This document shows positions 1 to 64,000 of a stretch of 64,000 bases of DNA, in pieces; the first letter of the stretch is position 1; each line of letters begins with the position of its first letter. Below the pieces are notes generated by a model, which ran no database searches, was not told the origin of the DNA, and worked only from the letters and a program-made list of their open reading frames with translations. The translations under genes were made by a program, and so were the position numbers. This DNA comes from Syntrophus aciditrophicus SB. GTDB taxonomy: Bacteria; Desulfobacterota; Syntrophia; Syntrophales; Syntrophaceae. Location of the stretch: the NCBI RefSeq assembly GCF_000013405.1, contig NC_007759.1, forward strand, positions 248,001 to 312,000, in the 5' to 3' direction.

Positions 1-298
1 AAAGCAGTTGTTCCATGGGAAGCATGAACACGTGATAGCCTCCTTTTACGGGATGCTCTTTTTTCAACTGACGGAACATGTCTGTAATTTTTGCAACTTC
101 CTCGTCCTGAGCGGCGATCATCAACAAGATGTATCTTTCCGGCCAGTAAAGGGTCCCGAGTTTAGCCTGTTCATCCGTTTCCGGACTTCTTCCGATGACT
201 CTTTCCATCTTGGTATATTTTCTGATATCCGCTACCGTTAAGGCTGACATAACATCATCGTCCACTATCTCCGAATAGACAGCTAACATCATCTTCAT
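1..298 (-). CDS. P-II-like transporter-associated protein, partial
   Basis: An open frame on the minus strand starts with ATG at 298 and runs off the left edge of the window, so only about the first 99 residues are visible (MKMMLAVYSEIVDDDVMSAL at the start). A GAGGTGA ribosome site lies just upstream. The small alpha/beta pattern, the TLYWPERYILLMIAA core and the VFMLPMEQLL strand near the edge resemble the PG0541-like branch of the P-II superfamily. Those proteins often sit next to RND-type efflux genes, which may lie outside the window. The family call is from pattern recognition; the partner is inference. Confidence 0.6.
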   Translation of the reverse strand, partial: MKMMLAVYSEIVDDDVMSALTVADIRKYTKMERVIGRSPETDEQAKLGTLYWPERYILLMIAAQDEEVAKITDMFRQLKKEHPVKGGYHVFMLPMEQLL

Positions 299-604
299 CG
301 TCGTCACCTCTTTAGATTTTTTTGTATTTTACCACAATATAGGGCAGTTTTTAAGCGACTTTAATAACAAACATCATTCTTTGGGGAAATAACTCCCGAT
401 AAATTCCTTGCTTGAACGGTTTTCGCAGAAATGGAGCCGATATGACCGTCACTTTTTTTTATGACAGGGTATATTTCAAATTTCAATATTTAATCATTTG
501 ATATATAAAAACCTGCTGGTTACCAGTTGTTTAAATTTCTTTTCGTTAAAAAAATCAAAAACGAAATGAAAGGTTTGATGTTATCGTAAGGCGGAGTTGA
601 AACC
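299..604. other. AT-rich divergent intergenic region
   Basis: This stretch separates the leftward P-II-like gene from the rightward PAS/LuxR gene and must hold both promoters. It is markedly AT-rich, with several T and A runs. I could not single out a convincing -35/-10 pair. No gene is supported. Confidence 0.5.
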
Positions 605-1678
605 ATGAACAGGGATGAAAGAATACAGCAGGAAAAAATAACGGAATATGATGTGCTGTATCAGCAGTTCTTTGACAAGGAGAGTCCTTTTCCCGTTGAT
701 CAGGATTCTGCGGATATCTTGAAGAAACAGGCCGACGCTCTGCGGGAACAGGCGGAATTGCTTGATCTGGCCGAGGATCTCATCATGGTTCTTGATATGG
801 AGCATCGCATTCTGTTCTGGAATCGGGGGGCCGAGAAGAAATACGGCTGGAGTCGAGGCGATGTCCGGGGTGAGAATGTACACTACCTGCTCAATACTCG
901 TTTTCCGCAGTGCCTCAAGGAAATTGAAAAAACCCTGATCGCATGCGGCCGCTGGGAAGGCGAACTCATCCAGGCTCGGCGGGACGGCTGCCCGATCCTG
1001 GTGGAAAGCCGGTGGACACTGAGGTGCAATGAGCGGGGTAAACCTCTGGCTATTCTGGAAATCAACAATGATATCAGTCAGCGCAAGCATGCGGAGGCCA
1101 TGCTGAAGAAGACACTGGAAGAGCTGGAAGGCCGCATTCAGGAACGAACAGCGGACCTGCAAAAAGTCAACGCGGAATTACATGAAGAAATCGTTGAGAG
1201 GAAGCGGATGGAGGAGGTTCTGAAAAAGCAACAGATGGAACTGAAGATCAAAACAAAGAACCTTGAGGAATTGAACGCAGCACTTAAAGTCCTTCTTAAA
1301 AAACGTGAGGAAGATAAAAACGAGCTGGAAGAAAATGTGCTTTCCAATGTAAAAAACATGGTTCTTCCCTATGTGAAAAAGATTAGAATGACGGCTCTTG
1401 ACGCCACTCAATTGAATTATATTAATATTCTGGAAACGAATTTGAATGAAATCACTTCATCGTTTCACCACAAATTGACATCCCGGTCACTGAACCTGAC
1501 CCCGCGGGAGGTTCAGGTGGCTGCGTTAATCAAAGATGGGAGAACAACCAAGGAAATTGCCGAATTGATGAACGTCTGTCCCGGGGCGGTGGCTCTCCAC
1601 AGGAATCATATCCGGAAAAAACTCGGGCTGAATAAAAAAAAGGTCAATCTGGCATCGCACCTTTCTTCCCTGCCCTGA
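605..1678 (+). CDS. PAS-domain regulator with LuxR-type helix-turn-helix
   Basis: A 357-residue cytoplasmic regulator. Residues about 45-160 form a PAS sensor domain (NRGAEKKYGWSRGDV, then the PAC-like INNDISQRKHAE). A long charged coiled coil covers about 160-250. A LuxR/GerE helix-turn-helix covers about 295-350 (LTPREVQVAALIKDGRTTKE). No receiver domain or histidine-kinase catalytic domain is present, so the PAS domain probably senses a ligand or redox state and controls DNA binding directly. ATG at 605 follows a GGCGGAG site. It lies next to the sodium-pump cassettes, but control of them is only a guess. Confidence 0.8.
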   Translation: MNRDERIQQEKITEYDVLYQQFFDKESPFPVDQDSADILKKQADALREQAELLDLAEDLIMVLDMEHRILFWNRGAEKKYGWSRGDVRGENVHYLLNTRFPQCLKEIEKTLIACGRWEGELIQARRDGCPILVESRWTLRCNERGKPLAILEINNDISQRKHAEAMLKKTLEELEGRIQERTADLQKVNAELHEEIVERKRMEEVLKKQQMELKIKTKNLEELNAALKVLLKKREEDKNELEENVLSNVKNMVLPYVKKIRMTALDATQLNYINILETNLNEITSSFHHKLTSRSLNLTPREVQVAALIKDGRTTKEIAELMNVCPGAVALHRNHIRKKLGLNKKKVNLASHLSSLP

Positions 1679-1695
1679 AACTCCACCAATACATG

Positions 1696-1887
1696 TCACT
1701 CGTCTCTTCGCGCTGCATAAGTCAGAGAGAACAGGCCGAAAATGATAACATTGTAGCCGATGAATGCAATTGCGATTCGAGTGATGCCGAGCGGGTATTG
1801 AGGGGCAAGCATCCTTACTATCGCTACTCCCGATAAAGCGATGCACGTCCCGATGATCCACCACCAATGACGTTTTATCTTGAACAT
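1696..1887 (-). CDS. small two-helix membrane protein (cassette 1)
   Basis: A 63-residue protein with a basic, tryptophan-rich start (MFKIKRHWWW) and two hydrophobic segments, about 11-30 and 38-58. It ends in AARRDE. It is clearly paralogous to the 64-residue protein at 4699-4893, with near-identical N-termini and the shared GTCIALSGVA core. Each copy follows an OadB-type gene, so it is probably an accessory or assembly factor of the sodium pump. No known family is recognised. Unlike its paralog it is 198 nt from the beta gene, behind a terminator, and has no obvious ribosome site. Confidence 0.7.
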   Translation of the reverse strand: MFKIKRHWWWIIGTCIALSGVAIVRMLAPQYPLGITRIAIAFIGYNVIIFGLFSLTYAARRDE

Positions 1888-1983
1888 GATTTCAATGATG
1901 TAATAAAAATATCTCGAGAATCACGGATCTGTCCATGCCGCCGATCCTGTTCGTCGAGAAGGACAACAAGAAAGAGCGTGCGG

Positions 1984-2017
1984 AAAAACGGGGGAGGACA
2001 TGAAAGTCTCTCCCCCG
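1984..2017 (-). terminator. Rho-independent terminator after cassette 1 beta gene
   Basis: On the minus strand a stem (CGGGGGAG pairing with CTCCCCCG, 1989-2017) is followed by five T residues (1984-1988). It lies 69 nt after the beta-subunit stop and about 97 nt before the small membrane-protein gene. It should end or attenuate the transcript before that gene. Confidence 0.8.
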
Positions 2018-2085
2018 CTGATTTTCTGCTCCTTTTTATTGAGAAACAATTCTTGATACCGCTTCAGCCATGTAACGTGAGCCTT

Positions 2086-3432
2086 CTATCCCAGTATTCC
2101 AATGAAAACACCACCGGCAATCGCCGCGCCGATAGCTCCCGCGACATTCGGTCCCATGGCGTGCATCAGCAAAAAGTTCTTTGGGTTCTCTTTTTGACCC
2201 ATGACCTGAACGACCCGAGCGGACATGGGAACAGCAGAGACACCGGCACCCCCAATCATCGGGTTGATCTTCTCCTTCAGGAAAAGGTTCATAAACTTGG
2301 CAAGAAGCACGCCTGCCCCTGCCGCGGCGGCAAAGGAGACGACGCCCAGGACAAGAACCAGGAGTGTCTTGGATTGAAGAAAATTCTGAGCCGGCATCGA
2401 CGCACCGATGGCAAGGGTCAGAAAAATGGTGATGAGATCAACAAAGGTCGTTTGTGCGGTTTTGTTGAGTCGTTCCGTAACGCCGCACTCCTTGAAGAGA
2501 TTTCCTATCATGAAACATCCCATCAGGGCGGCGGAGGTGGGTACAATCAGTATGACGATAATCGCTGTAATCAGGGGAAAGAGTATCTTCTCCAGCTTTG
2601 ACACCTTTCTCATTGACGGCTTCATGAAGATTCCCCGTTCCTTCTTCGTGGTCAGGAGCCGTATCACGGGAGGAATGATGATGGGAACAAGTGCCATGTA
2701 AGAGTAACAGGCTACGGCGGTAGCCCCGATGATATGTGGAGCGAGCACGGAGCTGACATAAATGGTCGTGGGCCCCTCGGCTCCCCCGATGATCCCGATG
2801 GATGCCGCCTCAGGAAGGCTGAATCCAACGAAAAGCGCCATGAAGAATGCCAGGTAGACACCGAACTGCGCCGCTGCTCCCAGGAGCAGAGTTTTTGGGT
2901 TGGCAAGCATGGGACCGAAATCGGTTAGAGCACCCAGGCACAGAAACATCAAAGGCGGAAGAATCTGCCACATTACACCGAATTGAAAGATTCGGGAAAG
3001 TAGCCCTACGGGACGTGAGGGCAGCACTGCCTGGTCGGTCTGTTCCATCGTTAAGATGGAGGCTATCACTTGCCCCTTTTCAACATGCTGGCCTTGTTCC
3101 ACATTCAGTTTGTCAACCCGCCCGAAGACGGGGGCGACGACCTCACCCGAATCGAGCTTGCATATGACGCCTCCTTTATCGAAGCCTTTCCCCTCCTGTG
3201 TCGATACTTCAACTACCGTCCCGGCCTGAGGAGCCTTCAGCATCATTTCGTAGTCCATCATTCCCCCGAGGGGCAGGTTGACCAGAATCATTCCGAATCC
3301 GATGGGAACCAGCAAAAGGGGTTCCATTTCCTTGGCAATTGCCAGATATATGAGTACGAGCGCTATCGCGATCATCAGGGCGTTTCCCCAGTAAAACAAA
3401 GGGAAACCAGTCTCCATTAATCCAAAAATCAC
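2086..3432 (-). CDS. Sodium-pump decarboxylase beta subunit with inserted biotinyl-like domain
   Basis: A 448-residue integral membrane protein of the OadB/GcdB/MmdB family, which couples decarboxylation of carboxybiotin to sodium export. Family marks are PIGFG, GALTDFGP (the essential Asp, here D171), GGAEGPTTIY (usually GGADGP), NPMIGGAGVSAVPMSAR and MGPNVAG. Residues about 65-128 are an extra domain in the loop after the second helix. It has the two-fold pattern of a biotinyl/lipoyl barrel (LKAPQAGTVVEV... VVAPVFGRVDKL) but no AMKM biotinylation motif. The OadG-like gene lies upstream and a terminator downstream. The true substrate is unknown because no alpha subunit is encoded nearby. Confidence 0.9.
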   Translation of the reverse strand: MIFGLMETGFPLFYWGNALMIAIALVLIYLAIAKEMEPLLLVPIGFGMILVNLPLGGMMDYEMMLKAPQAGTVVEVSTQEGKGFDKGGVICKLDSGEVVAPVFGRVDKLNVEQGQHVEKGQVIASILTMEQTDQAVLPSRPVGLLSRIFQFGVMWQILPPLMFLCLGALTDFGPMLANPKTLLLGAAAQFGVYLAFFMALFVGFSLPEAASIGIIGGAEGPTTIYVSSVLAPHIIGATAVACYSYMALVPIIIPPVIRLLTTKKERGIFMKPSMRKVSKLEKILFPLITAIIVILIVPTSAALMGCFMIGNLFKECGVTERLNKTAQTTFVDLITIFLTLAIGASMPAQNFLQSKTLLVLVLGVVSFAAAAGAGVLLAKFMNLFLKEKINPMIGGAGVSAVPMSARVVQVMGQKENPKNFLLMHAMGPNVAGAIGAAIAGGVFIGILG

Positions 3433-3468
3433 GTCAGTTTCCTCCTTTACAAAATCTTGGCAATACGT

Positions 3469-3603
3469 TTACTTCTTGCCACTGAAAAATTTCTCTGTAA
3501 TCGCTCTTGTCAATTCCACTGATACCATCAGCAGCATCAATATGGCAAATACCAGACCAAATCCACCAACCGCCGTTTTTATAGCCAAGCTCCAGTCAAT
3601 CAC
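3469..3603 (-). CDS. OadG-like small gamma subunit (cassette 1)
   Basis: A 44-residue open frame starts at GTG 3603. An AGGAG ribosome site lies 9 nt upstream, and an in-frame ATG just upstream is followed at once by a stop. The protein has one membrane helix (about 8-28, GGFGLVFAILMLLMVSV) and a short basic tail (ITEKFFSGKK). That is the layout of OadG-type gamma subunits, which anchor and assemble sodium-pump decarboxylases. It lies 36 nt upstream of the beta gene. It is shorter than classical OadG (about 80 residues) and lacks the metal-binding C-terminal tail. Confidence 0.7.
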   Translation of the reverse strand: MIDWSLAIKTAVGGFGLVFAILMLLMVSVELTRAITEKFFSGKK

Positions 3604-4698
3604 ATCAATACACTCCTTTCATCCGGACGAGCCGGAACCATCAATACATCAATAACTGGTCGGCCTTACAACCCTTGTCTGAACCTCGCCGCCGACCTTC
3701 ACCAGAAAAAACAACATTTTTGCCGTGGGTGCTGCATTTTCTCAACTCACCTCCTTCTCTCCTGATAATCTTGATTATACTTTTATAAATACAACGACAG
3801 GGCACCATGGCAAAAAATCTCTCAAATTTTGCGAATTTACACTCTCATATTGTTCTTCTTCTTTTCTGTCAAGTCCTTTAAATGCAATGGGCTTTGTAAC
3901 TGTATGATATCATTGTTGTTATGCGATAACTGTCTTGAGGCCCGGCAGTTGCCGCCGTTCAAGGTCTTCCTGTGTCTCCGGCTGTTCTTATACAACCGCC
4001 TGGCTAACCTAACTTCATATTCGCTGTACCCTGAATCACCGCTTTCCACAGAGGCTGATTATCCGGAATGGAATGTAAAATATTATGACTGGCAAGTAAC
4101 GACGAACTCACCGGCGAAACGTCGTTGCAGGATGGAAAAGAGTTTAACAGGCGAGCAGCCTGGACGAGATTGGCAAGGATCAACGCTCTTTCCCGAGTTT
4201 GAAATCGAATTGGCTTGAGTAATAAGGGAATTTTCCCAGGCAGGATGAAGCCGGTTCTTTTAAATAAAACATCTGCGTACTTTGCCGGCTAATCGCTACG
4301 GGACGCTGTGATAAAAAAGTTGCTATTTTTCTATTTTGCTGGACTGCTCTGCCGTATTTTGGATGTAAGGACGAGGGGATACTATTTCCAGATCAAGGGG
4401 CCTATTTCAATCAGGCATAGGAAGTGGCGACTGGAACGGGAGTCCCGGTGGCTTCTGAAAGAACGCGTCAGACGCATGGTTCTGAGCGCGTACAACGGGA
4501 TTGATTTGTCACTTGGACCGTGACAGGGCAACATTGCGCCCTGGATGGAACGCACCTCGTTGCTTAATCGGTGCGGAATATGAAGTGTTGCATTCTGCCT
4601 TTGAGCTTTGCGGGCAAAGGCAGAATGCAGAGCAATATTCAGAAATCTAAAAGACGATTAAGTGTCGGAACGTGAATGAGATGAGATGTTTTCCGATC
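3604..4698. other. About 1.1 kb with no convincing gene
   Basis: This lies between cassette 1's leader and cassette 2's last gene. Near 3774-3779 the minus strand has TATAAT, a likely -10 element for cassette 1, and an AAGGAGG motif near 3748. Short frames are present on both strands, for example 3829-4218 and 4308-4523 on plus. They have odd composition, no family resemblance and poor ribosome sites, so I do not call them. The right end holds a perfect inverted repeat (4590-4628). The region could be decayed coding DNA. Confidence 0.4.
4590..4628. repeat. Perfect 14-bp inverted repeat (hairpin)
   Basis: GCATTCTGCCTTTG (4590-4603) is exactly complementary to CAAAGGCAGAATGC (4615-4628), with an 11-nt loop. 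The loop has an alternative inner pairing, CTTTG with CAAAG. There is no T-run on either strand. It lies 70 nt downstream of the minus-strand stop of the 64-residue gene, so it may act as a 3' stabilising hairpin or a U-less terminator for cassette 2. Confidence 0.7.
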
Positions 4699-4893
4699 TC
4701 ATTCATCATCTTTCCGCATGGCCAGCGGCAGAGAAAACAGACCGATAATGACCAGGGTGTAGCCGCCGATTTTAATTGCAAGGCGGAGGGCGCCGGGGGG
4801 ATATTCCGGGGCGAGGAGCCGCACCAGAGCGACCCCCGACAACGCGATGCATGTTCCAATAACCCACCACCACTGGCGTTTCTGCTTGAACAT
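4699..4893 (-). CDS. small two-helix membrane protein (cassette 2)
   Basis: A 64-residue protein starting MFKQKRQWWWVIGTCIALSG, with two predicted membrane helices and a charged tail (AMRKDDE). It is a paralog of the protein at 1696-1887. Its start overlaps the beta-subunit stop by one base (TAATG), so translation is probably coupled to that gene. Its retention after both beta genes argues for a functional link with the pump. No characterised family is recognised. Confidence 0.75.
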   Translation of the reverse strand: MFKQKRQWWWVIGTCIALSGVALVRLLAPEYPPGALRLAIKIGGYTLVIIGLFSLPLAMRKDDE

Positions 4894-6095
4894 TACTTCA
4901 GCAGGGTGCAGTAAATACCGGCCAGAATCGCCGTCGTGATAACGCCGCTGACGTTGGCGCCAAGGGCAAGCGGCATGATCATCGCGCGGGGATTAGCCTT
5001 GAAAACCACCTTCTGCGCCACTTTGGCAGTGGTCGGCACACAGGAAACCCCGGCAATTCCGATGACCGGGTTATACTTTTTCCCGCTGAAGTAATACAGG
5101 AGAATCCCGCCGATAAGACCGCCAACTCCTGACAACATCAGTGCCGTGGAACCGAGGATCAGGATTTTCAGGACAACTGGATTGAGAATGGTGCCGGCCT
5201 CGCAGAGAACACCGAGGAGCAGGCCCAGGAAGAAGGTTGCGCAGTAGAGCACCGTGGTCTCAACAAATTCAATATAAGGCTTGATGCCCGCTTCCCGGAT
5301 TACAATGCCAAGGAAAAAGGACACGAAGAGCGGTCCGGCAACAGGAAACAGCAGGCAGAGGATGGTGACGGTAATCGTAGAAAACATGATTTTTTGCAGA
5401 GGTGTAATCTGGGGCATGCCTCTGAGATCCATTTGAATGGCCTGCATTTTTTTGGGAATCAAAGCCTTGATCAGATAGGGATACAAACCGTAGCAGAGGC
5501 TGAGATAAAGATAGGCCACAATGCCGATGGGAACGAAAAGGTGCGGGGACAGCATCAGGGAGGTGAACAGCACCATGGGGCCGTCGGCGCCGCCAACGAT
5601 GGCTGTTGCCGCCGCTTCCTGGGGGGTCATGCCGAAGGCCACGGCCAGCGGGAAGACGGTAACCGAACCCAACTCTCCCCAGAGCGCGAGGAACATGCTG
5701 CTGAAGGGGCGTGCCAGCACAAAGCCGATGTCGCACAATACACCGATGCCGATGAAAACGAGGCAGGCGATCAATCCGTTGGTGAAGCTCAATGTGTAGA
5801 TGGGCTGGAGCCAGTTGATCTGTAAAATATTGACCAGGGCCGAGGGATCTGTAATCAGGGGATCAAGAAAAATGGTTCCCGTTTTGCCGTCGGGAAAAAA
5901 TAAAACGGATGCATTGACCGTTGCCATCCCCAGGCCCATGGGGATCATGATGAGGGCTTCCAGAATTCCCTTGTAGCCAAGATAAACGAAGGATATTCCC
6001 AGAAGCATCAATACGATGCGGGCAACTGCAAATGTCGGGTCCTGCCCGACCAGCGTGGCAATACCTTGAAACAGCGATAATATATCAAAATTCAT
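4893..6095 (-). CDS. Sodium-pump decarboxylase beta subunit (cassette 2)
   Basis: A polytopic membrane protein of about 400 residues in the OadB/GcdB family. ATG at 6095 was chosen because GGAG lies 8 nt upstream; an upstream TTG at 6113 is less likely. It keeps GVLCDIG (conserved Asp), GGADGPMVLF, NPVIGIAGVSCVPTTAK and LGANVSG. Compared with the first paralog, the loop holding the biotinyl-like insert has different sequence (FFPDGKTGTIFLDP), and the Arg of the VPxxAR motif is Lys. The probable gamma gene upstream is now separated from it by an insertion sequence, which may disturb expression. Substrate unknown. Confidence 0.85.
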   Translation of the reverse strand: MNFDILSLFQGIATLVGQDPTFAVARIVLMLLGISFVYLGYKGILEALIMIPMGLGMATVNASVLFFPDGKTGTIFLDPLITDPSALVNILQINWLQPIYTLSFTNGLIACLVFIGIGVLCDIGFVLARPFSSMFLALWGELGSVTVFPLAVAFGMTPQEAAATAIVGGADGPMVLFTSLMLSPHLFVPIGIVAYLYLSLCYGLYPYLIKALIPKKMQAIQMDLRGMPQITPLQKIMFSTITVTILCLLFPVAGPLFVSFFLGIVIREAGIKPYIEFVETTVLYCATFFLGLLLGVLCEAGTILNPVVLKILILGSTALMLSGVGGLIGGILLYYFSGKKYNPVIGIAGVSCVPTTAKVAQKVVFKANPRAMIMPLALGANVSGVITTAILAGIYCTLLK

Positions 6096-6120
6096 ATTAC
6101 AGTCTCCATTCAAAATGCTG

Positions 6121-6128
6121 AAATTTAA
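6121..6128. repeat. Target-site duplication, left copy
   Basis: AAATTTAA directly precedes the left terminal repeat of the insertion sequence and is repeated exactly at 7442-7449. Eight-base duplications are usual for ISL3 elements. Confidence 0.9.
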
Positions 6129-7441
6129 GGTTCATCCGACTAAAGCGTACTTGGCTTCATGAATGGCCATGATTTTAAGTTTGAAGAATTCGATATCCCG
6201 GAACCCATAAGCCATCCGTTTCATGGTTTTGATTTTGTTGTTTGTGCCTTCTAAGGGAGCCGACGAGATGCGGTAATCATAATAAGAGAGGATACCGGAT
6301 TGAAATGCAGCAAGTGACTTCGCAAACTTTTTCAACATTTTTATCCCGGAAGTTTCCGCCCTCTTGATCCAATCAACCAATACCAGGCGTGCTTTTTCCT
6401 TTGTTGGCTGAAACCAGACCTGTCGGAGATCTTCTTTCAGGTAATAGGCGCATGCAAGTGGCTGATTTAGCTGGAGGGCATCGTTCAAGCGGGCCTTTTC
6501 ACCTTTGGATGAGTCAAGATTTTCCGGATTTTTCAGGAGAAGCCAGCGGGTGCCCTTCAGGACTTTCTTCTGAAGGAGATCTTTTGCCTCTCGATAAAGG
6601 TCTCTTCTTAGCCCGGACAATTTGTCGTTGAAGAGCTTGATGACATGAAAATGGTCAAAAACAATCGTCGCTTTCGGAAGATGAGTCGATACAGCGCTGA
6701 TGTAAGCGGGAGACATATCCATGGCAACGGCTTCAATCTTGGCTTCGGCACGTTTGACCTTTTTCCAGAAAGAGTCAAGCGCATCGGCTCCCTTGCCATC
6801 ACCGACATAGACGATCGTCCCTTTGGTCATATCCAAAACAACAGTCAGATACCGATGCCCCTTGCGAATCGAGATCTCATCGATGGCAATTCTCCGAAGA
6901 TCCTTCAGAAAAGGTCTGGAAAACCTCTTCGTCAAATCCCGTTTCTGAATTTCCTTGATCACGTCCCAGGATACCGACAGATGTGCAGCTACATCCTGGA
7001 TTGTCATGTGTTTCGACAATTCCAAGGCATATCGCTCAAAAGCACGGGTGTAAGAAAACCGGGGATCAGCAAATCCCAGCGACACTTGACGAATACTGCC
7101 GCAACGAAGGCAGCCCACCCGCTGAACGCTGAGATCGAAGAACACATTCTTGAAACCGATGGGAATGCTTCGAAACCGTCTCCGGGTCGTTCCTCGCATG
7201 ATGATCTCCCGGCTTCTACAGACTGGACAGCAAAGCTTGCTCCTTTTGTGGCGTATGGTGAACGTGATACTTCTTCCTTCGTATCGCGTCCTAACATAAT
7301 CGTAGCCGACGAGGCTGAATCCGTGGTAAAGAAAACTCGTGGACATGCTTCCCCTCCGTTAATTGGAAATCTTCGAACAATTTCCTCTTGGGGTGTATGT
7401 CCATTTTTTTCAACATAAAGTACGCATAAACCGGATGAACC
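6129..7441 (-). mobile_element. ISL3-family insertion sequence, complete (1313 bp)
   Basis: The element is bounded by imperfect terminal inverted repeats. GGTTCATCCG at 6129-6138 matches the reverse complement of 7432-7441, and the match extends to about 24 bases (20 identical), including GCGTACTT. Identical 8-bp direct repeats AAATTTAA flank it. One transposase gene fills it, with its stop codon inside the left repeat. It sits between the gamma-like gene (7496-7618) and the beta gene (4893-6095) of cassette 2. Intact ends and exact duplication suggest recent insertion. Confidence 0.9.
6132..7346 (-). CDS. tnp: ISL3-family transposase
   Basis: A 404-residue DDE transposase. The N-terminus has a zinc-finger arrangement (CPVC about residue 40 and CLRCGS about 80) and a helix-turn-helix (MTIQDVAAHLSVSWDVIKE). 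The catalytic core shows AIDEISI, AMDMSPAY, VFDHFHVIKLFN and SAPLEGTNNKIK, giving the D, D and E residues. Length and motifs fit full-length ISL3 enzymes, and no frameshift is seen, so the element may be active. ATG at 7346 is the first start inside the element. Confidence 0.95.
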   Translation of the reverse strand: MSTSFLYHGFSLVGYDYVRTRYEGRSITFTIRHKRSKLCCPVCRSREIIMRGTTRRRFRSIPIGFKNVFFDLSVQRVGCLRCGSIRQVSLGFADPRFSYTRAFERYALELSKHMTIQDVAAHLSVSWDVIKEIQKRDLTKRFSRPFLKDLRRIAIDEISIRKGHRYLTVVLDMTKGTIVYVGDGKGADALDSFWKKVKRAEAKIEAVAMDMSPAYISAVSTHLPKATIVFDHFHVIKLFNDKLSGLRRDLYREAKDLLQKKVLKGTRWLLLKNPENLDSSKGEKARLNDALQLNQPLACAYYLKEDLRQVWFQPTKEKARLVLVDWIKRAETSGIKMLKKFAKSLAAFQSGILSYYDYRISSAPLEGTNNKIKTMKRMAYGFRDIEFFKLKIMAIHEAKYALVG

Positions 7442-7449
7442 AAATTTAA
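7442..7449. repeat. Target-site duplication, right copy
   Basis: Exact second copy of AAATTTAA next to the right terminal repeat of the ISL3 element. Confidence 0.9.
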
Positions 7450-7495
7450 TAAGATACCTTTTGCCGGTTGTTCATTCTTTAATGATGATTAAAGA

Positions 7496-7618
7496 TTATT
7501 TCTGACCTGATTTAAAGAAAATCGACATCGCCTTTATCATGCCTGCAACTCCAAAGCCGATAATCGCTAAGATTACGTATACAATACCTGCCGTTTGCAC
7601 TGCTTCGATTACGGTCAT
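7496..7618 (-). CDS. OadG-like small gamma subunit (cassette 2)
   Basis: A 40-residue open frame starting ATG at 7618, directly behind a strong GGAGG site. It has one long hydrophobic helix (about 9-30, TAGIVYVILAIIGFGVAG) and a short basic end (IFFKSGQK), the same layout as the 44-residue protein at 3469-3603. It is probably the gamma-type anchor of the cassette 2 pump. The ISL3 insertion now lies between it and its beta gene. The call rests on topology and gene order, because sequence identity over such a short protein is weak. Confidence 0.6.
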   Translation of the reverse strand: MTVIEAVQTAGIVYVILAIIGFGVAGMIKAMSIFFKSGQK

Positions 7619-8092
7619 CTCTCCTCCTTCCCTAGATTTTCCTAGTAAATTTATTATTTAGCCATTAATCATGCTCCGGATGTATATAAAAAACCAACAT
7701 GAAAAATAAACATAAAAAGACTGCAATGTTATTATATGTATAATCCTTATGATAAGAGGATAATCATAATTGGTAAGCTAACGTGAATATTAGAAATATT
7801 GCGGATACAGAAGCTGCCGGGAAAGGCTGTTTTTTATTCAGAGACCAGCAGTACCATCAAAAAGACTTTTATATTTCATACCTTCTATCAGGATAATTTC
7901 CGGCAAAATCAACTGGCATCAGTTTTCCGGCAATCGGTGGCGGCAAGGCCTGCTTCGGATTCTCGACTCATATTGTTTTTAACAGGAGCGGAACGCAAGG
8001 CAGGAATGACGGAATGTTCCGTATATGTGAGGGATGAGAGGCGCACTTTTTCAGGGGAAGGTGATTACGATCCCTGCTGTCCATAACAACAA
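7619..8092. other. Leader region of cassette 2; no convincing gene
   Basis: An AT-rich stretch upstream of the minus-strand gamma-like gene. TATAAT reads on the minus strand at 7731-7736 and may be its -10 element. A 95-codon frame at 7799-8086 on plus begins with TTG, has no ribosome site and matches nothing I know, so I do not call it. Confidence 0.4.
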
Positions 8093-8131
8093 AAGCGCTC
8101 CCTGAGCTTGTGGCTCTTCACTGGAGCGCTT
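8093..8131 (-). terminator. Terminator downstream of the cold-shock gene
   Basis: The stem AAGCGCTCC (8093-8101) pairs with GGAGCGCTT (8123-8131). On the minus strand it is followed by a T-rich stretch (TTGTTGTT). It lies 40 nt after the csp stop. Confidence 0.75.
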
Positions 8132-8171
8132 CTTTGTTTCTCGCCAATCTGGGTAATTAGATAGTAGGGCG

Positions 8172-8372
8172 TTATATAGGTTTTACATTAACGGCAGCAG
8201 GTCCCTTCTGACCTGTCTGTACTTCGAAACTGACACGCTGTCCTTCGTACAGGGTTTTAAAACCGCTGCTCTGAATGGCACTGTAATGAACGAACACGTC
8301 ACCGCCCTCATCCTTTTCAATGAAGCCGAATCCTTTTTGTTCATTGAACCATTTTACTTTCCCTTCCGGCAT
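8172..8372 (-). CDS. csp: Cold-shock protein (CspA family)
   Basis: A 66-residue single-stranded nucleic acid-binding protein with one cold-shock (OB-fold) domain. RNP1 is KGFGFIE and RNP2 is DVFVHYSAI, and the N-terminus [12 protein letters not shown] is typical. The start at 8372 gives the usual family length. A longer frame to 8444 would run into the terminator-like leader hairpin and is rejected. It acts as an RNA chaperone and antiterminator in the cytoplasm. It is monocistronic, with its own promoter, a leader hairpin and a downstream terminator. Confidence 0.95.
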
Positions 8373-8430
8373 CGCTTCCCTTTTCCTTTCTTCTCTTAAA
8401 TTTTGTCCGCTGGTTCGGCATCCTGAATGT

Positions 8431-8464
8431 AAAAAAACCGCCAAGACCTAAAAGAGCATGGCGG
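8431..8464 (-). promoter_or_regulatory. Attenuator-like hairpin in the csp leader
   Basis: On the minus strand CCGCCA (8459-8464) and TGGCGG (8438-8443) form a stem followed directly by seven T residues (8431-8437), which is terminator architecture. It lies between the predicted csp promoter and the csp start codon, 59 nt before ATG. A weaker upstream hairpin (GGCTA/TAGCC) overlaps its 5' arm. It could instead end read-through from the upstream kinase gene. Confidence 0.65.
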
Positions 8465-8502
8465 CTAACCTTTGCACTTCAAAATGTCTGTAGCCAACTT
8501 AC

Positions 8503-8532
8503 TGTATACACTGCACAGGAAAAAGCATGCAA
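8503..8532 (-). promoter_or_regulatory. Predicted sigma-70 promoter of csp
   Basis: Minus-strand TTGCAT (8527-8532) and TATACA (8503-8508) are separated by 18 nt. They would start a transcript with a leader of about 125 nt containing the attenuator-like hairpin. Prediction from sequence only. Confidence 0.5.
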
Positions 8533-8665
8533 CTTCCCGCGCGCGTAGTTAAAATTTCTGATATTTTTATTACAAGCATTCGGGAATGTCAAGAGGTATT
8601 TCCGTGATATCCGTCAAAAGAACTTAAGCGCAAACCGGTCTGTCTGCGCTCTTCTGCAGGAAATT

Positions 8666-10351
8666 TTACGCCCCTGAATTTGCAAGGGCCGTCTGGAGCT
8701 GCTTAATGGTAAAGGGTTTTGTCAGCGAGGCGTTAAAGCCATGCTCATCGAAGAATTCGACAATGGGATCGTTCGTATATCCGCTGACGATGATGGCCCG
8801 GACTTCGGGATTGATCTCGCGGAGCTTCTGAAGGGTTTTGAAACCTCCCATGCCTCCGCGGATGGTCAGGTCGAGCATGACCTGGGAGAAAGGTCGGCCT
8901 GCTGATTCGGCCTGGCCGAAGCGGGTGATTGCCTCTTCCCCGTTTCCTGCCAGCTCAACCTCGTAGCCCAGATGAGTAAGAAGCTGACTGGTTATGTTCC
9001 GCACCGCTTCCTCATCATCCATCAGAAGAATCCGTTCCTTCATCGTCTGAAGAGAAGGTCTGCCAGTCGCGACGGTGGCGCTGTCTTCCGGGACGGCCGG
9101 CAGATAAAAACTGAACATAGTTCCTTGTCCGGATTCGGAAGAGAATGTAATGGTTCCACCATGTTTCCTGATGATAGAGTAACAGATGGCCAGACTGAGC
9201 CCGGAGCCTTTTTCGGCCCCTTTTGGTTTTGAGGTGTAGTAGGGCTCGAAGATCCTGGACTGGAATTCCGGCGCGATGCCCTTTCCGTGATCCCGGACGG
9301 AACAGCGCACATACCGTCCTTTTTTCAAACCTGGAGGAAGATCCGATGCCGCACAGAAATTTTCGGCCTCAATGACGATTTCACCCCCGTCGGGCATGGC
9401 TTCCTCGGCATTGCGGAGAAGATGAAGAAATACCTGCTGTATCTGATTCTCATCGATACGGACGGAGTAAAGATTTTTGGGAAGCCTGTACCGGCAGAGC
9501 ACACTGGCGCTTTGCGGGGTAAAAAAGACCATTTTTTGAAGAAATGAAGTCAGGGATGTGATATGCCGCCGCGGTTTGCCCCCGTCTGAAAACGTGATCA
9601 GGCGGTTGGTCAGTTCCCTGGCCTGCAGACAGGATTGTTCAGCGCGGATTAATCTGATGCAGTTCTTTTCCTCGGGATTCAACCCCGCTTTAACCAGGGA
9701 GATGTTGCCGAGGATGGCAGCAATCAGATTGTTGAAATCGTGTGCGAGACCGCCTGCCAGAATGCCGACGGCTTCCAGCTTCTGGGCCCGGAGGAGTTCA
9801 TTCTCCATCCGTTTCCGTTCCGTGATATCCTGACCGAAGGCGATAATTCCATGAGGACGGGTTGCCCTTCCTGGAAGCCTTGTGGCGTTCCAGAGGATGG
9901 TCCGGATGACGCTGTTCCGGACGAGAACTTCTGTTTCGACGTTTCGGCAATCCCTGCCTTTCAGGATGTTCAGGATGGCTTTTCGAGACTTTGTCTGATC
10001 CTTCTTTGGAACAAAAAGATCCACGTAGGATTTTCCGATAATTTGTTCCTTATTGCAGCCAAGCAGCTTTTCCGCGGCTGAACTGCATGCGATGATGCGG
10101 GCATCCGAAGTCAGGATCAGAACAATCGACTGGGTCGTCTCAAAAAATGTCGAGTAGAGGGCATCACTGTTTCTAAGGGCATCTTCCGCCTGCCCATGCT
10201 GGAGGACATCATCCCGGAAATCGCATTCCGGGGAGGTCTCCGGTACTGATTCGGATTTTCCCGCATTCGATAGAGGAAGGTTTTCATCCGGTTCTCTGTG
10301 GTTCAGCAGTCTTCTTTTTCCAGATCCAGCCGCAACACGAAAATCATTCAT
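8666..10351 (-). CDS. Hybrid PAS sensor histidine kinase with receiver domain
   Basis: A 561-residue soluble kinase. The PAS domain covers about 60-178 (FFETTQSIVLIL, FGQDITERKR). The HisKA helix carries the phosphoacceptor in GLAHDFNN (H204). The ATPase domain shows NAEEAMPDGG, DHGKGI and GSGLSLAI. A C-terminal receiver (about 437-561) has MDDEE, phosphoacceptor D494 in MLDLTIRGG, and the KPF lysine. No membrane helix is visible, so it senses a cytoplasmic signal. ATG at 10351 follows GGGAGG. There is no separate response regulator next door. Confidence 0.9.
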   Translation of the reverse strand: MNDFRVAAGSGKRRLLNHREPDENLPLSNAGKSESVPETSPECDFRDDVLQHGQAEDALRNSDALYSTFFETTQSIVLILTSDARIIACSSAAEKLLGCNKEQIIGKSYVDLFVPKKDQTKSRKAILNILKGRDCRNVETEVLVRNSVIRTILWNATRLPGRATRPHGIIAFGQDITERKRMENELLRAQKLEAVGILAGGLAHDFNNLIAAILGNISLVKAGLNPEEKNCIRLIRAEQSCLQARELTNRLITFSDGGKPRRHITSLTSFLQKMVFFTPQSASVLCRYRLPKNLYSVRIDENQIQQVFLHLLRNAEEAMPDGGEIVIEAENFCAASDLPPGLKKGRYVRCSVRDHGKGIAPEFQSRIFEPYYTSKPKGAEKGSGLSLAICYSIIRKHGGTITFSSESGQGTMFSFYLPAVPEDSATVATGRPSLQTMKERILLMDDEEAVRNITSQLLTHLGYEVELAGNGEEAITRFGQAESAGRPFSQVMLDLTIRGGMGGFKTLQKLREINPEVRAIIVSGYTNDPIVEFFDEHGFNASLTKPFTIKQLQTALANSGA

Positions 10352-10640
10352 CCTGTCAAACCTCCCGGTTGCCGGGCATCCGCAGTGTAAGGATTTTTTC
10401 AGTATGAACAGCTACAATAAATTCGAACCACAACTAATTACGGCAGGGGGTATCTGATGTCAAGGGGAAAAATACCAGGGAGTTTTAACGTGCTGAATTT
10501 TGTGGATGAAAGCGTAATATACCGGTGGTGCGCCGACAATTTTATGCTTTACAATTTCAAGGGATATCGATTAAATAGCAGTCTGTCTCAGCCGTTATGC
10601 ATGCTTTTGAGATCAGGATCTTCTCCAGGGGCGCGATTAT
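10352..10640. other. Divergent intergenic region, kinase / trxB
   Basis: This separates the leftward histidine kinase from rightward trxB. TACAAT near 10549-10554 could serve as a -10 element for trxB. A 65-codon frame at 10457-10654 overlaps the trxB start and has no family signal, so I do not call it. Confidence 0.4.
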
Positions 10641-11615
10641 ATGGAAGGAAATGAAAGTTTGAAATTGGTTTACGACATCATTGTGGTCGGCGGCGGTCCT
10701 GCGGGGCTGACCGCGGGACTTTATGCGGCGCGGGGCGGGTTGAAGGCTCTGTTGCTGGAAGGAGAGTCGAGCGTCAGTCAGATCACGGTGACGGATCTGG
10801 TGGAAAATTATCCCGGATTTCCGGAAGGAATCAACGGTTATGATCTGGTGGAGCGTTTCAGGACCCAGGCGGGCCGGTTTGGTCTGAAGATTCTGACTGA
10901 AGACATCCGGGCAATCGATGCCGGGGCGGCGGAACACTGGATCGTTTCGGGAAGGGACTCTGCCTATGAGGCGTTGTCCGTCATTCTCGCGACCGGGGCC
11001 AACTGGCGTCACCTGGGGGTGCCGGGAGAGGCGGCATTTACCGGGAAGGGCGTATCCTACTGTGCCACCTGTGACGGTCCCTTTTACCGGGATAGAGAGG
11101 TCGTCGTAGTGGGCGGCGGAGATACCGCGGTTCAGGAAGCCCTCTTTCTGACCCGATTCGCCCGGAAAGTCACTATCGTACACCGGCGCGACCGCTTGCG
11201 GGCGACCCCCATTCTGCAGGAGCGGGCCTTTGCCCATGAACGGATCGATTTTGCCTGGGATTCCGTAGTCGAGGAGATTCAGGGAGGGGAATTTGTGGAA
11301 GGCGTGAGGATCCGCAATCTGAAAAATCCCGAAAAATCAAGGATTATTCCAGCCGACGGGGCCTTCATCTTTGTGGGATTGACGCCCAATACCGGCTTCG
11401 TCCGGGGGCTGGTAAATTGTGATGAAAACGGCTACATCCTTGCCGATGCCGAAATGAAGACCTCGGTAAAGGGGATATTTGCCTGTGGGGATTGCATTTC
11501 CAAACTGCTGCGGCAGGTCGTTACCGCCTGCGGCGATGCCGCCACGGCGGCCTTTTCGGCTCAACTCCATGTGGAAGCCCTGAAGGGAGAGGATTACGGA
11601 GGAAGAAAGGCCTGA
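10641..11615 (+). CDS. trxB: Thioredoxin reductase
   Basis: A 324-residue flavoprotein that transfers electrons from NADPH through FAD to thioredoxin. The FAD-binding GGGPAGLTAGLYAARGG is at about 16-32. The redox motif YCATCDG (CxxC) is at about 140. The pyridine nucleotide-binding VVVGGGDTAVQEAL follows, and the C-terminal FAD motif is FACGDC. Length is typical. lgt begins 2 nt after its stop, so the two are cotranscribed and probably coupled. The next gene but one is another disulfide-type flavoprotein. Confidence 0.95.
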   Translation: MEGNESLKLVYDIIVVGGGPAGLTAGLYAARGGLKALLLEGESSVSQITVTDLVENYPGFPEGINGYDLVERFRTQAGRFGLKILTEDIRAIDAGAAEHWIVSGRDSAYEALSVILATGANWRHLGVPGEAAFTGKGVSYCATCDGPFYRDREVVVVGGGDTAVQEALFLTRFARKVTIVHRRDRLRATPILQERAFAHERIDFAWDSVVEEIQGGEFVEGVRIRNLKNPEKSRIIPADGAFIFVGLTPNTGFVRGLVNCDENGYILADAEMKTSVKGIFACGDCISKLLRQVVTACGDAATAAFSAQLHVEALKGEDYGGRKA

Positions 11616-11617
11616 AC

Positions 11618-12478
11618 ATGGATGCGTTTTTCCTCTTCTGGCAGCACCTTCCGGAAACCCTCCGGCCGGAACTCTTTTCCATCGGCTCCTTCCAGGTCCG
11701 CTATTACAGCCTGATGTACCTGGCGGCCTTCTGTCTGACCTATGTTCTTGTCATGCACCGGGTAAAAAAGGAAGGCAATTCCTTTTCCGGAGAAACGATA
11801 CAGGATCTTCTGCTCTGGGCCATTCTCGGTTTGGTTGTCGGGGCGCGGCTGGGGTATGTCTTTTTCTATAATTTCAGCTATTATCTGAGCCATCCCCTGG
11901 AAATTCTGCTGCCCTTTGAATTTTCCGGCGGCATCCGGTTTGTGGGCATCAGCGGGATGTCTTATCATGGCGGGGCCATTGGCGCGCTTCTGGCCACGTT
12001 TCTCTTCTGCCGGAAGCGGGGCATTTCCTTCTGGACCATTCTTGAACTCTTTTCGCCCGCCGTGCCCCTGGGCTATACGTTCGGCCGGATCGGCAACTTC
12101 ATCAACGGAGAGCTCTACGGACGGGTGACAACAGTTCCCTGGGGCATGTATTTTCCCCTGGATCCCCTGCATGAGCTTCGTCATCCTTCTCAGCTTTACG
12201 AGGCCTTTTTTGAAGGCATCGTTCTTTTTGCGATTCTCTGGGGCATCCGCAGACGGAGTCCCTTTGACGGTTTTCTCTTCGCTTCCTATCTCTTCGGCTA
12301 CGGTCTGGTCCGATTTTTCATCGAATTTTTCCGGGAGCCGGACGCGCAGTTGGGGCTGATGTGGGGAGGAGTCTTCAGCATGGGGCAGGCTCTCTGCCTT
12401 CTCATGATGGCAGCCGGCGTTCTGGTGTATATTCTTCGCAGGCCGCAGAAGAGCGGATCGCAGGTTGATCCTGTTTAG
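11618..12478 (+). CDS. lgt: Prolipoprotein diacylglyceryl transferase
   Basis: A 286-residue, seven-helix inner-membrane enzyme that attaches diacylglycerol from phosphatidylglycerol to the lipobox cysteine of lipoprotein precursors. It carries GARLGYVFFYN, the SYHGGAIGA region and the signature GRIGNFINGELYGR, then HPSQLYEAFFEG. ATG at 11618 was chosen because it follows the trxB stop and a GGAGG site and gives the normal family length. Confidence 0.95.
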   Translation: MDAFFLFWQHLPETLRPELFSIGSFQVRYYSLMYLAAFCLTYVLVMHRVKKEGNSFSGETIQDLLLWAILGLVVGARLGYVFFYNFSYYLSHPLEILLPFEFSGGIRFVGISGMSYHGGAIGALLATFLFCRKRGISFWTILELFSPAVPLGYTFGRIGNFINGELYGRVTTVPWGMYFPLDPLHELRHPSQLYEAFFEGIVLFAILWGIRRRSPFDGFLFASYLFGYGLVRFFIEFFREPDAQLGLMWGGVFSMGQALCLLMMAAGVLVYILRRPQKSGSQVDPV

Positions 12479-12571
12479 AAGTACATGGACATTGCCCGGT
12501 GGAAATCGGGCGATGAACAGGCCTTTGTTTTCCCCCAGTCGTGCGGAAGACGGAAAGGATGGGTGAAGTAC

Positions 12572-13924
12572 ATGAAAAGACGAGTCGTGATTATCGGCGG
12601 CGGTGCGGGCGGTCCATCAACGGCCGCGGAGGCCGGGCGACGGGATCCTTCGCTGGCCATCACCATGATCGAAAAGGGAGAATATATCTCCTACGCGGCC
12701 TGTCCGATGCCCTATTACATCGGCGATGTGATTAAAGACGAAAAGAAATTGATCGCCCGGACGCCGGAGAAATTCCGGGAAGGAGGCGTAGACGTCCGGA
12801 CCGGCGTGGAGGCGGAGAATGTTGACCTTGCGGCACAGGTGGTTACTCTCGTCGGGGGGGAAGCACTCCCCTTTGACGTTCTTGTGCTGGCAACGGGAAC
12901 CCGTCCGATTCTTCCGGGAATCCCCGGTGAAGATCGAGAGGGAGTTTTTACCCTGAAACAGCTGCCCGACGCCGTGGGGATCAAGCAGTTTATCCGGGAG
13001 AGCCGCTGCCGGACGGCCATCATCGTCGGGGCCGGGTTTATCGGCATGGAAATGTGTGAAGCTTTTCGGGAAGCCGGTGTGGAGACCACGGTGGTCAATC
13101 GGGGAAGCATGCCTGTGCCCCGGTGGGACCCCGAACTGGGGCAACTGGTTGTCAAATCTCTTCTGGACCATCAAATCAGGATGATGGCCGACACGACCAT
13201 CCAGGCCATTGAAAAGGGGGAGACATGCCGGCTCCGGTTGATTACCGATCAGGGCAAGATTGAAGCCGATGTGATCCTGCTGGCTATTGGTGTGCGCCCC
13301 AGTGTCGGGTTGGCCGGCGAAATGGGCCTCGCCCTGGGGAAAACGGGTGCGGTTGCCGTGGATTTTTCTCAGAAAACATCCCATCCGGCGGTTTATGCCG
13401 TGGGGGACTGCTGCGAAGCGTATCACCGGGTCAGCAGAAGGTGGGTCCATATCCCGTTGGGAGACATCGCCAACAAGCAGGGCCGGGTGGCGGGGTGCAA
13501 CATCGGAGGCTTTCCCACGATTTTTCCGGGGATCGTCGGCGCACAGGCCTTCAAACTTTTCGATCTGGAGATCGCCGCGACAGGGCTGGATGAAAGGGAA
13601 GCTCTCGCAGCGGGTTTTCATCCCGTCAGCAACCTTGTATGGGGCGATGTGGTGCCACTTTCCGTGCCGGGAACGACCCGGCTCGGTCTGAAACTCATTG
13701 CTGATGAAGCAACGGGGCTTTTTCTCGGCGCGCAGGCTATTGGTCCTCATGGAGCGGTCAGCCGGATCAATACCCTTTCCGCGGCCCTCTGGTCGGGGCT
13801 TTCTATTGATGAAGTCGCTTATCTTGATCTCGCCTATTCACCCCCTTTCAGCCGCGCCTGGGATCTGATCCACATTGCCGCCCAGGATCTCATGAAGAAA
13901 ATGGTTCGGAGGCCCCCGCGCTGA
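12572..13924 (+). CDS. CoA-disulfide reductase-like NAD(P)/FAD oxidoreductase
   Basis: A 450-residue flavoprotein of the CoA-disulfide reductase/NADH oxidase (Nox) group. The N-terminal FAD motif is VVIIGGGAGGPSTAAEAGRR. The single redox-active cysteine is in SYAACPMPYYIG. The second Rossmann motif is IIVGAGFIGMEMCEA, and the FAD motif is YAVGDCCE. The C-terminal dimerisation domain is complete (AYSPPFSRAWD). It may reduce CoA disulfide, persulfide, polysulfide or oxygen; the sequence alone does not decide. The start at 12572 gives family length; an upstream ATG at 12485 adds a 29-residue non-conserved tail. Confidence 0.88.
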   Translation: MKRRVVIIGGGAGGPSTAAEAGRRDPSLAITMIEKGEYISYAACPMPYYIGDVIKDEKKLIARTPEKFREGGVDVRTGVEAENVDLAAQVVTLVGGEALPFDVLVLATGTRPILPGIPGEDREGVFTLKQLPDAVGIKQFIRESRCRTAIIVGAGFIGMEMCEAFREAGVETTVVNRGSMPVPRWDPELGQLVVKSLLDHQIRMMADTTIQAIEKGETCRLRLITDQGKIEADVILLAIGVRPSVGLAGEMGLALGKTGAVAVDFSQKTSHPAVYAVGDCCEAYHRVSRRWVHIPLGDIANKQGRVAGCNIGGFPTIFPGIVGAQAFKLFDLEIAATGLDEREALAAGFHPVSNLVWGDVVPLSVPGTTRLGLKLIADEATGLFLGAQAIGPHGAVSRINTLSAALWSGLSIDEVAYLDLAYSPPFSRAWDLIHIAAQDLMKKMVRRPPR

Positions 13925-14054
13925 GCGGTCATTTTCTGACGGAAATCAGCCGGTCTGTGCCGTTTTGCGATTGGACAAATATTTCGAGCGCAGCGGGACC
14001 GCAAGAATTCCGCACTTTTTTGCGTGATTTAACGAATGGGGTACCTGGAGTATT

Positions 14055-14996
14055 ATGATTATAAGTACGCTGATTATCATTTTCGGTTTGTGTCTCTTTG
14101 AAGTCATCTGCAGCGTGGATAATGCCATTATCAACGCGACCGTGTTGAAGACCATGTCGGTCAAGTACCGGAAGATCTTCCTGTTCTGGGGAATTCTCTT
14201 CGCTGTGTTTGTTGTCCGGGGCATGCTGCCTTTTGTTATTGTCTGGGCGACGAATCCAGCCTTGTCCCTGGTGGAGGTTTTCAAGGCATGCTTCAGCAGT
14301 TATGGCGGAGCGGCTGAAGCCATGGAAAAATCCAAGCCCCTGCTGCTTCTGGGCGGCGGCGTCTATCTGCTTTATGTCGCCCTGTCCTGGCTGTTTCTGG
14401 AAGAAAAGAAATACGCTTTTCTGGCGGAGCATTTTATTCATCGTCAGGGGGTCTGGTTTTATGCGATTGTCTCGCTGTTGACCACGTTACTCGTTTATGT
14501 TTCTCTCCGTATCGATCCTATTTTAGCTCTGGCGGCCACCATCGGCGTTTCCGCTTTTTTCATTACGGATGGATTTAAAAAGAACGCCGAAGAAAAGGAA
14601 AAGGAACTTCTCACGGGGAATTTGAGCGCCTGGAGTAAAATCCTTTACCTGGAAGTGCTGGATACGTCCTTTTCGATCGACGGCGTCATCGGTGCGTTCG
14701 CTTTTACCATGTCGGTTCCGTTGATCATTCTCGGCAACGGTCTGGGGGCCTTTGTGGTCAGGGAACTGACGATCAAGGGGATCGATGTGATTGCCCGGTA
14801 TGCCTATCTGAAAAACGGCGCCATGTATTCCATCGGCGTTCTGGGTGTTCTGATGATTCTCGAGAGTTTTGGTCAGCATCATCCCTTCTGGCTGGCCCCC
14901 CTTAATACTTTGGTCTTATTGTGTTTCTTTTTGTTTCTTTCCGTGAGAGAATTGAAGAAAGCGAAAAAAATGGGACAGGATTCTTCTGTTTCGTAA
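14055..14996 (+). CDS. TerC/DUF475-family integral membrane protein
   Basis: A 313-residue polytopic membrane protein. The first helix carries the acidic motif LFEVICSVDNAIINA, and a later one has LEVLDTSFSIDGVIGAFA. These paired Glu/Asp motifs are typical of TerC-like (DUF475) proteins, linked to metal-ion handling and tellurite resistance. Several other hydrophobic segments are present. ATG at 14055 follows a GGAG site. The 130 nt upstream showed no yybP-ykoY riboswitch, although TerC genes are often controlled by one. The transported ion is unknown. Confidence 0.85.
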   Translation: MIISTLIIIFGLCLFEVICSVDNAIINATVLKTMSVKYRKIFLFWGILFAVFVVRGMLPFVIVWATNPALSLVEVFKACFSSYGGAAEAMEKSKPLLLLGGGVYLLYVALSWLFLEEKKYAFLAEHFIHRQGVWFYAIVSLLTTLLVYVSLRIDPILALAATIGVSAFFITDGFKKNAEEKEKELLTGNLSAWSKILYLEVLDTSFSIDGVIGAFAFTMSVPLIILGNGLGAFVVRELTIKGIDVIARYAYLKNGAMYSIGVLGVLMILESFGQHHPFWLAPLNTLVLLCFFLFLSVRELKKAKKMGQDSSVS

Positions 14997-15013
14997 TGTT
15001 CAGTTCCGCCTCA

Positions 15014-15034
15014 GGACAGGGAAGTCCCTGTCTG
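15014..15034 (+). terminator. Hairpin after the TerC-like gene
   Basis: GACAGGG (15015-15021) pairs with CCCTGTC (15026-15032), 18 nt after the stop of the TerC-like gene. The trailing sequence is only moderately T-rich, so it may be a weak terminator. Confidence 0.45.
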
Positions 15035-15143
15035 GTTTCCGCGGTTGCTGGAATGGTTTCCGGCGGCCGGATGAAATTTGTTCTTATGGATAAAGTAATG
15101 ATTCGCGGGACCTGACCCGGAATCGGGGATCAAAGGAGAGAAA

Positions 15144-15968
15144 ATGGCGATATTGACGATCACCAAACAGTTCGGGAGCGGTGGCGGTGAGATCGGCAGT
15201 GCTGTGGCAAACCTTCTCGGATATGAATACATCCCCCTGAAGAGGGTGTTTGAAGAAGCGGGACAAGCGGGAAATAGAATCAAGAAACTTGCGGATGAAG
15301 TCAGTAAAAGCGTTCCCGGTCTCTGGGAACGAACCGACTGGTCCTTTCTTGCCTTTGTGGCATTCAGTCAGAGTACCATCCTGAATTACGCGCTCCAGAA
15401 CAACATCGTGGTGATGACCCGGGGCGGCAACATGCTCTTGAAAAGCATCCCCCATGCCCTGAGAATTCTCGTGACGGCTCCCTTTGATGTCAGGGTGCGG
15501 CGGATCATGGAACGGGAAGAGATCAGCGAGGAAATTGCGGTCATGATGGCAAAGAAGGCGGACCGGGAAATGGCAGTGACCATCCAGCAGATTTACGGGA
15601 CGAACTGGATGGATCCCACGGAATATGACCAGGTCATCGATACAAGCAAACAGAACTGGAATGAGATCGCCCGCAGTCTGAAAGATTCTCTTATGGCCAA
15701 GGAAAAGGATTTTACGGCTGAGGCGCAGAAAATACTCAACATGAAAGCCCTGGCGACGTATATAAAGGTCAAAATCATGACCTCTCCCGCGTTCATCACT
15801 CCCACTCTGGAGGTGGAAATGAAGGGTGACATCCTGGTCATCAGCGGGGTGGTGCGCAATCCCGACCAGCACAAGCGGATAGAAGAAGAAGTCAAAAAAC
15901 TGGCTGGGGACAGGTATGTCGAATTCCATATCCATTATCGCGGTTCATGGCCATTCCGCGGCATTTGA
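15144..15968 (+). CDS. Cytidylate kinase-like protein fused to a BON-like domain
   Basis: A 274-residue protein. Residues about 1-195 match the cytidylate kinase-like (AAA_26) group, with the P-loop region ITKQFGSGGGEIGSAVANLL and RGG near 93. A helical link follows. The last 65 residues read like a BON domain (EVEMKGDILVISGVVRNPDQ, then KRIEEEVKKLAG), a fold usually found in periplasmic or membrane-associated proteins. No signal peptide is present. The usual Walker A lysine is not obvious, so activity is uncertain. RBS AAAGGAG. The rRNA methyltransferase follows at once. Confidence 0.75.
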   Translation: MAILTITKQFGSGGGEIGSAVANLLGYEYIPLKRVFEEAGQAGNRIKKLADEVSKSVPGLWERTDWSFLAFVAFSQSTILNYALQNNIVVMTRGGNMLLKSIPHALRILVTAPFDVRVRRIMEREEISEEIAVMMAKKADREMAVTIQQIYGTNWMDPTEYDQVIDTSKQNWNEIARSLKDSLMAKEKDFTAEAQKILNMKALATYIKVKIMTSPAFITPTLEVEMKGDILVISGVVRNPDQHKRIEEEVKKLAGDRYVEFHIHYRGSWPFRGI

Positions 15969-15970
15969 CG

Positions 15971-16765
15971 ATGCAGAATCCCTCCAAAGCGCAACTTCGG
16001 CTCTGGAGCCGTCTGGATAAGGTGAAAACCCGTGAAGAAACAGGACTTTTTCTCGCGGAGGGCTTCAAGGTCGTCCAGGCTCTTCTGGAAAGCCGCTGGG
16101 ACGTTCAGGCACTGCTGATTCTGGAGGAAAAAAAAGATCGGTGGGCGGCCTTCTGTGAGACCCTGCCGGTTTCCCTCCCCCTTTACGGATTGACTCGGAA
16201 GGAGTGGAAAGGGCTGACCCAGGATGTTTCGCCGGAAGGGATTCTGGCCGTGGGCATCACCCCTCCCAGGCTGCAGCTTGCCGACCTGATGGCAAAGGGG
16301 GCCCGTGGGCCGCTGCTGCTGCTCCATGAAATCAACAATCCGGGAAATCTGGGGACTCTCGTGCGCACAGCCTTGTGGTTTGGCTTTGCGGGTGTGGTTC
16401 TGAGTCAGGGATCCGTGGATCCCTTGAATCCCAAAGTGATTCGGGCGGCCATGGGGAGCATCTTTCACGTGCCCTTTCTGTTCGGGGCGGATCTGTCGAA
16501 AGTGCTGCCTCGAGTCAAAGAGAACTTCCATGTGGTGGGAAGTTCGGTTCGAACGGGAACACTTCCCCATGCCTGCGGAGAGAAAACGGCCCTGCTCCTG
16601 GGGAGCGAAAGCCATGGCCTGCCGGAGACTCTGCTGAAATTGACCGATGAGCAGTGGCACATTCCCCGGCGGGGCGTCGGCGAATCGCTCAGCCTTCCTC
16701 AGGCTGCGGCTATTCTTATGTACGAATGCGTCCGGAGCGCGCCTTCCCGGGCGGCAAGGCCATGA
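15971..16765 (+). CDS. TrmH/SpoU-family RNA 2'-O-methyltransferase
   Basis: A 264-residue SPOUT methyltransferase. The N-terminal substrate-binding domain contains EETGLFLAEGFKVVQAL. The knotted catalytic domain shows motif 1 LHEINNPGNLGTLVRTA, motif 2 LLLGSESHGLPE and motif 3 ESLSLPQAAAILMYE. It probably methylates a ribose in 23S rRNA or tRNA using S-adenosylmethionine. ATG at 15971 lies 2 nt after the upstream stop. ATG 15947 in the same frame is an alternative. Neither has a good ribosome site, which suggests coupling. Confidence 0.9.
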   Translation: MQNPSKAQLRLWSRLDKVKTREETGLFLAEGFKVVQALLESRWDVQALLILEEKKDRWAAFCETLPVSLPLYGLTRKEWKGLTQDVSPEGILAVGITPPRLQLADLMAKGARGPLLLLHEINNPGNLGTLVRTALWFGFAGVVLSQGSVDPLNPKVIRAAMGSIFHVPFLFGADLSKVLPRVKENFHVVGSSVRTGTLPHACGEKTALLLGSESHGLPETLLKLTDEQWHIPRRGVGESLSLPQAAAILMYECVRSAPSRAARP

Positions 16766-16806
16766 CCCCGATTTCAAAAGAAAAAAATCAGAAAGAACAG
16801 GAAGCT

Positions 16807-17127
16807 ATGGGAATCTATGTTCAGGTATCGACAACGGTGGATGCCGAAGCGGATGCCGCAAAAATTGCCGGGGCGCTTGTAGAGAAGAGACTGGCCGGTT
16901 GCGTCCAGATCACCCCCATCACCAGTATCTACCGGTGGCAGGGGAAAATTGAGACTGCGGGAGAATGGCGCCTGTGCATTAAGACAAGGGAAAACCTGTG
17001 CAAAGAAGTGGAGCAAGCCATTGCCGCCCTTTCTTCCTATTCGGTGCCGGAAGTGATTGTGACACCGATTCTTGGGGGGAGCAAAGCCTACCTGGACTGG
17101 CTGGAGGGGGAAATCCTGAAAAAATGA
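16807..17127 (+). CDS. cutA: Divalent-cation tolerance protein CutA
   Basis: A 106-residue trimeric ferredoxin-fold protein of the CutA1 family, linked to copper and divalent-cation tolerance. It shows LVEKRLAGCVQITPITSIYRWQGKIE (in part), the E-W-R-L core and PEVIVTPILGGSKAYLDWL. ATG at 16807, with AGGA just upstream, gives normal length. ATG 16762 would overlap the methyltransferase end and add an unconserved lysine-rich tail. Confidence 0.9.
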   Translation: MGIYVQVSTTVDAEADAAKIAGALVEKRLAGCVQITPITSIYRWQGKIETAGEWRLCIKTRENLCKEVEQAIAALSSYSVPEVIVTPILGGSKAYLDWLEGEILKK

Positions 17128-17445
17128 ATCAAAAAAAGATTTTCCCTTAAAGGCTTTACCTTTATTACCATTATTACCATCCCCTTTCATCCTGCTTTTG
17201 AATTTCTCGAAGTTCCGCTGCTTATCCTCAAGTCGTTTTTTCCTGTTTTTCACCGTTCCGCTGAGGAGGTTTCTCTGAACGGGCTCGGATTTTATTACTT
17301 CTCAATGCTTTTGAAACAACTCGACATTCGATGACTAATGTGCTTGTTTAAGCGGCCGGGTTAGAGTATAAGCGCAGGGTAAAAAGTCGGCAACCAACGG
17401 AAACCCCGTTGCAAGTTATGTGATATTAAGGAGATAGAAAAACTC
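17128..17445. other. Intergenic leader of transketolase
   Basis: About 320 nt without a supported gene. A hairpin (CAACGG at 17395-17400 with CCGTTG at 17406-17411) lies 35 nt before the tkt start. A possible promoter is TTGTTT with TATAAG 17 nt further on, around 17343-17371, at low confidence. A lysine-rich minus-strand frame entering cutA is judged a shadow. Confidence 0.4.
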
Positions 17446-19515
17446 ATGTCGAAAACGACCGCCTTCGAAGAAAAGTGTATCAACACCATCCGTTTTTTAG
17501 CCGCGGATGCCATAGAAAAAGCGAAATCGGGACATCCCGGAATGCCGATGGGCGCCGCTGCCGCAGCCCACACCCTCTGGGTCAGTCATCTGAAACATAA
17601 TCCTGTGAACCCGCGGTGGGTCGATCGAGACCGCTTCGTTCTTTCCGCGGGACATGCCTCCATGCTTCTGTACGTACTGCTCCATCTGACCGGATATGAC
17701 CTCTCCATGGATGACTTGAAGGCCTTCCGCCAATGGGAAAGCCGGACGCCGGGGCATCCCGAACTCCACTGTGCGCCGGGAGTGGAAGTGACCACCGGCC
17801 CGCTCGGGCAGGGGCTGAGCAATGCCGTGGGCATGGCGATCGCCGAGGCCCATCTGGCCGCCCGCTTCAACCGTCCGGACTGTGAGGTGGTCGATCATTT
17901 TACCTATGTTCTGGCCAGTGACGGCGACATCATGGAAGGGGTGACGGCGGAATCCTGTTCTCTGGCAGGACATCTGGGATTGGGTAAGCTCATCGTCCTT
18001 TATGACGACAACCGGGTTTCGCTGGCGGGGACCACGTCCCTGTCTTTTACGGAAGACGTGGGCAGACGGTTTGAGGCTTATGGCTGGCAGGTTCTCCGGG
18101 TTCAGGAAGGCAACCGGCCGGCGGCGATCAATGCGGCCCTGCAGCAGGCGAGGGCGGAAGAGTCGAAGCCTTCGATTATTTCCGTGCAGACGGTCCTCGG
18201 TTACGGCGCTCCTCATAAACAGGGAACGGCGGATGCCCATGGCTCTCCCCTGGGCCGGGATGAACTGGACGCCGCCAAGAAAAATCTGGGCTGGCCGGTT
18301 GACCCCACCTTCTTTGTGCCCGAAGATGTTTCAAATTTTTACCGGGAGGCGCTCGATCGGGGGAAAGCCAGGGAAGAGCAATGGCTTCAGACATTTGAAC
18401 GCTATCGCCGGCAGTATCCGGAGCAGGCTGCGGAATTCAGCCGGGTTCTGGCCGGTCGGCTGCCCGACGACTGGGAAGCGGCATTGCCCGTGTACGGGGA
18501 AGGAGCCGCCGATGTGGCCACCCGCAAGGCCGGGGAAACGGTGATGCAGGCCCTTGCCCCGAAGATCCCGGAACTGATGGGCGGATCGGCGGATCTCAAT
18601 CCGTCCACCTTCACCTGGCTCAAAGGGCTGGGCGATTTTCAGCCTCCGGGATTTTCTCCGGAAGGCGTGCAGGGTCGTGTCGGCGGACCGTGGGGCTATG
18701 AAGGCCGCAACATCCATTACGGCGTCCGGGAACATGCCATGGGGGCCATTTCCGTGGGGATGGCCCTTCATGGGGGCATTCTTCCCTATACGGCCACCTT
18801 TCTGACCTTTGCCGATTACATGCGGCCGCCCATTCGGCTTTCCGCCCTCATGGGCCTTCGTGTCATCTATGTCTTTACCCACGACAGCATCGGCCTGGGC
18901 GAGGATGGCCCGACCCATCAACCGATCGAGCACATCATGAATCTGCGGGCCGTTCCCAATCTTACCGTGATCCGTCCCGCCGATGCCGGTGAAACCGTGG
19001 AAGCCTGGCGGGAGGCGATCAGAAACACGGAGGGGCCGACGACCCTGATCTTTTCGCGCCAGAATCTTCCCGTGCTGGATCGCGCGAAGCTGGCCCCCGC
19101 GACCGGCCTGCGGAAGGGAGGTTATACCCTCTGGGAATCCGGGGAGGGAATCCCCGACATCATCCTGATCGGGACGGGGTCCGAGGTTGTTCCGACTTTG
19201 GAAGCCGGTCACCGTCTGGCGGTGGATGGAGTTGCCGTGCGGGTGGTCTCAATGCCCAGCTGGGAACTCTTTGACCGTCAACCGGACGCCTATCGCGAGG
19301 CCGTTCTGCCCTCGGCCGTGCGGGCGCGCGTCGCCGTGGAGGCGGGGATCAAACTGGGCTGGGAACGTTACGTCGGGCTGGACGGCGCGATTGTCGGGCT
19401 GGAAGGTTTCGGAGCCAGTGCGCCGGCCAAAGTCCTTTTTGAAAAATTCGGCATTACTGTGGAAAACGTCACGGCAGCAGCCAGGGCGCTCCTGCGGGCC
19501 AGAGTGACCTCTTGA
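17446..19515 (+). CDS. tkt: Transketolase
   Basis: A 689-residue thiamine diphosphate enzyme of the non-oxidative pentose phosphate pathway. The N-terminal domain has [29 protein letters not shown], the [18 protein letters not shown] loop and the thiamine-binding [11 protein letters not shown]. The middle pyrimidine domain has [20 protein letters not shown] and [15 protein letters not shown]. The C-terminal domain is complete. AAGGAG lies upstream of ATG 17446. It appears to be transcribed alone; the next gene is 162 nt away. Confidence 0.97.
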
Positions 19516-19625
19516 TCGGATGACCCTGATTTCTGAATGAATGCTGAGGCATGGGGATGGCGATGGTTCCGTAAACGCATGCCGTTCACCTGCGGAAAAA
19601 TAACCGTAAAACCGAAGCTTATGTG

Positions 19626-19663
19626 TTGAAAACAGCGGATTATCCTCTACTCCGCTGTTTCAA
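19626..19663 (+). promoter_or_regulatory. Strong hairpin just before the DUF255 gene
   Basis: TTGAAAACAGCGGA (19626-19639) pairs with TCCGCTGTTTCAA (19651-19663), with one bulge and an 11-nt loop. It ends 2 nt before the AAGGAG ribosome site of the following gene. There is no T-run after it, so a role in mRNA processing or translation control is more likely than termination. Confidence 0.6.
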
Positions 19664-19677
19664 TAAGGAGAAAGATT

Positions 19678-21753
19678 ATGACCGATTCGACCCGCTCCAC
19701 GGGTTCCTTCCGGAACCGCCTGCAGCAGGAAAAAAGTCCCTATCTGCTCCAGCATGCCTCCAACCCGGTGGACTGGTATCCCTGGGGGGAGGAAGCCTTC
19801 GAAAAGGCCCGGCGGGAGGATAAGCCGATCTTTCTTTCCATCGGTTATTCCACCTGTCACTGGTGCCACGTGATGGCCCATGAGTCTTTCGAGAACGAAG
19901 AGGTTGCCAGGCTGCTCAATGAGTCTTTCATCTCCATCAAGGTGGACCGTGAGGAACGCCCCGATATCGACAAACTGTACATGGCTGTCTGTCAGCTCCT
20001 GACCGGTGGAGGCGGCTGGCCGCTGACCATTCTCATGACCCCCGATCGGCGCCCTTTCTACGCGGGGACTTATATTCCCAGGGAAAGCCGGTCGGGCATG
20101 GTGGGGATGCTGGTCCTGATTCCCGGACTCAGCGAGGTGTGGCGCAAGGAGCGGAACAGGATTCTGGAAACCGCCGGCGAGATTACGACGGCCCTGCAGG
20201 GGATGGATCAGGGCGGCCCCGGAGAACTGCCGCTGGACCGGGTTCTGCATGAAGCTTATGACGATCTGCGCCGCCGTTTCGATGCCCGTTATGGCGGGTT
20301 TGATTCCGCACCGAAATTTCCCATGGCTCAGCATTCCTTTTTTCTTCTGCGCTACGGCCGGAGGCAGGAAAACTCCCAGGCTCTGGCCATCGTGGAAAAA
20401 ACCCTGCAGTCGATGCGACGTGGGGGGATTTATGATGCGGTCGGCTTCGGTTTCCATCGGTACAGCACCGATGCCCAATGGCGGCTGCCGCACTTTGAAA
20501 AAATGCTTTACGATCAAGCCCTGCTGGCCATGGCCTATACCGAAGCCTTTCAGGCTGCGGGACAGTCGTTGTACAAAAAAACGGCACGGGAGATTTTAAC
20601 TTACGTCCTGCGGGATATGACCGCTCCGGAAGGCGGCTTTTACTCGGCGGAGGACGCGGATACCGCCGGGGAGGAAGGGGCATTTTATCTCTGGACCGCT
20701 GAGGAACTTCGGCAGGTGCTGCCGACGGAAGAGGCCGAACTGATGATCCGGGTCTACGCGATTCCTGAGGGCGGCAAACCTTCCGTACTGCACTGTTCGT
20801 CATCGTATCCTGAACTGTCGGTTGATCTGGATCTTCCGGAAGAGAGGCTTCTGGAACGGCTGGAATCGGCGCGGCAGAAACTTTTTCTTCAACGCGCAAA
20901 GCGGATTCGGCCTCTCCGGGATGACAAGATTCTGACCGACTGGAATGGACTGATGATTGCGGCCATGGCCCGGGCGGCAGCGGTCTTTGAAGAACCCGTG
21001 TACCTGCAGGCGGCCCGGGAGGCAGTCCGTTTCATTCTGGAGAACCTGCGTGATCCGCGGGGGCGCCTCCTGCACCGCTGGCGGGAAGGTGAGGCGGCCA
21101 TGCCGGCCGTTCTGGACGATTATGCCTTCCTGATCTGGGGGCTGATCGAGGCCTATGAAGCGACCTTCGATGCGAATCTTCTGCAGACGGCCCTTTCTCT
21201 TGATGAAGAACTGACCGCCCATTTCTGGGACAACGCCTCTGGAGGCTATTTTTACACCCCGGATGATGGCGAGTCTTTGCTGGTTCGCCAGAAGGAAAGC
21301 TATGACGGCGCCATTCCGTCGGGGAATTCCGTGGCCATGCTCAATCTGCTGCGTCTGTCCCGCCTGACGGGTCAAGCGGGACTTGAAGAACGGGCCGTTG
21401 CGACGGCGCAGGCCTTTGCCGATTCCATCCGTTCCCTGTCTGCCGCCCACACCTCGTTTATGGTCGCGCTGGATTATCTCGCCGGTCCTTCGGCTGAGGT
21501 GGTCATCGCCGGAAGCCCGGAGGGAACGGACACCCGCGATATGCTGCGGGAACTGCGTCGGGCTTTCCTGCCTCACGTCACCGTTCTCCTGATTCCGGAC
21601 GAGGGGGAAAAGGGAATGCTCGCCGGAGTGGCGGAATTTACCGGGGGGATGACCCGTATCGATGGCCGGGCAACGGCCTACGTCTGCCGGAATTTTTCCT
21701 GTCGAAAACCCACAACGGATCCGGCGGAAATGACCACCTTGCTTCGGGAATAG
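19678..21753 (+). CDS. Thioredoxin-fold DUF255 / YyaL-type protein
   Basis: A 691-residue protein of the YyaL/SPATA20 family. The N-terminal thioredoxin-like domain has the family signature [13 protein letters not shown] and the redox pair in STCHWCHVM (CHWC). [11 protein letters not shown] follows. The C-terminal two thirds form an alpha/alpha barrel like N-acylglucosamine epimerases ([25 protein letters not shown]). Its physiological substrate is not established. No signal peptide is seen, so it is cytoplasmic. Good ribosome site AAGGAG. Its stop lies 25 nt from the convergent next gene. Confidence 0.9.
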
Positions 21754-21776
21754 CAGGAAAGGGAATTCCCTACCTG
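21754..21776. terminator. Interrupted palindrome between convergent genes
   Basis: A near-palindrome centred on GGGAATTCCC with outer arms CAGG and CCTG fills the 25-nt gap between two convergent stop codons. It could serve as a compact bidirectional terminator, although no T-run follows on either strand. Confidence 0.4.
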
Positions 21777-21778
21777 GG

Positions 21779-22321
21779 TTACGGATTTTCCGGGGTTTCC
21801 GGGGTTGCCGGAGTCGGCGGAGCGGACGCGGGCGATGGCGTCATCGGCGGTACGGAGGGTGCCGTCGGCAGTAAGGAAGGCCCGGATCGCGGGATCAGGC
21901 TGTCCAGACGTCTTTCGAAATTTAAAATCTGATTCCGCTGCACTTCCAGATCGATTGCCACCTGGATATTAGTTTTGGCGATCTCCTGCCGTAAGGCATC
22001 CAGAGTGGGCCTGTCGATTCTCAGGGCCTCCGGGTTAAGTTTTGCCAGGGGCTCGTCCGCTTCGCGGAGGTGGGCGTTTGCCAATCCGAAGTTGCGCTGA
22101 TCGAGATCAAAGGCGGTCTGGTAAAGGGCGATCCGGGCCTTGAAAAAATGGGCCTGATTTTCAGCGCCAGCCAGTCTGGCTTCGAAGTCCTTGAGCTGCT
22201 GCAGACATTGATCTCTCTGGGTCGTAACCCGACTTCGCCCATGCAAAAAACCTCCCAGATAAAGGCCGCTCAAAACGACAAAGACAATTACAATCAGGGC
22301 GATCGCTTTCTGTTTGTTCAT
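21779..22321 (-). CDS. Membrane-anchored coiled-coil protein, proline-rich tail
   Basis: A 180-residue protein. One N-terminal membrane helix (about 6-24, IALIVIVFVVLSGLYLGGF) is followed by a helical, coiled-coil-like region (about 30-140). The last 40 residues are rich in Pro, Ala, Ser and Thr (TPSPASAPPTPATPETPENP). It is probably held in the inner membrane with the bulk in the periplasm. The second of two close ATG codons (22321) was chosen because AAGGAGG lies 7 nt upstream. No named family is recognised. Confidence 0.65.
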   Translation of the reverse strand: MNKQKAIALIVIVFVVLSGLYLGGFLHGRSRVTTQRDQCLQQLKDFEARLAGAENQAHFFKARIALYQTAFDLDQRNFGLANAHLREADEPLAKLNPEALRIDRPTLDALRQEIAKTNIQVAIDLEVQRNQILNFERRLDSLIPRSGPSLLPTAPSVPPMTPSPASAPPTPATPETPENP

Positions 22322-22418
22322 TACCATTCCTCCTTGTTCATTAAATAGAAAATTCAAATTGAGGGTTCGGATTCACCACTTTTCAGCAGAGGGTCTTCAA
22401 GGTCTTTGTTCGCGGCCG

Positions 22419-22823
22419 TCAGGTCCCGGGCCCCAGAGGGACCATGCGCCGGCGCAAAACCTGAATGGACAGGGTCAGCAGGACGATGCCCGTCAGAATG
22501 AAACGACGGATGAATGTGATCATCAGAGGGTCGATATGCTGCGGTCCGATGCACTTGCCGGCGATCTCAACCGTACCGAAGGGAGCGACGGCAATCATCA
22601 GGATGACCATCCCCGGTGTTTCATCCCGGACGGTAAAAAGGACGCACGGCAAATGCAAAAACTCCCGTTGTGCTGCATGAATTTTAAGGCCGTATTCCTC
22701 CACCATTACGGTCCGCTGGACATATAAGAGTTTCCTGCCGCATTTCCATTGGAACAAAGCGAGAAACTTTAACACAACCCCTCTGAAAAATACACTTTTA
22801 AAAGATACCGCCTTGATATTCAT
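22419..22823 (-). CDS. Hypothetical protein, doubtful
   Basis: A 134-codon frame on the minus strand between two better-supported genes. It has a hydrophobic C-terminal segment (FILTGIVLLTLSIQVL), which could be one membrane helix. There is no good ribosome site at ATG 22823, and the N-terminal 40 residues look non-coding; an internal ATG near 22706 is an alternative start. It overlaps the start of no other gene. It resembles nothing I know. Confidence 0.3.
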   Translation of the reverse strand: MNIKAVSFKSVFFRGVVLKFLALFQWKCGRKLLYVQRTVMVEEYGLKIHAAQREFLHLPCVLFTVRDETPGMVILMIAVAPFGTVEIAGKCIGPQHIDPLMITFIRRFILTGIVLLTLSIQVLRRRMVPLGPGT

Positions 22824-22884
22824 AGACTTTAAGGATAAAGAGAGACGAAATTTCTGCCGGGAAAAGAGAACAAAGGAGTCGGTT

Positions 22885-24459
22885 ATGAGAGTATGCAGCG
22901 TTCAGGAAATGCGTGCCATGGACAGATATGCCATTGAACATCTTGCCATTCCGGAGGAAATCCTGATGGAGAACGCCGGTTTGGCTGCCGCGGCTGTTTT
23001 GAAGCGGGAAATCGGAATCCCGGGCAGAAAATTTGTCATCTTCTGCGGCGGAGGAAACAACGGGGGCGACGGTTTTGTTGTCGCCCGGAAAGTTTTTTCC
23101 GACGGTGGAACCGTCAGGGTTTTTCTCCTTGCCGATCCGGAGAAATTTCGCGGGGCGGCCCGGACCAATCTGGATATTCTGAAGCGGCTTCCCATCGATC
23201 TGATCAGCGTGGAATCTGCGGAACAGGTCCGCTGCGATATCCGTCACTGCCACGGCATTGTGGACGCAATTTTCGGAACCGGTCTGGACCGGCCGGTGGG
23301 CGGTCTTTTCAAGGAAGTGATTGACCTCATAAACGGCAGTGGCAGAAAGGTCCTGAGTTTGGATATTCCCTCCGGTGTGAACGGCGACACGGGCGAGATC
23401 ATGGGCGTGGCGGTGCAGGCCGATTTCACGGTGACATTCGGCCTTCCGAAAATAGGCAACATTCTTTACCCCGGATTTTCCCGGGGCGGGAAGCTTCATG
23501 TCTGCCACATCTCTTTCCCTCCGGATCTGCAGGCGGGAACGTCGAGAGGCGTCCTGTTGAACAACCCGCCGCCTGTGCCGCCGAGGAATCTCGACGCGCA
23601 CAAGGGCAGCGTGGGGGAGGCCCTTTTTATCGCCGGGGCGGCAAATTATTTCGGGGCTCCCTGCTTCGCGGCCCTCTCCTTTCTCAAGGCGGGCGGCGGC
23701 TATTCCCGGCTGGCCGCGCCGGCTTCCATGATCCCCTCCATCGCCCAGAGGGGTGGCGAGATCGTCTTTGTTCCTCAACGGGAAACCGCGGCGGGCAGTC
23801 TGTCCGGAGATAACTTTGAAGAGCTGCTTGCCCTTTCGGCAAAGATGGATATGGTGGTTATCGGTCCCGGCCTTTCCCTGGAGGAAGAGACGAAAAGCTT
23901 GGTGCGGGCCCTGGTTCAGGACATTGCCCGGCCCCTGCTGATCGATGGTGACGGCATCACGGCGGTGGCTTCCCGTCCGGAGCTGATTTCGGAAAGAAAA
24001 GCGCCGACGATTCTCACCCCTCATCCCGGGGAAATGGCAAGGCTTTCCGGGATGAGCATTCAGGACATCCGGCGGGAGCGGATTCGGATTCTTCAGGAGA
24101 CGGCGGCGAATCTCCGGGCCATCGTTGTTCTGAAAGGCGCTCATTCACTCATCGGGATGCCCGATGGCCGGGTCTTCATTAATCTCAGTGGAAATCCGGG
24201 AATGGCGACGGCAGGATCAGGTGATGTTCTGACCGGGACGATTGCGGCGATGTATGGTCAGGGTCTGCCCCTGGAGGATGCCGTCTGCAAGGGGGTATTG
24301 ATTCATGGATTGTCAGGCGATCTGGCGGCCGAGGCCCGTGGGGAGGACGGGATTACCGCGCAGGATATCCTGAATTTCCTGCCCGAGGCGAGGAAAGCGG
24401 ATCGGGAGGGGGTGCCGGCTGAACTTTTCCGCCGTTATTCCGGTCCGGAGATCCTGTAG
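22885..24459 (+). CDS. nnr: Bifunctional NAD(P)H-hydrate epimerase / dehydratase
   Basis: A 524-residue metabolite-repair enzyme that restores hydrated NADH and NADPH. The N-terminal YjeF_N epimerase domain (about 1-215) has QEMRAMDRYAIEH, FCGGGNNGGDGFVVARK and LDIPSGVNGDTGE. The C-terminal ADP-dependent dehydratase domain (about 235-510) has KGSVGEALFIAGA, ILTPHPGEMARL, VVLKGAHSLIG and the catalytic GNPGMATAGSGDVLTG. The start at 22885 has AAAGGAG upstream. The fused form is usual in bacteria. Confidence 0.95.
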   Translation: MRVCSVQEMRAMDRYAIEHLAIPEEILMENAGLAAAAVLKREIGIPGRKFVIFCGGGNNGGDGFVVARKVFSDGGTVRVFLLADPEKFRGAARTNLDILKRLPIDLISVESAEQVRCDIRHCHGIVDAIFGTGLDRPVGGLFKEVIDLINGSGRKVLSLDIPSGVNGDTGEIMGVAVQADFTVTFGLPKIGNILYPGFSRGGKLHVCHISFPPDLQAGTSRGVLLNNPPPVPPRNLDAHKGSVGEALFIAGAANYFGAPCFAALSFLKAGGGYSRLAAPASMIPSIAQRGGEIVFVPQRETAAGSLSGDNFEELLALSAKMDMVVIGPGLSLEEETKSLVRALVQDIARPLLIDGDGITAVASRPELISERKAPTILTPHPGEMARLSGMSIQDIRRERIRILQETAANLRAIVVLKGAHSLIGMPDGRVFINLSGNPGMATAGSGDVLTGTIAAMYGQGLPLEDAVCKGVLIHGLSGDLAAEARGEDGITAQDILNFLPEARKADREGVPAELFRRYSGPEIL

Positions 24460-24470
24460 ACTGCTCTATG

Positions 24471-24525
24471 TTCGAGGTTCCAGGTTTCATGTCCCGGGTC
24501 GGGAATTTCGGGTGAGAACCTTGAA
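24471..24525. repeat. Imperfect inverted repeat between convergent genes
   Basis: TTCGAGGTTC (24471-24480) and GAACCTTGAA (24516-24525) are inverted with one G-T pair. The inner arms CCCGGGT and TTTCGGG may extend the structure. It lies between the convergent stops of nnr and the polyprenyl synthase and may be a terminator or a dispersed repeat. Confidence 0.4.
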
Positions 24526-24563
24526 TCATTTGGATGCTTATTTTCCGGATCGAGTTGCAAAAG

Positions 24564-25538
24564 TTAAAGATCCCGATTCAGCACGAACTCCGAAACGGCG
24601 AACAGGGCCTCCTTCGCCGGCCCCTCAGGCAGACCGGCCAGAAAGGTTCTTCCCTCATCAATCAGGGTTTCGGCCTGATTCAGGGCGTCGGTAATGCCGT
24701 CATAGCGGGAGATCAGAGTCAGTATGTCACCGGCCGGCATTTCCCGCGTTCTTCTTTCAGCCAGGGCCGTCTCGATGAACTTCCTTTCCTCCGGAGTACA
24801 GCGCTTCAAGGTGTAAATCAGTGGCAGGGTCATCTTGCCTTCGTTGAGATCCTTGCCGATGACTTTTCCGAAATCTTCTTCCCGGGCAACGTAATCCAGC
24901 GTGTCGTCCGTCATCTGGAAAGCCGAGCCCAGCCGCAGCCCGAACTGCTTCAGGGCTTCGATCTGATGGACTTCGGCGCCACCCAGATAACCGCCCAGGG
25001 CGCAAGCCGCGGAGATGAGAATGGCGGTCTTTTTCTCAATAATTTTCAGATAATCCTCTTCCGTCAGGTTGACTTCTCCACATTTGATCAACTGAAAGAC
25101 CTCCCCTTCCGACATGACGTTGGAAGTGGTTGAAATGAGGTGCATGATCTCCATGCTGCCGTCCTCCGCCATAAGCTGGTAGGCCTTCGAATAAAGAAAA
25201 TCGCCGACCAGAACGACGGCGGCATTTCCCCAGATATTGTTGGCCGAAACTTTGCCTCGGCGGGATTCCGCCTTGTCGATGACATCGTCATGGAACAGAC
25301 TCGCGGTATGGATGAACTCGAGAACCGCGGAAAGCGTATGACAGCGTCTTCCCTGATAACCGAACAGGTCGGCGGATATCAGCAGCAGCAGTGGACGGAA
25401 GCGCTTGCCGCCGCTGCCCAGAAGGTGGGTGACAATTTCGGGGATGATGGCGACCTCGGAACGAAGATGAAATTCCATTTCCTCTTCAACGCGCTTCAGC
25501 TCCGCACCGTAACGGGAAAAAACATCCTGAATCTGCAT
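24564..25538 (-). CDS. Polyprenyl diphosphate synthase (IspB-like)
   Basis: A 324-residue trans-isoprenyl diphosphate synthase that extends farnesyl-type allylic diphosphates with isopentenyl diphosphate, probably for a quinone side chain. The first aspartate-rich motif is in LFHDDVIDKAESRRG, preceded by GGKRFRPLLLL. The second is in FQMTDDTLDY, followed by GKDLNEGKMTLPLI. The residues before the first motif (FIHTASL) resemble long-chain (C40-C50) enzymes; the exact product length is inference. ATG at 25538 follows CCAGGAG. Confidence 0.92.
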   Translation of the reverse strand: MQIQDVFSRYGAELKRVEEEMEFHLRSEVAIIPEIVTHLLGSGGKRFRPLLLLISADLFGYQGRRCHTLSAVLEFIHTASLFHDDVIDKAESRRGKVSANNIWGNAAVVLVGDFLYSKAYQLMAEDGSMEIMHLISTTSNVMSEGEVFQLIKCGEVNLTEEDYLKIIEKKTAILISAACALGGYLGGAEVHQIEALKQFGLRLGSAFQMTDDTLDYVAREEDFGKVIGKDLNEGKMTLPLIYTLKRCTPEERKFIETALAERRTREMPAGDILTLISRYDGITDALNQAETLIDEGRTFLAGLPEGPAKEALFAVSEFVLNRDL

Positions 25539-25554
25539 GAAAACTCCTGGCTTT

Positions 25555-25611
25555 GCCGGACAGGCTCTTCTGACACGAAGGACTGTCGTGACCAGTCAAA
25601 ACCTGTCCGGC
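25555..25611 (-). promoter_or_regulatory. Long inverted repeat in the leader of the polyprenyl synthase
   Basis: GCCGGACAGG (25555-25564) is exactly complementary to CCTGTCCGGC (25602-25611). An inner hairpin (CACGA/TCGTG) lies inside. It ends a few bases before the ribosome site of the minus-strand polyprenyl synthase. It could be a leader structure or the 3' hairpin of a transcript coming from msrAB. Confidence 0.5.
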
Positions 25612-25745
25612 TGATTCTGATTAAGAAACGATGTGGAATTCAGAGGCAATGAACGGACTGATGAGGTAAACCGCTGAACCTGCGGAACTATAGGGGAATC
25701 GTCCGGGAATGTCAATCCTTTCCGCCCGTGTACTGACCTTTTGTT

Positions 25746-26834
25746 CTATTTGAACAGTTCGGCGTACTTGCCGTAGCCTTCTTTTTCCAGGTCTTCTTTC
25801 GGGATAAAGCGCAGAGCGGCGGAATTCATGCAGTATCTCAACCCTGATGGTCTGGGCCCGTCGGGGAAGACATGGCCGAGATGGGAATCGGCATGGCGGC
25901 TTCGAACCTCCGTACGGCGCATGGAGAGGGAATGATCCTCCCTTTCCACGATGTTATCCGGCTCGAGAGGCTTCGAAAAGCTCGGCCATCCTGTGCCGGA
26001 ATCGTATTTATCCCGGGAACTGAAAAGCGGTTCCCCGGAGATCACGTCCACATAGATTCCCTCTTTCTTATTATCCCAGTATTCATTGCGAAAAGGAGGT
26101 TCCGTGCCCTCCTGCCGGGATACATGATATTGGAGAGGCGTCAGGGTCTTTTTCAAGGTGGCGTCATCCGGCCTTCGGTAGGGGGCGCCACTGCCCGACG
26201 GGGTCTTGCCGGCTTCCTTTCGCCATACCTTTTCCTGAAACGAATCCCGGCCGGAGTGAAAACGGTAGAGCTTGTATCGTCCCGGATTCTTTTCGGCGAA
26301 GTCCTGGTGATATGCTTCGGCTTCATAAAACCTTGTGAAGGGAACAATATCCGTGACAATGGGCTTGTCGAACCTGCCTGAGTTCTGCAGATCCTCCTTT
26401 GATTTTTCCGCTGCCTTCTTCTGCACGTCATCGTGATAGAAAATGACGCTCCGGTAATGGGCGCCCCGGTCAACGAACTGTCCACCCCTGTCCGTCGGAT
26501 CGATGTGCCTCCAGAAAACGTCCAGCAACTGCCCATAGGTGATTTTCCGGGGATCGAAGGTGATTTGAACGGCTTCGACGTGTCCGGTTCTGCTGTAGTT
26601 TTCGTAGGTCGGCCGGTCTTCCGTGCCTCCGGCGTATCCGGAAACCACTTTGACGATGCCGGGGATTTTTTCGAAATCGGCCTGCAGACACCAGAAACAG
26701 CCGCCGGCGAACGTGGCGACCTGAGTTGTTTCCCCTTGTTCTGTCATTTTATTTCTCCTTTCTAAGGAAGCGTTGTTGCCTTCACATCCCCAGGTCAACA
26801 CCAGGATCGCAATGAGCAGAAAAAACTTTTTCAT
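25746..26834 (-). CDS. msrAB: Exported MsrA-MsrB fusion, methionine sulfoxide reductase
   Basis: A 362-residue two-domain enzyme that reduces both epimers of methionine sulfoxide in proteins. A signal sequence ends in LVLTWGC, a possible lipoprotein site with an unusual Trp. MsrA (about 38-190) has GGCFWC and the GYAGG and YHQDF motifs. MsrB (about 225-355) has [25 protein letters not shown] and catalytic Cys in [11 protein letters not shown]. The MsrB zinc CxxC pairs are absent. It probably repairs envelope proteins in the periplasm. Confidence 0.93.
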
Positions 26835-26983
26835 GATAATTCTCCTCTGGAGATTTTTATCTCTACATAAAGAATTTGGGGATGAATTTCGTTTTGTCCA
26901 GTCGAGGAAACTTATTCTTGACTTGCGGCGCGGGGGATTGATATGCAGAACTGCTGTTTAAAAAACTTGCTCGAACGGAGACC

Positions 26984-27838
26984 GTGACCGTGGCGATGCG
27001 TCCGGATATTCAGGAAAGTTCCGAGGAAAAAGCAGGGTGGAATGCCATCAGGCTGCTGTCCTGGCCGTTTGCCCAACTCGGAAGATCGGTGATCAGCTGG
27101 ATCAACAATTCCGGGGCTGCGGCCATCTTCCTACTGCTCGCTGCCCTGAAAATCTTCCGTCCCCGGCAGCTGATGAAGATCACTCAGCAGATCTATTATA
27201 TCGGGGCGCGTTCCACGATGATTATCATGCTGGTCGGGCTTTTTACCGGCATGGTCCTGGGGCTCCAGTCCTACCATGCCCTGGTTCAGGTGGGCGCGGA
27301 AGGGGCGCTCGGCACCCTCGTCGCCCTGTCGCTGATTCGGGAACTGGGCCCTGTTCTCACGGCGATCATGATAACCGCCAGGGCCGGTTCGGCGATAACA
27401 GCCCAGATCGGTATTGAACGCATCTCGGAGCAGATTGACGCTCTTGACACCATGCACATTGATCCATTGAGATACCTCATCAGCCCGAGAATCGCGGCGG
27501 CAATCATCAGTTTTCCCGTGCTTACGGCGCTCTTTGACCTCATCGGCATACTGGGCAGTTACATTTCCGGGGTCCTGATCATGGGAGCGAATGCCGGCAC
27601 CTTTTTTCATCGGGTTCAGTCCAGCGTGGAAATGTCGGATGTCAACGAGGGATTTATCAAGGCCATTGTTTTTGCTGTTATCGTTTCCACCGTCTGCTGT
27701 TATCAGGGCTATTTTGCCCACATGCGTCCGGACAGCCACGGGGCCAAGGCCGTCGGCCTCTCCACAACCTCGGCCGTTGTGCTTTCCTGCGTGCTGATTC
27801 TGGTATCGGATTACGTGGTCACTTCTCTTCTGATTTAG
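26984..27838 (+). CDS. mlaE: MlaE-type ABC transporter permease
   Basis: Permease of the Mla phospholipid-transport ABC complex in the inner membrane. It has about five hydrophobic segments and the MlaE signature around LIRELGPVLTAIMITARAGSAI, then EIDALDTM-like ISEQIDALDTMHIDPLRYL. GTG at 26984 is the longest start. GTG 26990 has better spacing to GGAG, and ATG 26996 is also possible. It is the first gene of mlaE-F-D-C-A. Confidence 0.93.
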   Translation: MTVAMRPDIQESSEEKAGWNAIRLLSWPFAQLGRSVISWINNSGAAAIFLLLAALKIFRPRQLMKITQQIYYIGARSTMIIMLVGLFTGMVLGLQSYHALVQVGAEGALGTLVALSLIRELGPVLTAIMITARAGSAITAQIGIERISEQIDALDTMHIDPLRYLISPRIAAAIISFPVLTALFDLIGILGSYISGVLIMGANAGTFFHRVQSSVEMSDVNEGFIKAIVFAVIVSTVCCYQGYFAHMRPDSHGAKAVGLSTTSAVVLSCVLILVSDYVVTSLLI

Positions 27839-27846
27839 AGGAGCTT

Positions 27847-29088
27847 ATGGATATACCATTGATTGAATTTCAGGACGTGACGAAACGCTTCGGAGACCGA
27901 ACCGTTCTGGACCGGGTCAACCTGAAGATCTATGAAGGGGAGGTCACAACCATCATCGGCCTCAGCGGCGGGGGGAAAAGCGTTCTTCTCAAGCATATCA
28001 TCGGTTTGCTCAAACCGGATGAAGGGACTATTCTTTTCCGGGGAAAGCCTCTGAACGGGATGTCCAAAAAAGAGAGGTATGCCGCCCTCGGGAGGATGAG
28101 TTACATGTTTCAGGACAATGCGCTTTTCGATTCCATGACCGTTTATGAAAATATTGCGCTGCCTCTCCAGGAGACGATGAACCTGAAAAAAAAGGAAATC
28201 GAGCGCCGGGTCATGGCGAGAATCGAACAGACGGAACTCATCGACGCTGTTCACAAGTATCCCTCCGAACTCTCAGGGGGCATGCAGAAACGAGTGGCCC
28301 TGGCGCGGGCGCTCGTCATCGATCCGCAGATCGTCCTGTTCGATGAACCTACTTCCGGTCAGGATCCCGTCCGGAAAAACGCGATTTTGAGCATGATTGC
28401 CCAGTATCAGAGAAAATTCGGATTTACAGCGGTTCTGGTGAGTCATGAAATTCCAGATGTATATTTTATTTCCAACCGGATTCTCGCTCTTTATGATCGA
28501 ACCATCGTTTTTCAGGGGACTGTGGAGGAGCTTGAAGATTTCGAGCACCCGTTCAAGGATGAAGTCATCCGCAGTCTGGAAGGGCTGCAGGAAGAGTTGA
28601 CGGGGCTGCGGTCCAAGCGGCAGTTCAAGGTCCTCTATCATGCGAATCTGAAACGCAGCGCATTGGGTGAGAGCTATACGGTCCTGGTTTTCACTCTGGA
28701 GGCTCTGGATGCCGTTATCACCGCTTTGGGTTACGATGCGGCGCAAAAGACGATTCATTACATGGGATTGTTTATTGATAAACACTTTGCTCCCATCGGG
28801 GGCTTTTCCACCCGTATCAGTTTTAACGAATTTGTGACCATGCTTCCCTATTCGGATCGGGCTGAGGCAGAGGCCATTGTGAAGGATTTTATCCCCGATC
28901 TGCAGGAAGGAATCCGTCAAATCCAGGAGGGAACAAGGAGGAAGGCGACTTCCGGAGAATGCATCGAATTTGTCGTTCATGCCGGACTGGCCCAGGGGAA
29001 CCCTCTGGAAGAAATAGATTCCGTCATCGAGTCCGCAAAGCGTCAACAAAAAGAAATTGGCCGACTACAGTGCGCCACGCAGGAGTGA
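27847..29088 (+). CDS. mlaF: MlaF-type ABC ATPase with C-terminal degenerate GGDEF-like domain
   Basis: Residues 1-250 are a normal Mla ATPase: Walker A GLSGGGKS, Q-loop FQDNALFDSMTVYEN, signature LSGGMQKR, Walker B VLFDEPTSGQDP and switch His in VSHEI. MlaF proteins usually end near residue 270; this one has 413. The extra part (about 258-405) follows the GGDEF pattern: LEALDAVITALGYDAAQKTI at the IDxFKxxND...GH..GD position, SFNEFVTMLPYSDRAEAEAI at the GGDEF loop, and VVHAGLA...EEIDSVIESAKRQQKEIGRL at the C-terminal helix. The catalytic GG and Asp are lost, so it should not make c-di-GMP. It follows mlaE by 8 nt and precedes mlaD. Confidence 0.93.
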   Translation: MDIPLIEFQDVTKRFGDRTVLDRVNLKIYEGEVTTIIGLSGGGKSVLLKHIIGLLKPDEGTILFRGKPLNGMSKKERYAALGRMSYMFQDNALFDSMTVYENIALPLQETMNLKKKEIERRVMARIEQTELIDAVHKYPSELSGGMQKRVALARALVIDPQIVLFDEPTSGQDPVRKNAILSMIAQYQRKFGFTAVLVSHEIPDVYFISNRILALYDRTIVFQGTVEELEDFEHPFKDEVIRSLEGLQEELTGLRSKRQFKVLYHANLKRSALGESYTVLVFTLEALDAVITALGYDAAQKTIHYMGLFIDKHFAPIGGFSTRISFNEFVTMLPYSDRAEAEAIVKDFIPDLQEGIRQIQEGTRRKATSGECIEFVVHAGLAQGNPLEEIDSVIESAKRQQKEIGRLQCATQE

Positions 29089-29092
29089 ATTC

Positions 29093-29575
29093 ATGAAAAA
29101 GTACGCCATGGAAACAACGGTAGGCATCTTTCTCGCTGTCGGAATTATCCTGATCGGGTACATGACCGTGAAACTCGGTCATGTCTCCCTTTTCGGCGAT
29201 GACACCTATAAATTGTCTGCCCGCTTTACCTCGGTGTCCGGTCTGCGGTCAGGCAGTCCTGTGAATATGCTGGGCATCGAAATCGGCAGGGTGGAAAAGC
29301 TTGCCATAGACCAGCAGGATCTGCGGGCTGTCGTGGAAATGAGTATCAGGAAGGACATCAAGATCTATGACGACGCTATTGCCTCCATCAAAACGGAAGG
29401 ACTCATCGGTGACAAATATCTCAGCATCGATCCGGGGGGCGGCGGAGATCCTCTTCAGCCGGGCGGGACAATTACGGAAACGCAGCCGGCGCTGGATATC
29501 GAGAACCTCGTCAGCAAGTACGCCTTCGGAGAGGTAAAAAAAGCGGACAGTACGGATAATACAGACAAAAAATAA
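29093..29575 (+). CDS. mlaD: MlaD-type MCE-domain protein
   Basis: A 160-residue periplasmic protein with an N-terminal membrane anchor (about 9-26, VGIFLAVGIILIGYMTV) and one MCE domain (about 38-118: ARFTSVSGLRSGSPVNMLGIEIGRV, IKTEGLIGDKYLSIDPG). It forms the hexameric lipid-binding ring of the Mla complex. ATG at 29093 has AGGAG upstream; its start lies just after the mlaF stop. Confidence 0.94.
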   Translation: MKKYAMETTVGIFLAVGIILIGYMTVKLGHVSLFGDDTYKLSARFTSVSGLRSGSPVNMLGIEIGRVEKLAIDQQDLRAVVEMSIRKDIKIYDDAIASIKTEGLIGDKYLSIDPGGGGDPLQPGGTITETQPALDIENLVSKYAFGEVKKADSTDNTDKK

Positions 29576-29587
29576 AAAGGATGAATT

Positions 29588-30184
29588 ATGAAGAGACTGT
29601 TCATGAACGTTATTTTCCTGTTGCTTCTGCTGTTGCCTTCATCTGTATTTGCCGGTGTGCCTCTGGATACGGTTCAGGTCAATGTGAACAAGGTGCTTGA
29701 GGTTCTGCGCGATCCGGCACTCAAGCCGGCGTCAGCCAAAACGGTAAAAAAAGAGAAACTCCGGGTGATCTACGAGCGCATGTTCGATGAGGTCGAACTG
29801 TCCCGGCGCGCCCTGGCGAGACACTGGAACAGCCTCAACGCCGCTCAGCGTCAGGAATTCGTTCATCTCTTCCGGCAGGTGCTGGAGAATGCCTACATCG
29901 ACAAAATCCTGTCCTATACGAATGAGAAAATTGTTTTTGACAGAGAGAGAATGCTGTCGGCAAACCAGGCCGAGGTTACGACGAGAATTGTGACGTCTTC
30001 CAAGACGATTCCCATCACCTACCGGGTCATTCAGAAGGGAGGCATCTGGAAGGTCTATGACGTCGTTGTGGAGAACGTCAGTCTGATCCAGAATTACCGT
30101 ACGCAGTTCAATGAAATCCTGAACGGTCAGAAGCCCGAACAACTGCTTCAGACCCTCAGGAAAAAGGTGAAGGAACAGCAGTAA
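29588..30184 (+). CDS. mlaC: MlaC-type periplasmic phospholipid carrier
   Basis: A 198-residue secreted protein with signal peptide MKRLFMNVIFLLLLLLPSSV ending near FAG. The body matches the Ttg2D/MlaC family (FDEVELSRRALARHWNSLN, FVHLFRQVLENAYIDKILSY, VYDVVVENVSLIQNYRTQFN). It ferries phospholipids between outer and inner membrane. AAAGGA ribosome site; 12 nt after mlaD. Confidence 0.93.
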   Translation: MKRLFMNVIFLLLLLLPSSVFAGVPLDTVQVNVNKVLEVLRDPALKPASAKTVKKEKLRVIYERMFDEVELSRRALARHWNSLNAAQRQEFVHLFRQVLENAYIDKILSYTNEKIVFDRERMLSANQAEVTTRIVTSSKTIPITYRVIQKGGIWKVYDVVVENVSLIQNYRTQFNEILNGQKPEQLLQTLRKKVKEQQ

Positions 30185-30216
30185 AATCCAGGCAAAACGA
30201 AAGAGGGGTTCTGTCC

Positions 30217-31266
30217 ATGAAAAAGCTCCGCTTATCCGTTTTTTTTCTTCTTGTCCTTAGCATTGTTGCGGGTTCCGCCGATCGATCGGATGCTTCGATT
30301 TTCCCGGCGGGAACTGTGGCGCCCTTACAGCAGGGGATTGCAGGAGAATCCATTCATGAAGCCCCTGTTGTTCGGGGATTGCCGGAAATGTCTGCAACGC
30401 CCGGGCCGATGCATGTCCAAGGCATGCAGATTTGCGCTGCCGCAGCCGTAAGGACTGAAGAGAAGGCAGAAGGAGACGAAGAAGCCGGGAACGTTTCCGA
30501 CCCGATGGAATCCCTTAATGCGCCGGAGGCGGAAGGTGCAGAGGAAACAGATGTTTCCGATGACCTGGAATCGGACTATCTGCCGGAAGAAGGTGAGGAG
30601 CAGCCGACAGTAACGATCTCCGATCCCCTGGAGCCCTTCAACCGGGCCATGTATCATTTCAACGACAAGCTTTATTTCTGGCTGCTCAAGCCCGTGGGCC
30701 AGGCCTATGGCAAGGTTGTACCCGAGCCGGCGCGGATCAGTGTCCGGAATTTCTTTTCCAATCTGGCCTTTCCGTTCCGATTTCTAAGCTGCCTGCTGCA
30801 GGCGGATTTCCGCGGCGTTGCCACGGAAACAGGCCGTTTCACCGTCAACACAATCTGGGGTATCGGAGGTTTTCTGGATGCGTCATCGAGCAGGGAGTTG
30901 AATATCCCGAAACAGGATGTGGATCTGGGGCAGACCCTCGGTGTTTACGGTGTGGGGCATGGGTTTTATTTCGTCTGGCCGGTATTCGGTCCTTCCAGTC
31001 TGCGGGATTCCGCAGACATCGTGGGTGGATTTTTCCTCGATCCCGTTAATTATCTGAATCCCTGGTACACGCCGGCGGCCGTTCATGGATATGAAGCGGT
31101 AAACGAGACCTCCCTGACTATAGGGGATTATGAGGCGCTCAAGGGAGCGGCCATCGATCCTTATGTCTCCATCCGGGATGCCTTTGTCCAGTACCGGAAG
31201 AAGAAGATTGACGCCCGGAAGGTCAAGATGGAACATTCTGGATCGGTGGAAACGCAGAAAAAATGA
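30217..31266 (+). CDS. mlaA: MlaA/VacJ family protein with acidic repeat insert
   Basis: A 349-residue outer-membrane component of the Mla pathway. The MlaA domain starts near 135 (SDPLEPFNRAMYHFND) and continues with RISVRNFFSNLAFPFRF, RFTVNTIWGIGGFLD, GQTLGVYGVGHGFYFVWPVFGPS (in part) and DPVNYLNPWY. The signal sequence (1-26) has no lipobox cysteine, whereas MlaA is normally a lipoprotein. Between signal and domain is a 108-residue linker. Its acidic part repeats the motif SDPMES (94), SDDLES (114), SDPLEP (135). Confidence 0.93.
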   Translation: MKKLRLSVFFLLVLSIVAGSADRSDASIFPAGTVAPLQQGIAGESIHEAPVVRGLPEMSATPGPMHVQGMQICAAAAVRTEEKAEGDEEAGNVSDPMESLNAPEAEGAEETDVSDDLESDYLPEEGEEQPTVTISDPLEPFNRAMYHFNDKLYFWLLKPVGQAYGKVVPEPARISVRNFFSNLAFPFRFLSCLLQADFRGVATETGRFTVNTIWGIGGFLDASSSRELNIPKQDVDLGQTLGVYGVGHGFYFVWPVFGPSSLRDSADIVGGFFLDPVNYLNPWYTPAAVHGYEAVNETSLTIGDYEALKGAAIDPYVSIRDAFVQYRKKKIDARKVKMEHSGSVETQKK

Positions 31267-31283
31267 CCGGACGGTAAGGGTCG

Positions 31284-31301
31284 AGCAAGGGCATCCTTGC
31301 T
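31284..31301 (+). terminator. Short hairpin after mlaA
   Basis: AGCAAGG pairs with CCTTGCT around a GCAT loop, 18 nt after the mlaA stop. There is no T-run, so it is at most a weak terminator before the barrel protein gene. Confidence 0.35.
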
Positions 31302-31358
31302 GCAAAGCCTCAAGGAGACTGTGTCGCAGGCAGAACAAAAGGAAATCGGGGGGACGGA

Positions 31359-32159
31359 ATGATTGAGAAAATTCTTAAATTCACAACGATTGTCTTTCTG
31401 ATCTTATTTTTGATTTCAGGAACCGCTGCCGCGGGCGGCCTTTTCGGTCCACCGCAGCCTCTTTCCAGGAAGGACGGCGGGTTGAATACCGCCATCGGAT
31501 ATGCGCACCATGAGAATAAATTCGAGAATGGTGAAGAATACGTCATCAGGCAGAAGCAGATTTACTCGCAGGCAGCCTGGGGTGCCAGTAATCTCTGGGA
31601 AGTATATGGAAGAATCGGCATCGCCGATCTGGAAATCGACGATGCCTTTCGATCCTCTGGATCGACAACGTCGTCCCGATTAGATTTCGAAGACAGGGAA
31701 AACATCTTTGGCGCCCTGGGGGCGAAGGTCTTCTATCCCTTCCGGAAGACCCTTGGAATCGGAATCTTCATCCAGGGTTCTTACTTCTTCAGCGACTTCA
31801 GGGACAACGTTTCGGGCATTTCAAATGGCAGATTTTATACCACGGAACTCAAAGTGAAAAACCTCTGGGATATTGAATCGGGAATCGGTCTGCAGGCCGT
31901 AGGACCCTGTGGGATCAAACTGTATGCCGGACCCTATGTCTATTATTCCGAAGCCGATGTATCCCCGTCGAGGAGCATTGCGGGACTTCGATTGGCGGCC
32001 GGCGAGGGTACGATAAAAAACAGGAGGGAGGCGGGAGGCTTTGCGGGTATTCTTGTGCCTCTGGGCAAAGGGTTTCATCTGAATATGGAAGGCCGGTATT
32101 CCGAGAAGTTTTCGGCTGGGATTGCCGTTTCCTACACCTATCAGAATCGCCGGCCGTAA
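31359..32159 (+). CDS. Outer-membrane beta-barrel protein
   Basis: A 266-residue protein with a signal peptide (about 1-25, FLILFLISGTAAAGG). The rest alternates in short amphipathic strands (LNTAIGYAHHENKF, QAAWGASNLWEVYGRIGIA, GIFIQGSYFFSDF, LYAGPYVYYSEADV, AGIAVSYTYQNRRP), the pattern of a small outer-membrane barrel. It lies directly after the Mla operon and may be cotranscribed with it. No specific family is recognised and there is no evidence for a cargo. Confidence 0.75.
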   Translation: MIEKILKFTTIVFLILFLISGTAAAGGLFGPPQPLSRKDGGLNTAIGYAHHENKFENGEEYVIRQKQIYSQAAWGASNLWEVYGRIGIADLEIDDAFRSSGSTTSSRLDFEDRENIFGALGAKVFYPFRKTLGIGIFIQGSYFFSDFRDNVSGISNGRFYTTELKVKNLWDIESGIGLQAVGPCGIKLYAGPYVYYSEADVSPSRSIAGLRLAAGEGTIKNRREAGGFAGILVPLGKGFHLNMEGRYSEKFSAGIAVSYTYQNRRP

Positions 32160-32209
32160 GGTTTTTCGGCCTGAGGGCCTTCTCGCGGAATTATTGTATC
32201 TACAAGAAG

Positions 32210-32572
32210 TTATGAGGGGTCGGAAAGATCGGCGATTTTTCCTGCGTAGTTTTTGAGCAGGGTATCCATCTTCCGGATGCAGGGTTGCCAGGTCTTGAGG
32301 AAATGATCCCAGAAAAAGGTCTGGACCAGGACGAAGCGATTGCGGGCTGACCCGGCGTGCTTCATTTTCTCTTCGAAGGACGTCTGCAGAGTGCGCAATC
32401 GCCGGCGCCTGTCTTTATCTTCAATGCCGTTGAAAAATTCGTCAAGAAGCCGTTTGCGCTCCCGTTCGAAGGTCAGGCGGTCTTCCACAAAGAGCCTGGC
32501 CATGTATTCGTGTCGTTTCAGATATTCCGCTTGCCGCTGTTCCTTCTCTTCTTCCCATCGAAACCGGTCCAT
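32210..32572 (-). CDS. DUF3135-like helical protein
   Basis: A 120-residue, highly charged, helical cytoplasmic protein. The region FERERKRLLDEFFNGIEDKDRRRRLRTLQ, followed by helices ending in FWDHFLKTW, resembles the DUF3135 pattern of unknown function (paraphrase from memory). ATG at 32572 was chosen because GAGGAGG lies 6 nt upstream; an upstream start at 32626 adds an unrelated tail. It converges with the barrel-protein gene. Confidence 0.6.
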   Translation of the reverse strand: MDRFRWEEEKEQRQAEYLKRHEYMARLFVEDRLTFERERKRLLDEFFNGIEDKDRRRRLRTLQTSFEEKMKHAGSARNRFVLVQTFFWDHFLKTWQPCIRKMDTLLKNYAGKIADLSDPS

Positions 32573-32928
32573 GGAAAGCCTCCTCGCTTCAGGAAACAAA
32601 CGAACATGTTGATTCTCCTCCAGCACTCAGAAAGGGGTGCCGAGATGACTGTCGCTTTAAACACTGCAGAACTTTTCTTAATATTTAACACCAGTTCCAC
32701 ACTCTGTCAAAGTGCAATTTCCCGGTCGGAACCCCTGATATGACAGGTTTGTCCCGTTCCGGGTCATAAAAGATATCAAGGCGGCGAGGCAGAGGCGGGG
32801 CAGGCGTATACAATCCAACCATCGAGGAATCGATCATGAAGACGGCGAAGAGAGCGCTTTGACATGGAATTGCATGACATGGTCATCCGTCGATCATTTC
32901 AATGAAGGAAAAACTGGAGGGTATCAGA

Positions 32929-33990
32929 ATGGACGACACAATGAAAGCGATGGTGTACCGTGGGCCCGGTCGGTACGGCTTGGAAGATGTCCCGGCGCCC
33001 GTCATCCTGGAACCCGATGATGTCATTGGCAGGGTCACGTTATCGTCGATTTCGGGCAGCGATGTTCAGATTGTCCATGGCGGCCTGCCGGAAGTTAGAA
33101 CTCCGCTGATCGTCGGCCACGAATTCTGCGCTGAAATCATGGAAGTCGGTCCAGCGGTGAAAAGTCTGAATGTCGGAGATCGGGTCGTCGTCTCCTGCGT
33201 CGCCTTCTGCGGGGAATGCCGGTCCTGCAGACAGGGCCTCCATGCCCGCTGCGAAAAGACGGGGTTCGGCTCTTTCGGGATGAATGGGCCGGACGGCGGC
33301 CAGGCGGAATACGTACGCCTCCCGGGGGCCGATCGTTACTGTTTCAAAATTCCCGAATCCCTGACTTTTCAGGATGTCCTGTTCTGCGGCGATGTCCTGT
33401 CGGCGGGCTATTACGGGGCGGAAATGGGGGACATTCAACGCGGTGAAACGGTGGTCGTGGTGGGCGCCGGTCCGGTCGGTCTGTGCGCCATGGCGTCGGC
33501 AAGGCTCCGGGAACCGTCGCGGATTATCGCCGTCGACACCAATCCGTACCGGCTGGATGCGGCCCTGAAAGCAGGCGTGGCGGATCTGGCCCTCAACCCA
33601 GTGAAGGATCGCGTTGTTGAAATCGTCCAGGGACTTACCGATGGGCGGGGCGCCGACAAAACCATCGAATGCGCGGGCATGCAGACCACGTTCGATATCG
33701 CCTTCCAGGCCGTCCGGGGCGGAGGGAAAATCGCTACCGCCAGCATTTTTCAAAAACCGGTGACTGTTCCTCTGGATGCCGCCTGGGGCAGAAATATCAG
33801 CCTGAGCTGGGGGTTCGCGCCGATCGATCGGATTCCGAAACTGATCAGGCTGATCGAAGAGGGAAAAATCAATACCGGCTTCTTATGCACCCATCAAGCG
33901 CCGTTAAACGACATCCTGCGAGGCTACGACATCTTCGGCAACAGGAAGGACGGCTGCCTGAAGTGGCTGGTGACGCCATGGGAACATTAG
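32929..33990 (+). CDS. Zinc-dependent alcohol dehydrogenase family protein
   Basis: A 353-residue MDR-superfamily oxidoreductase. The catalytic-zinc motif is PLIVGHEFCAEIMEVG. The structural-zinc cysteines are in CGECRSCRQGLHARC. The NAD(P)-binding motif is VVVVGAGPVGLCAM, with AVDTNPYRLDAAL after it. The usual catalytic Cys/Asp region has SSISGSDVQIVHG, in which Ser replaces the first zinc-ligand Cys of most ADHs. Substrate unknown. The start at 32929 has GGAGG 8 nt upstream. It stands alone beside a decayed region. Confidence 0.88.
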   Translation: MDDTMKAMVYRGPGRYGLEDVPAPVILEPDDVIGRVTLSSISGSDVQIVHGGLPEVRTPLIVGHEFCAEIMEVGPAVKSLNVGDRVVVSCVAFCGECRSCRQGLHARCEKTGFGSFGMNGPDGGQAEYVRLPGADRYCFKIPESLTFQDVLFCGDVLSAGYYGAEMGDIQRGETVVVVGAGPVGLCAMASARLREPSRIIAVDTNPYRLDAALKAGVADLALNPVKDRVVEIVQGLTDGRGADKTIECAGMQTTFDIAFQAVRGGGKIATASIFQKPVTVPLDAAWGRNISLSWGFAPIDRIPKLIRLIEEGKINTGFLCTHQAPLNDILRGYDIFGNRKDGCLKWLVTPWEH

Positions 33991-34155
33991 AATTTATGCA
34001 GAGCTCCTCGATATTTAGAACTCTGTTTCCTGCGTAATTGCCGCCGGATGCCTGTATTTAGCAACTTTCAATCGGCTGCCCTTTCAAATCAGGTGATTCC
34101 GGGCACGGAACAGGAGGATATGCCGCGACAGCAATCCGGCAATCCTGAGTGACGA

Positions 34156-34469
34156 TTATTGATAAAGTTGCCGGAGGGGCTTCAGGAAGTTCAGTTCCAT
34201 GGCCTCCAGACTGTCGAGGAGAACGGACATTTCCTGCCTGGAAAGATAACCTTTCTCATGTGCATGAACATGGTGGGAGGCTCCGGCTGCACCTCCTCGG
34301 GAAAAAGGTGAATCTGCCGTTTCTTTTTTGCCTTTTCTTTAGACTTGGCCTGCCGTTTTACGATTGCATTCTTATTTTTCTTCATCATCTGCCTGTATCT
34401 ATGGTTTTGATCCTGAAATTGTATCCGCTTGCCGATCAGGGAGCAGGGAATTCCGCCTTGAAATGTCAT
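34156..34469 (-). pseudogene. Small frameshifted gene
   Basis: A minus-strand frame from 34469 codes for a basic segment, then KKRQIHLFPEEVQPEPP. The natural continuation appears in another frame: HAHEKGYLSRQEMSVLLDSL and then MELNFLKPLRQLYQ to a stop at 34156. One frameshift near 34255 would join them. The product family is unknown. It could also be two unrelated short frames. Confidence 0.35.
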
Positions 34470-34594
34470 ACGCCATGTATGAGACTTCCAAGATCAAAAA
34501 TCTGCTTATAGAGCTACTTCGAAATAGTCCGGCAATTATTCATGCGGCGGGCGCCACACAACTGGATTACAGTAACTCCTTTAACGATCTGCAG

Positions 34595-35056
34595 CTATTC
34601 CAAAGAAATCATCAGTTCTGACTTCCATTTCCTGAAACTGCCGGATCGAACCGCTTCGGATAAGGCATCGTAATCATTGGCGTGAGGAACTTGAACAGTA
34701 TCTCAGCGGTAATTTCTTGAATTCAAGGGCTTTGTTCAATTCCTCGAAATGTCTGCTGCCATCGCGATGCTTGACGACATTTTTCTTCGAATCATCACCA
34801 TCCTTTTTAATTTCCACGATAAGGATGTCATTCCCTTTTTAAGAATGACGTCAGGGTTTAAATTTTCCTGCCTTGTTATCGCCTTTGCCTTCGTTTCCGG
34901 TTTCTATGAGTAGGGAAAGAAGTAAGATGCTTTATCGGGATTCTTGATGAAGGAATCGATGAGGTCGGCATGGTCGTAAAACTTTTGCATGAAACGGCAT
35001 TCTGGAGTGCAGGAAACGTAAACGATTCCCAAGGGGGTTTTGAGTTTCTTTTTATC
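34595..35056 (-). pseudogene. Decayed C-terminal part of a helicase/nuclease
   Basis: Read across at least four frame changes, the minus strand gives a continuous protein tail. It runs TPECRFMQKFYDHADLIDSF, IKNPDKASYFFPYS, ETGNEGKGDNKAGKFKP, PDVILKKG, DILIVEIKKDGDDSKKNV, HRDGSRHFEELNKAL, RYCFKFLTPNDYDALSEAV, ending SELMISLE. The PD...EIK spacing fits a PD-(D/E)xK nuclease, and the whole resembles the end of DEAD/DEAH helicase or type III restriction-like proteins (family from memory). The helicase part is missing. Confidence 0.55.
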
Positions 35057-35090
35057 GACGTGATGAAGATTATTCTTTAAATTCGGATGA

Positions 35091-35380
35091 TTACGTCCGC
35101 TCTCCTGCAAGGGCATGCCGGATCGAACACCTTTGCCCTCTCCTTTCGATGATGCTCAGGTCAAGAAGAAACTGGACATCGCGATAGGCTGTACCACGCA
35201 CCACATGTCGAGATAGGGCATGGAAACCGGGCCGGAAGCGGGATGTTCGTTGTCAAAAAGAATCGGGCTGCAATGGTTCATCAAAAAGGGGGCCGTGGCA
35301 ATAAAGCCTGAAACGGCGGCCCGCTCCAATTCGAGCTCCTTTTGGACAGAACTGATGAAGACGCGTTTTTTGTCAGATAT
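35091..35380 (-). pseudogene. Internally deleted DUF4062-type gene
   Basis: Directly after rimO the minus strand has an AAGGA site and, where ATG is expected, ATA (35380). The frame then reads SDKKRVFISSVQKELELERA, AVSGFIATAPF and DNEHPASGP, which is the N-terminus of DUF4062 proteins. After about 57 residues it jumps, in another frame, to a winged-helix tail (RGTAYRDVQFLLDLSIIERR) ending at 35091. The AAA/AlbA middle is gone. Start loss, deletion and frameshift make it a clear remnant. Confidence 0.65.
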
Positions 35381-35391
35381 GTCGTTTTCCT

Positions 35392-36753
35392 TCAGTCCGG
35401 TGACGAAATCACTTCAGCAAAAAGATCATAATCATCCGCAGCGACGATCCGGCATTGAACCAGGGAGCCAGGCAGGAAGGGCTGCTTCCCGCCTTTTACG
35501 TAGGTAAGGCCGTCGATGTCCGGGGCCTGGCGGCGGCAGCGGCCGATCATGGGATAATCGGGAGACGAACTCGGTCCTTCAATCAGCACCTCCTGAAGGG
35601 AGCCCACCAGAGTCTGGTTGATCTCATGGGAGATGACAGCCTGTTCTTCCATCAGCAGATTGCGCCTGGTCTCTTTCGTTCGTTGCGAGACCTGGCGGGG
35701 GAGCTTTTCTGCCGGAGTCCCTTCTTCGGGCGAATAGGGGAAAACCCCCAGATGATCAAAACGGGTTTCCTGAACAAAGGCGATAAGGCGATGAAACTTG
35801 GCGGGCGTTTCACCGGGGAAGCCTGTGATGAGAGAGGTCCGGAGGGCGAGATCGGGGATGACTGCCCGGGCGCGCTCCAGGCTATTCCGGATCAGGTGGC
35901 TGTCGCCCCGGCGTTTCATGGCCGCGAGGATGTCGTCATCGATGTGCTGGATCGGGACATCCAGGTAGGAACAGATCCGGTCCTGGTTGGCGATGACGTT
36001 CAGCAGTTCATCCGTCAGGCCGGTCGGATAGGTGTAGAGAATGCGAATCCAGGCCAGAGTGTTAAGCCCAGCCAGTTCCCGCAGCAGGAGGGCCAGGGTC
36101 GGTTTCCCTTCCAGATCCCGGCCGTAGGCGGTGGTATCCTGGGCGACGAGGATCAGTTCGCGGACGCCCCGATCCACCAGGTCTTCCGCTTCCCGGAGGA
36201 TGTCCTCGATTGGTCGGCTGCGCGCTTTTCCCCGGAGCCGCGGGATGATGCAGTAGGAACAGCGGTTGGAGCACCCCTCGGCGATCTTGAGGTAGGCGCT
36301 GTACGGGGGCGTGGAAAGAAGACGGGGATGGCCGGCGTCCATGAGAAACAGGGGATTGGTGACGATGACGCGATTCTTCTCTGAATGTTTTCCTTCCATC
36401 AGAACCCGGAGATGGTCCGCAATGTTGGGCACCTCGGAAATTCCCAGGAACAGGTCAACCTCGGGGAGTTCCGCCGCCAGTTCCGCGCCGTATCGCTGGG
36501 GCAGACAGCCGGTGACAATCAGGTGCCGGCATTTGCCCGCTTTCTTCCACTCCGCCAGGCGAAAGATCTCGTCAATGGATTCTTCCCGCGCCGGGAGGAT
36601 GAAGGCGCAGGTGTTAAGCAGCAGGATATCGGCTTCTTCAGGGCCGGATACGATCCGGCAACCCGCCTGTTCCAGCAGGGCGGCCATGACTTCCGAATCG
36701 ATGAGATTCTTCGGGCAGCCGAGGCTGACGATATGGACGGAGGTTTCTCTCAT
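35392..36753 (-). CDS. rimO: Ribosomal protein S12 methylthiotransferase RimO
   Basis: A 453-residue radical SAM enzyme that adds a methylthio group to the conserved Asp of ribosomal protein S12 (rpsL is also in this window). The N-terminal UPF0004 domain has SLGCPKNLIDSE, NTCAF and VTGCLPQR (cluster cysteines). The radical SAM motif is AEGCSNRCSYC, a CxxxCxxC arrangement. TDGLTYV-like DIDGLTYVKGG lies in the C-terminal TRAM domain. Its start overlaps the ftsK stop (ATGA), so it is the last gene of plsC-ftsK-rimO. Confidence 0.96.
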   Translation of the reverse strand: MRETSVHIVSLGCPKNLIDSEVMAALLEQAGCRIVSGPEEADILLLNTCAFILPAREESIDEIFRLAEWKKAGKCRHLIVTGCLPQRYGAELAAELPEVDLFLGISEVPNIADHLRVLMEGKHSEKNRVIVTNPLFLMDAGHPRLLSTPPYSAYLKIAEGCSNRCSYCIIPRLRGKARSRPIEDILREAEDLVDRGVRELILVAQDTTAYGRDLEGKPTLALLLRELAGLNTLAWIRILYTYPTGLTDELLNVIANQDRICSYLDVPIQHIDDDILAAMKRRGDSHLIRNSLERARAVIPDLALRTSLITGFPGETPAKFHRLIAFVQETRFDHLGVFPYSPEEGTPAEKLPRQVSQRTKETRRNLLMEEQAVISHEINQTLVGSLQEVLIEGPSSSPDYPMIGRCRRQAPDIDGLTYVKGGKQPFLPGSLVQCRIVAADDYDLFAEVISSPD

Positions 36754-38951
36754 CGCGGCATCTTTCCGACCAGGACCTTCCGGGGTTTCGCGCCGTCGGA
36801 AGGACCGACGATGCCTTCCGCCTCCATGCGCTCGATGAGGCGGGCGGCCCGGTTGTAGCCGATCTTCATGTAGCGCTGGACCAGGGAAATGGAGGCCTGA
36901 CCAAGATCCGTCACCAGTTCCACGGCTTCGTCGTATTTTTCGTCAAAGTCCTCATCGCCTTTTTCCGCTTCCTTCGAATCCGCGTCCACTTCATACTGGG
37001 AAATGGATTCGTCATAAGTAGGTTGCGCCTGCTGTTTGATGTATTCGGTAATCCGCTCGATCTCCCGGTCGGAGACGAAGGCCCCGTGAATCCGCGTCAT
37101 TCTGGCGGAGCCAGGGGGGATGAAGAGCATGTCCCCGGAGCCCAGCAGGCTTTCCGCGCCCTGCTGGTCGAGGATGGTTCGGGAGTCCACCTTGGAGGAG
37201 ACCTGGAAGGAGATGCGCGTGGGGAAGTTCGCTTTGATCAGGCCGGTGATGACGTCCACGGAGGGGCGCTGTGTCGCAAGCATGAGATGGATGCCTGCCG
37301 CCCGGGCCATCTGGGCCAGCCGGGTCAGGGAATCCTCCACGTTTTTCTGGGCGACCATCATGAGGTCCGCCAGTTCATCGATGATAATGACGATGTAGGG
37401 CAACTTTGAGGGCGAATCCTGCGAAACCTGTCCGGATGGCATCAGTCCGGGCAGGGGCTGCTGTTGAGGAACGGCAGGGACCGCCTTGTTGTAGGAGTCG
37501 ATGTTCTTGACGCCGGCCGCCGCGATCAACTGGTAACGCCGCTCCATTTCCTCCACTGCCCACTTGAGAACCTGAGCCGCCTTCTTGGGATTCACCACCA
37601 CGGGATGGAGGAGATGGGGGATGCCTTCATAGGAGGACAGCTCCAGCCGTTTGGGATCGATCATGAGAAACTTGACCTCCTCCGGCGCGGCCTTGAGCAG
37701 GATGCTGCAGATCATGGCGTTGAGGGAAACGCTTTTTCCCGAGCCGGTCGTCCCGGCGATGAGCAGATGGGGCATGCGGGTCAGGTCCGTGACCATCGGG
37801 ACGCCGACGATATCCTTGCCCAGGGCGATGGGAAGGACCAGGCGGGATTCCTGGAAGGCATCGCTGTCCAGAACTTCCCGGAGATAAACGGTTTCCCTGT
37901 TGCCGTTGGGGATTTCGATGCCCACGGCGGCCTTTCCGGGGATCGGAGCCATGATCCGGATGCTGGGCGCCTTCAGGGCGAGGGCGAGGTCGTCGGAAAG
38001 GGTCGTGATCCGATTGATCTTGACCCCCGGCGCCGGTTCCAGTTCGTAGAGGGTCACGACAGGGCCGGGCTGAACTTCCACGACTTTCCCCTCCACGCCG
38101 AAATCGGCCAGAGTCTTCTCCACAGTCCGGGAATTGGCCAGCAGGGCGTCTTTCCTGATCTTCGTATCCTTCCGCTCCTTGAAGTCAAGGAGCGAGAGCG
38201 GCGGCAGCGTGTAAGCCCCCCGGTGCGGAGGATGGATCGGGAGAGCCGGTTCCGGTGGCGGCTCTTTTGCCGTTGCCGTTTGAGATACCGTTTTCTGCGT
38301 GCTGATGCGCGGGGATTTTTCTTTCTTTTCGGCCAGGAGGGGTTTCCCTTTCCGGAACAGACGCATCAGGGCCTGCCCACCGGCTGTCATCCCCGCCTTC
38401 AGATGGTTTCCCGTAGACAGAAGCGAGAAACGGAAGAGGATCATCAGGGAAAGGGTCAGGGTAACGAAGAGCAGAATAAAGGCTCCCGCGGAACCGAACC
38501 AGGACGACAGCAGACTCGTCAGCCCCTCACCCAGCAGTCCACCGGATCGGAGCGAAACGCCAAAGATGAAAAATTCCGGAGCCAGAAGAGAAAGAAGTCC
38601 GCAGAAAGCCGTCATCACGGCGAGGAATCCGAAGACGCCCGCTTTTCCCGATTTGATGTCCGGCCGGATAAAATGCAGGACGGATATCAGCAGCAGGCCG
38701 GCGGGCAGCAGAAAAATTCCCAGGCCGAACAGCCGGATCAGGGTGTCGGCAAGATAAGAGCCGAATCGGCCGATGAGATTATGGACCGGACCTTCCGTGG
38801 GGACGAAGTGGGTGAAGGAGGGATCCTGTGGAGACCAGGAGAAAAGACACAGGAGAAGAAAAAGGGCCGCGGTCAGACTGATGACGCCATGAATTTCATG
38901 GTTCCATGAGGAACGGGAGGGCTTATTATGATTCGAAGAATTATTTTTCAT
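36750..38951 (-). CDS. ftsK: DNA translocase FtsK
   Basis: A 733-residue hexameric motor that moves chromosome dimers to the division septum. The N-terminal 190 residues hold about four membrane helices. A short proline-rich linker follows. The motor shows LIAGTTGSGKSVSLNAMI (Walker A), YIVIIIDELADLMMVA (Walker B) and LATQRPSVDVITGLIKANFP (in part). The C-terminal winged-helix gamma domain is present (YMKIGYNRAARLIERMEAEG), as needed to read KOPS sites. It overlaps plsC upstream and rimO downstream by four bases each. Confidence 0.96.
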   Translation of the reverse strand: MKNNSSNHNKPSRSSWNHEIHGVISLTAALFLLLCLFSWSPQDPSFTHFVPTEGPVHNLIGRFGSYLADTLIRLFGLGIFLLPAGLLLISVLHFIRPDIKSGKAGVFGFLAVMTAFCGLLSLLAPEFFIFGVSLRSGGLLGEGLTSLLSSWFGSAGAFILLFVTLTLSLMILFRFSLLSTGNHLKAGMTAGGQALMRLFRKGKPLLAEKKEKSPRISTQKTVSQTATAKEPPPEPALPIHPPHRGAYTLPPLSLLDFKERKDTKIRKDALLANSRTVEKTLADFGVEGKVVEVQPGPVVTLYELEPAPGVKINRITTLSDDLALALKAPSIRIMAPIPGKAAVGIEIPNGNRETVYLREVLDSDAFQESRLVLPIALGKDIVGVPMVTDLTRMPHLLIAGTTGSGKSVSLNAMICSILLKAAPEEVKFLMIDPKRLELSSYEGIPHLLHPVVVNPKKAAQVLKWAVEEMERRYQLIAAAGVKNIDSYNKAVPAVPQQQPLPGLMPSGQVSQDSPSKLPYIVIIIDELADLMMVAQKNVEDSLTRLAQMARAAGIHLMLATQRPSVDVITGLIKANFPTRISFQVSSKVDSRTILDQQGAESLLGSGDMLFIPPGSARMTRIHGAFVSDREIERITEYIKQQAQPTYDESISQYEVDADSKEAEKGDEDFDEKYDEAVELVTDLGQASISLVQRYMKIGYNRAARLIERMEAEGIVGPSDGAKPRKVLVGKMPR

Positions 38952-39712
38952 GGATCTATCCTGGAGGTGTCAGTGCATCTCCCGTTGGGATGGATGCCGG
39001 CGGAAATCTGATATTTCCGGTAGTTGCCGACGATGGTGTTGCGCACTTCGTCAATAAGCTGCTGGCGGGTTTCAATCGTGTAGCCACTGACATCGATGGG
39101 CTTGTCGATGATCACCCTGATTTCGCCAGGCGTGATCTTCAGGGAGCGCTTTGGCATGACGGCGCTGGTGCCGATGATCGTGATCGGAATAATGGGGACT
39201 CCGGCCTGGATCGCCAGATGGAATGTCCCCTGTTTGAACCGTTGGATCGTTCCATCGCTGCTTCTTGTCCCTTCGGGGAAGGTCATGACGGAATGCCCCT
39301 TTCGAATGATATGCGCCGCCTCTTCCATGCTTTTCAAGGCGCTGTCATGATTTCTCCGGTCAATGGGAATGTAACCCGCATTCCGCATGGCGGCGCCGAA
39401 CAGGGGGATCCTGAAGAGTTCCTTTTTGGCAATCCAGCGGAACGGAACAGGCACGCTGGCCAGGGCGACCAGGGTGTCCACGTCACTCTGGTGATTGGCT
39501 GCAAAGATTTGAGGACCGTCGATAAGAACGTTGTGGCGGCCGTATATCTTGACGGGAATATGGGAAAGAGAAAGCAGAATCCTCGCCCAGAGCCGGGCGA
39601 GTTTGTGAATGCGGTTTTCTCCCGCGCCGAGGAGGGAGAAGACCACAGCCCAGAAGCACAGGACCGCCGTGATGGACACCCCCACAAGAATCAGCAGAAT
39701 CGAACGGATCAT
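38948..39712 (-). CDS. plsC: 1-acyl-glycerol-3-phosphate acyltransferase
   Basis: A 254-residue membrane enzyme that makes phosphatidic acid from lysophosphatidic acid. It has an N-terminal hydrophobic anchor (about 5-28), the catalytic NHQSDVD (HX4D) box and the substrate motif FPEGTRS, with GTFHLAIQAGVPIIPI after it. Length is typical. First gene of the tightly overlapping plsC-ftsK-rimO operon. Confidence 0.93.
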   Translation of the reverse strand: MIRSILLILVGVSITAVLCFWAVVFSLLGAGENRIHKLARLWARILLSLSHIPVKIYGRHNVLIDGPQIFAANHQSDVDTLVALASVPVPFRWIAKKELFRIPLFGAAMRNAGYIPIDRRNHDSALKSMEEAAHIIRKGHSVMTFPEGTRSSDGTIQRFKQGTFHLAIQAGVPIIPITIIGTSAVMPKRSLKITPGEIRVIIDKPIDVSGYTIETRQQLIDEVRNTIVGNYRKYQISAGIHPNGRCTDTSRIDP

Positions 39713-40153
39713 GATCTCTTTCCCTGTTTGGCGATCAGAATGAATCCTTCGGAATATCCTTGATCAGGAAAACAGTCTGTTATTATTTCCTGTTTATTCA
39801 TACATAAGACCTCATTTTACAGGCTCTTTCCTCTACTTGATAATCCCGGTGAAGTCAATCAGGAATACCTCGGTGCCGCCCTTTCAGCAGGATTTCAAGG
39901 CAAGAAATTCATTGACAAACCTTCCTCATGATAATAGCATCGGTCGCCCATTGGCAACAGAATCAGCTTGGCATATTACAGTGCGATTATCGGACATGGA
40001 AACAGGGACAGACAGGAAAACTGGACGGGAAACCGTCGGCCGTTTCCCAGGTGACGCGGTGCAGGGTATCGGGGAGGATGCCCCGGCCGGTATCCTTGAA
40101 CGGGTGTCCGGGACGGTGGAAACGGCAGCTCGCCGGAAGCAGATCAGGGCCCT
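39713..40153. other. Divergent intergenic region with no supported gene
   Basis: This lies between leftward plsC and the rightward DUF4416 operon. The right half holds a good promoter (39912-39940). A 106-codon frame at 39837-40157 and an overlapping frame in another register look like non-coding shadow and are not called. Confidence 0.5.
39912..39940 (+). promoter_or_regulatory. Sigma-70 promoter of the DUF4416-yicC-gmk operon
   Basis: A perfect TTGACA (39912-39917), 17 nt and TAGCAT (39935-39940) point rightward. The predicted leader to the first gene is about 205 nt. Confidence 0.55.
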
Positions 40154-40687
40154 ATGAGTCGGCCAAAGGCTGCGGAACCGGTCAAGCTGATCATGAGTCT
40201 GTTCGCGGTCGGACCGGATGTTCTGCGCGACGTCCTTGCCCGTCTGATCGAGACTTACGGGATGACGGATTTCATCAGCGGGCGGCTTCCTTTCGAGTAT
40301 ACATCCTATTACGCACCGGAAATGGGACCTTCGCTGCTGCGGCGTTTTGTGTCTTTCGAAAAACTCATCCGACCGGAATGCCTGCCCGATGTCAAGAATC
40401 TGACCAATGAGCTGGAGGAGCGGTTTGCCGTGGAAGGGCGCAGAACGGTCAATATAGATCCCGGTTATATCGCCCAGGCCCATCTGATTCTGGCCACGGG
40501 AAAGGGATACACCCACCGGCCTTATCTTCGGGATGGAATTTACGCCGACCTGACCCTGATGTTCAGTCATAAAACCTTTCGAACGCTTCCCTGGACTTAT
40601 CCCGATTACGCGGAAAAATCCTGTATTGAAATGTTCAATAAGATCCGGGCAAGGTATGTCGAGCAGTTAAAGGAGCTGAAAGGCTGA
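40154..40687 (+). CDS. DUF4416 family protein
   Basis: A 177-residue protein with the DUF4416 features LIMSLFAVGPDVL near the start, YYAPEMGPSLLRRFVSFE in the middle, and VNIDPGYIAQAHLILATGKG followed by YLRDGIYADLTLMF. Function is unknown; the family is common in deltaproteobacteria and similar lineages and often precedes yicC. It is the first gene of the operon running to rlmB. Confidence 0.88.
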   Translation: MSRPKAAEPVKLIMSLFAVGPDVLRDVLARLIETYGMTDFISGRLPFEYTSYYAPEMGPSLLRRFVSFEKLIRPECLPDVKNLTNELEERFAVEGRRTVNIDPGYIAQAHLILATGKGYTHRPYLRDGIYADLTLMFSHKTFRTLPWTYPDYAEKSCIEMFNKIRARYVEQLKELKG

Positions 40688-40782
40688 AGTTGCACGCGGT
40701 CAAAAAGGAGCGCGGCGGCGGGGTTGACGCAGCCCTTCCGCATTGCATCAGCGATGAATTTTGAAGGATGGGGTGAAAAGTT

Positions 40783-41667
40783 ATGATCAGCAGCATGACC
40801 GGTTACGGAAGGGCGGAATCCACAGAGGAGGAGAAAAAGGTCGTGGTTGAGATGAGATCGCTCAATCATCGGTATCTGGAAGTTTCCCTGCGGCTGCCGA
40901 ACCTCTTTCTTCCCCTGGAGATGGAGATCAAGAGAAAAATCGGTGAGCATTTTTTCCGGGGACGGATCGATGTCAGCATTAAGATGGATTCAGACATCTG
41001 GACCGGAAATGGTGAAAGGTATACCCTCAATCTGCCGCTGATAAAAAATTATCATTCTCTGCTTGGGGAAATGAAAAAGGAACTGGATCTTACAGAAGAG
41101 ATTACACTGGGCATGCTGTCGCGCTTCAAGGATGTCTTCATCCCGGTGGAAACGGTTCCCGATCTGGAGGCCAGCTGGGCAAGGGTGGAGCCGATCTTCA
41201 ATGAAGCGATGGCCAACCTGGAGACCATGCGGAAGAAGGAAGGCGATATTCTCTATCGCGACTTGATGGTACGGATCGGACTGATCCGGAACTCCCTTGA
41301 GGAAATCATCAAAAGAACGCCCGTGCTTCTTGAGGAATATCACTCGCGTCTGGCAGCCCGGGTTCGGGAATTGACAAACGGCCTGGTGGTCGATGAGGCG
41401 CGCCTGGCACAGGAAGTGGCGGTAATGGCGGAACGGAGCGATATTACGGAAGAAACCGTTCGCTTCCGCAGCCATCTCGAACAGTTTGAAACGATGATGA
41501 ACAGCAAGGAAGCTGTGGGACGGAAGATCGATTTTCTCATTCAGGAAATGGGAAGGGAGATCAATACAATCGGATCCAAGAGCAGTGATGCCCTGATTTC
41601 CCGGCAGGTTATCGAAATCAAGAGTGAACTGGCGAAACTGAGAGAGCAGGTGCAGAATATTGAATAA
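40783..41667 (+). CDS. yicC: YicC-family endoribonuclease
   Basis: A 294-residue YicC/YloC protein. The N-terminus MISSMTGYGRAE, LNHRYLEVSLRLP, and the C-terminal RKIDFLIQEMGREINTIGSKS and EIKSELAKLREQVQNIE are diagnostic. Family members are reported endoribonucleases acting on small RNAs. It is followed at once by gmk, the usual arrangement; the gmk start overlaps its stop. Confidence 0.95.
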   Translation: MISSMTGYGRAESTEEEKKVVVEMRSLNHRYLEVSLRLPNLFLPLEMEIKRKIGEHFFRGRIDVSIKMDSDIWTGNGERYTLNLPLIKNYHSLLGEMKKELDLTEEITLGMLSRFKDVFIPVETVPDLEASWARVEPIFNEAMANLETMRKKEGDILYRDLMVRIGLIRNSLEEIIKRTPVLLEEYHSRLAARVRELTNGLVVDEARLAQEVAVMAERSDITEETVRFRSHLEQFETMMNSKEAVGRKIDFLIQEMGREINTIGSKSSDALISRQVIEIKSELAKLREQVQNIE

Positions 41668-42283
41668 AGCGGGTCAGGAAGCAAGAGGGTTTTTCATCGT
41701 TCTTTCCGCGGCATCGGGCACGGGAAAGACGTCGATACGCCGGATTTTTCTTGAACGGTGTCCCGAGGTGCAATTTTCCGTTTCCTACACGACCAGAACG
41801 GCCCGGCCGGGAGAGGTGGACGGTCAGGATTACTTTTTCGTTACGGAGACGGATTTTCGGGAGCGGATTGATCAGGGTGAATTCGCCGAATGGGAAGAGA
41901 ACTACGGTCGTTACTACGGGACGTCGGGAAAAGTGATGACCCGGGTTCTGGAGCAGGGACGCGACATGATCCTGGATATCGAACCGAGAGGGGCAAAGAC
42001 ATTGAAAAAGAACTACCAGGGTGGTATCTATGTCTTTGTTTTGCCTCCCTCTTTGGCAGAGCTGAAGGCGCGGCTGCGGAAAAGGGGGGAATCGGAAGCC
42101 GAAATCAGGAAACGCCTCGATAAGGTCCGGGAGGAGATTGCGGAAGCCCGTGGTTACGATTATGTCATTTTCAATGATTCGCTGGAAAAGGCGGTCGAAC
42201 GTCTCCAGGTGATTTATCAGGCCGAAAAAAGTCGAGCTTCGAGAATGAGTAAACAGATTCAGGGTGTTCTGGATTCTGAGTAA
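41660..42283 (+). CDS. gmk: Guanylate kinase
   Basis: A 207-residue kinase that phosphorylates GMP to GDP. P-loop SAASGTGKTS, with Ala where GPSG is common, then the GMP-binding SYTTRTARPGEVDGQDYFF and EWEENYGRYYGT. It begins with TTG at 41660, overlapping the yicC stop by 8 nt. No ATG or GTG lies before the P-loop, so TTG is the likely start. Confidence 0.95.
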   Translation: MNKAGQEARGFFIVLSAASGTGKTSIRRIFLERCPEVQFSVSYTTRTARPGEVDGQDYFFVTETDFRERIDQGEFAEWEENYGRYYGTSGKVMTRVLEQGRDMILDIEPRGAKTLKKNYQGGIYVFVLPPSLAELKARLRKRGESEAEIRKRLDKVREEIAEARGYDYVIFNDSLEKAVERLQVIYQAEKSRASRMSKQIQGVLDSE

Positions 42284-42328
42284 ATATAAACATAAGCAGG
42301 AAATATTTTTCAGGGAGGCCTGTTCAAC

Positions 42329-42604
42329 ATGGCAAGAATTACTGTTGAAGATGCTTTAAAGGTTGCAGGGAATCGTTTCGCACTGGTTTTGCTGGCCGTG
42401 CAGAGGTCCAAGCAGCTTTTGAGGGGTGCCAGACCGTTGACCAACGTTCGCAACAACAGGGAGATTGTCGCGGCACTTCGGGAAATTGCGGATAACAAGG
42501 TTTATTTCTCTCATCCGGAATATCTGATGGGGGCCAAGGAAGATTTCAAGCTCATCGCGGACGATACGACGGAATTTATCGGTGACGAAGACTATGTCGA
42601 ATAA
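42329..42604 (+). CDS. rpoZ: RNA polymerase omega subunit
   Basis: A 91-residue omega subunit: MARITVEDALKVAGNRFALV at the start, the RSKQL motif, then REIVAALREIADNKVYF. It helps assemble and stabilise the beta-prime subunit, encoded at 58953-63098. It lies between gmk and pyrF; its last codons overlap the pyrF start. Confidence 0.95.
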   Translation: MARITVEDALKVAGNRFALVLLAVQRSKQLLRGARPLTNVRNNREIVAALREIADNKVYFSHPEYLMGAKEDFKLIADDTTEFIGDEDYVE

Positions 42605-43337
42605 GGAGTCATTGGAGAAGCTTATTTTCGCCCTGGATATGGGGGGCGGACTGGATGATGTCATGTCCTGGGTGCGGCGTCTTGCGGGCCATGTCGGGGT
42701 ATTCAAGGTCGGCAAGGAGGCCTTTACCCGTTTCGGCCCACAACTTGTTCAGAGTATTCAGGAAACAGGATCGCGGGTTTTCCTGGATCTCAAGTTTCAT
42801 GATATCCCCAATACGGTAGCCAGGGCCGCGGAAGGGGCAGTGGAGCTGGGGGTCGCCATGTTCAACGTCCATGCTCTGGGCGGGATGAGCATGATGACCG
42901 AGACTGTCGAATCCGTGAAGAAGATGGCTGGGCGCCGGGAACTGCCCATGCCCCTGATTCTCGGGGTTACGGTTTTGACCAGCCTCAATGATGAGGATCT
43001 TCAGCGGCTTGGTTTTACCTGTACAACGGGAGAGCTGGTCCTGAGACTGGCGCGCATGGCGCAGGATGCCGGCCTGTCCGGCGTTGTGGCTTCGGCGCAG
43101 GATGTTGAAGCCATCAGAGCGGCCTGCGGCAAAGACTTTGTGATCGTAACCCCCGGAATCCGTGGACTGGCCCGGGTTGCCGGTGATGATCAGAAACGCG
43201 TCCTCACGGCTGAAGAAGCTGTCCGGCGGGGATCGGATTATCTGGTGATCGGCAGGCCCATCCGTACAGCGGAAGACCCTGTGGCTGCGGCGGATGACTT
43301 CTGCCGGGAAATCGCACGGGGGCTGAGTGCAAGATAA
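42594..43337 (+). CDS. pyrF: Orotidine 5'-phosphate decarboxylase
   Basis: A 247-residue TIM-barrel enzyme making UMP from OMP. It shows LIFALDMGGG, VFKVGKEAF, the catalytic FLDLKFHDIPNTV (K and paired Asp), VTVLTSL, VTPGIRG and DYLVIGRPIR. ATG at 42594 overlaps the rpoZ end by 11 nt; a GTG at 42582 is possible. Confidence 0.95.
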   Translation: MSNKESLEKLIFALDMGGGLDDVMSWVRRLAGHVGVFKVGKEAFTRFGPQLVQSIQETGSRVFLDLKFHDIPNTVARAAEGAVELGVAMFNVHALGGMSMMTETVESVKKMAGRRELPMPLILGVTVLTSLNDEDLQRLGFTCTTGELVLRLARMAQDAGLSGVVASAQDVEAIRAACGKDFVIVTPGIRGLARVAGDDQKRVLTAEEAVRRGSDYLVIGRPIRTAEDPVAAADDFCREIARGLSAR

Positions 43338-43367
43338 CCCCATGATACCTGAGCGACAGAGACGGCC

Positions 43368-44117
43368 ATGGAGGTGATTTACGGCGTCAATCCTTTAAGA
43401 GAAGCGCTGATCAGCGGTGGAGAAGGAGTGACGAGAATTGTAGTCGCCCGGGGCCGGAGTGAGTCGTCGATCAGCGAGATTCGGACCCTGGCGAAGCAGC
43501 GGGGGATTCCTGTGGAGATCCGGGAGCGGTCGTTTCTGGACGACCTGGCCGGTCATGCCTCTCACCAGGGTGTCCTTGGTGTCTGCACGGCTTATCGCTA
43601 CCAGGATCTGGATGCCGTGATTGCCAACCGTCATCCCTCCTGTCCTTACGATCTGGTGCTTATTCTGGATGGAATTCTGGATCCTCATAACCTGGGGGCG
43701 CTCATCCGGAGCGCTCACTGCTTCGGAGCCAACGGCATTATTCTGCCCGAGCGCCGTGCGGCTTCCGTGACAGGAACCGTCATCAAAACATCCGCCGGCG
43801 CCGCCCGTCATATTCCCATAGCCCGGGTTGCCAATCTTGCCCGTGCCCTTGACGAACTGAAAACAAAAGGGTTCTGGATTTTCGGCGCTGATGCGCGTGC
43901 AGATCAGTCTGTATCCGACCCTGATTACCAAGGCGCCGTGGGTCTGGTCATGGGGGGGGAAAGCAAAGGCCTGAGGCCGCTGATCCGGAAGAAATGCGAC
44001 GATTTGATCTCCATTCCCATGCTGGGTAAAATCGATTCGCTGAACGTCTCTGTATCTGGAGGGATCATTCTCCATGAGATCCGGAGAAAAAACTGTCCGT
44101 TATCATTCACGACCTGA
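43368..44117 (+). CDS. rlmB: 23S rRNA (guanosine-2'-O)-methyltransferase RlmB
   Basis: A 249-residue SPOUT enzyme that methylates the ribose of a conserved G in 23S rRNA. The N-terminal substrate-binding part begins VIYGVNPLREAL. Catalytic motifs are LILDGILDPHNLGALIRSA, LVMGGESKGLRPL and IDSLNVSVSGGIILHE (motif 3, with SVSGG in place of the usual NVSVA). Last gene of the DUF4416-to-rlmB operon; 30 nt after pyrF. Confidence 0.92.
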   Translation: MEVIYGVNPLREALISGGEGVTRIVVARGRSESSISEIRTLAKQRGIPVEIRERSFLDDLAGHASHQGVLGVCTAYRYQDLDAVIANRHPSCPYDLVLILDGILDPHNLGALIRSAHCFGANGIILPERRAASVTGTVIKTSAGAARHIPIARVANLARALDELKTKGFWIFGADARADQSVSDPDYQGAVGLVMGGESKGLRPLIRKKCDDLISIPMLGKIDSLNVSVSGGIILHEIRRKNCPLSFTT

Positions 44118-44374
44118 TTTCAAGTACGGATCAGAGATGAAACCAGGGTGGCAAGAGGGGTAAACACAGGCGTATTGAAGCGTGCGTAGAGGAGCTTCCG
44201 GCGAAGCCGTCTCAGAATGTGCTGGGGTAATGAATTGAAACAAGAGAAAGATTCCAGAGTGACGTAAGATTTATTGCCGTTGTCTTGAGCGAAGGGGCAC
44301 TTTCCCGGGATGCCTGGATCCAGGGAAGGGCAGAGGTTTTTGCCGGCCAGTCATGACCGGAAGGAGTTGTTGCC
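44118..44374. other. Intergenic region before pilC
   Basis: 257 nt with no supported gene. It was examined for a c-di-GMP riboswitch because pilus genes sometimes carry one; the conserved core is not present. A short palindrome (CCTGGATCCAGG) lies near 44325. Confidence 0.4.
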
Positions 44375-45586
44375 ATGCCGGAGTTCCTGTGGGAAGCAAC
44401 CACCCGGAGGGGTGAAGTCAAAAAGGGGGAAATGAAGGTTGCGGATGAAGCCGCTTTACGAACGCTGCTTCGCCGGCAGGGTTTAAAATCGATCACGATC
44501 AGGAAAAAACCCAAGGATCTCCTCGAATATCTACCCTTCCTCAAACAGAAGGTCAAAGAGAAGCAGATCGTCGTCTTCGCCCGAATCTTTTCGACGATGA
44601 TCAATTCCGGCCTCCCGTTGATTCAGTGTCTCGATCTCCTGGCCCAGCAGGAAACCAACAAAACCTTTGCCAAGGCCATCACGGCCATAAAAGAAGATAT
44701 TGAAGGCGGTTCATCTTTGACCGATGCCTTGAAAAAGTATCCGGAAATTTTCGATGAACTGTTTGTAAATCTTATTGCGGCGGGGGAGAGTGGCGGCATT
44801 CTGGACGTCATCCTGGGACGTCTTTCCACGTACATGGAAAAAGCCATGAAACTCAAACGCAAGGTAAAGGGAGCCCTGACCTACCCGATCAGCGTTCTGG
44901 TGATTTCCATCGGTGTGGTGACTCTGCTGCTGTTGAAGGTCATTCCCGTATTCCAGAAGCTGTTTGCCGACATGGGAGGGGCGTTGCCGGCGCCGACTCA
45001 GTTTCTGGTCAATGCCAGCGCGTTCATGCAGAACTATTTTGTCTATATGGTTGCCGGCGTCATTGCCGCTTTCTTTGCGTTCAAACAATTTTACCGCACC
45101 GAAAAGGGAACTGTTCTGGTGGACAGTATGCTGCTGAAAATGCCTGTCTTCGGTCCGCTCCTTAAAAAGGTAGCAGTAGCCAAATTTACCCGAACCCTTT
45201 CCACGATGATGAGCAGTGGTGTCCCGATCCTCGATGGTCTTGCCATTGTGAGCAAGACATCAGGAAACAGGATTGTGGAAGAGGCTCTGATGAATACCAG
45301 ACGGAGCATCAGTGAAGGAAAAACAATCGCGGAACCGCTTGAAGCATCGGGACTTTTTCCTCCCATGGTCGTTCAGATGATTGCCGTGGGCGAACATACC
45401 GGCGCCCTGGATGCCATGCTGGCTAAAATAGCGGATTTTTATGATGATGAAGTGGATGCCGCGGTAAGCGCCATGACCGCTCTGCTGGAACCTTTCATGA
45501 TGGTGTTTCTGGGAGGCGTTGTCGGCGGAATGATTATTGCGATGTACCTGCCAATCTTCCAGATGGCTTCCGTGGTGGGGGGATAA
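44375..45586 (+). CDS. pilC: Type IV pilus / type II secretion inner-membrane platform protein (PilC/GspF)
   Basis: A 403-residue membrane protein with two T2SSF domains. The N-terminus has FLWEATTRRGEVKKGEM. The first domain contains FARIFSTMINSGLPLIQCLD and ETNKTFAKAITAIKEDIEGG (part). The second repeats the pattern with FTRTLSTMMSSGVPILDGL. Three membrane helices lie at about 175, 225 and 380. It recruits the assembly ATPase in the inner membrane. No pilB, pilT or pilin gene is adjacent, so it is an isolated copy here. Confidence 0.95.
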   Translation: MPEFLWEATTRRGEVKKGEMKVADEAALRTLLRRQGLKSITIRKKPKDLLEYLPFLKQKVKEKQIVVFARIFSTMINSGLPLIQCLDLLAQQETNKTFAKAITAIKEDIEGGSSLTDALKKYPEIFDELFVNLIAAGESGGILDVILGRLSTYMEKAMKLKRKVKGALTYPISVLVISIGVVTLLLLKVIPVFQKLFADMGGALPAPTQFLVNASAFMQNYFVYMVAGVIAAFFAFKQFYRTEKGTVLVDSMLLKMPVFGPLLKKVAVAKFTRTLSTMMSSGVPILDGLAIVSKTSGNRIVEEALMNTRRSISEGKTIAEPLEASGLFPPMVVQMIAVGEHTGALDAMLAKIADFYDDEVDAAVSAMTALLEPFMMVFLGGVVGGMIIAMYLPIFQMASVVGG

Positions 45587-45589
45587 AAA

Positions 45590-45666
45590 TGGTCGGGATG
45601 GCGCGATTTGAACGCGCGACTCCTGCGTCCCGAACGCAGTGCCCTACCAAGCTGGGCCACATCCCG
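45590..45666 (-). tRNA. tRNA-Pro (CGG)
   Basis: A 77-nt cloverleaf on the minus strand. Acceptor stem CGGGATG pairs with CATCCCG. The anticodon loop TTCGGGA gives CGG, and the T arm is GCGCGTTCAAATCGCGC. CCA is encoded. Its 3' end lies 4 nt from the convergent pilC stop. Confidence 0.97.
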
Positions 45667-45900
45667 ACAGGGGGAGTTCATATAAAATTTATACGGAAAT
45701 GTCCATCATTATTTCATGATCCTGCATAAAAAATAATCTTCCCCCGATTTACGGACCGTGAGCGAACAGCGCATGATACACTGTATTTATACAGAATATT
45801 ACTGAATTTTTCCTGGTATCCATCTTGTTCCTGCTCTATTGTTTTTTGCTTTTCAACATGATATTTATTGATGAAATAGAGAAATAAAGGGGGACTATTC

Positions 45901-46317
45901 TTGATTATTTATGATCTGAAATGTGAAAATGGGCATAAGTTCGAAGGATGGTTCAGGGACAGAAAGGCCTTTGAAGAACAGAAGGCGCAGAGGTTGATTG
46001 CCTGTCCCGTCTGTGGAAGTTCAAACTCGGAGTTATTGCCTTCTTTTCCGAGGATCATGAGCCGGGAGGGAGAAAATGCCTCAGGAAAGGATGCCAGAGA
46101 AATCAGTCCCCTGAAACTCCTGCATAAAATTCAGAAATACGTCAGCAAGAATTTTGAAGACGTCGGTGAGCGGTTTGCGGAAACCGCGCTGAATATCCAT
46201 CATGGCAAAGAAGATCCGAGAAATATTAAAGGGACTACAACACAGCAGGAGGAGGACGTCTTGAAAGAAGAAGGTATACCGTTTTTTAAAATTCCCCTCC
46301 CCAAGTTGGACAGTTAA
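45901..46317 (+). CDS. DUF1178 family protein
   Basis: A 138-residue protein with the DUF1178 N-terminus MIIYDLKCENGHKFEGWF and a CPVCGS pair, suggesting a small zinc site together with the first Cys. The tail ends in EGIPFFKIPLPKLDS, also typical. Function unknown. The start is TTG at 45901, supported by AAAGGGGG upstream and by the conserved MIIYDL start. Confidence 0.9.
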   Translation: MIIYDLKCENGHKFEGWFRDRKAFEEQKAQRLIACPVCGSSNSELLPSFPRIMSREGENASGKDAREISPLKLLHKIQKYVSKNFEDVGERFAETALNIHHGKEDPRNIKGTTTQQEEDVLKEEGIPFFKIPLPKLDS

Positions 46318-46519
46318 GGACCGGCAACCTTTTTCGATAATCTAAAATCACACCCGAAAACTTTCAAAAGCCAAAGTCCGTAGAGAATTGTTAGAGATGT
46401 CAGGCAAGCCCGTGCTTGATCACAGGGAATAGCTCATTCCCCTCATACATAAGAGGAAAAAACAGGGCAGGGATAATGGTCATAATCGAAAGCCCGGTGT
46501 ATGGAAGAGAAAATTAAGC

Positions 46520-48829
46520 ATGCAGAAACTTTATGGGAACATTCTTGAAGCGATTGGAAATACGCCGCTTGTTGAGATTCGCAGGTTGAACCCGAACCCG
46601 AACGTAAAAATCTATGCCAAGCTGGAAAGTTTCAATCCCGGGGGGTCCATCAAGGACCGGACCGCCCTTTATATGATCAATGAGGCAGAACGGCGCGGGG
46701 AACTCACCAAAGATAAAATCATCCTGGAAGCAACCAGCGGCAATACCGGCATTGGTCTGGCCCTCATTGCGGCGGCAAAGGGTTATCGCGTCTGCTTTGC
46801 AATGGCGGAGTCGGCGAGTGACGAGAGGAAAAAAATACTGAAGGCCCTGGGGGCGGAATTGCATTTTACTCCAGCCAGCCTGGGCACCGATGGTGCGATA
46901 GAAACAGTATACAGCATGATGCGGGAAAACCCGGACCGTTATTTCGTCCCTGATCAGTTTAACAATCCCGATAATATTCTGGCCCATTATCACGGGACGG
47001 CCGAGGAAATCTGGCAGCAGACCGGGGGCCGTGTCACCATGGCGATTGCCACAATGGGGACAACGGGAACCGTCATGGGGATTGCCAGGCGGTTGAAGGA
47101 GTATAATCCGGAAGTACGGATTGTCGGGGTGGAACCTTATCTGCAGCACAAGATTCAGGGTCTGAAAAATATGAAGGAATCCTACCGTCCCGGAATCTAC
47201 GACAAACGCTGCCTTGATGAAAAAGTCAATATTCTTGATGAGGATGCCTATGAGATGGCCAGAAGGCTGGCCAGAGAAGAAGGAATCCTGGCTGGAATGA
47301 GCTCCGGAGCGGCCATGCACGTGGCGGCACAAAAGGCAAAAGAAATGAAAGAGGGCGTGATCGTGGTTATTTTTCCGGACAGCGGCGAACGCTATCTCAG
47401 TACAGAGCTCTTCATGGATAAGGAAGAATCGACCATACGATTCTACAATGTCCTGTCCCGGAGCAAAAACTTCTTCCGGCCTGTTAATCCGGATAAGGTG
47501 CTGATGCATTCCTGCGGTCCCACGACCCACGAAGTTCCGCACATCGGCAGTTACCGCCGGTTTGTGGTGTCCGACTTGATCCGGCGTTATCTGGAATTCC
47601 GGGGATATGAAGTGAAACATGTTCTCAATATCATCGATCTGGCTGACCGGTCCATTCGAGGCGCCGAGCGGGAAGGGATGGATCTGGGTGTATACACTGC
47701 TCGCTGCGAAGAGGTATTCCTTAATGATATCAATAAATTGAATATAAAAAAGGATGAAAGCTATCCACGGGCCAGTGAGAATTTTGACAGCATGGTGAAG
47801 CTGGTGGAAAAGCTGGTTGACAAGGGATTTGCCTATGAAAAATTGAGATCCGTCTATTTTGATATATCCAAGCTGAGAGATTATGGATGCCTTTCCAATA
47901 TTGACCTGGTCAGGGTGCAGCATGGCAGAAGGATCGATCTGGACGATTATGAAAAAGACAGCCCCGTGGATTTCACACTCCTTAAACGATCCACCCTGAG
48001 TGAACTGAAACGGGGGGTATTCTTCAAGACCCGCTGGGGCAACGTCAGGCCGAGTTGGCACTTGGAATGCGCTGCCATCGCCCAGCACTATCTGGCGGAT
48101 ACCTTTGACATTCACGCGAGCGGTTCCGATATTGTATTCCCTCACTGTGAAAATGTCATGGCAATCGGCAAGGCAGCCACGGGGAAAAGGATTGCAAATT
48201 ACTGGATCAACACGGAACTGGTCATGGTCGGCGGGAAAAAGATGTCCCGCTCGCTCAACAACGCTCTGACCCTTGAGGATTTGGAAAAGAAGGGTTATTC
48301 CGGCAGGGAAGTCCGGTTCTTCCTGGTCAGCTCGCACTATCGGAAGCCGCTGAATTTTTCCTTCGGCGCCCTGGATACGGCCAAGAATACGGTTTTGAAA
48401 TTAAATGGGTTCATCCAGCGTCTGATCCGGTTAAAGGCCGGGGAGGGCGATCCCGATCTTGAACAGAAGCTGTACGATCTTCGCCAGGGTTTCACAGCGG
48501 CCATGGATGATGATCTGAACATTTCCGGGGCTTTGGCCGTTCTGTTCGACTTTGTCAAAAAAGTCAGCAGCTCACTTGCTCAAGGCGTTCTGACCGTGGA
48601 GCAGCGGGATCAGGTTCTGGAGGCCTTGAAAAAAATCGATGACGTGCTTGGCGTGATGAAGTTCGAGGAGGAACAAATCAGTGAAGAGGCCCTGCAGCTA
48701 ATGAAAAGGAGAGAAGCCTTGCGTCAGGAAGGCCGGTGGGCGCAGGCGGATGAAATTCGCCAGAGGCTTCTGGACATGGGCGTTGTTGTGGCCGATACAC
48801 CGGAAGGCATGGTTTGGCGCCTGAAATGA
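46520..48829 (+). CDS. cysS: Fusion of cysteine synthase and cysteinyl-tRNA synthetase
   Basis: A single 769-residue frame without interruption. Residues 1-305 are a PLP-dependent cysteine synthase (GNTPLVEI, K45 in GGSIKDR, EATSGNTGIGLAL, the ATMGTTGTVMGI loop). Residues about 312-769 are a class I cysteinyl-tRNA synthetase: SCGPT (C332), HIGS (341-344) in place of HIGH, WHLEC (C517), DIHASGSD, FPHCEN (H542) and KMSRS (574-578). By alignment from memory, the fourth zinc ligand (Glu in HHENE) is Val546. The product could make cysteine and load it on tRNA-Cys in one polypeptide. A GGGAAT/ATTCCC hairpin lies about 80 nt upstream; no T-box was found. Confidence 0.95.
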   Translation: MQKLYGNILEAIGNTPLVEIRRLNPNPNVKIYAKLESFNPGGSIKDRTALYMINEAERRGELTKDKIILEATSGNTGIGLALIAAAKGYRVCFAMAESASDERKKILKALGAELHFTPASLGTDGAIETVYSMMRENPDRYFVPDQFNNPDNILAHYHGTAEEIWQQTGGRVTMAIATMGTTGTVMGIARRLKEYNPEVRIVGVEPYLQHKIQGLKNMKESYRPGIYDKRCLDEKVNILDEDAYEMARRLAREEGILAGMSSGAAMHVAAQKAKEMKEGVIVVIFPDSGERYLSTELFMDKEESTIRFYNVLSRSKNFFRPVNPDKVLMHSCGPTTHEVPHIGSYRRFVVSDLIRRYLEFRGYEVKHVLNIIDLADRSIRGAEREGMDLGVYTARCEEVFLNDINKLNIKKDESYPRASENFDSMVKLVEKLVDKGFAYEKLRSVYFDISKLRDYGCLSNIDLVRVQHGRRIDLDDYEKDSPVDFTLLKRSTLSELKRGVFFKTRWGNVRPSWHLECAAIAQHYLADTFDIHASGSDIVFPHCENVMAIGKAATGKRIANYWINTELVMVGGKKMSRSLNNALTLEDLEKKGYSGREVRFFLVSSHYRKPLNFSFGALDTAKNTVLKLNGFIQRLIRLKAGEGDPDLEQKLYDLRQGFTAAMDDDLNISGALAVLFDFVKKVSSSLAQGVLTVEQRDQVLEALKKIDDVLGVMKFEEEQISEEALQLMKRREALRQEGRWAQADEIRQRLLDMGVVVADTPEGMVWRLK

Positions 48830-48975
48830 TTTGGGGCGGGATTGAGCTTCCCCAACCAAGGCATGGCGGCGTCGGGAGATCGGAACTTTTATCTGTCGCA
48901 GAAAATGCCCTGGCCGCTCTATAGATTAGGATAAACCGACTTGCGGGCAGCTGGGGTGGAACGGAGGAAGTTGCT

Positions 48976-49812
48976 ATGGACGATAGGCTTATCAAAAGAT
49001 CCCTGATCGCGGGTTCATGGTATCCAGGAAGTCCTCGAGTCCTGAGCAGGGACATTATGGATTACTTCGACAATGTGCCCGGCAAGACTGTTCAGGGGCG
49101 GATTCTGGGGCTCGTCGCTCCCCATGCGGGATACATGTATTCCGGTCAGGTTGCAGCACACGCCTATAAAGAAATAAAAGGACAGACTTACGATGTTGTC
49201 TTCGTTATCGGACCCAGTCATAGGGCATTCTTTCGGGGGGTGTCCCTGTTCAAGGAGGGGGGATACGAAACCCCTCTGGGCATCGTCGATGTCCATGAGG
49301 ACATGGCTGCCCGGCTTCTGGAGCAGGATCCTCGAATTGCCTTTCTGCCGGATGTCCATCTACAGGAACACTCCGTTGAAATACAGCTCCCCTTTCTGCA
49401 GGTCGCTCTCGGTGAGTTCAGCTTTGTTCCCCTGATCATGGGCGATCAGGATTATGAGACGTGCAGGGTTCTGGCCGATGCGATTGTCAACTGCTGTGGA
49501 AATAAACAAGTTTTAATTGTAGGGAGTTCGGATTTGTCTCATTATCATGGCTATGAGCAGGCCGTTAGAATGGATTCACGAATCCTCGAACATCTCCGTA
49601 AAATGGACGAGTGCGGCTTGATCAGAGATTTGAGCAGTGGAACCGGTGAGGCCTGCGGCGGCGGCCCGGCTGCCGTGACCATGATGGTGGCCAGGCAACT
49701 GGGTGCGGATAAGGCGGCTGTTCTGAAATACGCCAATTCCGGTGATGTGACCGGAGACAGGAGTGGAGTAGTCGGCTATGCAGCAGCGGTCTTTTATGAA
49801 GGGGAATCTTGA
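48976..49812 (+). CDS. amrB: MEMO1-family, AmmeMemoRadiSam system protein B
   Basis: A 278-residue protein of the MEMO family, related to extradiol dioxygenases. It has AGSWYPGSPRVL, VAPHAGYMYSGQVAAHAY, VIGPSHRAFFRGVSL, LQEHSVEIQLPFLQ and SSDLSHYHGYEQA; the histidines in HAGYMYSG, PSHR, EHS and LSHY are the metal-site positions. Its role is not established. System protein A follows after 44 nt. Confidence 0.93.
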   Translation: MDDRLIKRSLIAGSWYPGSPRVLSRDIMDYFDNVPGKTVQGRILGLVAPHAGYMYSGQVAAHAYKEIKGQTYDVVFVIGPSHRAFFRGVSLFKEGGYETPLGIVDVHEDMAARLLEQDPRIAFLPDVHLQEHSVEIQLPFLQVALGEFSFVPLIMGDQDYETCRVLADAIVNCCGNKQVLIVGSSDLSHYHGYEQAVRMDSRILEHLRKMDECGLIRDLSSGTGEACGGGPAAVTMMVARQLGADKAAVLKYANSGDVTGDRSGVVGYAAAVFYEGES

Positions 49813-49856
49813 TTGGCCGAATCGCCGGGCCGGTGATGAAGGCATAGACAGGGGGA

Positions 49857-50435
49857 ATGGGAATGAGTTTATCACCAGAGGATAAAAAGGCATTGCTGAG
49901 TATCGTTCGATCAACGATCGAGAAGAGCCTTAAGGCTGGAACAGAACCCTGTGATCTGACAGGGAAGGATGAGATTCCCTCCGCGCTCAAGGAGAAAAGG
50001 GGTGCTTTTGTAACTCTGAAAAAACGAGGCCAGTTGCGTGGTTGCATCGGTTATATACAAGCCTTCAAACCTCTTGAACAAGCCGTGAGGGATATGGCCC
50101 TGGCCGCTGCCTTCGAGGATCCGAGGTTTATTCCGTTGAGCCCCGATGAACTGCCCGAAATTTCTATCGAGATATCCGTTTTAACGCCCTTAACGAAAAT
50201 AAGAAGTCTCGATGAAATTGAAGTCGGTAAACACGGATTGTATATTGTGCAGGGACCTTATTCTGGATTGCTGCTGCCTCAAGTGGCTATGGAATATGGT
50301 TGGGACTGCTTGACTTTTCTGGAGCAGACCTGTTATAAGGCCGGGCTTCCTCATGATGCGTGGCAGGATGAAAATACAGCCATCTTTATTTTCTCTGCCG
50401 AGATTATTGAAGAAAATGGGGATGTTGGAAAATAA
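49857..50435 (+). CDS. amrA: AMMECR1-domain, AmmeMemoRadiSam system protein A
   Basis: A 192-residue AMMECR1-family protein with the signature LRGCIGYIQAFKPLEQAVRD, ALAAAFEDPRFIPLSPDEL (in part), the IEISVLTPL strand and LPQVAMEYGWDCLTFLEQTC near the end. Function unknown; it is usually found with a MEMO protein and a radical SAM enzyme. The radical SAM partner is not in this window. Confidence 0.93.
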   Translation: MGMSLSPEDKKALLSIVRSTIEKSLKAGTEPCDLTGKDEIPSALKEKRGAFVTLKKRGQLRGCIGYIQAFKPLEQAVRDMALAAAFEDPRFIPLSPDELPEISIEISVLTPLTKIRSLDEIEVGKHGLYIVQGPYSGLLLPQVAMEYGWDCLTFLEQTCYKAGLPHDAWQDENTAIFIFSAEIIEENGDVGK

Positions 50436-50500
50436 ACGTGAAATCGTTGATTATTCCGGTGAATTTTTAGAATGCAGTAAAAATATTGTTTAAAATTTGC

Positions 50501-50529
50501 TTGACAAAAGAATGCAATCCCATTAAGTT
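50501..50529 (+). promoter_or_regulatory. Sigma-70 promoter of the tRNA-rpmG-secE operon
   Basis: TTGACA (50501-50506), 17 nt and TAAGTT (50524-50529), 68 nt upstream of tRNA-Thr. It is a strong match and well placed for the stable RNA operon. Confidence 0.7.
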
Positions 50530-50597
50530 CACCGCTTCAGGGTTTTGGTCTCCGACTATTTCTGTTGTCGGGCATCTGTTCAAGCATTTGCGTTTCT

Positions 50598-50673
50598 GCT
50601 GGCGTAGCTCAACAGGTAGAGCAGCTGATTTGTAATCAGCAGGTTGCGGGTTCGAGTCCCATCGCCAGCTCCA
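50598..50673 (+). tRNA. tRNA-Thr (TGT)
   Basis: A 76-nt cloverleaf. Acceptor GCTGGCG with CGCCAGC, anticodon stem GCTGA/TCAGC with loop TTTGTAA (anticodon TGT), CCA encoded. Confidence 0.98.
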
Positions 50674-50691
50674 GGTAAGTATTGCGGAATT

Positions 50692-50776
50692 GGAGGGGTT
50701 CCCGAGTGGTCAAAGGGAGCAGACTGTAAATCTGTCGGCTCAGCCTACGGAGGTTCGAACCCTCCCCCCTCCACCA
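50692..50776 (+). tRNA. tRNA-Tyr (GTA)
   Basis: An 85-nt class II tRNA with a long variable arm. Acceptor GGAGGGG with CCCCTCC, anticodon loop CTGTAAA (GTA), CCA encoded. Confidence 0.98.
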
Positions 50777-50845
50777 TTATTTCTGTAAGGCTGATAAAGG
50801 TAAGGAATAAGGCCTTCAAGGTTTTTCATCAAATTCCATCGGCAA

Positions 50846-50921
50846 GCGGGAGTAGCTCAGGGGCTAGAGCGTCAGCCTTCCAAGCTGAGGGTCGCGGGTT
50901 CGAATCCCGTTTCCCGCTCCA
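50846..50921 (+). tRNA. tRNA-Gly (TCC)
   Basis: A 76-nt cloverleaf. Acceptor GCGGGAG with TTCCCGC (one G-T pair), anticodon loop CTTCCAA (TCC), CCA encoded. Confidence 0.98.
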
Positions 50922-51063
50922 TTTAGTCAAATTTCAGGAACGTGTGGAGTTCTAAGGTTCTTCCAGTGTAATCGTGAGATGATCAACTGAGTATTAATGT
51001 ACAACTTGAAGAAGCAGGAACAAACCACTGAGAGTCGGTAAGTATCACAGGCGAAATCTTAAA

Positions 51064-51139
51064 GCCCACGTAGCTCAGTCGGTAGAGCACATCCTTGGTA
51101 AGGATGAGGTCACCAGTTCAATCCTGGTCGTGGGCTCCA
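51064..51139 (+). tRNA. tRNA-Thr (GGT)
   Basis: A 76-nt cloverleaf. Acceptor GCCCACG with CGTGGGC, anticodon loop TTGGTAA (GGT), CCA encoded. In many bacteria tuf follows here; in this window rpmG follows after 22 nt. Confidence 0.98.
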
Positions 51140-51161
51140 ATGGAGTGCAGGTAGGTGTGGA

Positions 51162-51311
51162 ATGCGTAATATCATTATCTTGGCATGTACAGAGTGCAAG
51201 CAGAAAAACTACACGACAACGAAAAATAAGCGGACGATGCAGGGTCGGTTTGAGATCAAGAAATACTGTCGGTTCTGCCGGTCACATAAGCTCCACAGGG
51301 AGACTAAGTAG
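51162..51311 (+). CDS. rpmG: 50S ribosomal protein L33
   Basis: A 49-residue protein ([20 protein letters not shown] at the start, then [16 protein letters not shown]). It keeps all four zinc-type cysteines (CxxC twice, the C+ form). ATG at 51162 has an AGGTGTGG site. It lies between tRNA-Thr and tRNA-Trp, the normal place upstream of secE. Confidence 0.96.
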
Positions 51312-51335
51312 GTAAATAAACATTAGAAAATGTAC

Positions 51336-51412
51336 AGGCCAGTAGCTCTAATGGATAGAGCGCCGGACTCCAAATCCGGATGCTGGGGGTTCGAGTCCCT
51401 CCTGGCCTGCCA
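51336..51412 (+). tRNA. tRNA-Trp (CCA)
   Basis: A 77-nt cloverleaf. Acceptor AGGCCAG with CTGGCCT, anticodon loop CTCCAAA (CCA), discriminator G as expected for Trp, CCA end encoded. It lies 29 nt before secE. Confidence 0.98.
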
Positions 51413-51441
51413 TTTTTTTTAGTGAATCAAGGGTCTTTGGC

Positions 51442-51657
51442 ATGAAAGACATAATCATAAGGCTCAAGGGCTATACCCAAACGGTAAGCCAGTTTCTGAA
51501 AGGAGCAAAGACGGAGCTTAAAAAAGTGACATGGCCGACGCCTAAGCAGACTTTGGCTTCTACCTCTGTGGTCATTGTCGTTGTCATCATTGTTTCCACT
51601 TTCCTCGGCATTGTAGATTTCGGTCTTGCCAAGACAATTAAGCTGGTTTTGGGTTAG
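51442..51657 (+). CDS. secE: Preprotein translocase subunit SecE
   Basis: A 71-residue single-helix SecE. The amphipathic FLKGAKTELKKVTWPTPKQT precedes a membrane helix (about 42-63). It clamps SecY in the SecYEG channel. Located between tRNA-Trp and nusG, as is conserved. Confidence 0.96.
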   Translation: MKDIIIRLKGYTQTVSQFLKGAKTELKKVTWPTPKQTLASTSVVIVVVIIVSTFLGIVDFGLAKTIKLVLG

Positions 51658-51663
51658 TAAACT

Positions 51664-52194
51664 ATGGCTTTCAAGTGGTATGTGGTACATACGTATTCCG
51701 GATTCGAAAGCAAGGTGAAGCAGTCTCTTCAGGAGAGGATCGAAGCGGCAGGTATGCAGGCTCGTTTTTCCGATATCCTGATTCCTGAGGAAGATGTTGT
51801 TGAGCTTGTGTCCGGTGAGAAAAAAACTTCAAAGCGCAAGTTCTTTCCTGGCTATATTCTTGTGAAGATGGAACTGGACGACGATACATGGCATCTTGTG
51901 AAGGATACCCCGAAGGTGACAGGGTTTATCGGGAGCAGGGAAAAACCGTCGCCCATCCCGGATAAAGATGTGGAGCTTCTCAAGACAAGAATCGATGAAG
52001 GCACCTTGAAACCCAAACCTAAGTTCAAATTTGAGGTGGGCGATCATGTAACCATTATCGACGGTCCGTTTACGAATTTCGATGGGGTCATCGATGAGGT
52101 CAAGGCCGAGAAAGGAAAATTGAGGGTTATCGTCAGCATTTTCGGTCGACCGACCCCGGTTGAGTTGGATTTCATTCAGGTTGTTCAGAGCTGA
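51664..52194 (+). CDS. nusG: Transcription termination/antitermination factor NusG
   Basis: A 176-residue factor with the NGN domain ([37 protein letters not shown]) and a C-terminal KOW domain ([20 protein letters not shown]). It binds the beta-prime subunit and links RNA polymerase to Rho or the ribosome. It starts 6 nt after secE. Confidence 0.97.
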
Positions 52195-52250
52195 TCAGGA
52201 ATAAGTTTTTCCGGGGGCTCACGATAATAAAGTAGCGTAGGGTGGTAATT

Positions 52251-52676
52251 ATGGCCAAAAAAGTCATAGCAAATATCAAGCTTCAAATTAAAGCAGGAAA
52301 AGCGACGCCGTCGCCGCCCATAGGACCAGCTCTGGGCCAGCATGGTGTTAATATCATGGAATTCTGCAAGGCATACAACGCTCTCACGCAGAGCCAGGAA
52401 GGGATGGTTATCCCTGTGGTCATCACCGTCTATGCGGATCGTTCTTTTTCCTTTGTTACAAAGACGCCGCCGGCTGCGGTATTGCTCAAGCAAGCGGCGA
52501 AGATTGCCAAAGGCGCTGGCGATCCGAAGCGGGATAAGGTGGGGACGGTGTCGGCAGCTCAGGTGAGGGAGATTGCGGATTTGAAGTATAAAGATTTGAA
52601 TGCCGTAAACATTGAAGGGGCGATAAAGATCATTGAAGGGACGGCAAGATCTATGGGGATTGAAATATCCGGTTAG
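52251..52676 (+). CDS. rplK: 50S ribosomal protein L11
   Basis: A 141-residue protein: the N-terminal domain has [20 protein letters not shown], and the rRNA-binding C-terminal domain has [17 protein letters not shown] at 52251 gives standard length; the upstream GTG (52242) adds three residues. Confidence 0.97.
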
Positions 52677-52804
52677 TTCCCGAAGGTTTCGGCCTGTTAT
52701 CTGGTTTTCAGAAGAGGAATCGGTATCATAAAAAAGTAACGATCTGGACGCGATATATCTGTACGTATTGTTCCAGTTCGTATTCTGCACATTGAGGTTA
52801 AAGC

Positions 52805-53503
52805 ATGTCACGAAGGGGAAAAGTATATTTAAATGCGAGGGGAAAGGTGGAGGCTGGCCGCCGCTATACGCTTTCCGAGGCGTTGGCGCTCGTAACGGAT
52901 ACCGCAAGAGCAAAATTTGATGAAACGGTTGAGGCGGCTGTTCGTCTGGGTGTGAACCCGGCTCACGCGGATCAGATGGTGAGAGGAAGTGTTGTGTTGC
53001 CTAACGGTTTGGGAAAAACCGTGCGAGTACTTGTGTTTGCAAAGGGCGAAAAAGAGAAAGAGGCGCTCGATGCGGGAGCAGATTACGCCGGCTCGGATGA
53101 ATTCATTGAAAAGATCAAGTCGGGTTGGCTGGAGTTTGATCGTGTGATTGCGACACCGGATATGATGGGAAATGTCGGTAAGCTGGGTAAAATTCTCGGT
53201 CCCCGGGGGTTGATGCCCAATCCGAAAGTGGGAACAGTCACCTTTGATGTTGCAACAGCGGTTAAGGAAGTGAAAGCCGGCAAGGTGGAGTTTCGGGTTG
53301 AGAAGGCGGGAATCGTCCACAGTCCCGTTGGGAAAGTGTCCTTTGGTCCTGATAGATTGATGGAAAATATTCAAGCTCTCATTGAAATGATTATCAAGTT
53401 AAAACCTGCCACCAGTAAAGGGACTTATATAAAAGGAATAGCCCTTTCCTCTACAATGGGACCCGGCGTAAGGGTAGATCCACTGGATTTACGAAATCTC
53501 TAA
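52805..53503 (+). CDS. rplA: 50S ribosomal protein L1
   Basis: A 232-residue protein with [52 protein letters not shown] and [17 protein letters not shown]. It binds the L1 stalk of 23S rRNA and in many bacteria represses its own mRNA. It follows rplK by 128 nt. Confidence 0.97.
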
Positions 53504-53561
53504 AGTCAAGATCGTTCTGTTTTTGTCAGTCAAGGCAGATGTGAAATCATACCACTAAAAA

Positions 53562-53630
53562 GAGAAGTCTGAGACAGCAGGTACAGGGTTTAATCGATGC
53601 ATGCATCGGCCTGCCGAGACCACTGTTAAG
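53562..53630 (+). promoter_or_regulatory. L10 leader (rplJ-rplL autoregulatory element)
   Basis: AGTCTGAGACAGCAGGT and, 25 nt on, GCCTGCCGAGACC match the paired conserved halves of the L10 leader RNA, with CAGCAGG opposite CCTGCCG. It lies about 165 nt before rplJ inside a 289-nt gap. Ribosomal protein L10(L12)4 binding here would repress rplJ-rplL. Confidence 0.8.
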
Positions 53631-53792
53631 TAAGGAAGCGATATTCTGCTTCAGTGCCATGTGTCTGTGTGTATGTTCCTGTGTGCTGCTCAGTTCTCCT
53701 ATTATTAATTCATTCTAACAGGTCGTGATTTCTGGAAAAGAGAATTTATTCCGCCGTGCACATATAATGGCGGGCGAGAAAGGAGGTTAAGG

Positions 53793-54317
53793 TTGGATCG
53801 GAGAACGAAAGAGCAGGTTGCCGTTGAACTTCACGAAAAAGTAAAGTCATTCAAATTGGCTGTCCTGGCGAACTTCAGCGGAATGGGTGTGGCCAAGATG
53901 ACGACTTTGCGAAATGATTTGCGGAAATCTAACGCTGAGCTGAAGGTCGTAAAAAATACCCTTCTGCGCATTGCGTCCCGGGATACCTCCCTGGAGGCAT
54001 TGCAGGATGATTTCAAAGGGCCATTGGCTTTGATCCTCGGTTATGGCGATCCCGTTGAGCCGAGCAAAATTCTGTCTGACTTTGCTAAAAAGAATGCGGA
54101 ATTGGAGCTCAAGATCGGCATGCTGAGCGATAAGGTCATAACCGTTGAGCAACTGAGCGCGTTGGCGGAACTTCCCAGCAGGGAAATTCTGCTCGCAAAG
54201 CTGCTTTCCGTGATGGTGGGGGTACAGACGCAGTTGGTCAATGTACTCAGCGCCGTACCGCGGGGTCTTGTGCAAGTGCTGGATGGATATCGAGCTAAAA
54301 AAGAAGAGAGCAATTAA
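53793..54317 (+). CDS. rplJ: 50S ribosomal protein L10
   Basis: A 174-residue protein forming the base of the L7/L12 stalk. It has MDRRTKEQVAVELHEKVKSF, NDLRKSNAELKVVKNTLLRI and a C-terminal helix for L7/L12 binding. It begins with TTG at 53793, with AAAGGAGG 6 nt upstream, which decides the start. Confidence 0.96.
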   Translation: MDRRTKEQVAVELHEKVKSFKLAVLANFSGMGVAKMTTLRNDLRKSNAELKVVKNTLLRIASRDTSLEALQDDFKGPLALILGYGDPVEPSKILSDFAKKNAELELKIGMLSDKVITVEQLSALAELPSREILLAKLLSVMVGVQTQLVNVLSAVPRGLVQVLDGYRAKKEESN

Positions 54318-54362
54318 TCACGCAAATCATTGAAAATTAATACACATAGGAAGGTGCAGAAA

Positions 54363-54752
54363 ATGGCAGATCAGATCACTAAGGAAGATGTTGTAAAATT
54401 CATCGAGGGGATGACCGTTCTGGAATTGTCCGAGCTGGTCAAGGAATTGGAAGAGAGATTTGGTGTATCCGCCGCGGCCCCGGTGGCTGTTGCCGCTGTT
54501 GCAGGTGCTGCCGGTGAAGCGGCAGCGCCTGCTGAGGAAAAGACGGAATTTGATGCGATCCTGACCGGCTTCGGTGATCAGAAGATTCAGGTCATCAAGG
54601 TCGTCCGGGCCATTACGGGACTGGGCCTTAAGGAAGCGAAAGATCTGGTTGAAGGCGCTCCGAAACCCATCAAGGAAGCGGTATCCAAGGATGAAGCCGC
54701 TGACATCAAGAAGAAAATAGAAGAAGTCGGCGGAACCGTAGAAGTAAAATAA
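54363..54752 (+). CDS. rplL: 50S ribosomal protein L7/L12
   Basis: A 129-residue protein: N-terminal dimerisation region ([20 protein letters not shown]), an Ala-rich hinge, and the C-terminal factor-binding domain ([28 protein letters not shown]). ATG 54363 gives the standard start [10 protein letters not shown]. It recruits GTPase translation factors. Confidence 0.97.
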
Positions 54753-54765
54753 TTCAAAATAAATA

Positions 54766-54789
54766 ACTGAGCATCTTCGGATGCTCAGT
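54766..54789 (+). promoter_or_regulatory. Intercistronic hairpin with UUCG tetraloop, rplL-rpoB
   Basis: ACTGAGCATC and GATGCTCAGT form a perfect 10-bp stem closed by a TTCG loop. It fills the gap between rplL and rpoB and has no following T-run. By analogy with other bacteria it may lower rpoBC expression relative to ribosomal proteins, through partial termination or mRNA processing. Confidence 0.8.
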
Positions 54790-54806
54790 ATAAAGTTAGG
54801 AATGCC

Positions 54807-57800
54807 ATGGGCGAGTTTAGAAAAAATTTCGGCCGAATTGAAGAAATTCTGGAAGTACCCAATTTGATCGATATTCAAACCAGATCGTATGAAACATTTC
54901 TTCAGGAGGATGTAGCTCCAGAAAATCGTAAGAATTTCGGCTTGCAGGGTGCGTTTAAAAGCGTATTCCCCATTTCGGATTTCAGCGGAAAGTGTTCCTT
55001 GGAATTCGTGAGTTACAAGATAGGGGCTGTTCGTTATGACGTGAACGAGTGCATTCAGAAGGGGATGACCTATGCGGCTCCCTTGAAGATTGTGGTTCGA
55101 CTCGTTGTTTTTGACACGGATCGCTTGTCCGATCAGAAAAACATCCGGGACATCAAAGAGCAGGAGATTTATTTTGGTGAAATTCCTCTGATGACTGAAA
55201 AGGGAACTTTCATTGTCAATGGAACGGAACGTGTTATTGTCAGCCAACTACACCGATCGCCAGGCATATTTTTTGACCATGATAAGGGAAAAACACTTAC
55301 AAGTGGAAAGTTAATCTATTCAGCCAGAATCATTCCCATCCGGGGGTCCTGGCTTGATCTGGAATTTGATTCCAAGGATCTTCTCTATGTCCGTATAGAC
55401 CGTCGCAGGAAGATGCCCGTTACTATTCTCCTCAAGGCAATGGGCTACTCAACGGAAGATTTATTGAATTATTTCTATGATGTGGAACATATCTTCTGTG
55501 AAGGCGAAAATTTTTACGCTGCTGTCGATGAGTCTCTTGTAGGGCATAAACTTTATGACGACATAAGAGACATCAACACGGGAGAAATTCTTTTTAAGAA
55601 AGGGCGCCGCATCAATAAGGTGATTCTTAAAAGAATCAGGGAACAGCGTGTCGAGCGAATCAAGATGGATGTCGAGGAGCTTCCAGGAAGAATACTGGCA
55701 ACCGATATTCTGGATCCGGAAACAGGGGAGGTTCTCTTCCACTGCAATGAGGCGTTGAGTGCCGCAGGAATCGATGTGGTGCGGGAAAAAGGAATAAGAG
55801 AACTGAGCGTCATCAATCTCGGTGAGGACCTGTCCAATGTTTCAATAAGAGACACTCTATTGATTGATCGGATGGAAACTCCGGGAGATGCGATCATCGA
55901 AATCTACCGTCGTCTTAGACCAAGCAATCCTCCTACACCCGATACGGCTCAGAAGTTTTTTAACAGCCTCTTTTTTGAGAATGAAAGTTACGATCTTTCG
56001 ACTGTCGGTCGGGCGAAGATGAACTATAAGCTCCGCCTCGATGTTTCCACGGATGTCACCGTCTTGAGAAAAGAAGACATCATGGCCGCGGTCAAATATC
56101 TCATCGACCTTAAAAACGGCGTCCCGGAGTGCAGCGTGGATGACATCGATCATCTCGGGAACCGGAGAGTGCGTTCCGTCGGGGAATTGATTGAAAACCA
56201 GTATCGGATCGGTTTGGTTCGAATGGAACGCGCCATAAAGGAAAAAATGAGTCTTCAGGATATCGAGACGATGATGCCTCATGACCTGGTGAATGTAAAG
56301 CCCGTATCCGCCGTGGTCAGTGAATTCTTCGGCAGCAGTCAGCTTTCGCAGTTTATGGATCAGACGAATCCATTATCCGAGATTACCCATAAGAGACGGT
56401 TGTCCGCCCTGGGGCCTGGCGGATTGACAAGAGAGAGAGCCGGTTTTGAAGTTCGCGATGTTCATCCAACCCATTATGGGCGGATCTGTCCAGTGGAAAC
56501 GCCGGAAGGGCCGAACATCGGGTTGATTGTTTCGCTCAGTACCTATGCGCGGGTTAATGAATTCGGTTTCATCGAGACCCCTTACCGGATAGTAAAAGAA
56601 GGGCGGGTTCTGCCGGAAGTTAAATTCCTGACCGCAATCGAGGAAGAAAACCAGGTTATAGCACCTGCTGACCAACCTGTGAACCACGATGGGAGCTTCA
56701 AGGGTGATTTAATCTCTGCAAGGAAGGGGGGGGATTTTGTCAATGTTGTTCCATCGGAGGTCAACATGGTGGATGTATCGCCTAACCAGTTGGTCAGTGT
56801 TGCCGCAACGCTGATCCCCTTTCTGGAGCATGACGATGCAAACCGTGCCCTGATGGGGTCGAACATGCAGCGGCAAGCCGTGCCTCTGATGAGGCCGGAG
56901 ATTCCTCTTGTGGGTACCGGTATGGAGCGGATTGTAGCCCGGGATTCAGGTGCTGTTGTGGTGGCAAAGAGATCGGGAATTGTTGAGAGTGTCGATGCAT
57001 CGAGAATTGTCATCAAGTGTGAAAGTGCCGAAAAAACAGATCGAGATACCGGTGTTGATATTTATACGCTGATCAAATACCAGCGATCGAATCAGGATAC
57101 CTGCTTCAACCAGAAGGCCATCGTCAACAAGGGCCAGCGTGTCAGGAAAGGGGACATCATCGCCGATGGTCCCGCCACTGATAACGGCGAGCTGGCCCTC
57201 GGACACAACGTCATGGTGGCCTTCATGTCCTGGGGCGGATACAACTACGAAGATTCCATTCTCGTCAGTGAAAGGATAGTCAAGGAAGATATCTACACTT
57301 CCATTCATATCGAAGAATTTGAGACCATGGCCCGGGACACCAAACTGGGTAAAGAAGATATAACTCGCGATATCCCTAATGTCGGAGAAGAAGCGCTCCG
57401 CAATCTGGATGATAGCGGAATCGTTCGAATGGGGGTTTCCGTCAAATCCGGTGATATTCTGGTGGGTAAAATTACACCCAAAGGGGAAACGCAGCTTTCA
57501 TCTGAAGAAAAGCTTCTCCGGGCGATTTTTGGCGAAAAGGCCAGCGACGTAAGAGATACCTCGTTACGTGTCCCGCCGGGCGTAGAGGGGACTGTCATCG
57601 ATGCCAAGGTATTTACCAGAAAAGGTGCAGAGAAAGATCATCGCTCACAGTATATCGAAGATGAAGCAATCGCCATGCTTCAGAAAGACAGAGAAGATGA
57701 AATCCGGATTATTACTGAAGCAGTGAAGAAGGAAGTCGGTACATTGCTGCAGGGCAAGCAGTCCGGTGCGAAGATCGTTGATCCGAAAAGAAAGAAAATT

Positions 57801-58898
57801 TACCTCAAAAAGGGTGATATTATAACACCCGAGATATTAAGTGAAATTCCACTCCATTTATGGAAGGAAATCACTGTGGCAGATGACGAAGAAACAGAGC
57901 GGGCTGTAGGTCAGATGATGGCCAATCTTTACGATAAGATCGAGGTGGTGGAAGCCTATTTCAATGAGAAGACGGAAAAGCTGAAGGCCAGTGATGAGCT
58001 GCCGCCCGGTGTCATCAAGATGGTCAAAGTCTATATTGCCATCAAAAGGAAACTGCAGGCCGGAGACAAGATGGCGGGAAGACATGGAAACAAGGGCGTC
58101 CTCTCAAGAATCTTGCCTGAAGAGGACATGCCCTATTTCAAGGACGGCAGGCCCGTGGACATCGTACTGAATCCCCTTGGAGTTCCCTCGCGCATGAATG
58201 TGGGACAGATCCTTGAAACTCATCTCGGTTGGGCTGCGAAAGGTCTTGGGGAAAAACTCAATGACATGCTGGATTCCTATCAGAAAGGAAATCAGTTGAG
58301 GGATGAGTTGAAAGGCATCTACCAGTCAAGAGAATTCGAAAAATTTGTAGACGGGGCAACCGAAGAAGAAACTTATCAGTTTGTGCGAAAGCTCAGAAGG
58401 GGCATCGCCGTTTCATCGCCCGTGTTTGACGGAGCCACTGAATCTGACATCAGAAATATGCTGAAGCTGGCAAATTTACCTTCAACTGGACAGGCTATAC
58501 TCTATGATGGTCGTACGGGTGAGCCGTTCGATCAGGAAATCACCGTGGGCATGATTTACATGCTGAAACTTCATCATCTTGTGGATAACAAGATTCATGC
58601 ACGATCTATAGGACCATACTCACTGGTAACCCAGCAGCCTCTTGGAGGAAAGGCTCAGTTTGGAGGGCAGCGACTTGGAGAGATGGAAGTCTGGGCGATG
58701 GAGGCTTACGGCGCAGCGTATTCACTGCAGGAATTCTTAACCGTCAAATCAGATGATGTAGCCGGCCGAACGAGGATTTATGAAGCGATCGTCAAAGGCG
58801 AGAATACATCGGAGCCAGGTCTGCCGGAGTCGTTCAATGTGCTGGTAAAAGAATTGCAAAGTCTTTGCCTTGATGTGGAGTTGATTGAGGAAGAATAA
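54807..58898 (+). CDS. rpoB: RNA polymerase beta subunit
   Basis: A 1363-residue catalytic subunit. It shows [20 protein letters not shown] and [13 protein letters not shown] near the N-terminus, the rifampicin region [20 protein letters not shown] with [25 protein letters not shown], the [11 protein letters not shown] site, and the C-terminal [19 protein letters not shown]. The rifampicin-site residues visible are the sensitive type. Start ATG 54807. It is followed by rpoC after 54 nt. Confidence 0.98.
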
Positions 58899-58952
58899 AG
58901 GAAGTCTTCCCGATAAGCATCACCAAGTCATATATAAACGGGAGTAAAAACC

Positions 58953-61900
58953 GTGGAAGATGTTTTTAGCTATTTTGAAAAACCAAAAGATCCGATTCGC
59001 TTTAATGCGATAAAAATTTCGATTGCCTCACCGGACAAGATCCTTTCCTGGTCTTACGGCGAGGTTAAAAAGCCGGAAACCATTAATTACCGAACTTTCA
59101 AGCCTGAACGTGACGGGCTTTTCTGCGCAAAAATATTTGGTCCTGTGAAGGATTATGAGTGTCTCTGCGGACGCTACAAGCGAATGAAGCACAGGGGCGT
59201 GGTCTGTGAGAAGTGTGGCGTTGAAGTCATCAAGTCGAAGGTTCGTCGTGAGAGGATGGGGCATATTACCCTGGCAACGCCGGTTGCCCATATCTGGTTT
59301 CTCAAGAGTCTACCCAGCAGGATCGGAAATGTCCTGGACCTTACTTTAAAGGAATTGGAGCGGATTCTCTATTTTGAATCCTGGATCGTTCTCGATCCCA
59401 GGAACACTCCGCTGCGGAAGAAGGATTTACTTTCGGATGAGGAGTATAACGATCTGAGAGAGCAGTACGGTCCGGATGGATTCCAGGCTGGAATCGGTGC
59501 CGAGGCTGTGAGAAAACTTCTTGAAGAAGTCGATCTTGAGGGGCTCGATGTAGAACTGCGGGATGAGTTGAAGACCGCCTCGTCGGATACCAAGAGGAAG
59601 AAAGTCATCAAGCGATTGAAGGTTATCGAGGCTCTACGGAAATCGGGAAATCGTCCGGAGTGGATGATTCTGACGGTGCTACCCGTTATCCCTCCGGATC
59701 TGCGTCCCCTTGTTCCTCTGGATGGGGGGCGGTTTGCCACCTCGGATTTGAATGACCTTTACCGCCGTGTGATCAACCGGAATAACAGGCTTAAGCGCCT
59801 TCAGGAGTTGAACGCTCCTGAAATTATTATTCGCAATGAAAAAAGAATGCTTCAGGAAGCCGTAGACGTTCTTTTTGATAACGGCAGAAGAGGGAGGGCC
59901 ATAACGGGGACCAACAAGAGGCCCTTAAAATCTCTTTCCGATATGCTCAAGGGGAAACAGGGGCGATTCAGACAGAATCTTCTGGGTAAGCGAGTGGATT
60001 ATTCAGGCCGTTCCGTGATCACCGTTGGTCCCGACCTGCGGCTGCATCAGTGTGGATTGCCTAAAAAAATGGCCCTCGAATTGTTTAAACCATTTGTTTA
60101 CAACAGGCTACAGGAAAAAGGGTACGTCACAACCGTCAAAAGCGCAAAGAAGATGGTCGAGCGGGAGACGGCGGAGGTCTGGGATGCTTTGGATGAAGTT
60201 GTCCGGGAGTATCCGGTTATGCTGAACCGTGCGCCGACGCTGCATCGACTGGGACTGCAGGCTTTTGAGCCGGTATTGATAGAAGGAAAAGCCATTCAGC
60301 TCCATCCTCTCGTCTGCACGGCCTTTAACGCGGATTTCGACGGCGATCAGATGGCCGTTCACGTACCGTTATCGATTGAGGCCCAGACGGAAGCCCGGGT
60401 TCTCATGATGTCGACGAACAATATTCTTTCACCGGCAAATGGCAAGCCCATAATCATCCCCAGCCAGGATGTTGTGCTGGGAATATATTATCTGACGCGT
60501 TCAAAGGAAGATGTCCTGGGACATGGCATGAGCTTTTCCAATCCCGAGGAGGTTCGCTCCGCCTTCGACGCCGGAGCGGTGGAACTACGCGCCAGGATAA
60601 AAGTGCGAATCGATGATGAATTGAAGGAGACGACCGTAGGACGGGTCATTTTGTATGAGATTATTCCGGAAGCCATTTCTTTTGATGTCATTAATAAAGT
60701 GATGAACAAAAAAGAACTGGCTAATCTGATCGATTACTGCTACCGGCTCTGTGGGGAAAAGACGACGGTTATTCTTGCAGACCGCCTGAAAGATATGGGT
60801 TTCAAATATGCGACCCATTCAGGGATGTCTTTTGCGGTAAGAAACCTGAATATCCCAAAAAACAAGAAAGATATTGTTGTTCGGGCGGACCGCGACGTTC
60901 TGGAAATTCAAAAGCAGTACATGGACGGTTTGATTACCGACGGTGAACGATACAATAAGGTGATCGATCTATGGGCCCAGGCGACGGAAAAAATCGCTTC
61001 GGAAATGATGGGGGGTATCGAAACCGAGGAGCAGATTACGACGGAAGGGAAGAAAGTTGTAGAAAGCTTCAATCCGATCTACATGATGGCAGATTCCGGA
61101 GCGAGAGGCAGTAATGCACAGATTCGACAGTTGGCCGGTATGCGGGGGTTGATGGCGAAACCTTCAGGAGAAATTATTGAAACGCCGATTACGGCAAACT
61201 TCCGGGAAGGTTTGACCGTTCTGCAGTACTTCATTTCAACACACGGAGCAAGAAAGGGGCTTGCCGATACAGCGCTGAAAACGGCGAACTCCGGTTACCT
61301 GACACGGCGGCTGGTTGACGTCGCTCAGGATTGCATTATCACCCAGCAGGATTGCGGAACGGTGGATGGCATATCCGTGTCGGCCCTGATGGAGGGCGGA
61401 GAGATTATAGAGACAGCTGGAGAACGTGTTCTTGGGCGTGTCGTGCTTGAAGATATCATGGATCCTTTTACCGGCGAAGTCCTCGTCGGTGCAAATCAGG
61501 AAATCGATGAATCCCTTTCGGAAAAAATTGACAGGGCGGGGATTGAAAGCGTGAGAATCCGTTCTGTTCTGACCTGCAAGGCCAAGTATGGCGTTTGTGC
61601 ACGGTGTTACGGCCGGGACTTGGGTCATGGTCACCTTGTGAATATCGGAGAAGCCGTGGGGATTATTGCTGCCCAGTCCATTGGAGAACCGGGAACCCAG
61701 TTGACTATGAGAACTTTCCATATCGGAGGTACGGCGAAATTTGAAGAGCACTCAACTCTGGATTCCCGGCACGATGGCATTGTGAAATACGTTGACCTCA
61801 ACTACGTAGTCAGCAAGATAGGGGAAACGGTTGTCATGAGCCGCCATGGGGAAATTCACGTCCTTGATGAGCAGTTGAGAAGTCGAGGCAAGTATACTGT

Positions 61901-63098
61901 CCCATACGGTGCCCACCTGAAAGTTAAAGACGGTCAGTCCGTCAAAAGAGGGGATCGCATGGCCGAGTGGGATCCTTTCTCAATACCCATTCTTGCTGAA
62001 GTCGATGGAACCGTGAAGTTTGGTGATATCATCGAAGGAAAGACGATGCAGGAACAGGTTGACGAAGTTACCGGTCTTTCCCGTAAAGTTATTGTTGAAT
62101 TCAAGGGGGCGGACCTCAGGCCTCGAGTTTCCTTAAAGGATGCCACAGGAAAGACAGCCAAGGTTCCCGGCACAAACGCGGCGGCAAGACATCTTCTTTC
62201 AGTAGGCGTGAACATCGTTGTCTCTGAAGGAGACCAGGTCAAAGCCGGTGACATTATCGCCAAGATCCCCAGAGAAACGACCAAAACGAAAGATATTACC
62301 GGTGGTCTTCCGAGGGTTGCAGAGCTTTTTGAAGCGCGGAAGCCCAAGGATTTCGCCGTTATTTCTGAAATCGACGGCGTGGTGTCCTACGGCAAGGATG
62401 CCAAGGGAAAAAGAAAGGTGATCGTAACTCCGGAAATCGGCGATGAAAAGGAATACCTCATCCCCAAAGGAAAGCATGTCAGCGTCCAGGAAGGTGACCG
62501 TGTGATCGCCGGGGAAGCTTTAATGAGCGGTGTCAATAATCCTCATGATCTTCTCATGATCAAGGGAGAAAAAGCCCTGGCTCGCTACCTTGTTGATGAG
62601 GTTCAGGAAGTTTACCGACTGCAGGGCGTGAAGATCAATGACAAACATATGGAAGTCATTGTACGCCAGATGCTGCGGCGGGTGAAAGTTATCGATCCCG
62701 GAGACACTCCCTTCATGGCTGATGAGCAGGTCGAAAAGTTCAGGTTCCAGGAGGAGAATGAAAAGGCCATTGCCAGAGGAGAGCAGCCGGCCATTGGGGA
62801 ACCTGTTCTTCTGGGTATCACCAAGGCTTCTCTGAGTACGCAGAGCTTTATTTCTGCTGCCTCATTCCAGGAGACGACACGGGTTCTTACGGAAGCGAGT
62901 CTGGCGGGCAAGGTGGATTACCTCCGAGGTTTGAAGGAAAATGTGATTATGGGTAGATTGATTCCTGCCGGGACTGGGCTTGTGATGTATCGCAAGCTCG
63001 GTATTAAAACGGTGGCGGACGAGGATGCTGAATCAGTGGAAATCGAGGGTGATGAAAATAGCAATAAGAAATCTCTTGACATGCACGCGGCGAATTGA
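58953..63098 (+). CDS. rpoC: RNA polymerase beta-prime subunit
   Basis: A 1381-residue subunit. The N-terminal zinc finger is [20 protein letters not shown]. The catalytic magnesium loop is [12 protein letters not shown]. The second zinc site has [31 protein letters not shown] lies after the trigger region. The start is GTG at 58953, with GGGAG upstream and the normal MEDVFSYF-type start. Confidence 0.98.
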
Positions 63099-63161
63099 TA
63101 GTTAACCAGACTTTTCTAAGTCAAGTTAGAATTACGTGAAGTATTGTTTTCGGGAGGAGTA

Positions 63162-63531
63162 ATGCCTACAATAAATCAGTTAGTTCGAAATGGAAGGCTG
63201 CGGGCGGCAAAAAAAGCATCAACACCGGCTTTGGCTGGATCGCCGCAGAGGCGGGGGGTTTGCGTCAGGGTATACACGTCAACACCCAAGAAACCGAATT
63301 CCGCATTGAGAAAGGTTGCGAGAGTTCGGTTGACCAGCGTTATGAAGTAACGTCCTATATTCCCGGAATCGGCATAACCTGCAGGAGCATTCTGTCGTGC
63401 TGGTTCGCGGTGGGCGAGTTAAGGATCTTCCCGGCGTAAGATACCATATTGTCAGAGGTACACTCGATGCGGTAGGAGTGCAGGACCGGAAACAGGGGAG
63501 ATCGAAATACGGGGCTAAAAAGCCAAGTTAA
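63162..63531 (+). CDS. rpsL: 30S ribosomal protein S12, frame broken twice as written
   Basis: GGAGG precedes ATG 63162. The frame reads [20 protein letters not shown], then [20 protein letters not shown] and ARVRLT, then stops early at 63350. Restoring one G near 63339 (AGCGTTATG for AGCGGTTATG) gives [11 protein letters not shown]. Restoring one C near 63373 (GGCATAACC for GGCCATAACC) gives [20 protein letters not shown] and the normal end to TAA 63529-63531. The repaired protein is 123 residues, the family length. S12 is essential, so sequence errors in short runs are likelier than a true pseudogene. Confidence 0.92.
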
Positions 63532-63546
63532 TATGAGGATTTGATC

Positions 63547-64000
63547 ATGCCAAGAAGAAGGGAAATTGCTAAAAGGGTTATTCTTCCGGACCCTAAATAT
63601 AAGAATATTTTAGTTGCAAAGTTTGTCAATAATCTCCTCAAGGAAGGTAAGAAGAGTATTGCGGAGTCCATTCTTTATGGGGCTTTTGATCTCATAGAGA
63701 AAAAGGCCAAGGAATCCCCTGTGGAATTGTTTGAGAGAGCTGTAAACAATGTGAAACCCGTCATTGAAGTCAAATCAAGGCGTGTGGGGGGGTCTACCTA
63801 TCAGGTTCCCACGGAGGTCGCGGCATCAAGAAGGGTTGCGCTGGCCATTCGCTGGATCATATCCAATGCCAAGGATAGGGCGGAAAAGACCATGAGGGAA
63901 AAGCTGGCAGGAGAATTTATCGATGCCGCTAATAACCGGGGAGGCTCCATCAAAAAGCGGGAGAGTGTCCATAAGATGGCCGAAGCGAATAAGGCTTTTG
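63547..64000 (+). CDS. rpsG: 30S ribosomal protein S7, partial
   Basis: An open frame from ATG 63547 to the window edge, 151 of the usual 156 or so residues. It has [61 protein letters not shown] and [16 protein letters not shown] at the edge. It nucleates the 30S head. It follows rpsL, the start of the str operon; fusA should follow outside the window. Confidence 0.97.

Follow-up and report, generated by a model that had tools for sequence, protein, structure and literature searches.

The 64-kb window (the whole stretch of Syntrophus aciditrophicus SB DNA analysed here) harbours an mla operon, the genes of which are tightly packed on one strand in the order mlaE-F-D-C-A, according to a Pfam search of the window ORFs. 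Its second gene was re-derived as an ORF at 27847–29088 (+) encoding an MlaF of 413 residues, the length already given in the preliminary description of the locus. The protein is composed of two domains: an ABC ATPase, which is complete, and, C-terminal to it, a GGDEF-fold domain (residues ~243–408), hereafter the tail. The features of the operon are:

26984..27838, forward strand: mlaE, permease, 284 aa (PF02405, 1.2e-75)
27847..29088, forward strand: mlaF with GGDEF-like tail, 413 aa (full-length profile A5 matched end to end, E 2.8e-202)
27859..28539, forward strand: ABC ATPase domain of MlaF, residues 5–231 (PF00005, 9.3e-35)
29093..29575, forward strand: mlaD, MCE protein, 160 aa counted from ATG (PF02470, 3.4e-21)
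29588..30184, forward strand: mlaC, periplasmic carrier (PF05494, 4.7e-46)
30217..31266, forward strand: mlaA, outer-membrane lipoprotein with a long N-terminal extension (PF04333, 2.6e-66)

The ABC motifs are intact in the window MlaF (GLSGGGKS, LSGGMQKR, VLFDEPTSGQD and H200), and its signature, LSGGMQKR, features the Met typical of Mla-type ATPases, LSGGM being the usual signature of Mla- and TGD-like ATPases (PMC7367683). The solved chains nearest to this ABC domain are MlaF proteins (4.4e-53 to 1.9e-51) and, as befits an MlaF, the gene is encoded with mlaE and mlaD, mlaC and mlaA being adjacent as well. Near the operon, a polyprenyl-diphosphate-synthase-like gene (window 24564–25538, reverse strand) was called by eye; ispB is likewise found near the mla operon in E. 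coli K-12.

The tail and its landmarks are listed below; residue counts were made on 81 tails, with positions mapped via alignment to the intact GGDEF domains that this genome encodes.

28573..29070, forward strand: degenerate GGDEF-fold domain, residues 243–408 (Pfam searches of relatives, profile–profile and fold searches, AlphaFold2)
28549..28596, forward strand: predicted connecting helix, residues 235–250 (model of modest confidence, pLDDT ~63–71)
28597..28608, forward strand: LTGL, residues 251–254, counterpart of the GGDEF-domain start DxLTGLxNRR (L in 79/81, T in 76/81 and G in 79/81 tails)
28693..28695, forward strand: T283, in the place of the metal-binding Asp (T in 40/81 and S in 18/81 tails)
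28783..28815, forward strand: HFAPIGGFSTR, residues 313–323, rebuilt loop where the I-site (RxxD) used to be, conserved within the Syntrophia-type group and among the best-conserved parts of the tail
28819..28833, forward strand: SFNEF, residues 325–329, remnant of the GG(D/E)EF hairpin (N at position 3 in 50/81 and E at position 4 in 57/81 tails)

Taken alone, the window tail has no match in Pfam, even at E ≤ 10, and standard Pfam annotation misses the domain in this species. Likewise, phmmer yields no significant match in the PDB, a family profile being needed, while NCBIfam returns weak matches to LapD (0.0011) and SiaD (0.0029), which are both GGDEF proteins. A profile of 30 tails does find GGDEF structures in the PDB (4wxo, E 6.5e-6), and PF00990 (GGDEF) is matched by 27 of the 30 relatives' tails (best 1.3e-9), the TOBE, CBS and ACT/NIL families being absent from the Pfam matches to these tails. 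In distant relatives, ABC_tran (1.7e-37) and GGDEF (1.3e-20) are recovered within one protein, far above the curated cut-off. Moreover, aligning 48 tails to six intact GGDEF domains from the same genome with hhalign gives a probability of 97.3 (E 1.6e-11, 140 columns).

The AlphaFold2 model of the tail, computed from 48 sequences (pLDDT 79.8, pTM 0.78), displays the helix/strand order of GGDEF domains, and GGDEF-family proteins make up all 50 matches listed by Foldseek (best 2.8e-7) as well as all 50 rows listed by VIA-align (PleD best, Z 15.4, rmsd 3.2, 150 residues). For the full-length MlaF, the interdomain confidence is low (pTM 0.61; pLDDT ~63–71 near residues 231–260). Finally, the tail motifs follow one another in GGDEF order: LTGL (251–254), LGYDAAQ (294–300, for xGHxxGD), R323, SFNEF (325–329, for GGDEF), LPYS (333–336) and the closing G380/A397. 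Altogether, the identity of the tail as a GGDEF domain is strongly supported, both by fold and by sequence relationship. The preliminary description had recognised a GGDEF-like C-terminal region and suggested structure prediction as a check; the predicted fold and the motif order agree with it, but the start that it gave lies about 12 residues too late, the domain beginning with a helix from residue 243 (window 28573) and LTGL following at 251. A chance resemblance to GGDEF is ruled out by the combined fold and profile evidence. Regarding the fusion itself, the same fused ORF recurs across dozens of independent genomes, which rules out a misassembly or a frameshift and establishes it as genuine.

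The tail was found in many relatives, as a survey proposed in the preliminary description was meant to determine; neither an unrelated predicted fold nor a lack of conservation, the two outcomes that it named as refuting, was thus observed. In a class-wide search, it was matched in 102 of 155 genomes, of which 92 strongly, the ten others (E about 4e-4 to 1e-2) being set aside because they resemble ordinary GGDEF proteins. Across a sample of the phylum Desulfobacterota, a full-length profile match extends to the tail end in 50 of 395 genomes, representing 19 families; among the remaining matches listed, nearly all end near profile position 245. Searching genome contigs with the single window protein returned no relatives, against 74 for an alignment-based search of the same contigs, the named ones being mostly Syntrophaceae and other Syntrophales MAGs. 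The Syntrophia-type tail retrieved Desulfobacterota-type records only, bar one MAG titled candidate division WOR-3 (DDXO01000077.1), whose tail is 45% identical to that of the window; misnaming, contamination or transfer might account for this record. In all tailed neighbourhoods read, mlaF lies beside mlaE and mlaD, with mlaC and mlaA usually next.

To follow the history of the fusion, a tree was computed from the ABC domain of 81 rows, the tail columns being left out. Tail presence changes five times on this tree, versus 25.7 times for shuffled labels. With midpoint rooting, these changes resolve into one gain and four losses, even though the root is not established and the well-supported branches force only two changes. 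The best fit is thus one early gain, followed by vertical inheritance and several losses. A recent loss, apparently a natural deletion, can be seen as well: in three species of one genus (G148, G152 and G153), MlaF ORFs of 289–291 residues, matching up to profile position 265–274, stop about 40 residues into the tail, while sister species keep the GGDEF domain. In the only such region read (G153), mlaD lies 43 bases downstream of the shortened mlaF. Since the tail was apparently lost in these three species and is absent from several other relatives, it is not indispensable, and such lineages offer natural comparisons of related species with and without it.

The catalytic residues of the tail are gone. 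As the preliminary description had noted, GG and the metal-binding Asp are missing from the window protein (S325–F326 and T283), which, with SFNEF for GG(D/E)EF, lacks the hallmarks of a diguanylate cyclase. The losses extend further, to the guanine-site Asp (Q300; Q in 65/81 tails), to the N of 'ND' (I291; mostly lost across tails) and to the I-site RxxD, which is absent from the window tail (AxxxG instead) and from the whole Syntrophia-type group. None of the 81 tails retains GG[DE]EF, and the metal Asp, the guanine Asp and the N of 'ND' are mostly gone, which is why cyclase activity was most likely lost before the tailed family radiated.

In the Syntrophia-type tail, two stretches are the most conserved: the helix/LTGL segment 243–256 (mean entropy about 0.6–0.7 bits) and the former I-site loop 312–323 (0.72 bits), in which F314, G318 and G319 reach 98%, and S321 and R323 100%. 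In contrast, the GGDEF hairpin is far more variable (1.47 bits). Drift has affected the active site, while another surface of the tail is maintained. Pairwise dN/dS, computed on 18 pairs, ranges from 0.04 to 0.42 for the tail, versus 0.02 to 0.12 for the ABC domain, and thus shows purifying selection on the tail, weaker than on the ATPase.

At face value, the tail could be a decaying relic of little function, as its rate of evolution exceeds that of the ABC domain in all pairs for which the ratio is defined, and as some lineages have lost it. Yet its dN/dS is well below 1, it is present in 19 families and eight positions are invariant over 48 tails (S243, L251, F260, S321, R323, P334, G380 and A397), so that we regard a relic as very improbable.

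Several c-di-GMP receptors are known to be degenerate GGDEF domains whose I-site is intact. The preliminary description had considered a coupling of lipid transport to c-di-GMP or GTP, whereby the tail would be a nucleotide sensor setting transport. Six tails of the basal group (L153–L156, L175 and L179) indeed keep RxxD at the canonical spacing before RYG, in the versions RPSD, RPND, RVFD, RITD, RLTD and RFTD, and the genome of S. aciditrophicus itself encodes six GGDEF proteins with an intact GG[DE]EF. For the window protein, however, this coupling is unsupported because its GTP site (broken at T283, I291, Q300 and S325–F326) and its RxxD are both gone, the latter throughout the Syntrophia-type group. 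Nucleotide sensing by the window protein is therefore unlikely and, taken as the general role of the tail, we hold it to be rather improbable; in the window species, the effector of the tail is probably neither c-di-GMP nor GTP.

The RxxD of several basal families raises a related scenario. A c-di-GMP receptor domain might have been fused early in this MlaF lineage, with the basal members still binding c-di-GMP at RxxD and the Syntrophia branch having rebuilt the site (FGxIGGFS[TA]R), either to accommodate another effector or to pair constitutively. We put this forward very tentatively; if true, basal members would tie outer-membrane lipid balance to c-di-GMP. Both tail types are found on one contig (L185), where about 3 kb separate two tailed mlaF genes (474–1685 and 4728–5972): one is basal, its I-site reading EITD, and the other belongs to the Syntrophia type.

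Degenerate GGDEF domains also often work via protein contacts, and the conserved non-catalytic loop 312–323 could serve such contacts if the tail were a docking platform that recruits another protein, such as a regulator or a localisation factor, and did not pair with itself. Nevertheless, among the loci examined, no co-inherited partner gene was noticed, mlaE, mlaD, mlaC and mlaA being the genes that surround the tailed mlaF. In our opinion, docking has some plausibility but is doubtful.

Another proposal of the preliminary description was that the tail might replace MlaB, of which it had seen no gene. Our analyses agree on the absence: there is no mlaB/STAS ORF within the 64-kb window. Nor was any STAS domain found at 101 tailed mlaF loci (907 kb) or at 34 mostly tailless loci (262 kb), using a STAS profile that detects both E. 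coli MlaB and the STAS genes encoded in the S. aciditrophicus genome, though these were among its seeds. Elsewhere in this genome, STAS domains are encoded beside other genes or fused to the N-terminus of a different MlaE. This 381-residue STAS–MlaE fusion (L148:3312–4457, about C1:3159311–3160456) is located beside a tailless MlaF of 264 residues; together they form a second MCE system, whose permease carries the STAS module.

As a functional replacement, the tail would contact MlaF on the face used by the STAS protein, an idea favoured by the fact that the operon is devoid of MlaB and that E. coli MlaF needs MlaB to stay in the complex (PMC7367683). Still, MlaB loss does not track the tail: STAS is absent from the tailed and the mostly tailless loci alike, which means that a missing mlaB is no sign of replacement by the tail, and in this genome STAS is instead fused to a different MlaE. 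The absence of MlaB is the norm for mlaF operons in this phylum, whether tailed or tailless, and most tailless MlaFs of the phylum manage without either tail or MlaB. We thus find no specific support for a replacement of MlaB, which we deem improbable. The better-supported half of the replacement idea concerns the short C-terminal handshake segment of E. coli MlaF, because the tail occupies the place of that segment.

Indeed, the window protein can be aligned with E. coli MlaF (269 aa) and with the tailless paralog as far as one shared helix, at which the tail starts; from that point, the window MlaF continues not with an E. coli-type short handshake but with a domain of about 165 residues, which the predicted models present as a folded domain fused C-terminal to the nucleotide-binding domain (NBD). 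GGDEF domains act as dimers. In E. coli, MlaF ends in a handshake of about 25 residues embracing the partner subunit; without this extension, the protein is non-functional, and a GCN4 dimerisation domain put there largely restores function (PMC7367683). In other ABC ATPases (MetN, ModC and MalK), the C-terminal domains are folded, associate with each other underneath the NBDs and control them (PMC7367683). It is from these observations together, i.e., the position of the tail at the handshake site, the GCN4 rescue, the self-association of ABC C-terminal domains and the dimeric nature of GGDEF domains, that we propose a built-in domain for pairing and regulation.

The two tails of an MlaF dimer would pair below the NBDs, in the manner of GGDEF domains and of the MetN regulatory domain, and the paired tails may stabilise or gate the closure of the ATPase dimer. 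The tail would do the job of the E. coli handshake in a phylum without MlaB, with the helix and LTGL leading out of the ATPase as a putative coupling element and the glycine-rich loop that took the place of the I-site as a candidate pairing or effector surface. Among its conceivable roles, the tail most likely serves in regulatory dimerisation, a role that MetN fulfils with a domain of another fold. To the complete proposal, in which a dead GGDEF domain stands in place of the short C-terminal extension and ensures NBD-dimer pairing or control, with an effector that is probably not c-di-GMP or GTP, we would give about an even chance. Within it, the computations establish the architecture, the fold, the dead sites, the distribution and the selection, while the pairing, the control of the ATPase and any effector are inferred.

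On the cytoplasmic side, the regulation of Mla transport in E. coli involves both MlaB and the handshake segment. An entire clade of Mla systems may rely instead on a built-in GGDEF-fold domain; the regulatory C-terminal domains known from ABC ATPases are few, and this would give them one more fold. In basal members, a connection of c-di-GMP with the lipid asymmetry of the outer membrane is open to direct testing. The ABC C-terminal domain types described in PMC7367683 do not include GGDEF, and our search of the open-access literature returned no report of a GGDEF domain carried by MlaF or any other ABC ATPase. For the better-conserved members, Pfam-based listings should reveal the combination of ABC and GGDEF, which has therefore escaped description but not detection. 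We file the tail as a putative regulatory ABC C-terminal domain with a fold unreported for that role.

The window protein can be compared with four kinds of known systems. With E. coli MlaF (MlaFEDB; PDB 6xbd, 6xgy and 7cge), it shares the ABC domain, the LSGGM signature and the partner genes mlaE, mlaD and mlaC, whereas the E. coli protein has its extended handshake, a separate MlaB and no folded C-terminal domain, and the E. coli operon is devoid of mlaA. With the GGDEF domains of diguanylate cyclases (PleD, DgcB and SadC), the tail has in common the fold, the order of the elements, LTGL, GH, the R before GGDEF, LLP and the closing helix, but it has none of GG[DE]EF, the metal Asp, the guanine Asp and RxxD, and it sits on an ABC ATPase. 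Degenerate GGDEF effectors (such as LapD, FimX and PopA) resemble it as non-catalytic GGDEF folds in regulation, LapD being its best NCBIfam match; unlike them, the tail has neither an EAL partner nor an I-site and would regulate a transporter ATPase directly. Finally, the ferredoxin-like domain of MetN, the TOBE domains of ModC and MalK and the CBS domains of OpuA are, like the tail, folded, C-terminal to the NBD and thought to set NBD pairing, and what distinguishes the tail from all of them is its GGDEF fold.

Follow-up and report, generated by a model that had tools for sequence, protein, structure and literature searches.

An mlaA gene of Syntrophus aciditrophicus without a lipobox and with a long acidic N-terminal linker, a possible recruiter of the lipid carrier MlaC

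The window, by which we mean the whole stretch of 64,000 nucleotides analysed here (Syntrophus aciditrophicus SB, NC_007759.1, positions 248,001 to 312,000), contains the following genes and features around mlaA, numbered from its first letter.

26984-27838, + strand: mlaE (Pfam, ORF list)
27847-29088, + strand: mlaF (Pfam, ORF list)
29057-29575, + strand: mlaD (Pfam, ORF list)
29588..30184, + strand: mlaC, the proposed partner of the linker (Pfam MlaC, E 4.7e-46; an alignment places an Arg opposite R90 of E. coli MlaC)
30217-31266, + strand: mlaA ORF, 349 aa
30619..31203, + strand: MlaA domain (PF04333, residues 135-329; Pfam; Foldseek best match 5nuo_D, E 4.3e-11)
31204..31263, + strand: C-terminal extension, basic and with no acidic tail (residues 323-349 net +6; AF2 helix 315-348)
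31359..32159, + strand: outer-membrane beta-barrel gene directly after mlaA (AF2, Foldseek)

The gene at 30217-31266 is a true mlaA. The Pfam MlaA domain (PF04333) is matched over residues 135-329 with an E-value of 2.6e-66 and 223.5 bits, against a gathering score of 25, and this is the single match of the family in the genome, which is a single contig of 3,179,300 bases. In an AF2 model built on an alignment of 44 sequences the domain is predicted confidently, with 189 residues at pLDDT >=90, and the nine PDB chains that Foldseek matched at E <=0.001, with 5nuo_D as the best, are each from an entry of an MlaA complex. Two observations concern the genes upstream. The C-terminal part of mlaF (28612-29085, + strand) is an extension of about 155 residues that matches GGDEF only weakly (E 0.0054): the 17 bits are under the Pfam cut-off of 23.8, and the signature appears degenerate by eye, SFNEF replacing GGDEF. 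Looking over the ORFs from mlaE to mlaA in passing, we noticed no separate mlaB.

MlaA is generally presented as a lipoprotein. In the window MlaA the region ahead of the domain has these features.

30217..30279, + strand: signal peptide, residues 1-21 (sequence; AF2 helix 2-17)
30274..30276, + strand: codon TCC, encoding the Ser20 that stands where the lipobox Cys would be (sequence comparison)
30280..30621, + strand: disordered linker, residues 22-135 (AF2 pLDDT)
30487..30621, + strand: acidic proximal 45 residues of the linker (91-135), net charge -15, the proposed MlaC bait (charge count)

The N-terminus, MKKLRLSVFFLLVLSIVAGSADRSDASIF, has no Cys around the end of its hydrophobic stretch and is not matched by the prokaryotic lipoprotein pattern in its PROSITE form. 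It has AGSAD where most lipidated relatives show GCAH (AGCAH in many), and Ser20 thus occupies the lipobox Cys position, in agreement with an earlier sequence-only reading of this DNA, which had noted the lack of a cysteine at the cleavage site. An alternative upstream start with a lipobox is ruled out. There is no ATG, GTG or TTG in the 34 open in-frame codons upstream of the mlaA ATG, and the lipobox is therefore not concealed by a wrong start call. Genes for both Lgt and LspA are present in the genome, indicating that lipidation is available to the host; lgt (prolipoprotein diacylglyceryl transferase) is found in the same window at about 11666-12433 (+ strand, converted from genome coordinates). 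With Ser in place of the lipobox Cys, the protein would most likely be exported as a signal-peptidase-I protein, for which possible sites, read by eye, are found after A21 (AGSA/DR) or A26 (SDA/SI), and its MlaA domain would most likely be what retains it in the outer membrane. If the signal peptide were instead left uncleaved, it could anchor MlaA in the inner membrane, with the linker spanning the periplasm. This would be in keeping with the absence of a Cys for SPaseII and with simple arithmetic, as about 110 disordered residues, if extended, could bridge that distance. We regard it as highly unlikely, however, as A-x-A-like sites follow the hydrophobic stretch both here and in several lipobox-less relatives (again by eye), and as relatives that have a lipobox possess linkers of comparable length.

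The sequence-only reading had also proposed that the first motif of the MlaA domain was duplicated into the linker, producing an acidic tether that might bind porins, lipid heads or calcium instead of using a lipid anchor. The proposal was based on three decamers.

30490..30519, + strand: NVSDPMESLN, residues 92-101, lacking in the three congeners examined
30550..30579, + strand: DVSDDLESDY, residues 112-121, within a genus-conserved acidic (D/E)L(E/G)SDY(V/L)PEE stretch
30613..30642, + strand: TISDPLEPFN, residues 133-142, the true MlaA domain start (Pfam, linker comparison)

All three are present, starting at residues 92, 112 and 133, and the last is indeed where the domain begins (Pfam places its start at residue 135); what was not upheld is that they form a repeat. 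The spacing of 20 and 21 residues is in favour of duplication, as is the likeness of the first decamer to the third in this species, since their BLOSUM62 score of 32 of 54 was equalled only once when the linker was shuffled 20,000 times with its composition preserved. The second decamer, however, resembles the third only weakly (14 of 54), and none of the three congeners examined has the first: opposite it the genus alignment has a variable stretch with EGTTPEESLT, EASAPSESVK and ESVAPGTSPE. A shuffle test of this kind (300 shuffles) gave p values of 0.43, 0.75 and 0.98 for these three congeners, and put 9 of 115 proteins at p <0.05, which is little above chance. At the DNA level the first and third decamers share 18 of 30 bases, a value reached by 0.4% of codon shuffles, and four of their five identical residues are encoded by different codons. 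A recent duplication does not look likely from the DNA, though the 18/30 identity is itself unusual. Given the missing copies, the weak second copy and the differing codons, together with the presence of the linker in relatives that have a lipobox, we reject the motif duplication, and consider a duplicated tether of this kind most improbable. The likeness of NVSDPMESLN to the domain start is an observation on this single species for which we have no explanation.

The acidic, unstructured tether ahead of the domain is itself well borne out. In addition to the net charge of -15 beside the domain, AF2 gives pLDDT values mostly <50 at residues 31-102, with block means of 64 for residues 121-130 and 85 for residues 131-140. 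Relatives were collected from 155 genomes of the order Syntrophales, 104 with and 51 without a match to the window MlaA at E 1e-10; some of the 51 are 98-100% complete. Classing by lipobox covered 106 rows from the order, which include seven MlaA paralogues and some fragments, and 40 hand-chosen places, one row each. A second or alternative MlaA-like gene is found in some genomes of the order (L032, L033, L034, L035, L111, L112, L113), and six of these seven show a lipobox together with an H(S/T)VxEF(S/T)DDE segment ahead of DPW, L035 being incomplete. In all 95 orthologues of the order the 45 residues ahead of the domain are acidic, with a net charge of -3 to -18 (median -9), and in the 91 with longer linkers this acidity is concentrated by the domain, at -0.21 per residue versus -0.06 further out. 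The linker sequence is poorly conserved and its composition is conserved. Acidic linkers are found alike in orthologues with a lipobox and in those that lack one, and the linker therefore does not replace the anchor; the idea that it is a substitute for lipidation is rejected. Neither did our analysis provide support for a porin, lipid-head or calcium ligand.

The lipobox pattern is matched by 53 of the 95 orthologues, with start codons set by a hydrophobicity rule rather than a signal-peptide program. The three congeners of the window MlaA all fail it, L025 despite a Cys in VSVPC. Mapped on a tree built from 102 domain sequences, the 95 orthologues and seven outgroup rows, the trait shows 19 changes, or 18 without L020, a doubtful match to the pattern for which both counts were made. 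Within the order there are 16 changes, and at least six are forced by well supported branches. In several proteins the context is kept and the Cys alone is altered: AGFAH (L055), AGYAH (L022, L069), AGSSH (L018), VGSAH (L087) and ADFAH (L066). The lipobox thus comes and goes in the order while the acidic N-linker stays, which suggests that the lipid anchor is unlikely to be a defining trait of MlaA and that lipidation may be optional for its function. Earlier work ties the origin of MlaA to the lipoprotein pathway Lol (PMC10665443). MlaA proteins without a lipobox are already known. Among 21 species two classes, with and without a lipoprotein signal peptide, have been described, which mostly cluster apart on the tree; the class without it is reported from Neisseria, Pseudomonas, Caulobacter and Campylobacter, with D. 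vulgaris also listed, and the MlaA of N. gonorrhoeae, which likewise has no Cys, was found in cell-envelope and vesicle fractions only (PMC6424457). A review repeats that some MlaA proteins lack the lipoprotein Cys (PMC11131202). Our addition is the frequent switching inside one order, and in the open-licence literature we found no report either of such switching or of an acidic N-linker.

Downstream of mlaA, 70 of the 95 rows of the order have a homologue of the barrel gene. Its product in the window (31359-32159) has no Pfam or NCBIfam match, and is predicted by AF2 to be a beta-barrel (mean pLDDT 71.7 on five sequences), with Foldseek matches to NalP, FapF and OmpT-like barrels. It is a candidate partner of MlaA in place of OmpC. 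The linker could in that case dock MlaA on an outer-membrane barrel, possibly this one, rather than on MlaC, and besides the frequency of the barrel gene after mlaA it may be relevant that E. coli MlaA functions in a complex with OmpC/F (PMC10719372). We find this improbable, since 24 of the 95 rows, with 464-1529 bases of downstream flank and no barrel homologue therein, keep the acidic linker, and since E. coli MlaA is located within the bilayer and touches porins at their subunit interfaces (PMC10719372). The presence of the barrel also shows no relation to that of the lipobox (Fisher p 0.82, with one row that lacks a flank scored as having the barrel), and the idea that loss of the lipobox goes with the barrel gene is rejected on this basis.

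The E. coli MlaA has an acidic C-terminal tail that recruits the carrier MlaC electrostatically (PMC10719372, PMC10245069), in which the residues I241/L245/I248 and D243/D244 are used; biolayer interferometry of the tail with MlaC gave a Kd of 57 uM (PMC10245069). A tail of this type is absent from the window MlaA, and past the domain the C-tails of the 95 orthologues have net charges of +5 to -3 (median +2). Acidic-hydrophobic segments were recorded at both ends of a wider set of MlaA proteins. Removal of 2 fragments, 21 duplicates and 5 startless or open-ended rows left 338 rows, and removal of one further row without a hydrophobic start left 337. The Syntrophales contribute 100 of these, including five paralogues excluded from the 95 orthologues, and 73 of 80 named GTDB loci were left after filtering. 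The phylum or class names of some relatives are our own assignments or rest on a named locus of their group.

In the rows examined, placement of the segment at the N- or the C-terminal end is near-exclusive: 195 have it in the N-linker alone, 62 in the C-tail alone, 3 at both ends and 77 at neither. Under six alternative definitions of the segment the pattern stays the same, with 3-15 rows that have it at both ends and odds ratios between 0.017 and 0.040. The wider phylum outside the order (40 rows) has 29 N only, 1 C only and 10 neither; the named GTDB loci (73 rows) have 50 N only, 6 C only, 1 both and 16 neither; and the Campylobacterota (25 rows) have 12 N only and 13 neither. For the class of Cupriavidus (49 rows) the numbers are 1 N only, 30 C only, 1 both and 17 neither, and for its phylum (47 rows) 3, 23, 1 and 20, where the Gamma and Pseudomonadota rows are the best-scoring matches, up to 30 each, plus 40 hand-picked places and so not a random sample. 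N-linkers with a net charge of -4 or lower are found in 105 of the 121 rows that end no more than eight residues past the domain. The MlaA of a Nitrospirota MAG (L215), for example, has LEDEFDDFSDEFE in its N-linker, and that of a genome from the phylum of Cupriavidus (L357) has DDEFGDDFDDDFDDEFDE in its C-tail. The lipid anchor is dispensed with more often in the N-type than in the C-type, the lipobox pattern being matched by 80 of 195 N-only rows versus 47 of 62 C-only rows. Some rows from the phylum of Cupriavidus (for example L305, L308 and L310) have a very short N-terminus with no N-segment, and also no lipobox. The row counts of the N/C split overstate the evidence, since the split needs few switches and the pairs test is without power: on a tree of 252 of the 337 rows, with the Syntrophales thinned to 15, there are 3 (strict) to 5 (relaxed) switches, and an independent-pairs test on the same rows found on average less than one informative pair in each of four runs. 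The exclusivity may thus reflect a few old events.

We tentatively favour, at a little short of even chances, the reading that the N-linker is an MlaC-recruiting bait at the end opposite to that used in E. coli. Under this reading the disordered linker of about 110 residues would reach into the periplasm and its acidic 45 residues beside the domain would recruit the lipid carrier MlaC by charge, taking the role that the acidic C-tail has in E. coli. Electrostatic recruitment of MlaC would fit the linker better than porin, lipid-head or calcium binding. Hydrophobic residues at helical spacing (phi-x3-phi-x2-phi or phi-x2-phi-x3-phi in an acidic context) are found in 34 of 96 N-linkers, where shuffles gave a mean of 14.4 and a largest value of 25, in 20 of 99 Syntrophales N-linkers (mean 8.0, largest 16) and in 12 of 62 C-tails (mean 5.2, largest 12). 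The number of rows that have neither segment, 77 of 337 with 13 of the 25 Campylobacterota among them, counts against the reading.

The evidence from the MlaC patch, as read from alignments, is mixed. The docking patch of E. coli MlaC is basic and includes K84/R90 (PMC10719372), though in the E. coli MlaC record compared here residue 83 is Lys and 84 is Ser, so that the K84 of the paper is off by one. In the window MlaC the R90 position is taken by Arg, with Arg also at 80 and Asn-Ser at 83-84. At N-type loci the R90 position is Arg or Lys in 126 of 170 and Gln in 40 of 170, and just 7 of 14 C-type loci have a basic residue there, which indicates that R90 is no marker of C-tail docking. A basic residue at 83 or 84 occurs at 108 of 170 N-type versus 13 of 14 C-type loci. 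The median net charge of the MlaC core is 0 in N-type versus +2 in C-type loci, and MlaC is therefore not more basic alongside an acidic N-linker in these 170 N-type and 14 C-type loci.

Acidic stretches are a common means of keeping proteins soluble, and the linker might accordingly be a generic disordered spacer or solubility segment for periplasmic transit, with no specific partner. The lack of a matching rise in MlaC basic charge would be expected in that case, as would the poor conservation of the linker sequence beside a conserved composition and the pLDDT of <50 across much of its length. Acidic disordered segments may moreover be common in periplasmic linkers; the sole base-rate control used, MlaC, which is a folded protein, gave 29 of 241. 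A generic spacer would not, however, account for the concentration of acidity beside the MlaA domain or for hydrophobics at helical spacing above the shuffle level, and the linker is equally present in lipobox relatives, which would have lipoprotein transport. We consider the generic spacer rather unlikely, but a serious alternative to recruitment of MlaC.

Extended to the family, the recruitment reading would mean that the MlaC-recruiting element of MlaA has changed ends, being an N-terminal acidic-aromatic bait in relatives from the phylum of the window, in Nitrospirota and in part of the Campylobacterota, more often C-terminal in Pseudomonadota and almost never present at both ends, and that with an N-bait lipidation is optional and freely gained and lost. 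We put this forward as a speculation that is possible though on balance doubtful. If the linker does recruit MlaC, the pick-up of the carrier as established in E. coli could be put to the test in a second architecture that occurs in several phyla. Calling MlaA-family proteins lipoproteins from family membership alone can mislead.

The window MlaA has the fold of the solved MlaA structures 5nuo, 5nuq, 5nur and 8i8r (Foldseek), and its gene resembles mlaA / vacJ in context, being encoded downstream of mlaE, mlaF, mlaD and mlaC. It differs from the usual MlaA / VacJ in having no lipobox, an acidic N-linker of about 110 residues and no acidic C-tail, and its score against the NCBIfam equivalog NF011672, 117 bits, is far below the cut-off of 375. 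In having no lipoprotein Cys it is like the class without a lipoprotein signal peptide (PMC6424457), for which the passages of that paper used here make no mention of an acidic N-linker; the two classes are there mostly apart on the tree, whereas here there are 16-19 changes in one order and its outgroup rows. The linker is like the C-tail of E. coli MlaA in being flexible, acidic, joined to the MlaA domain and provided with hydrophobics at helical spacing; it is found at the opposite end of the domain, and MlaC binding, which is established for the tail, is what we infer for the linker.
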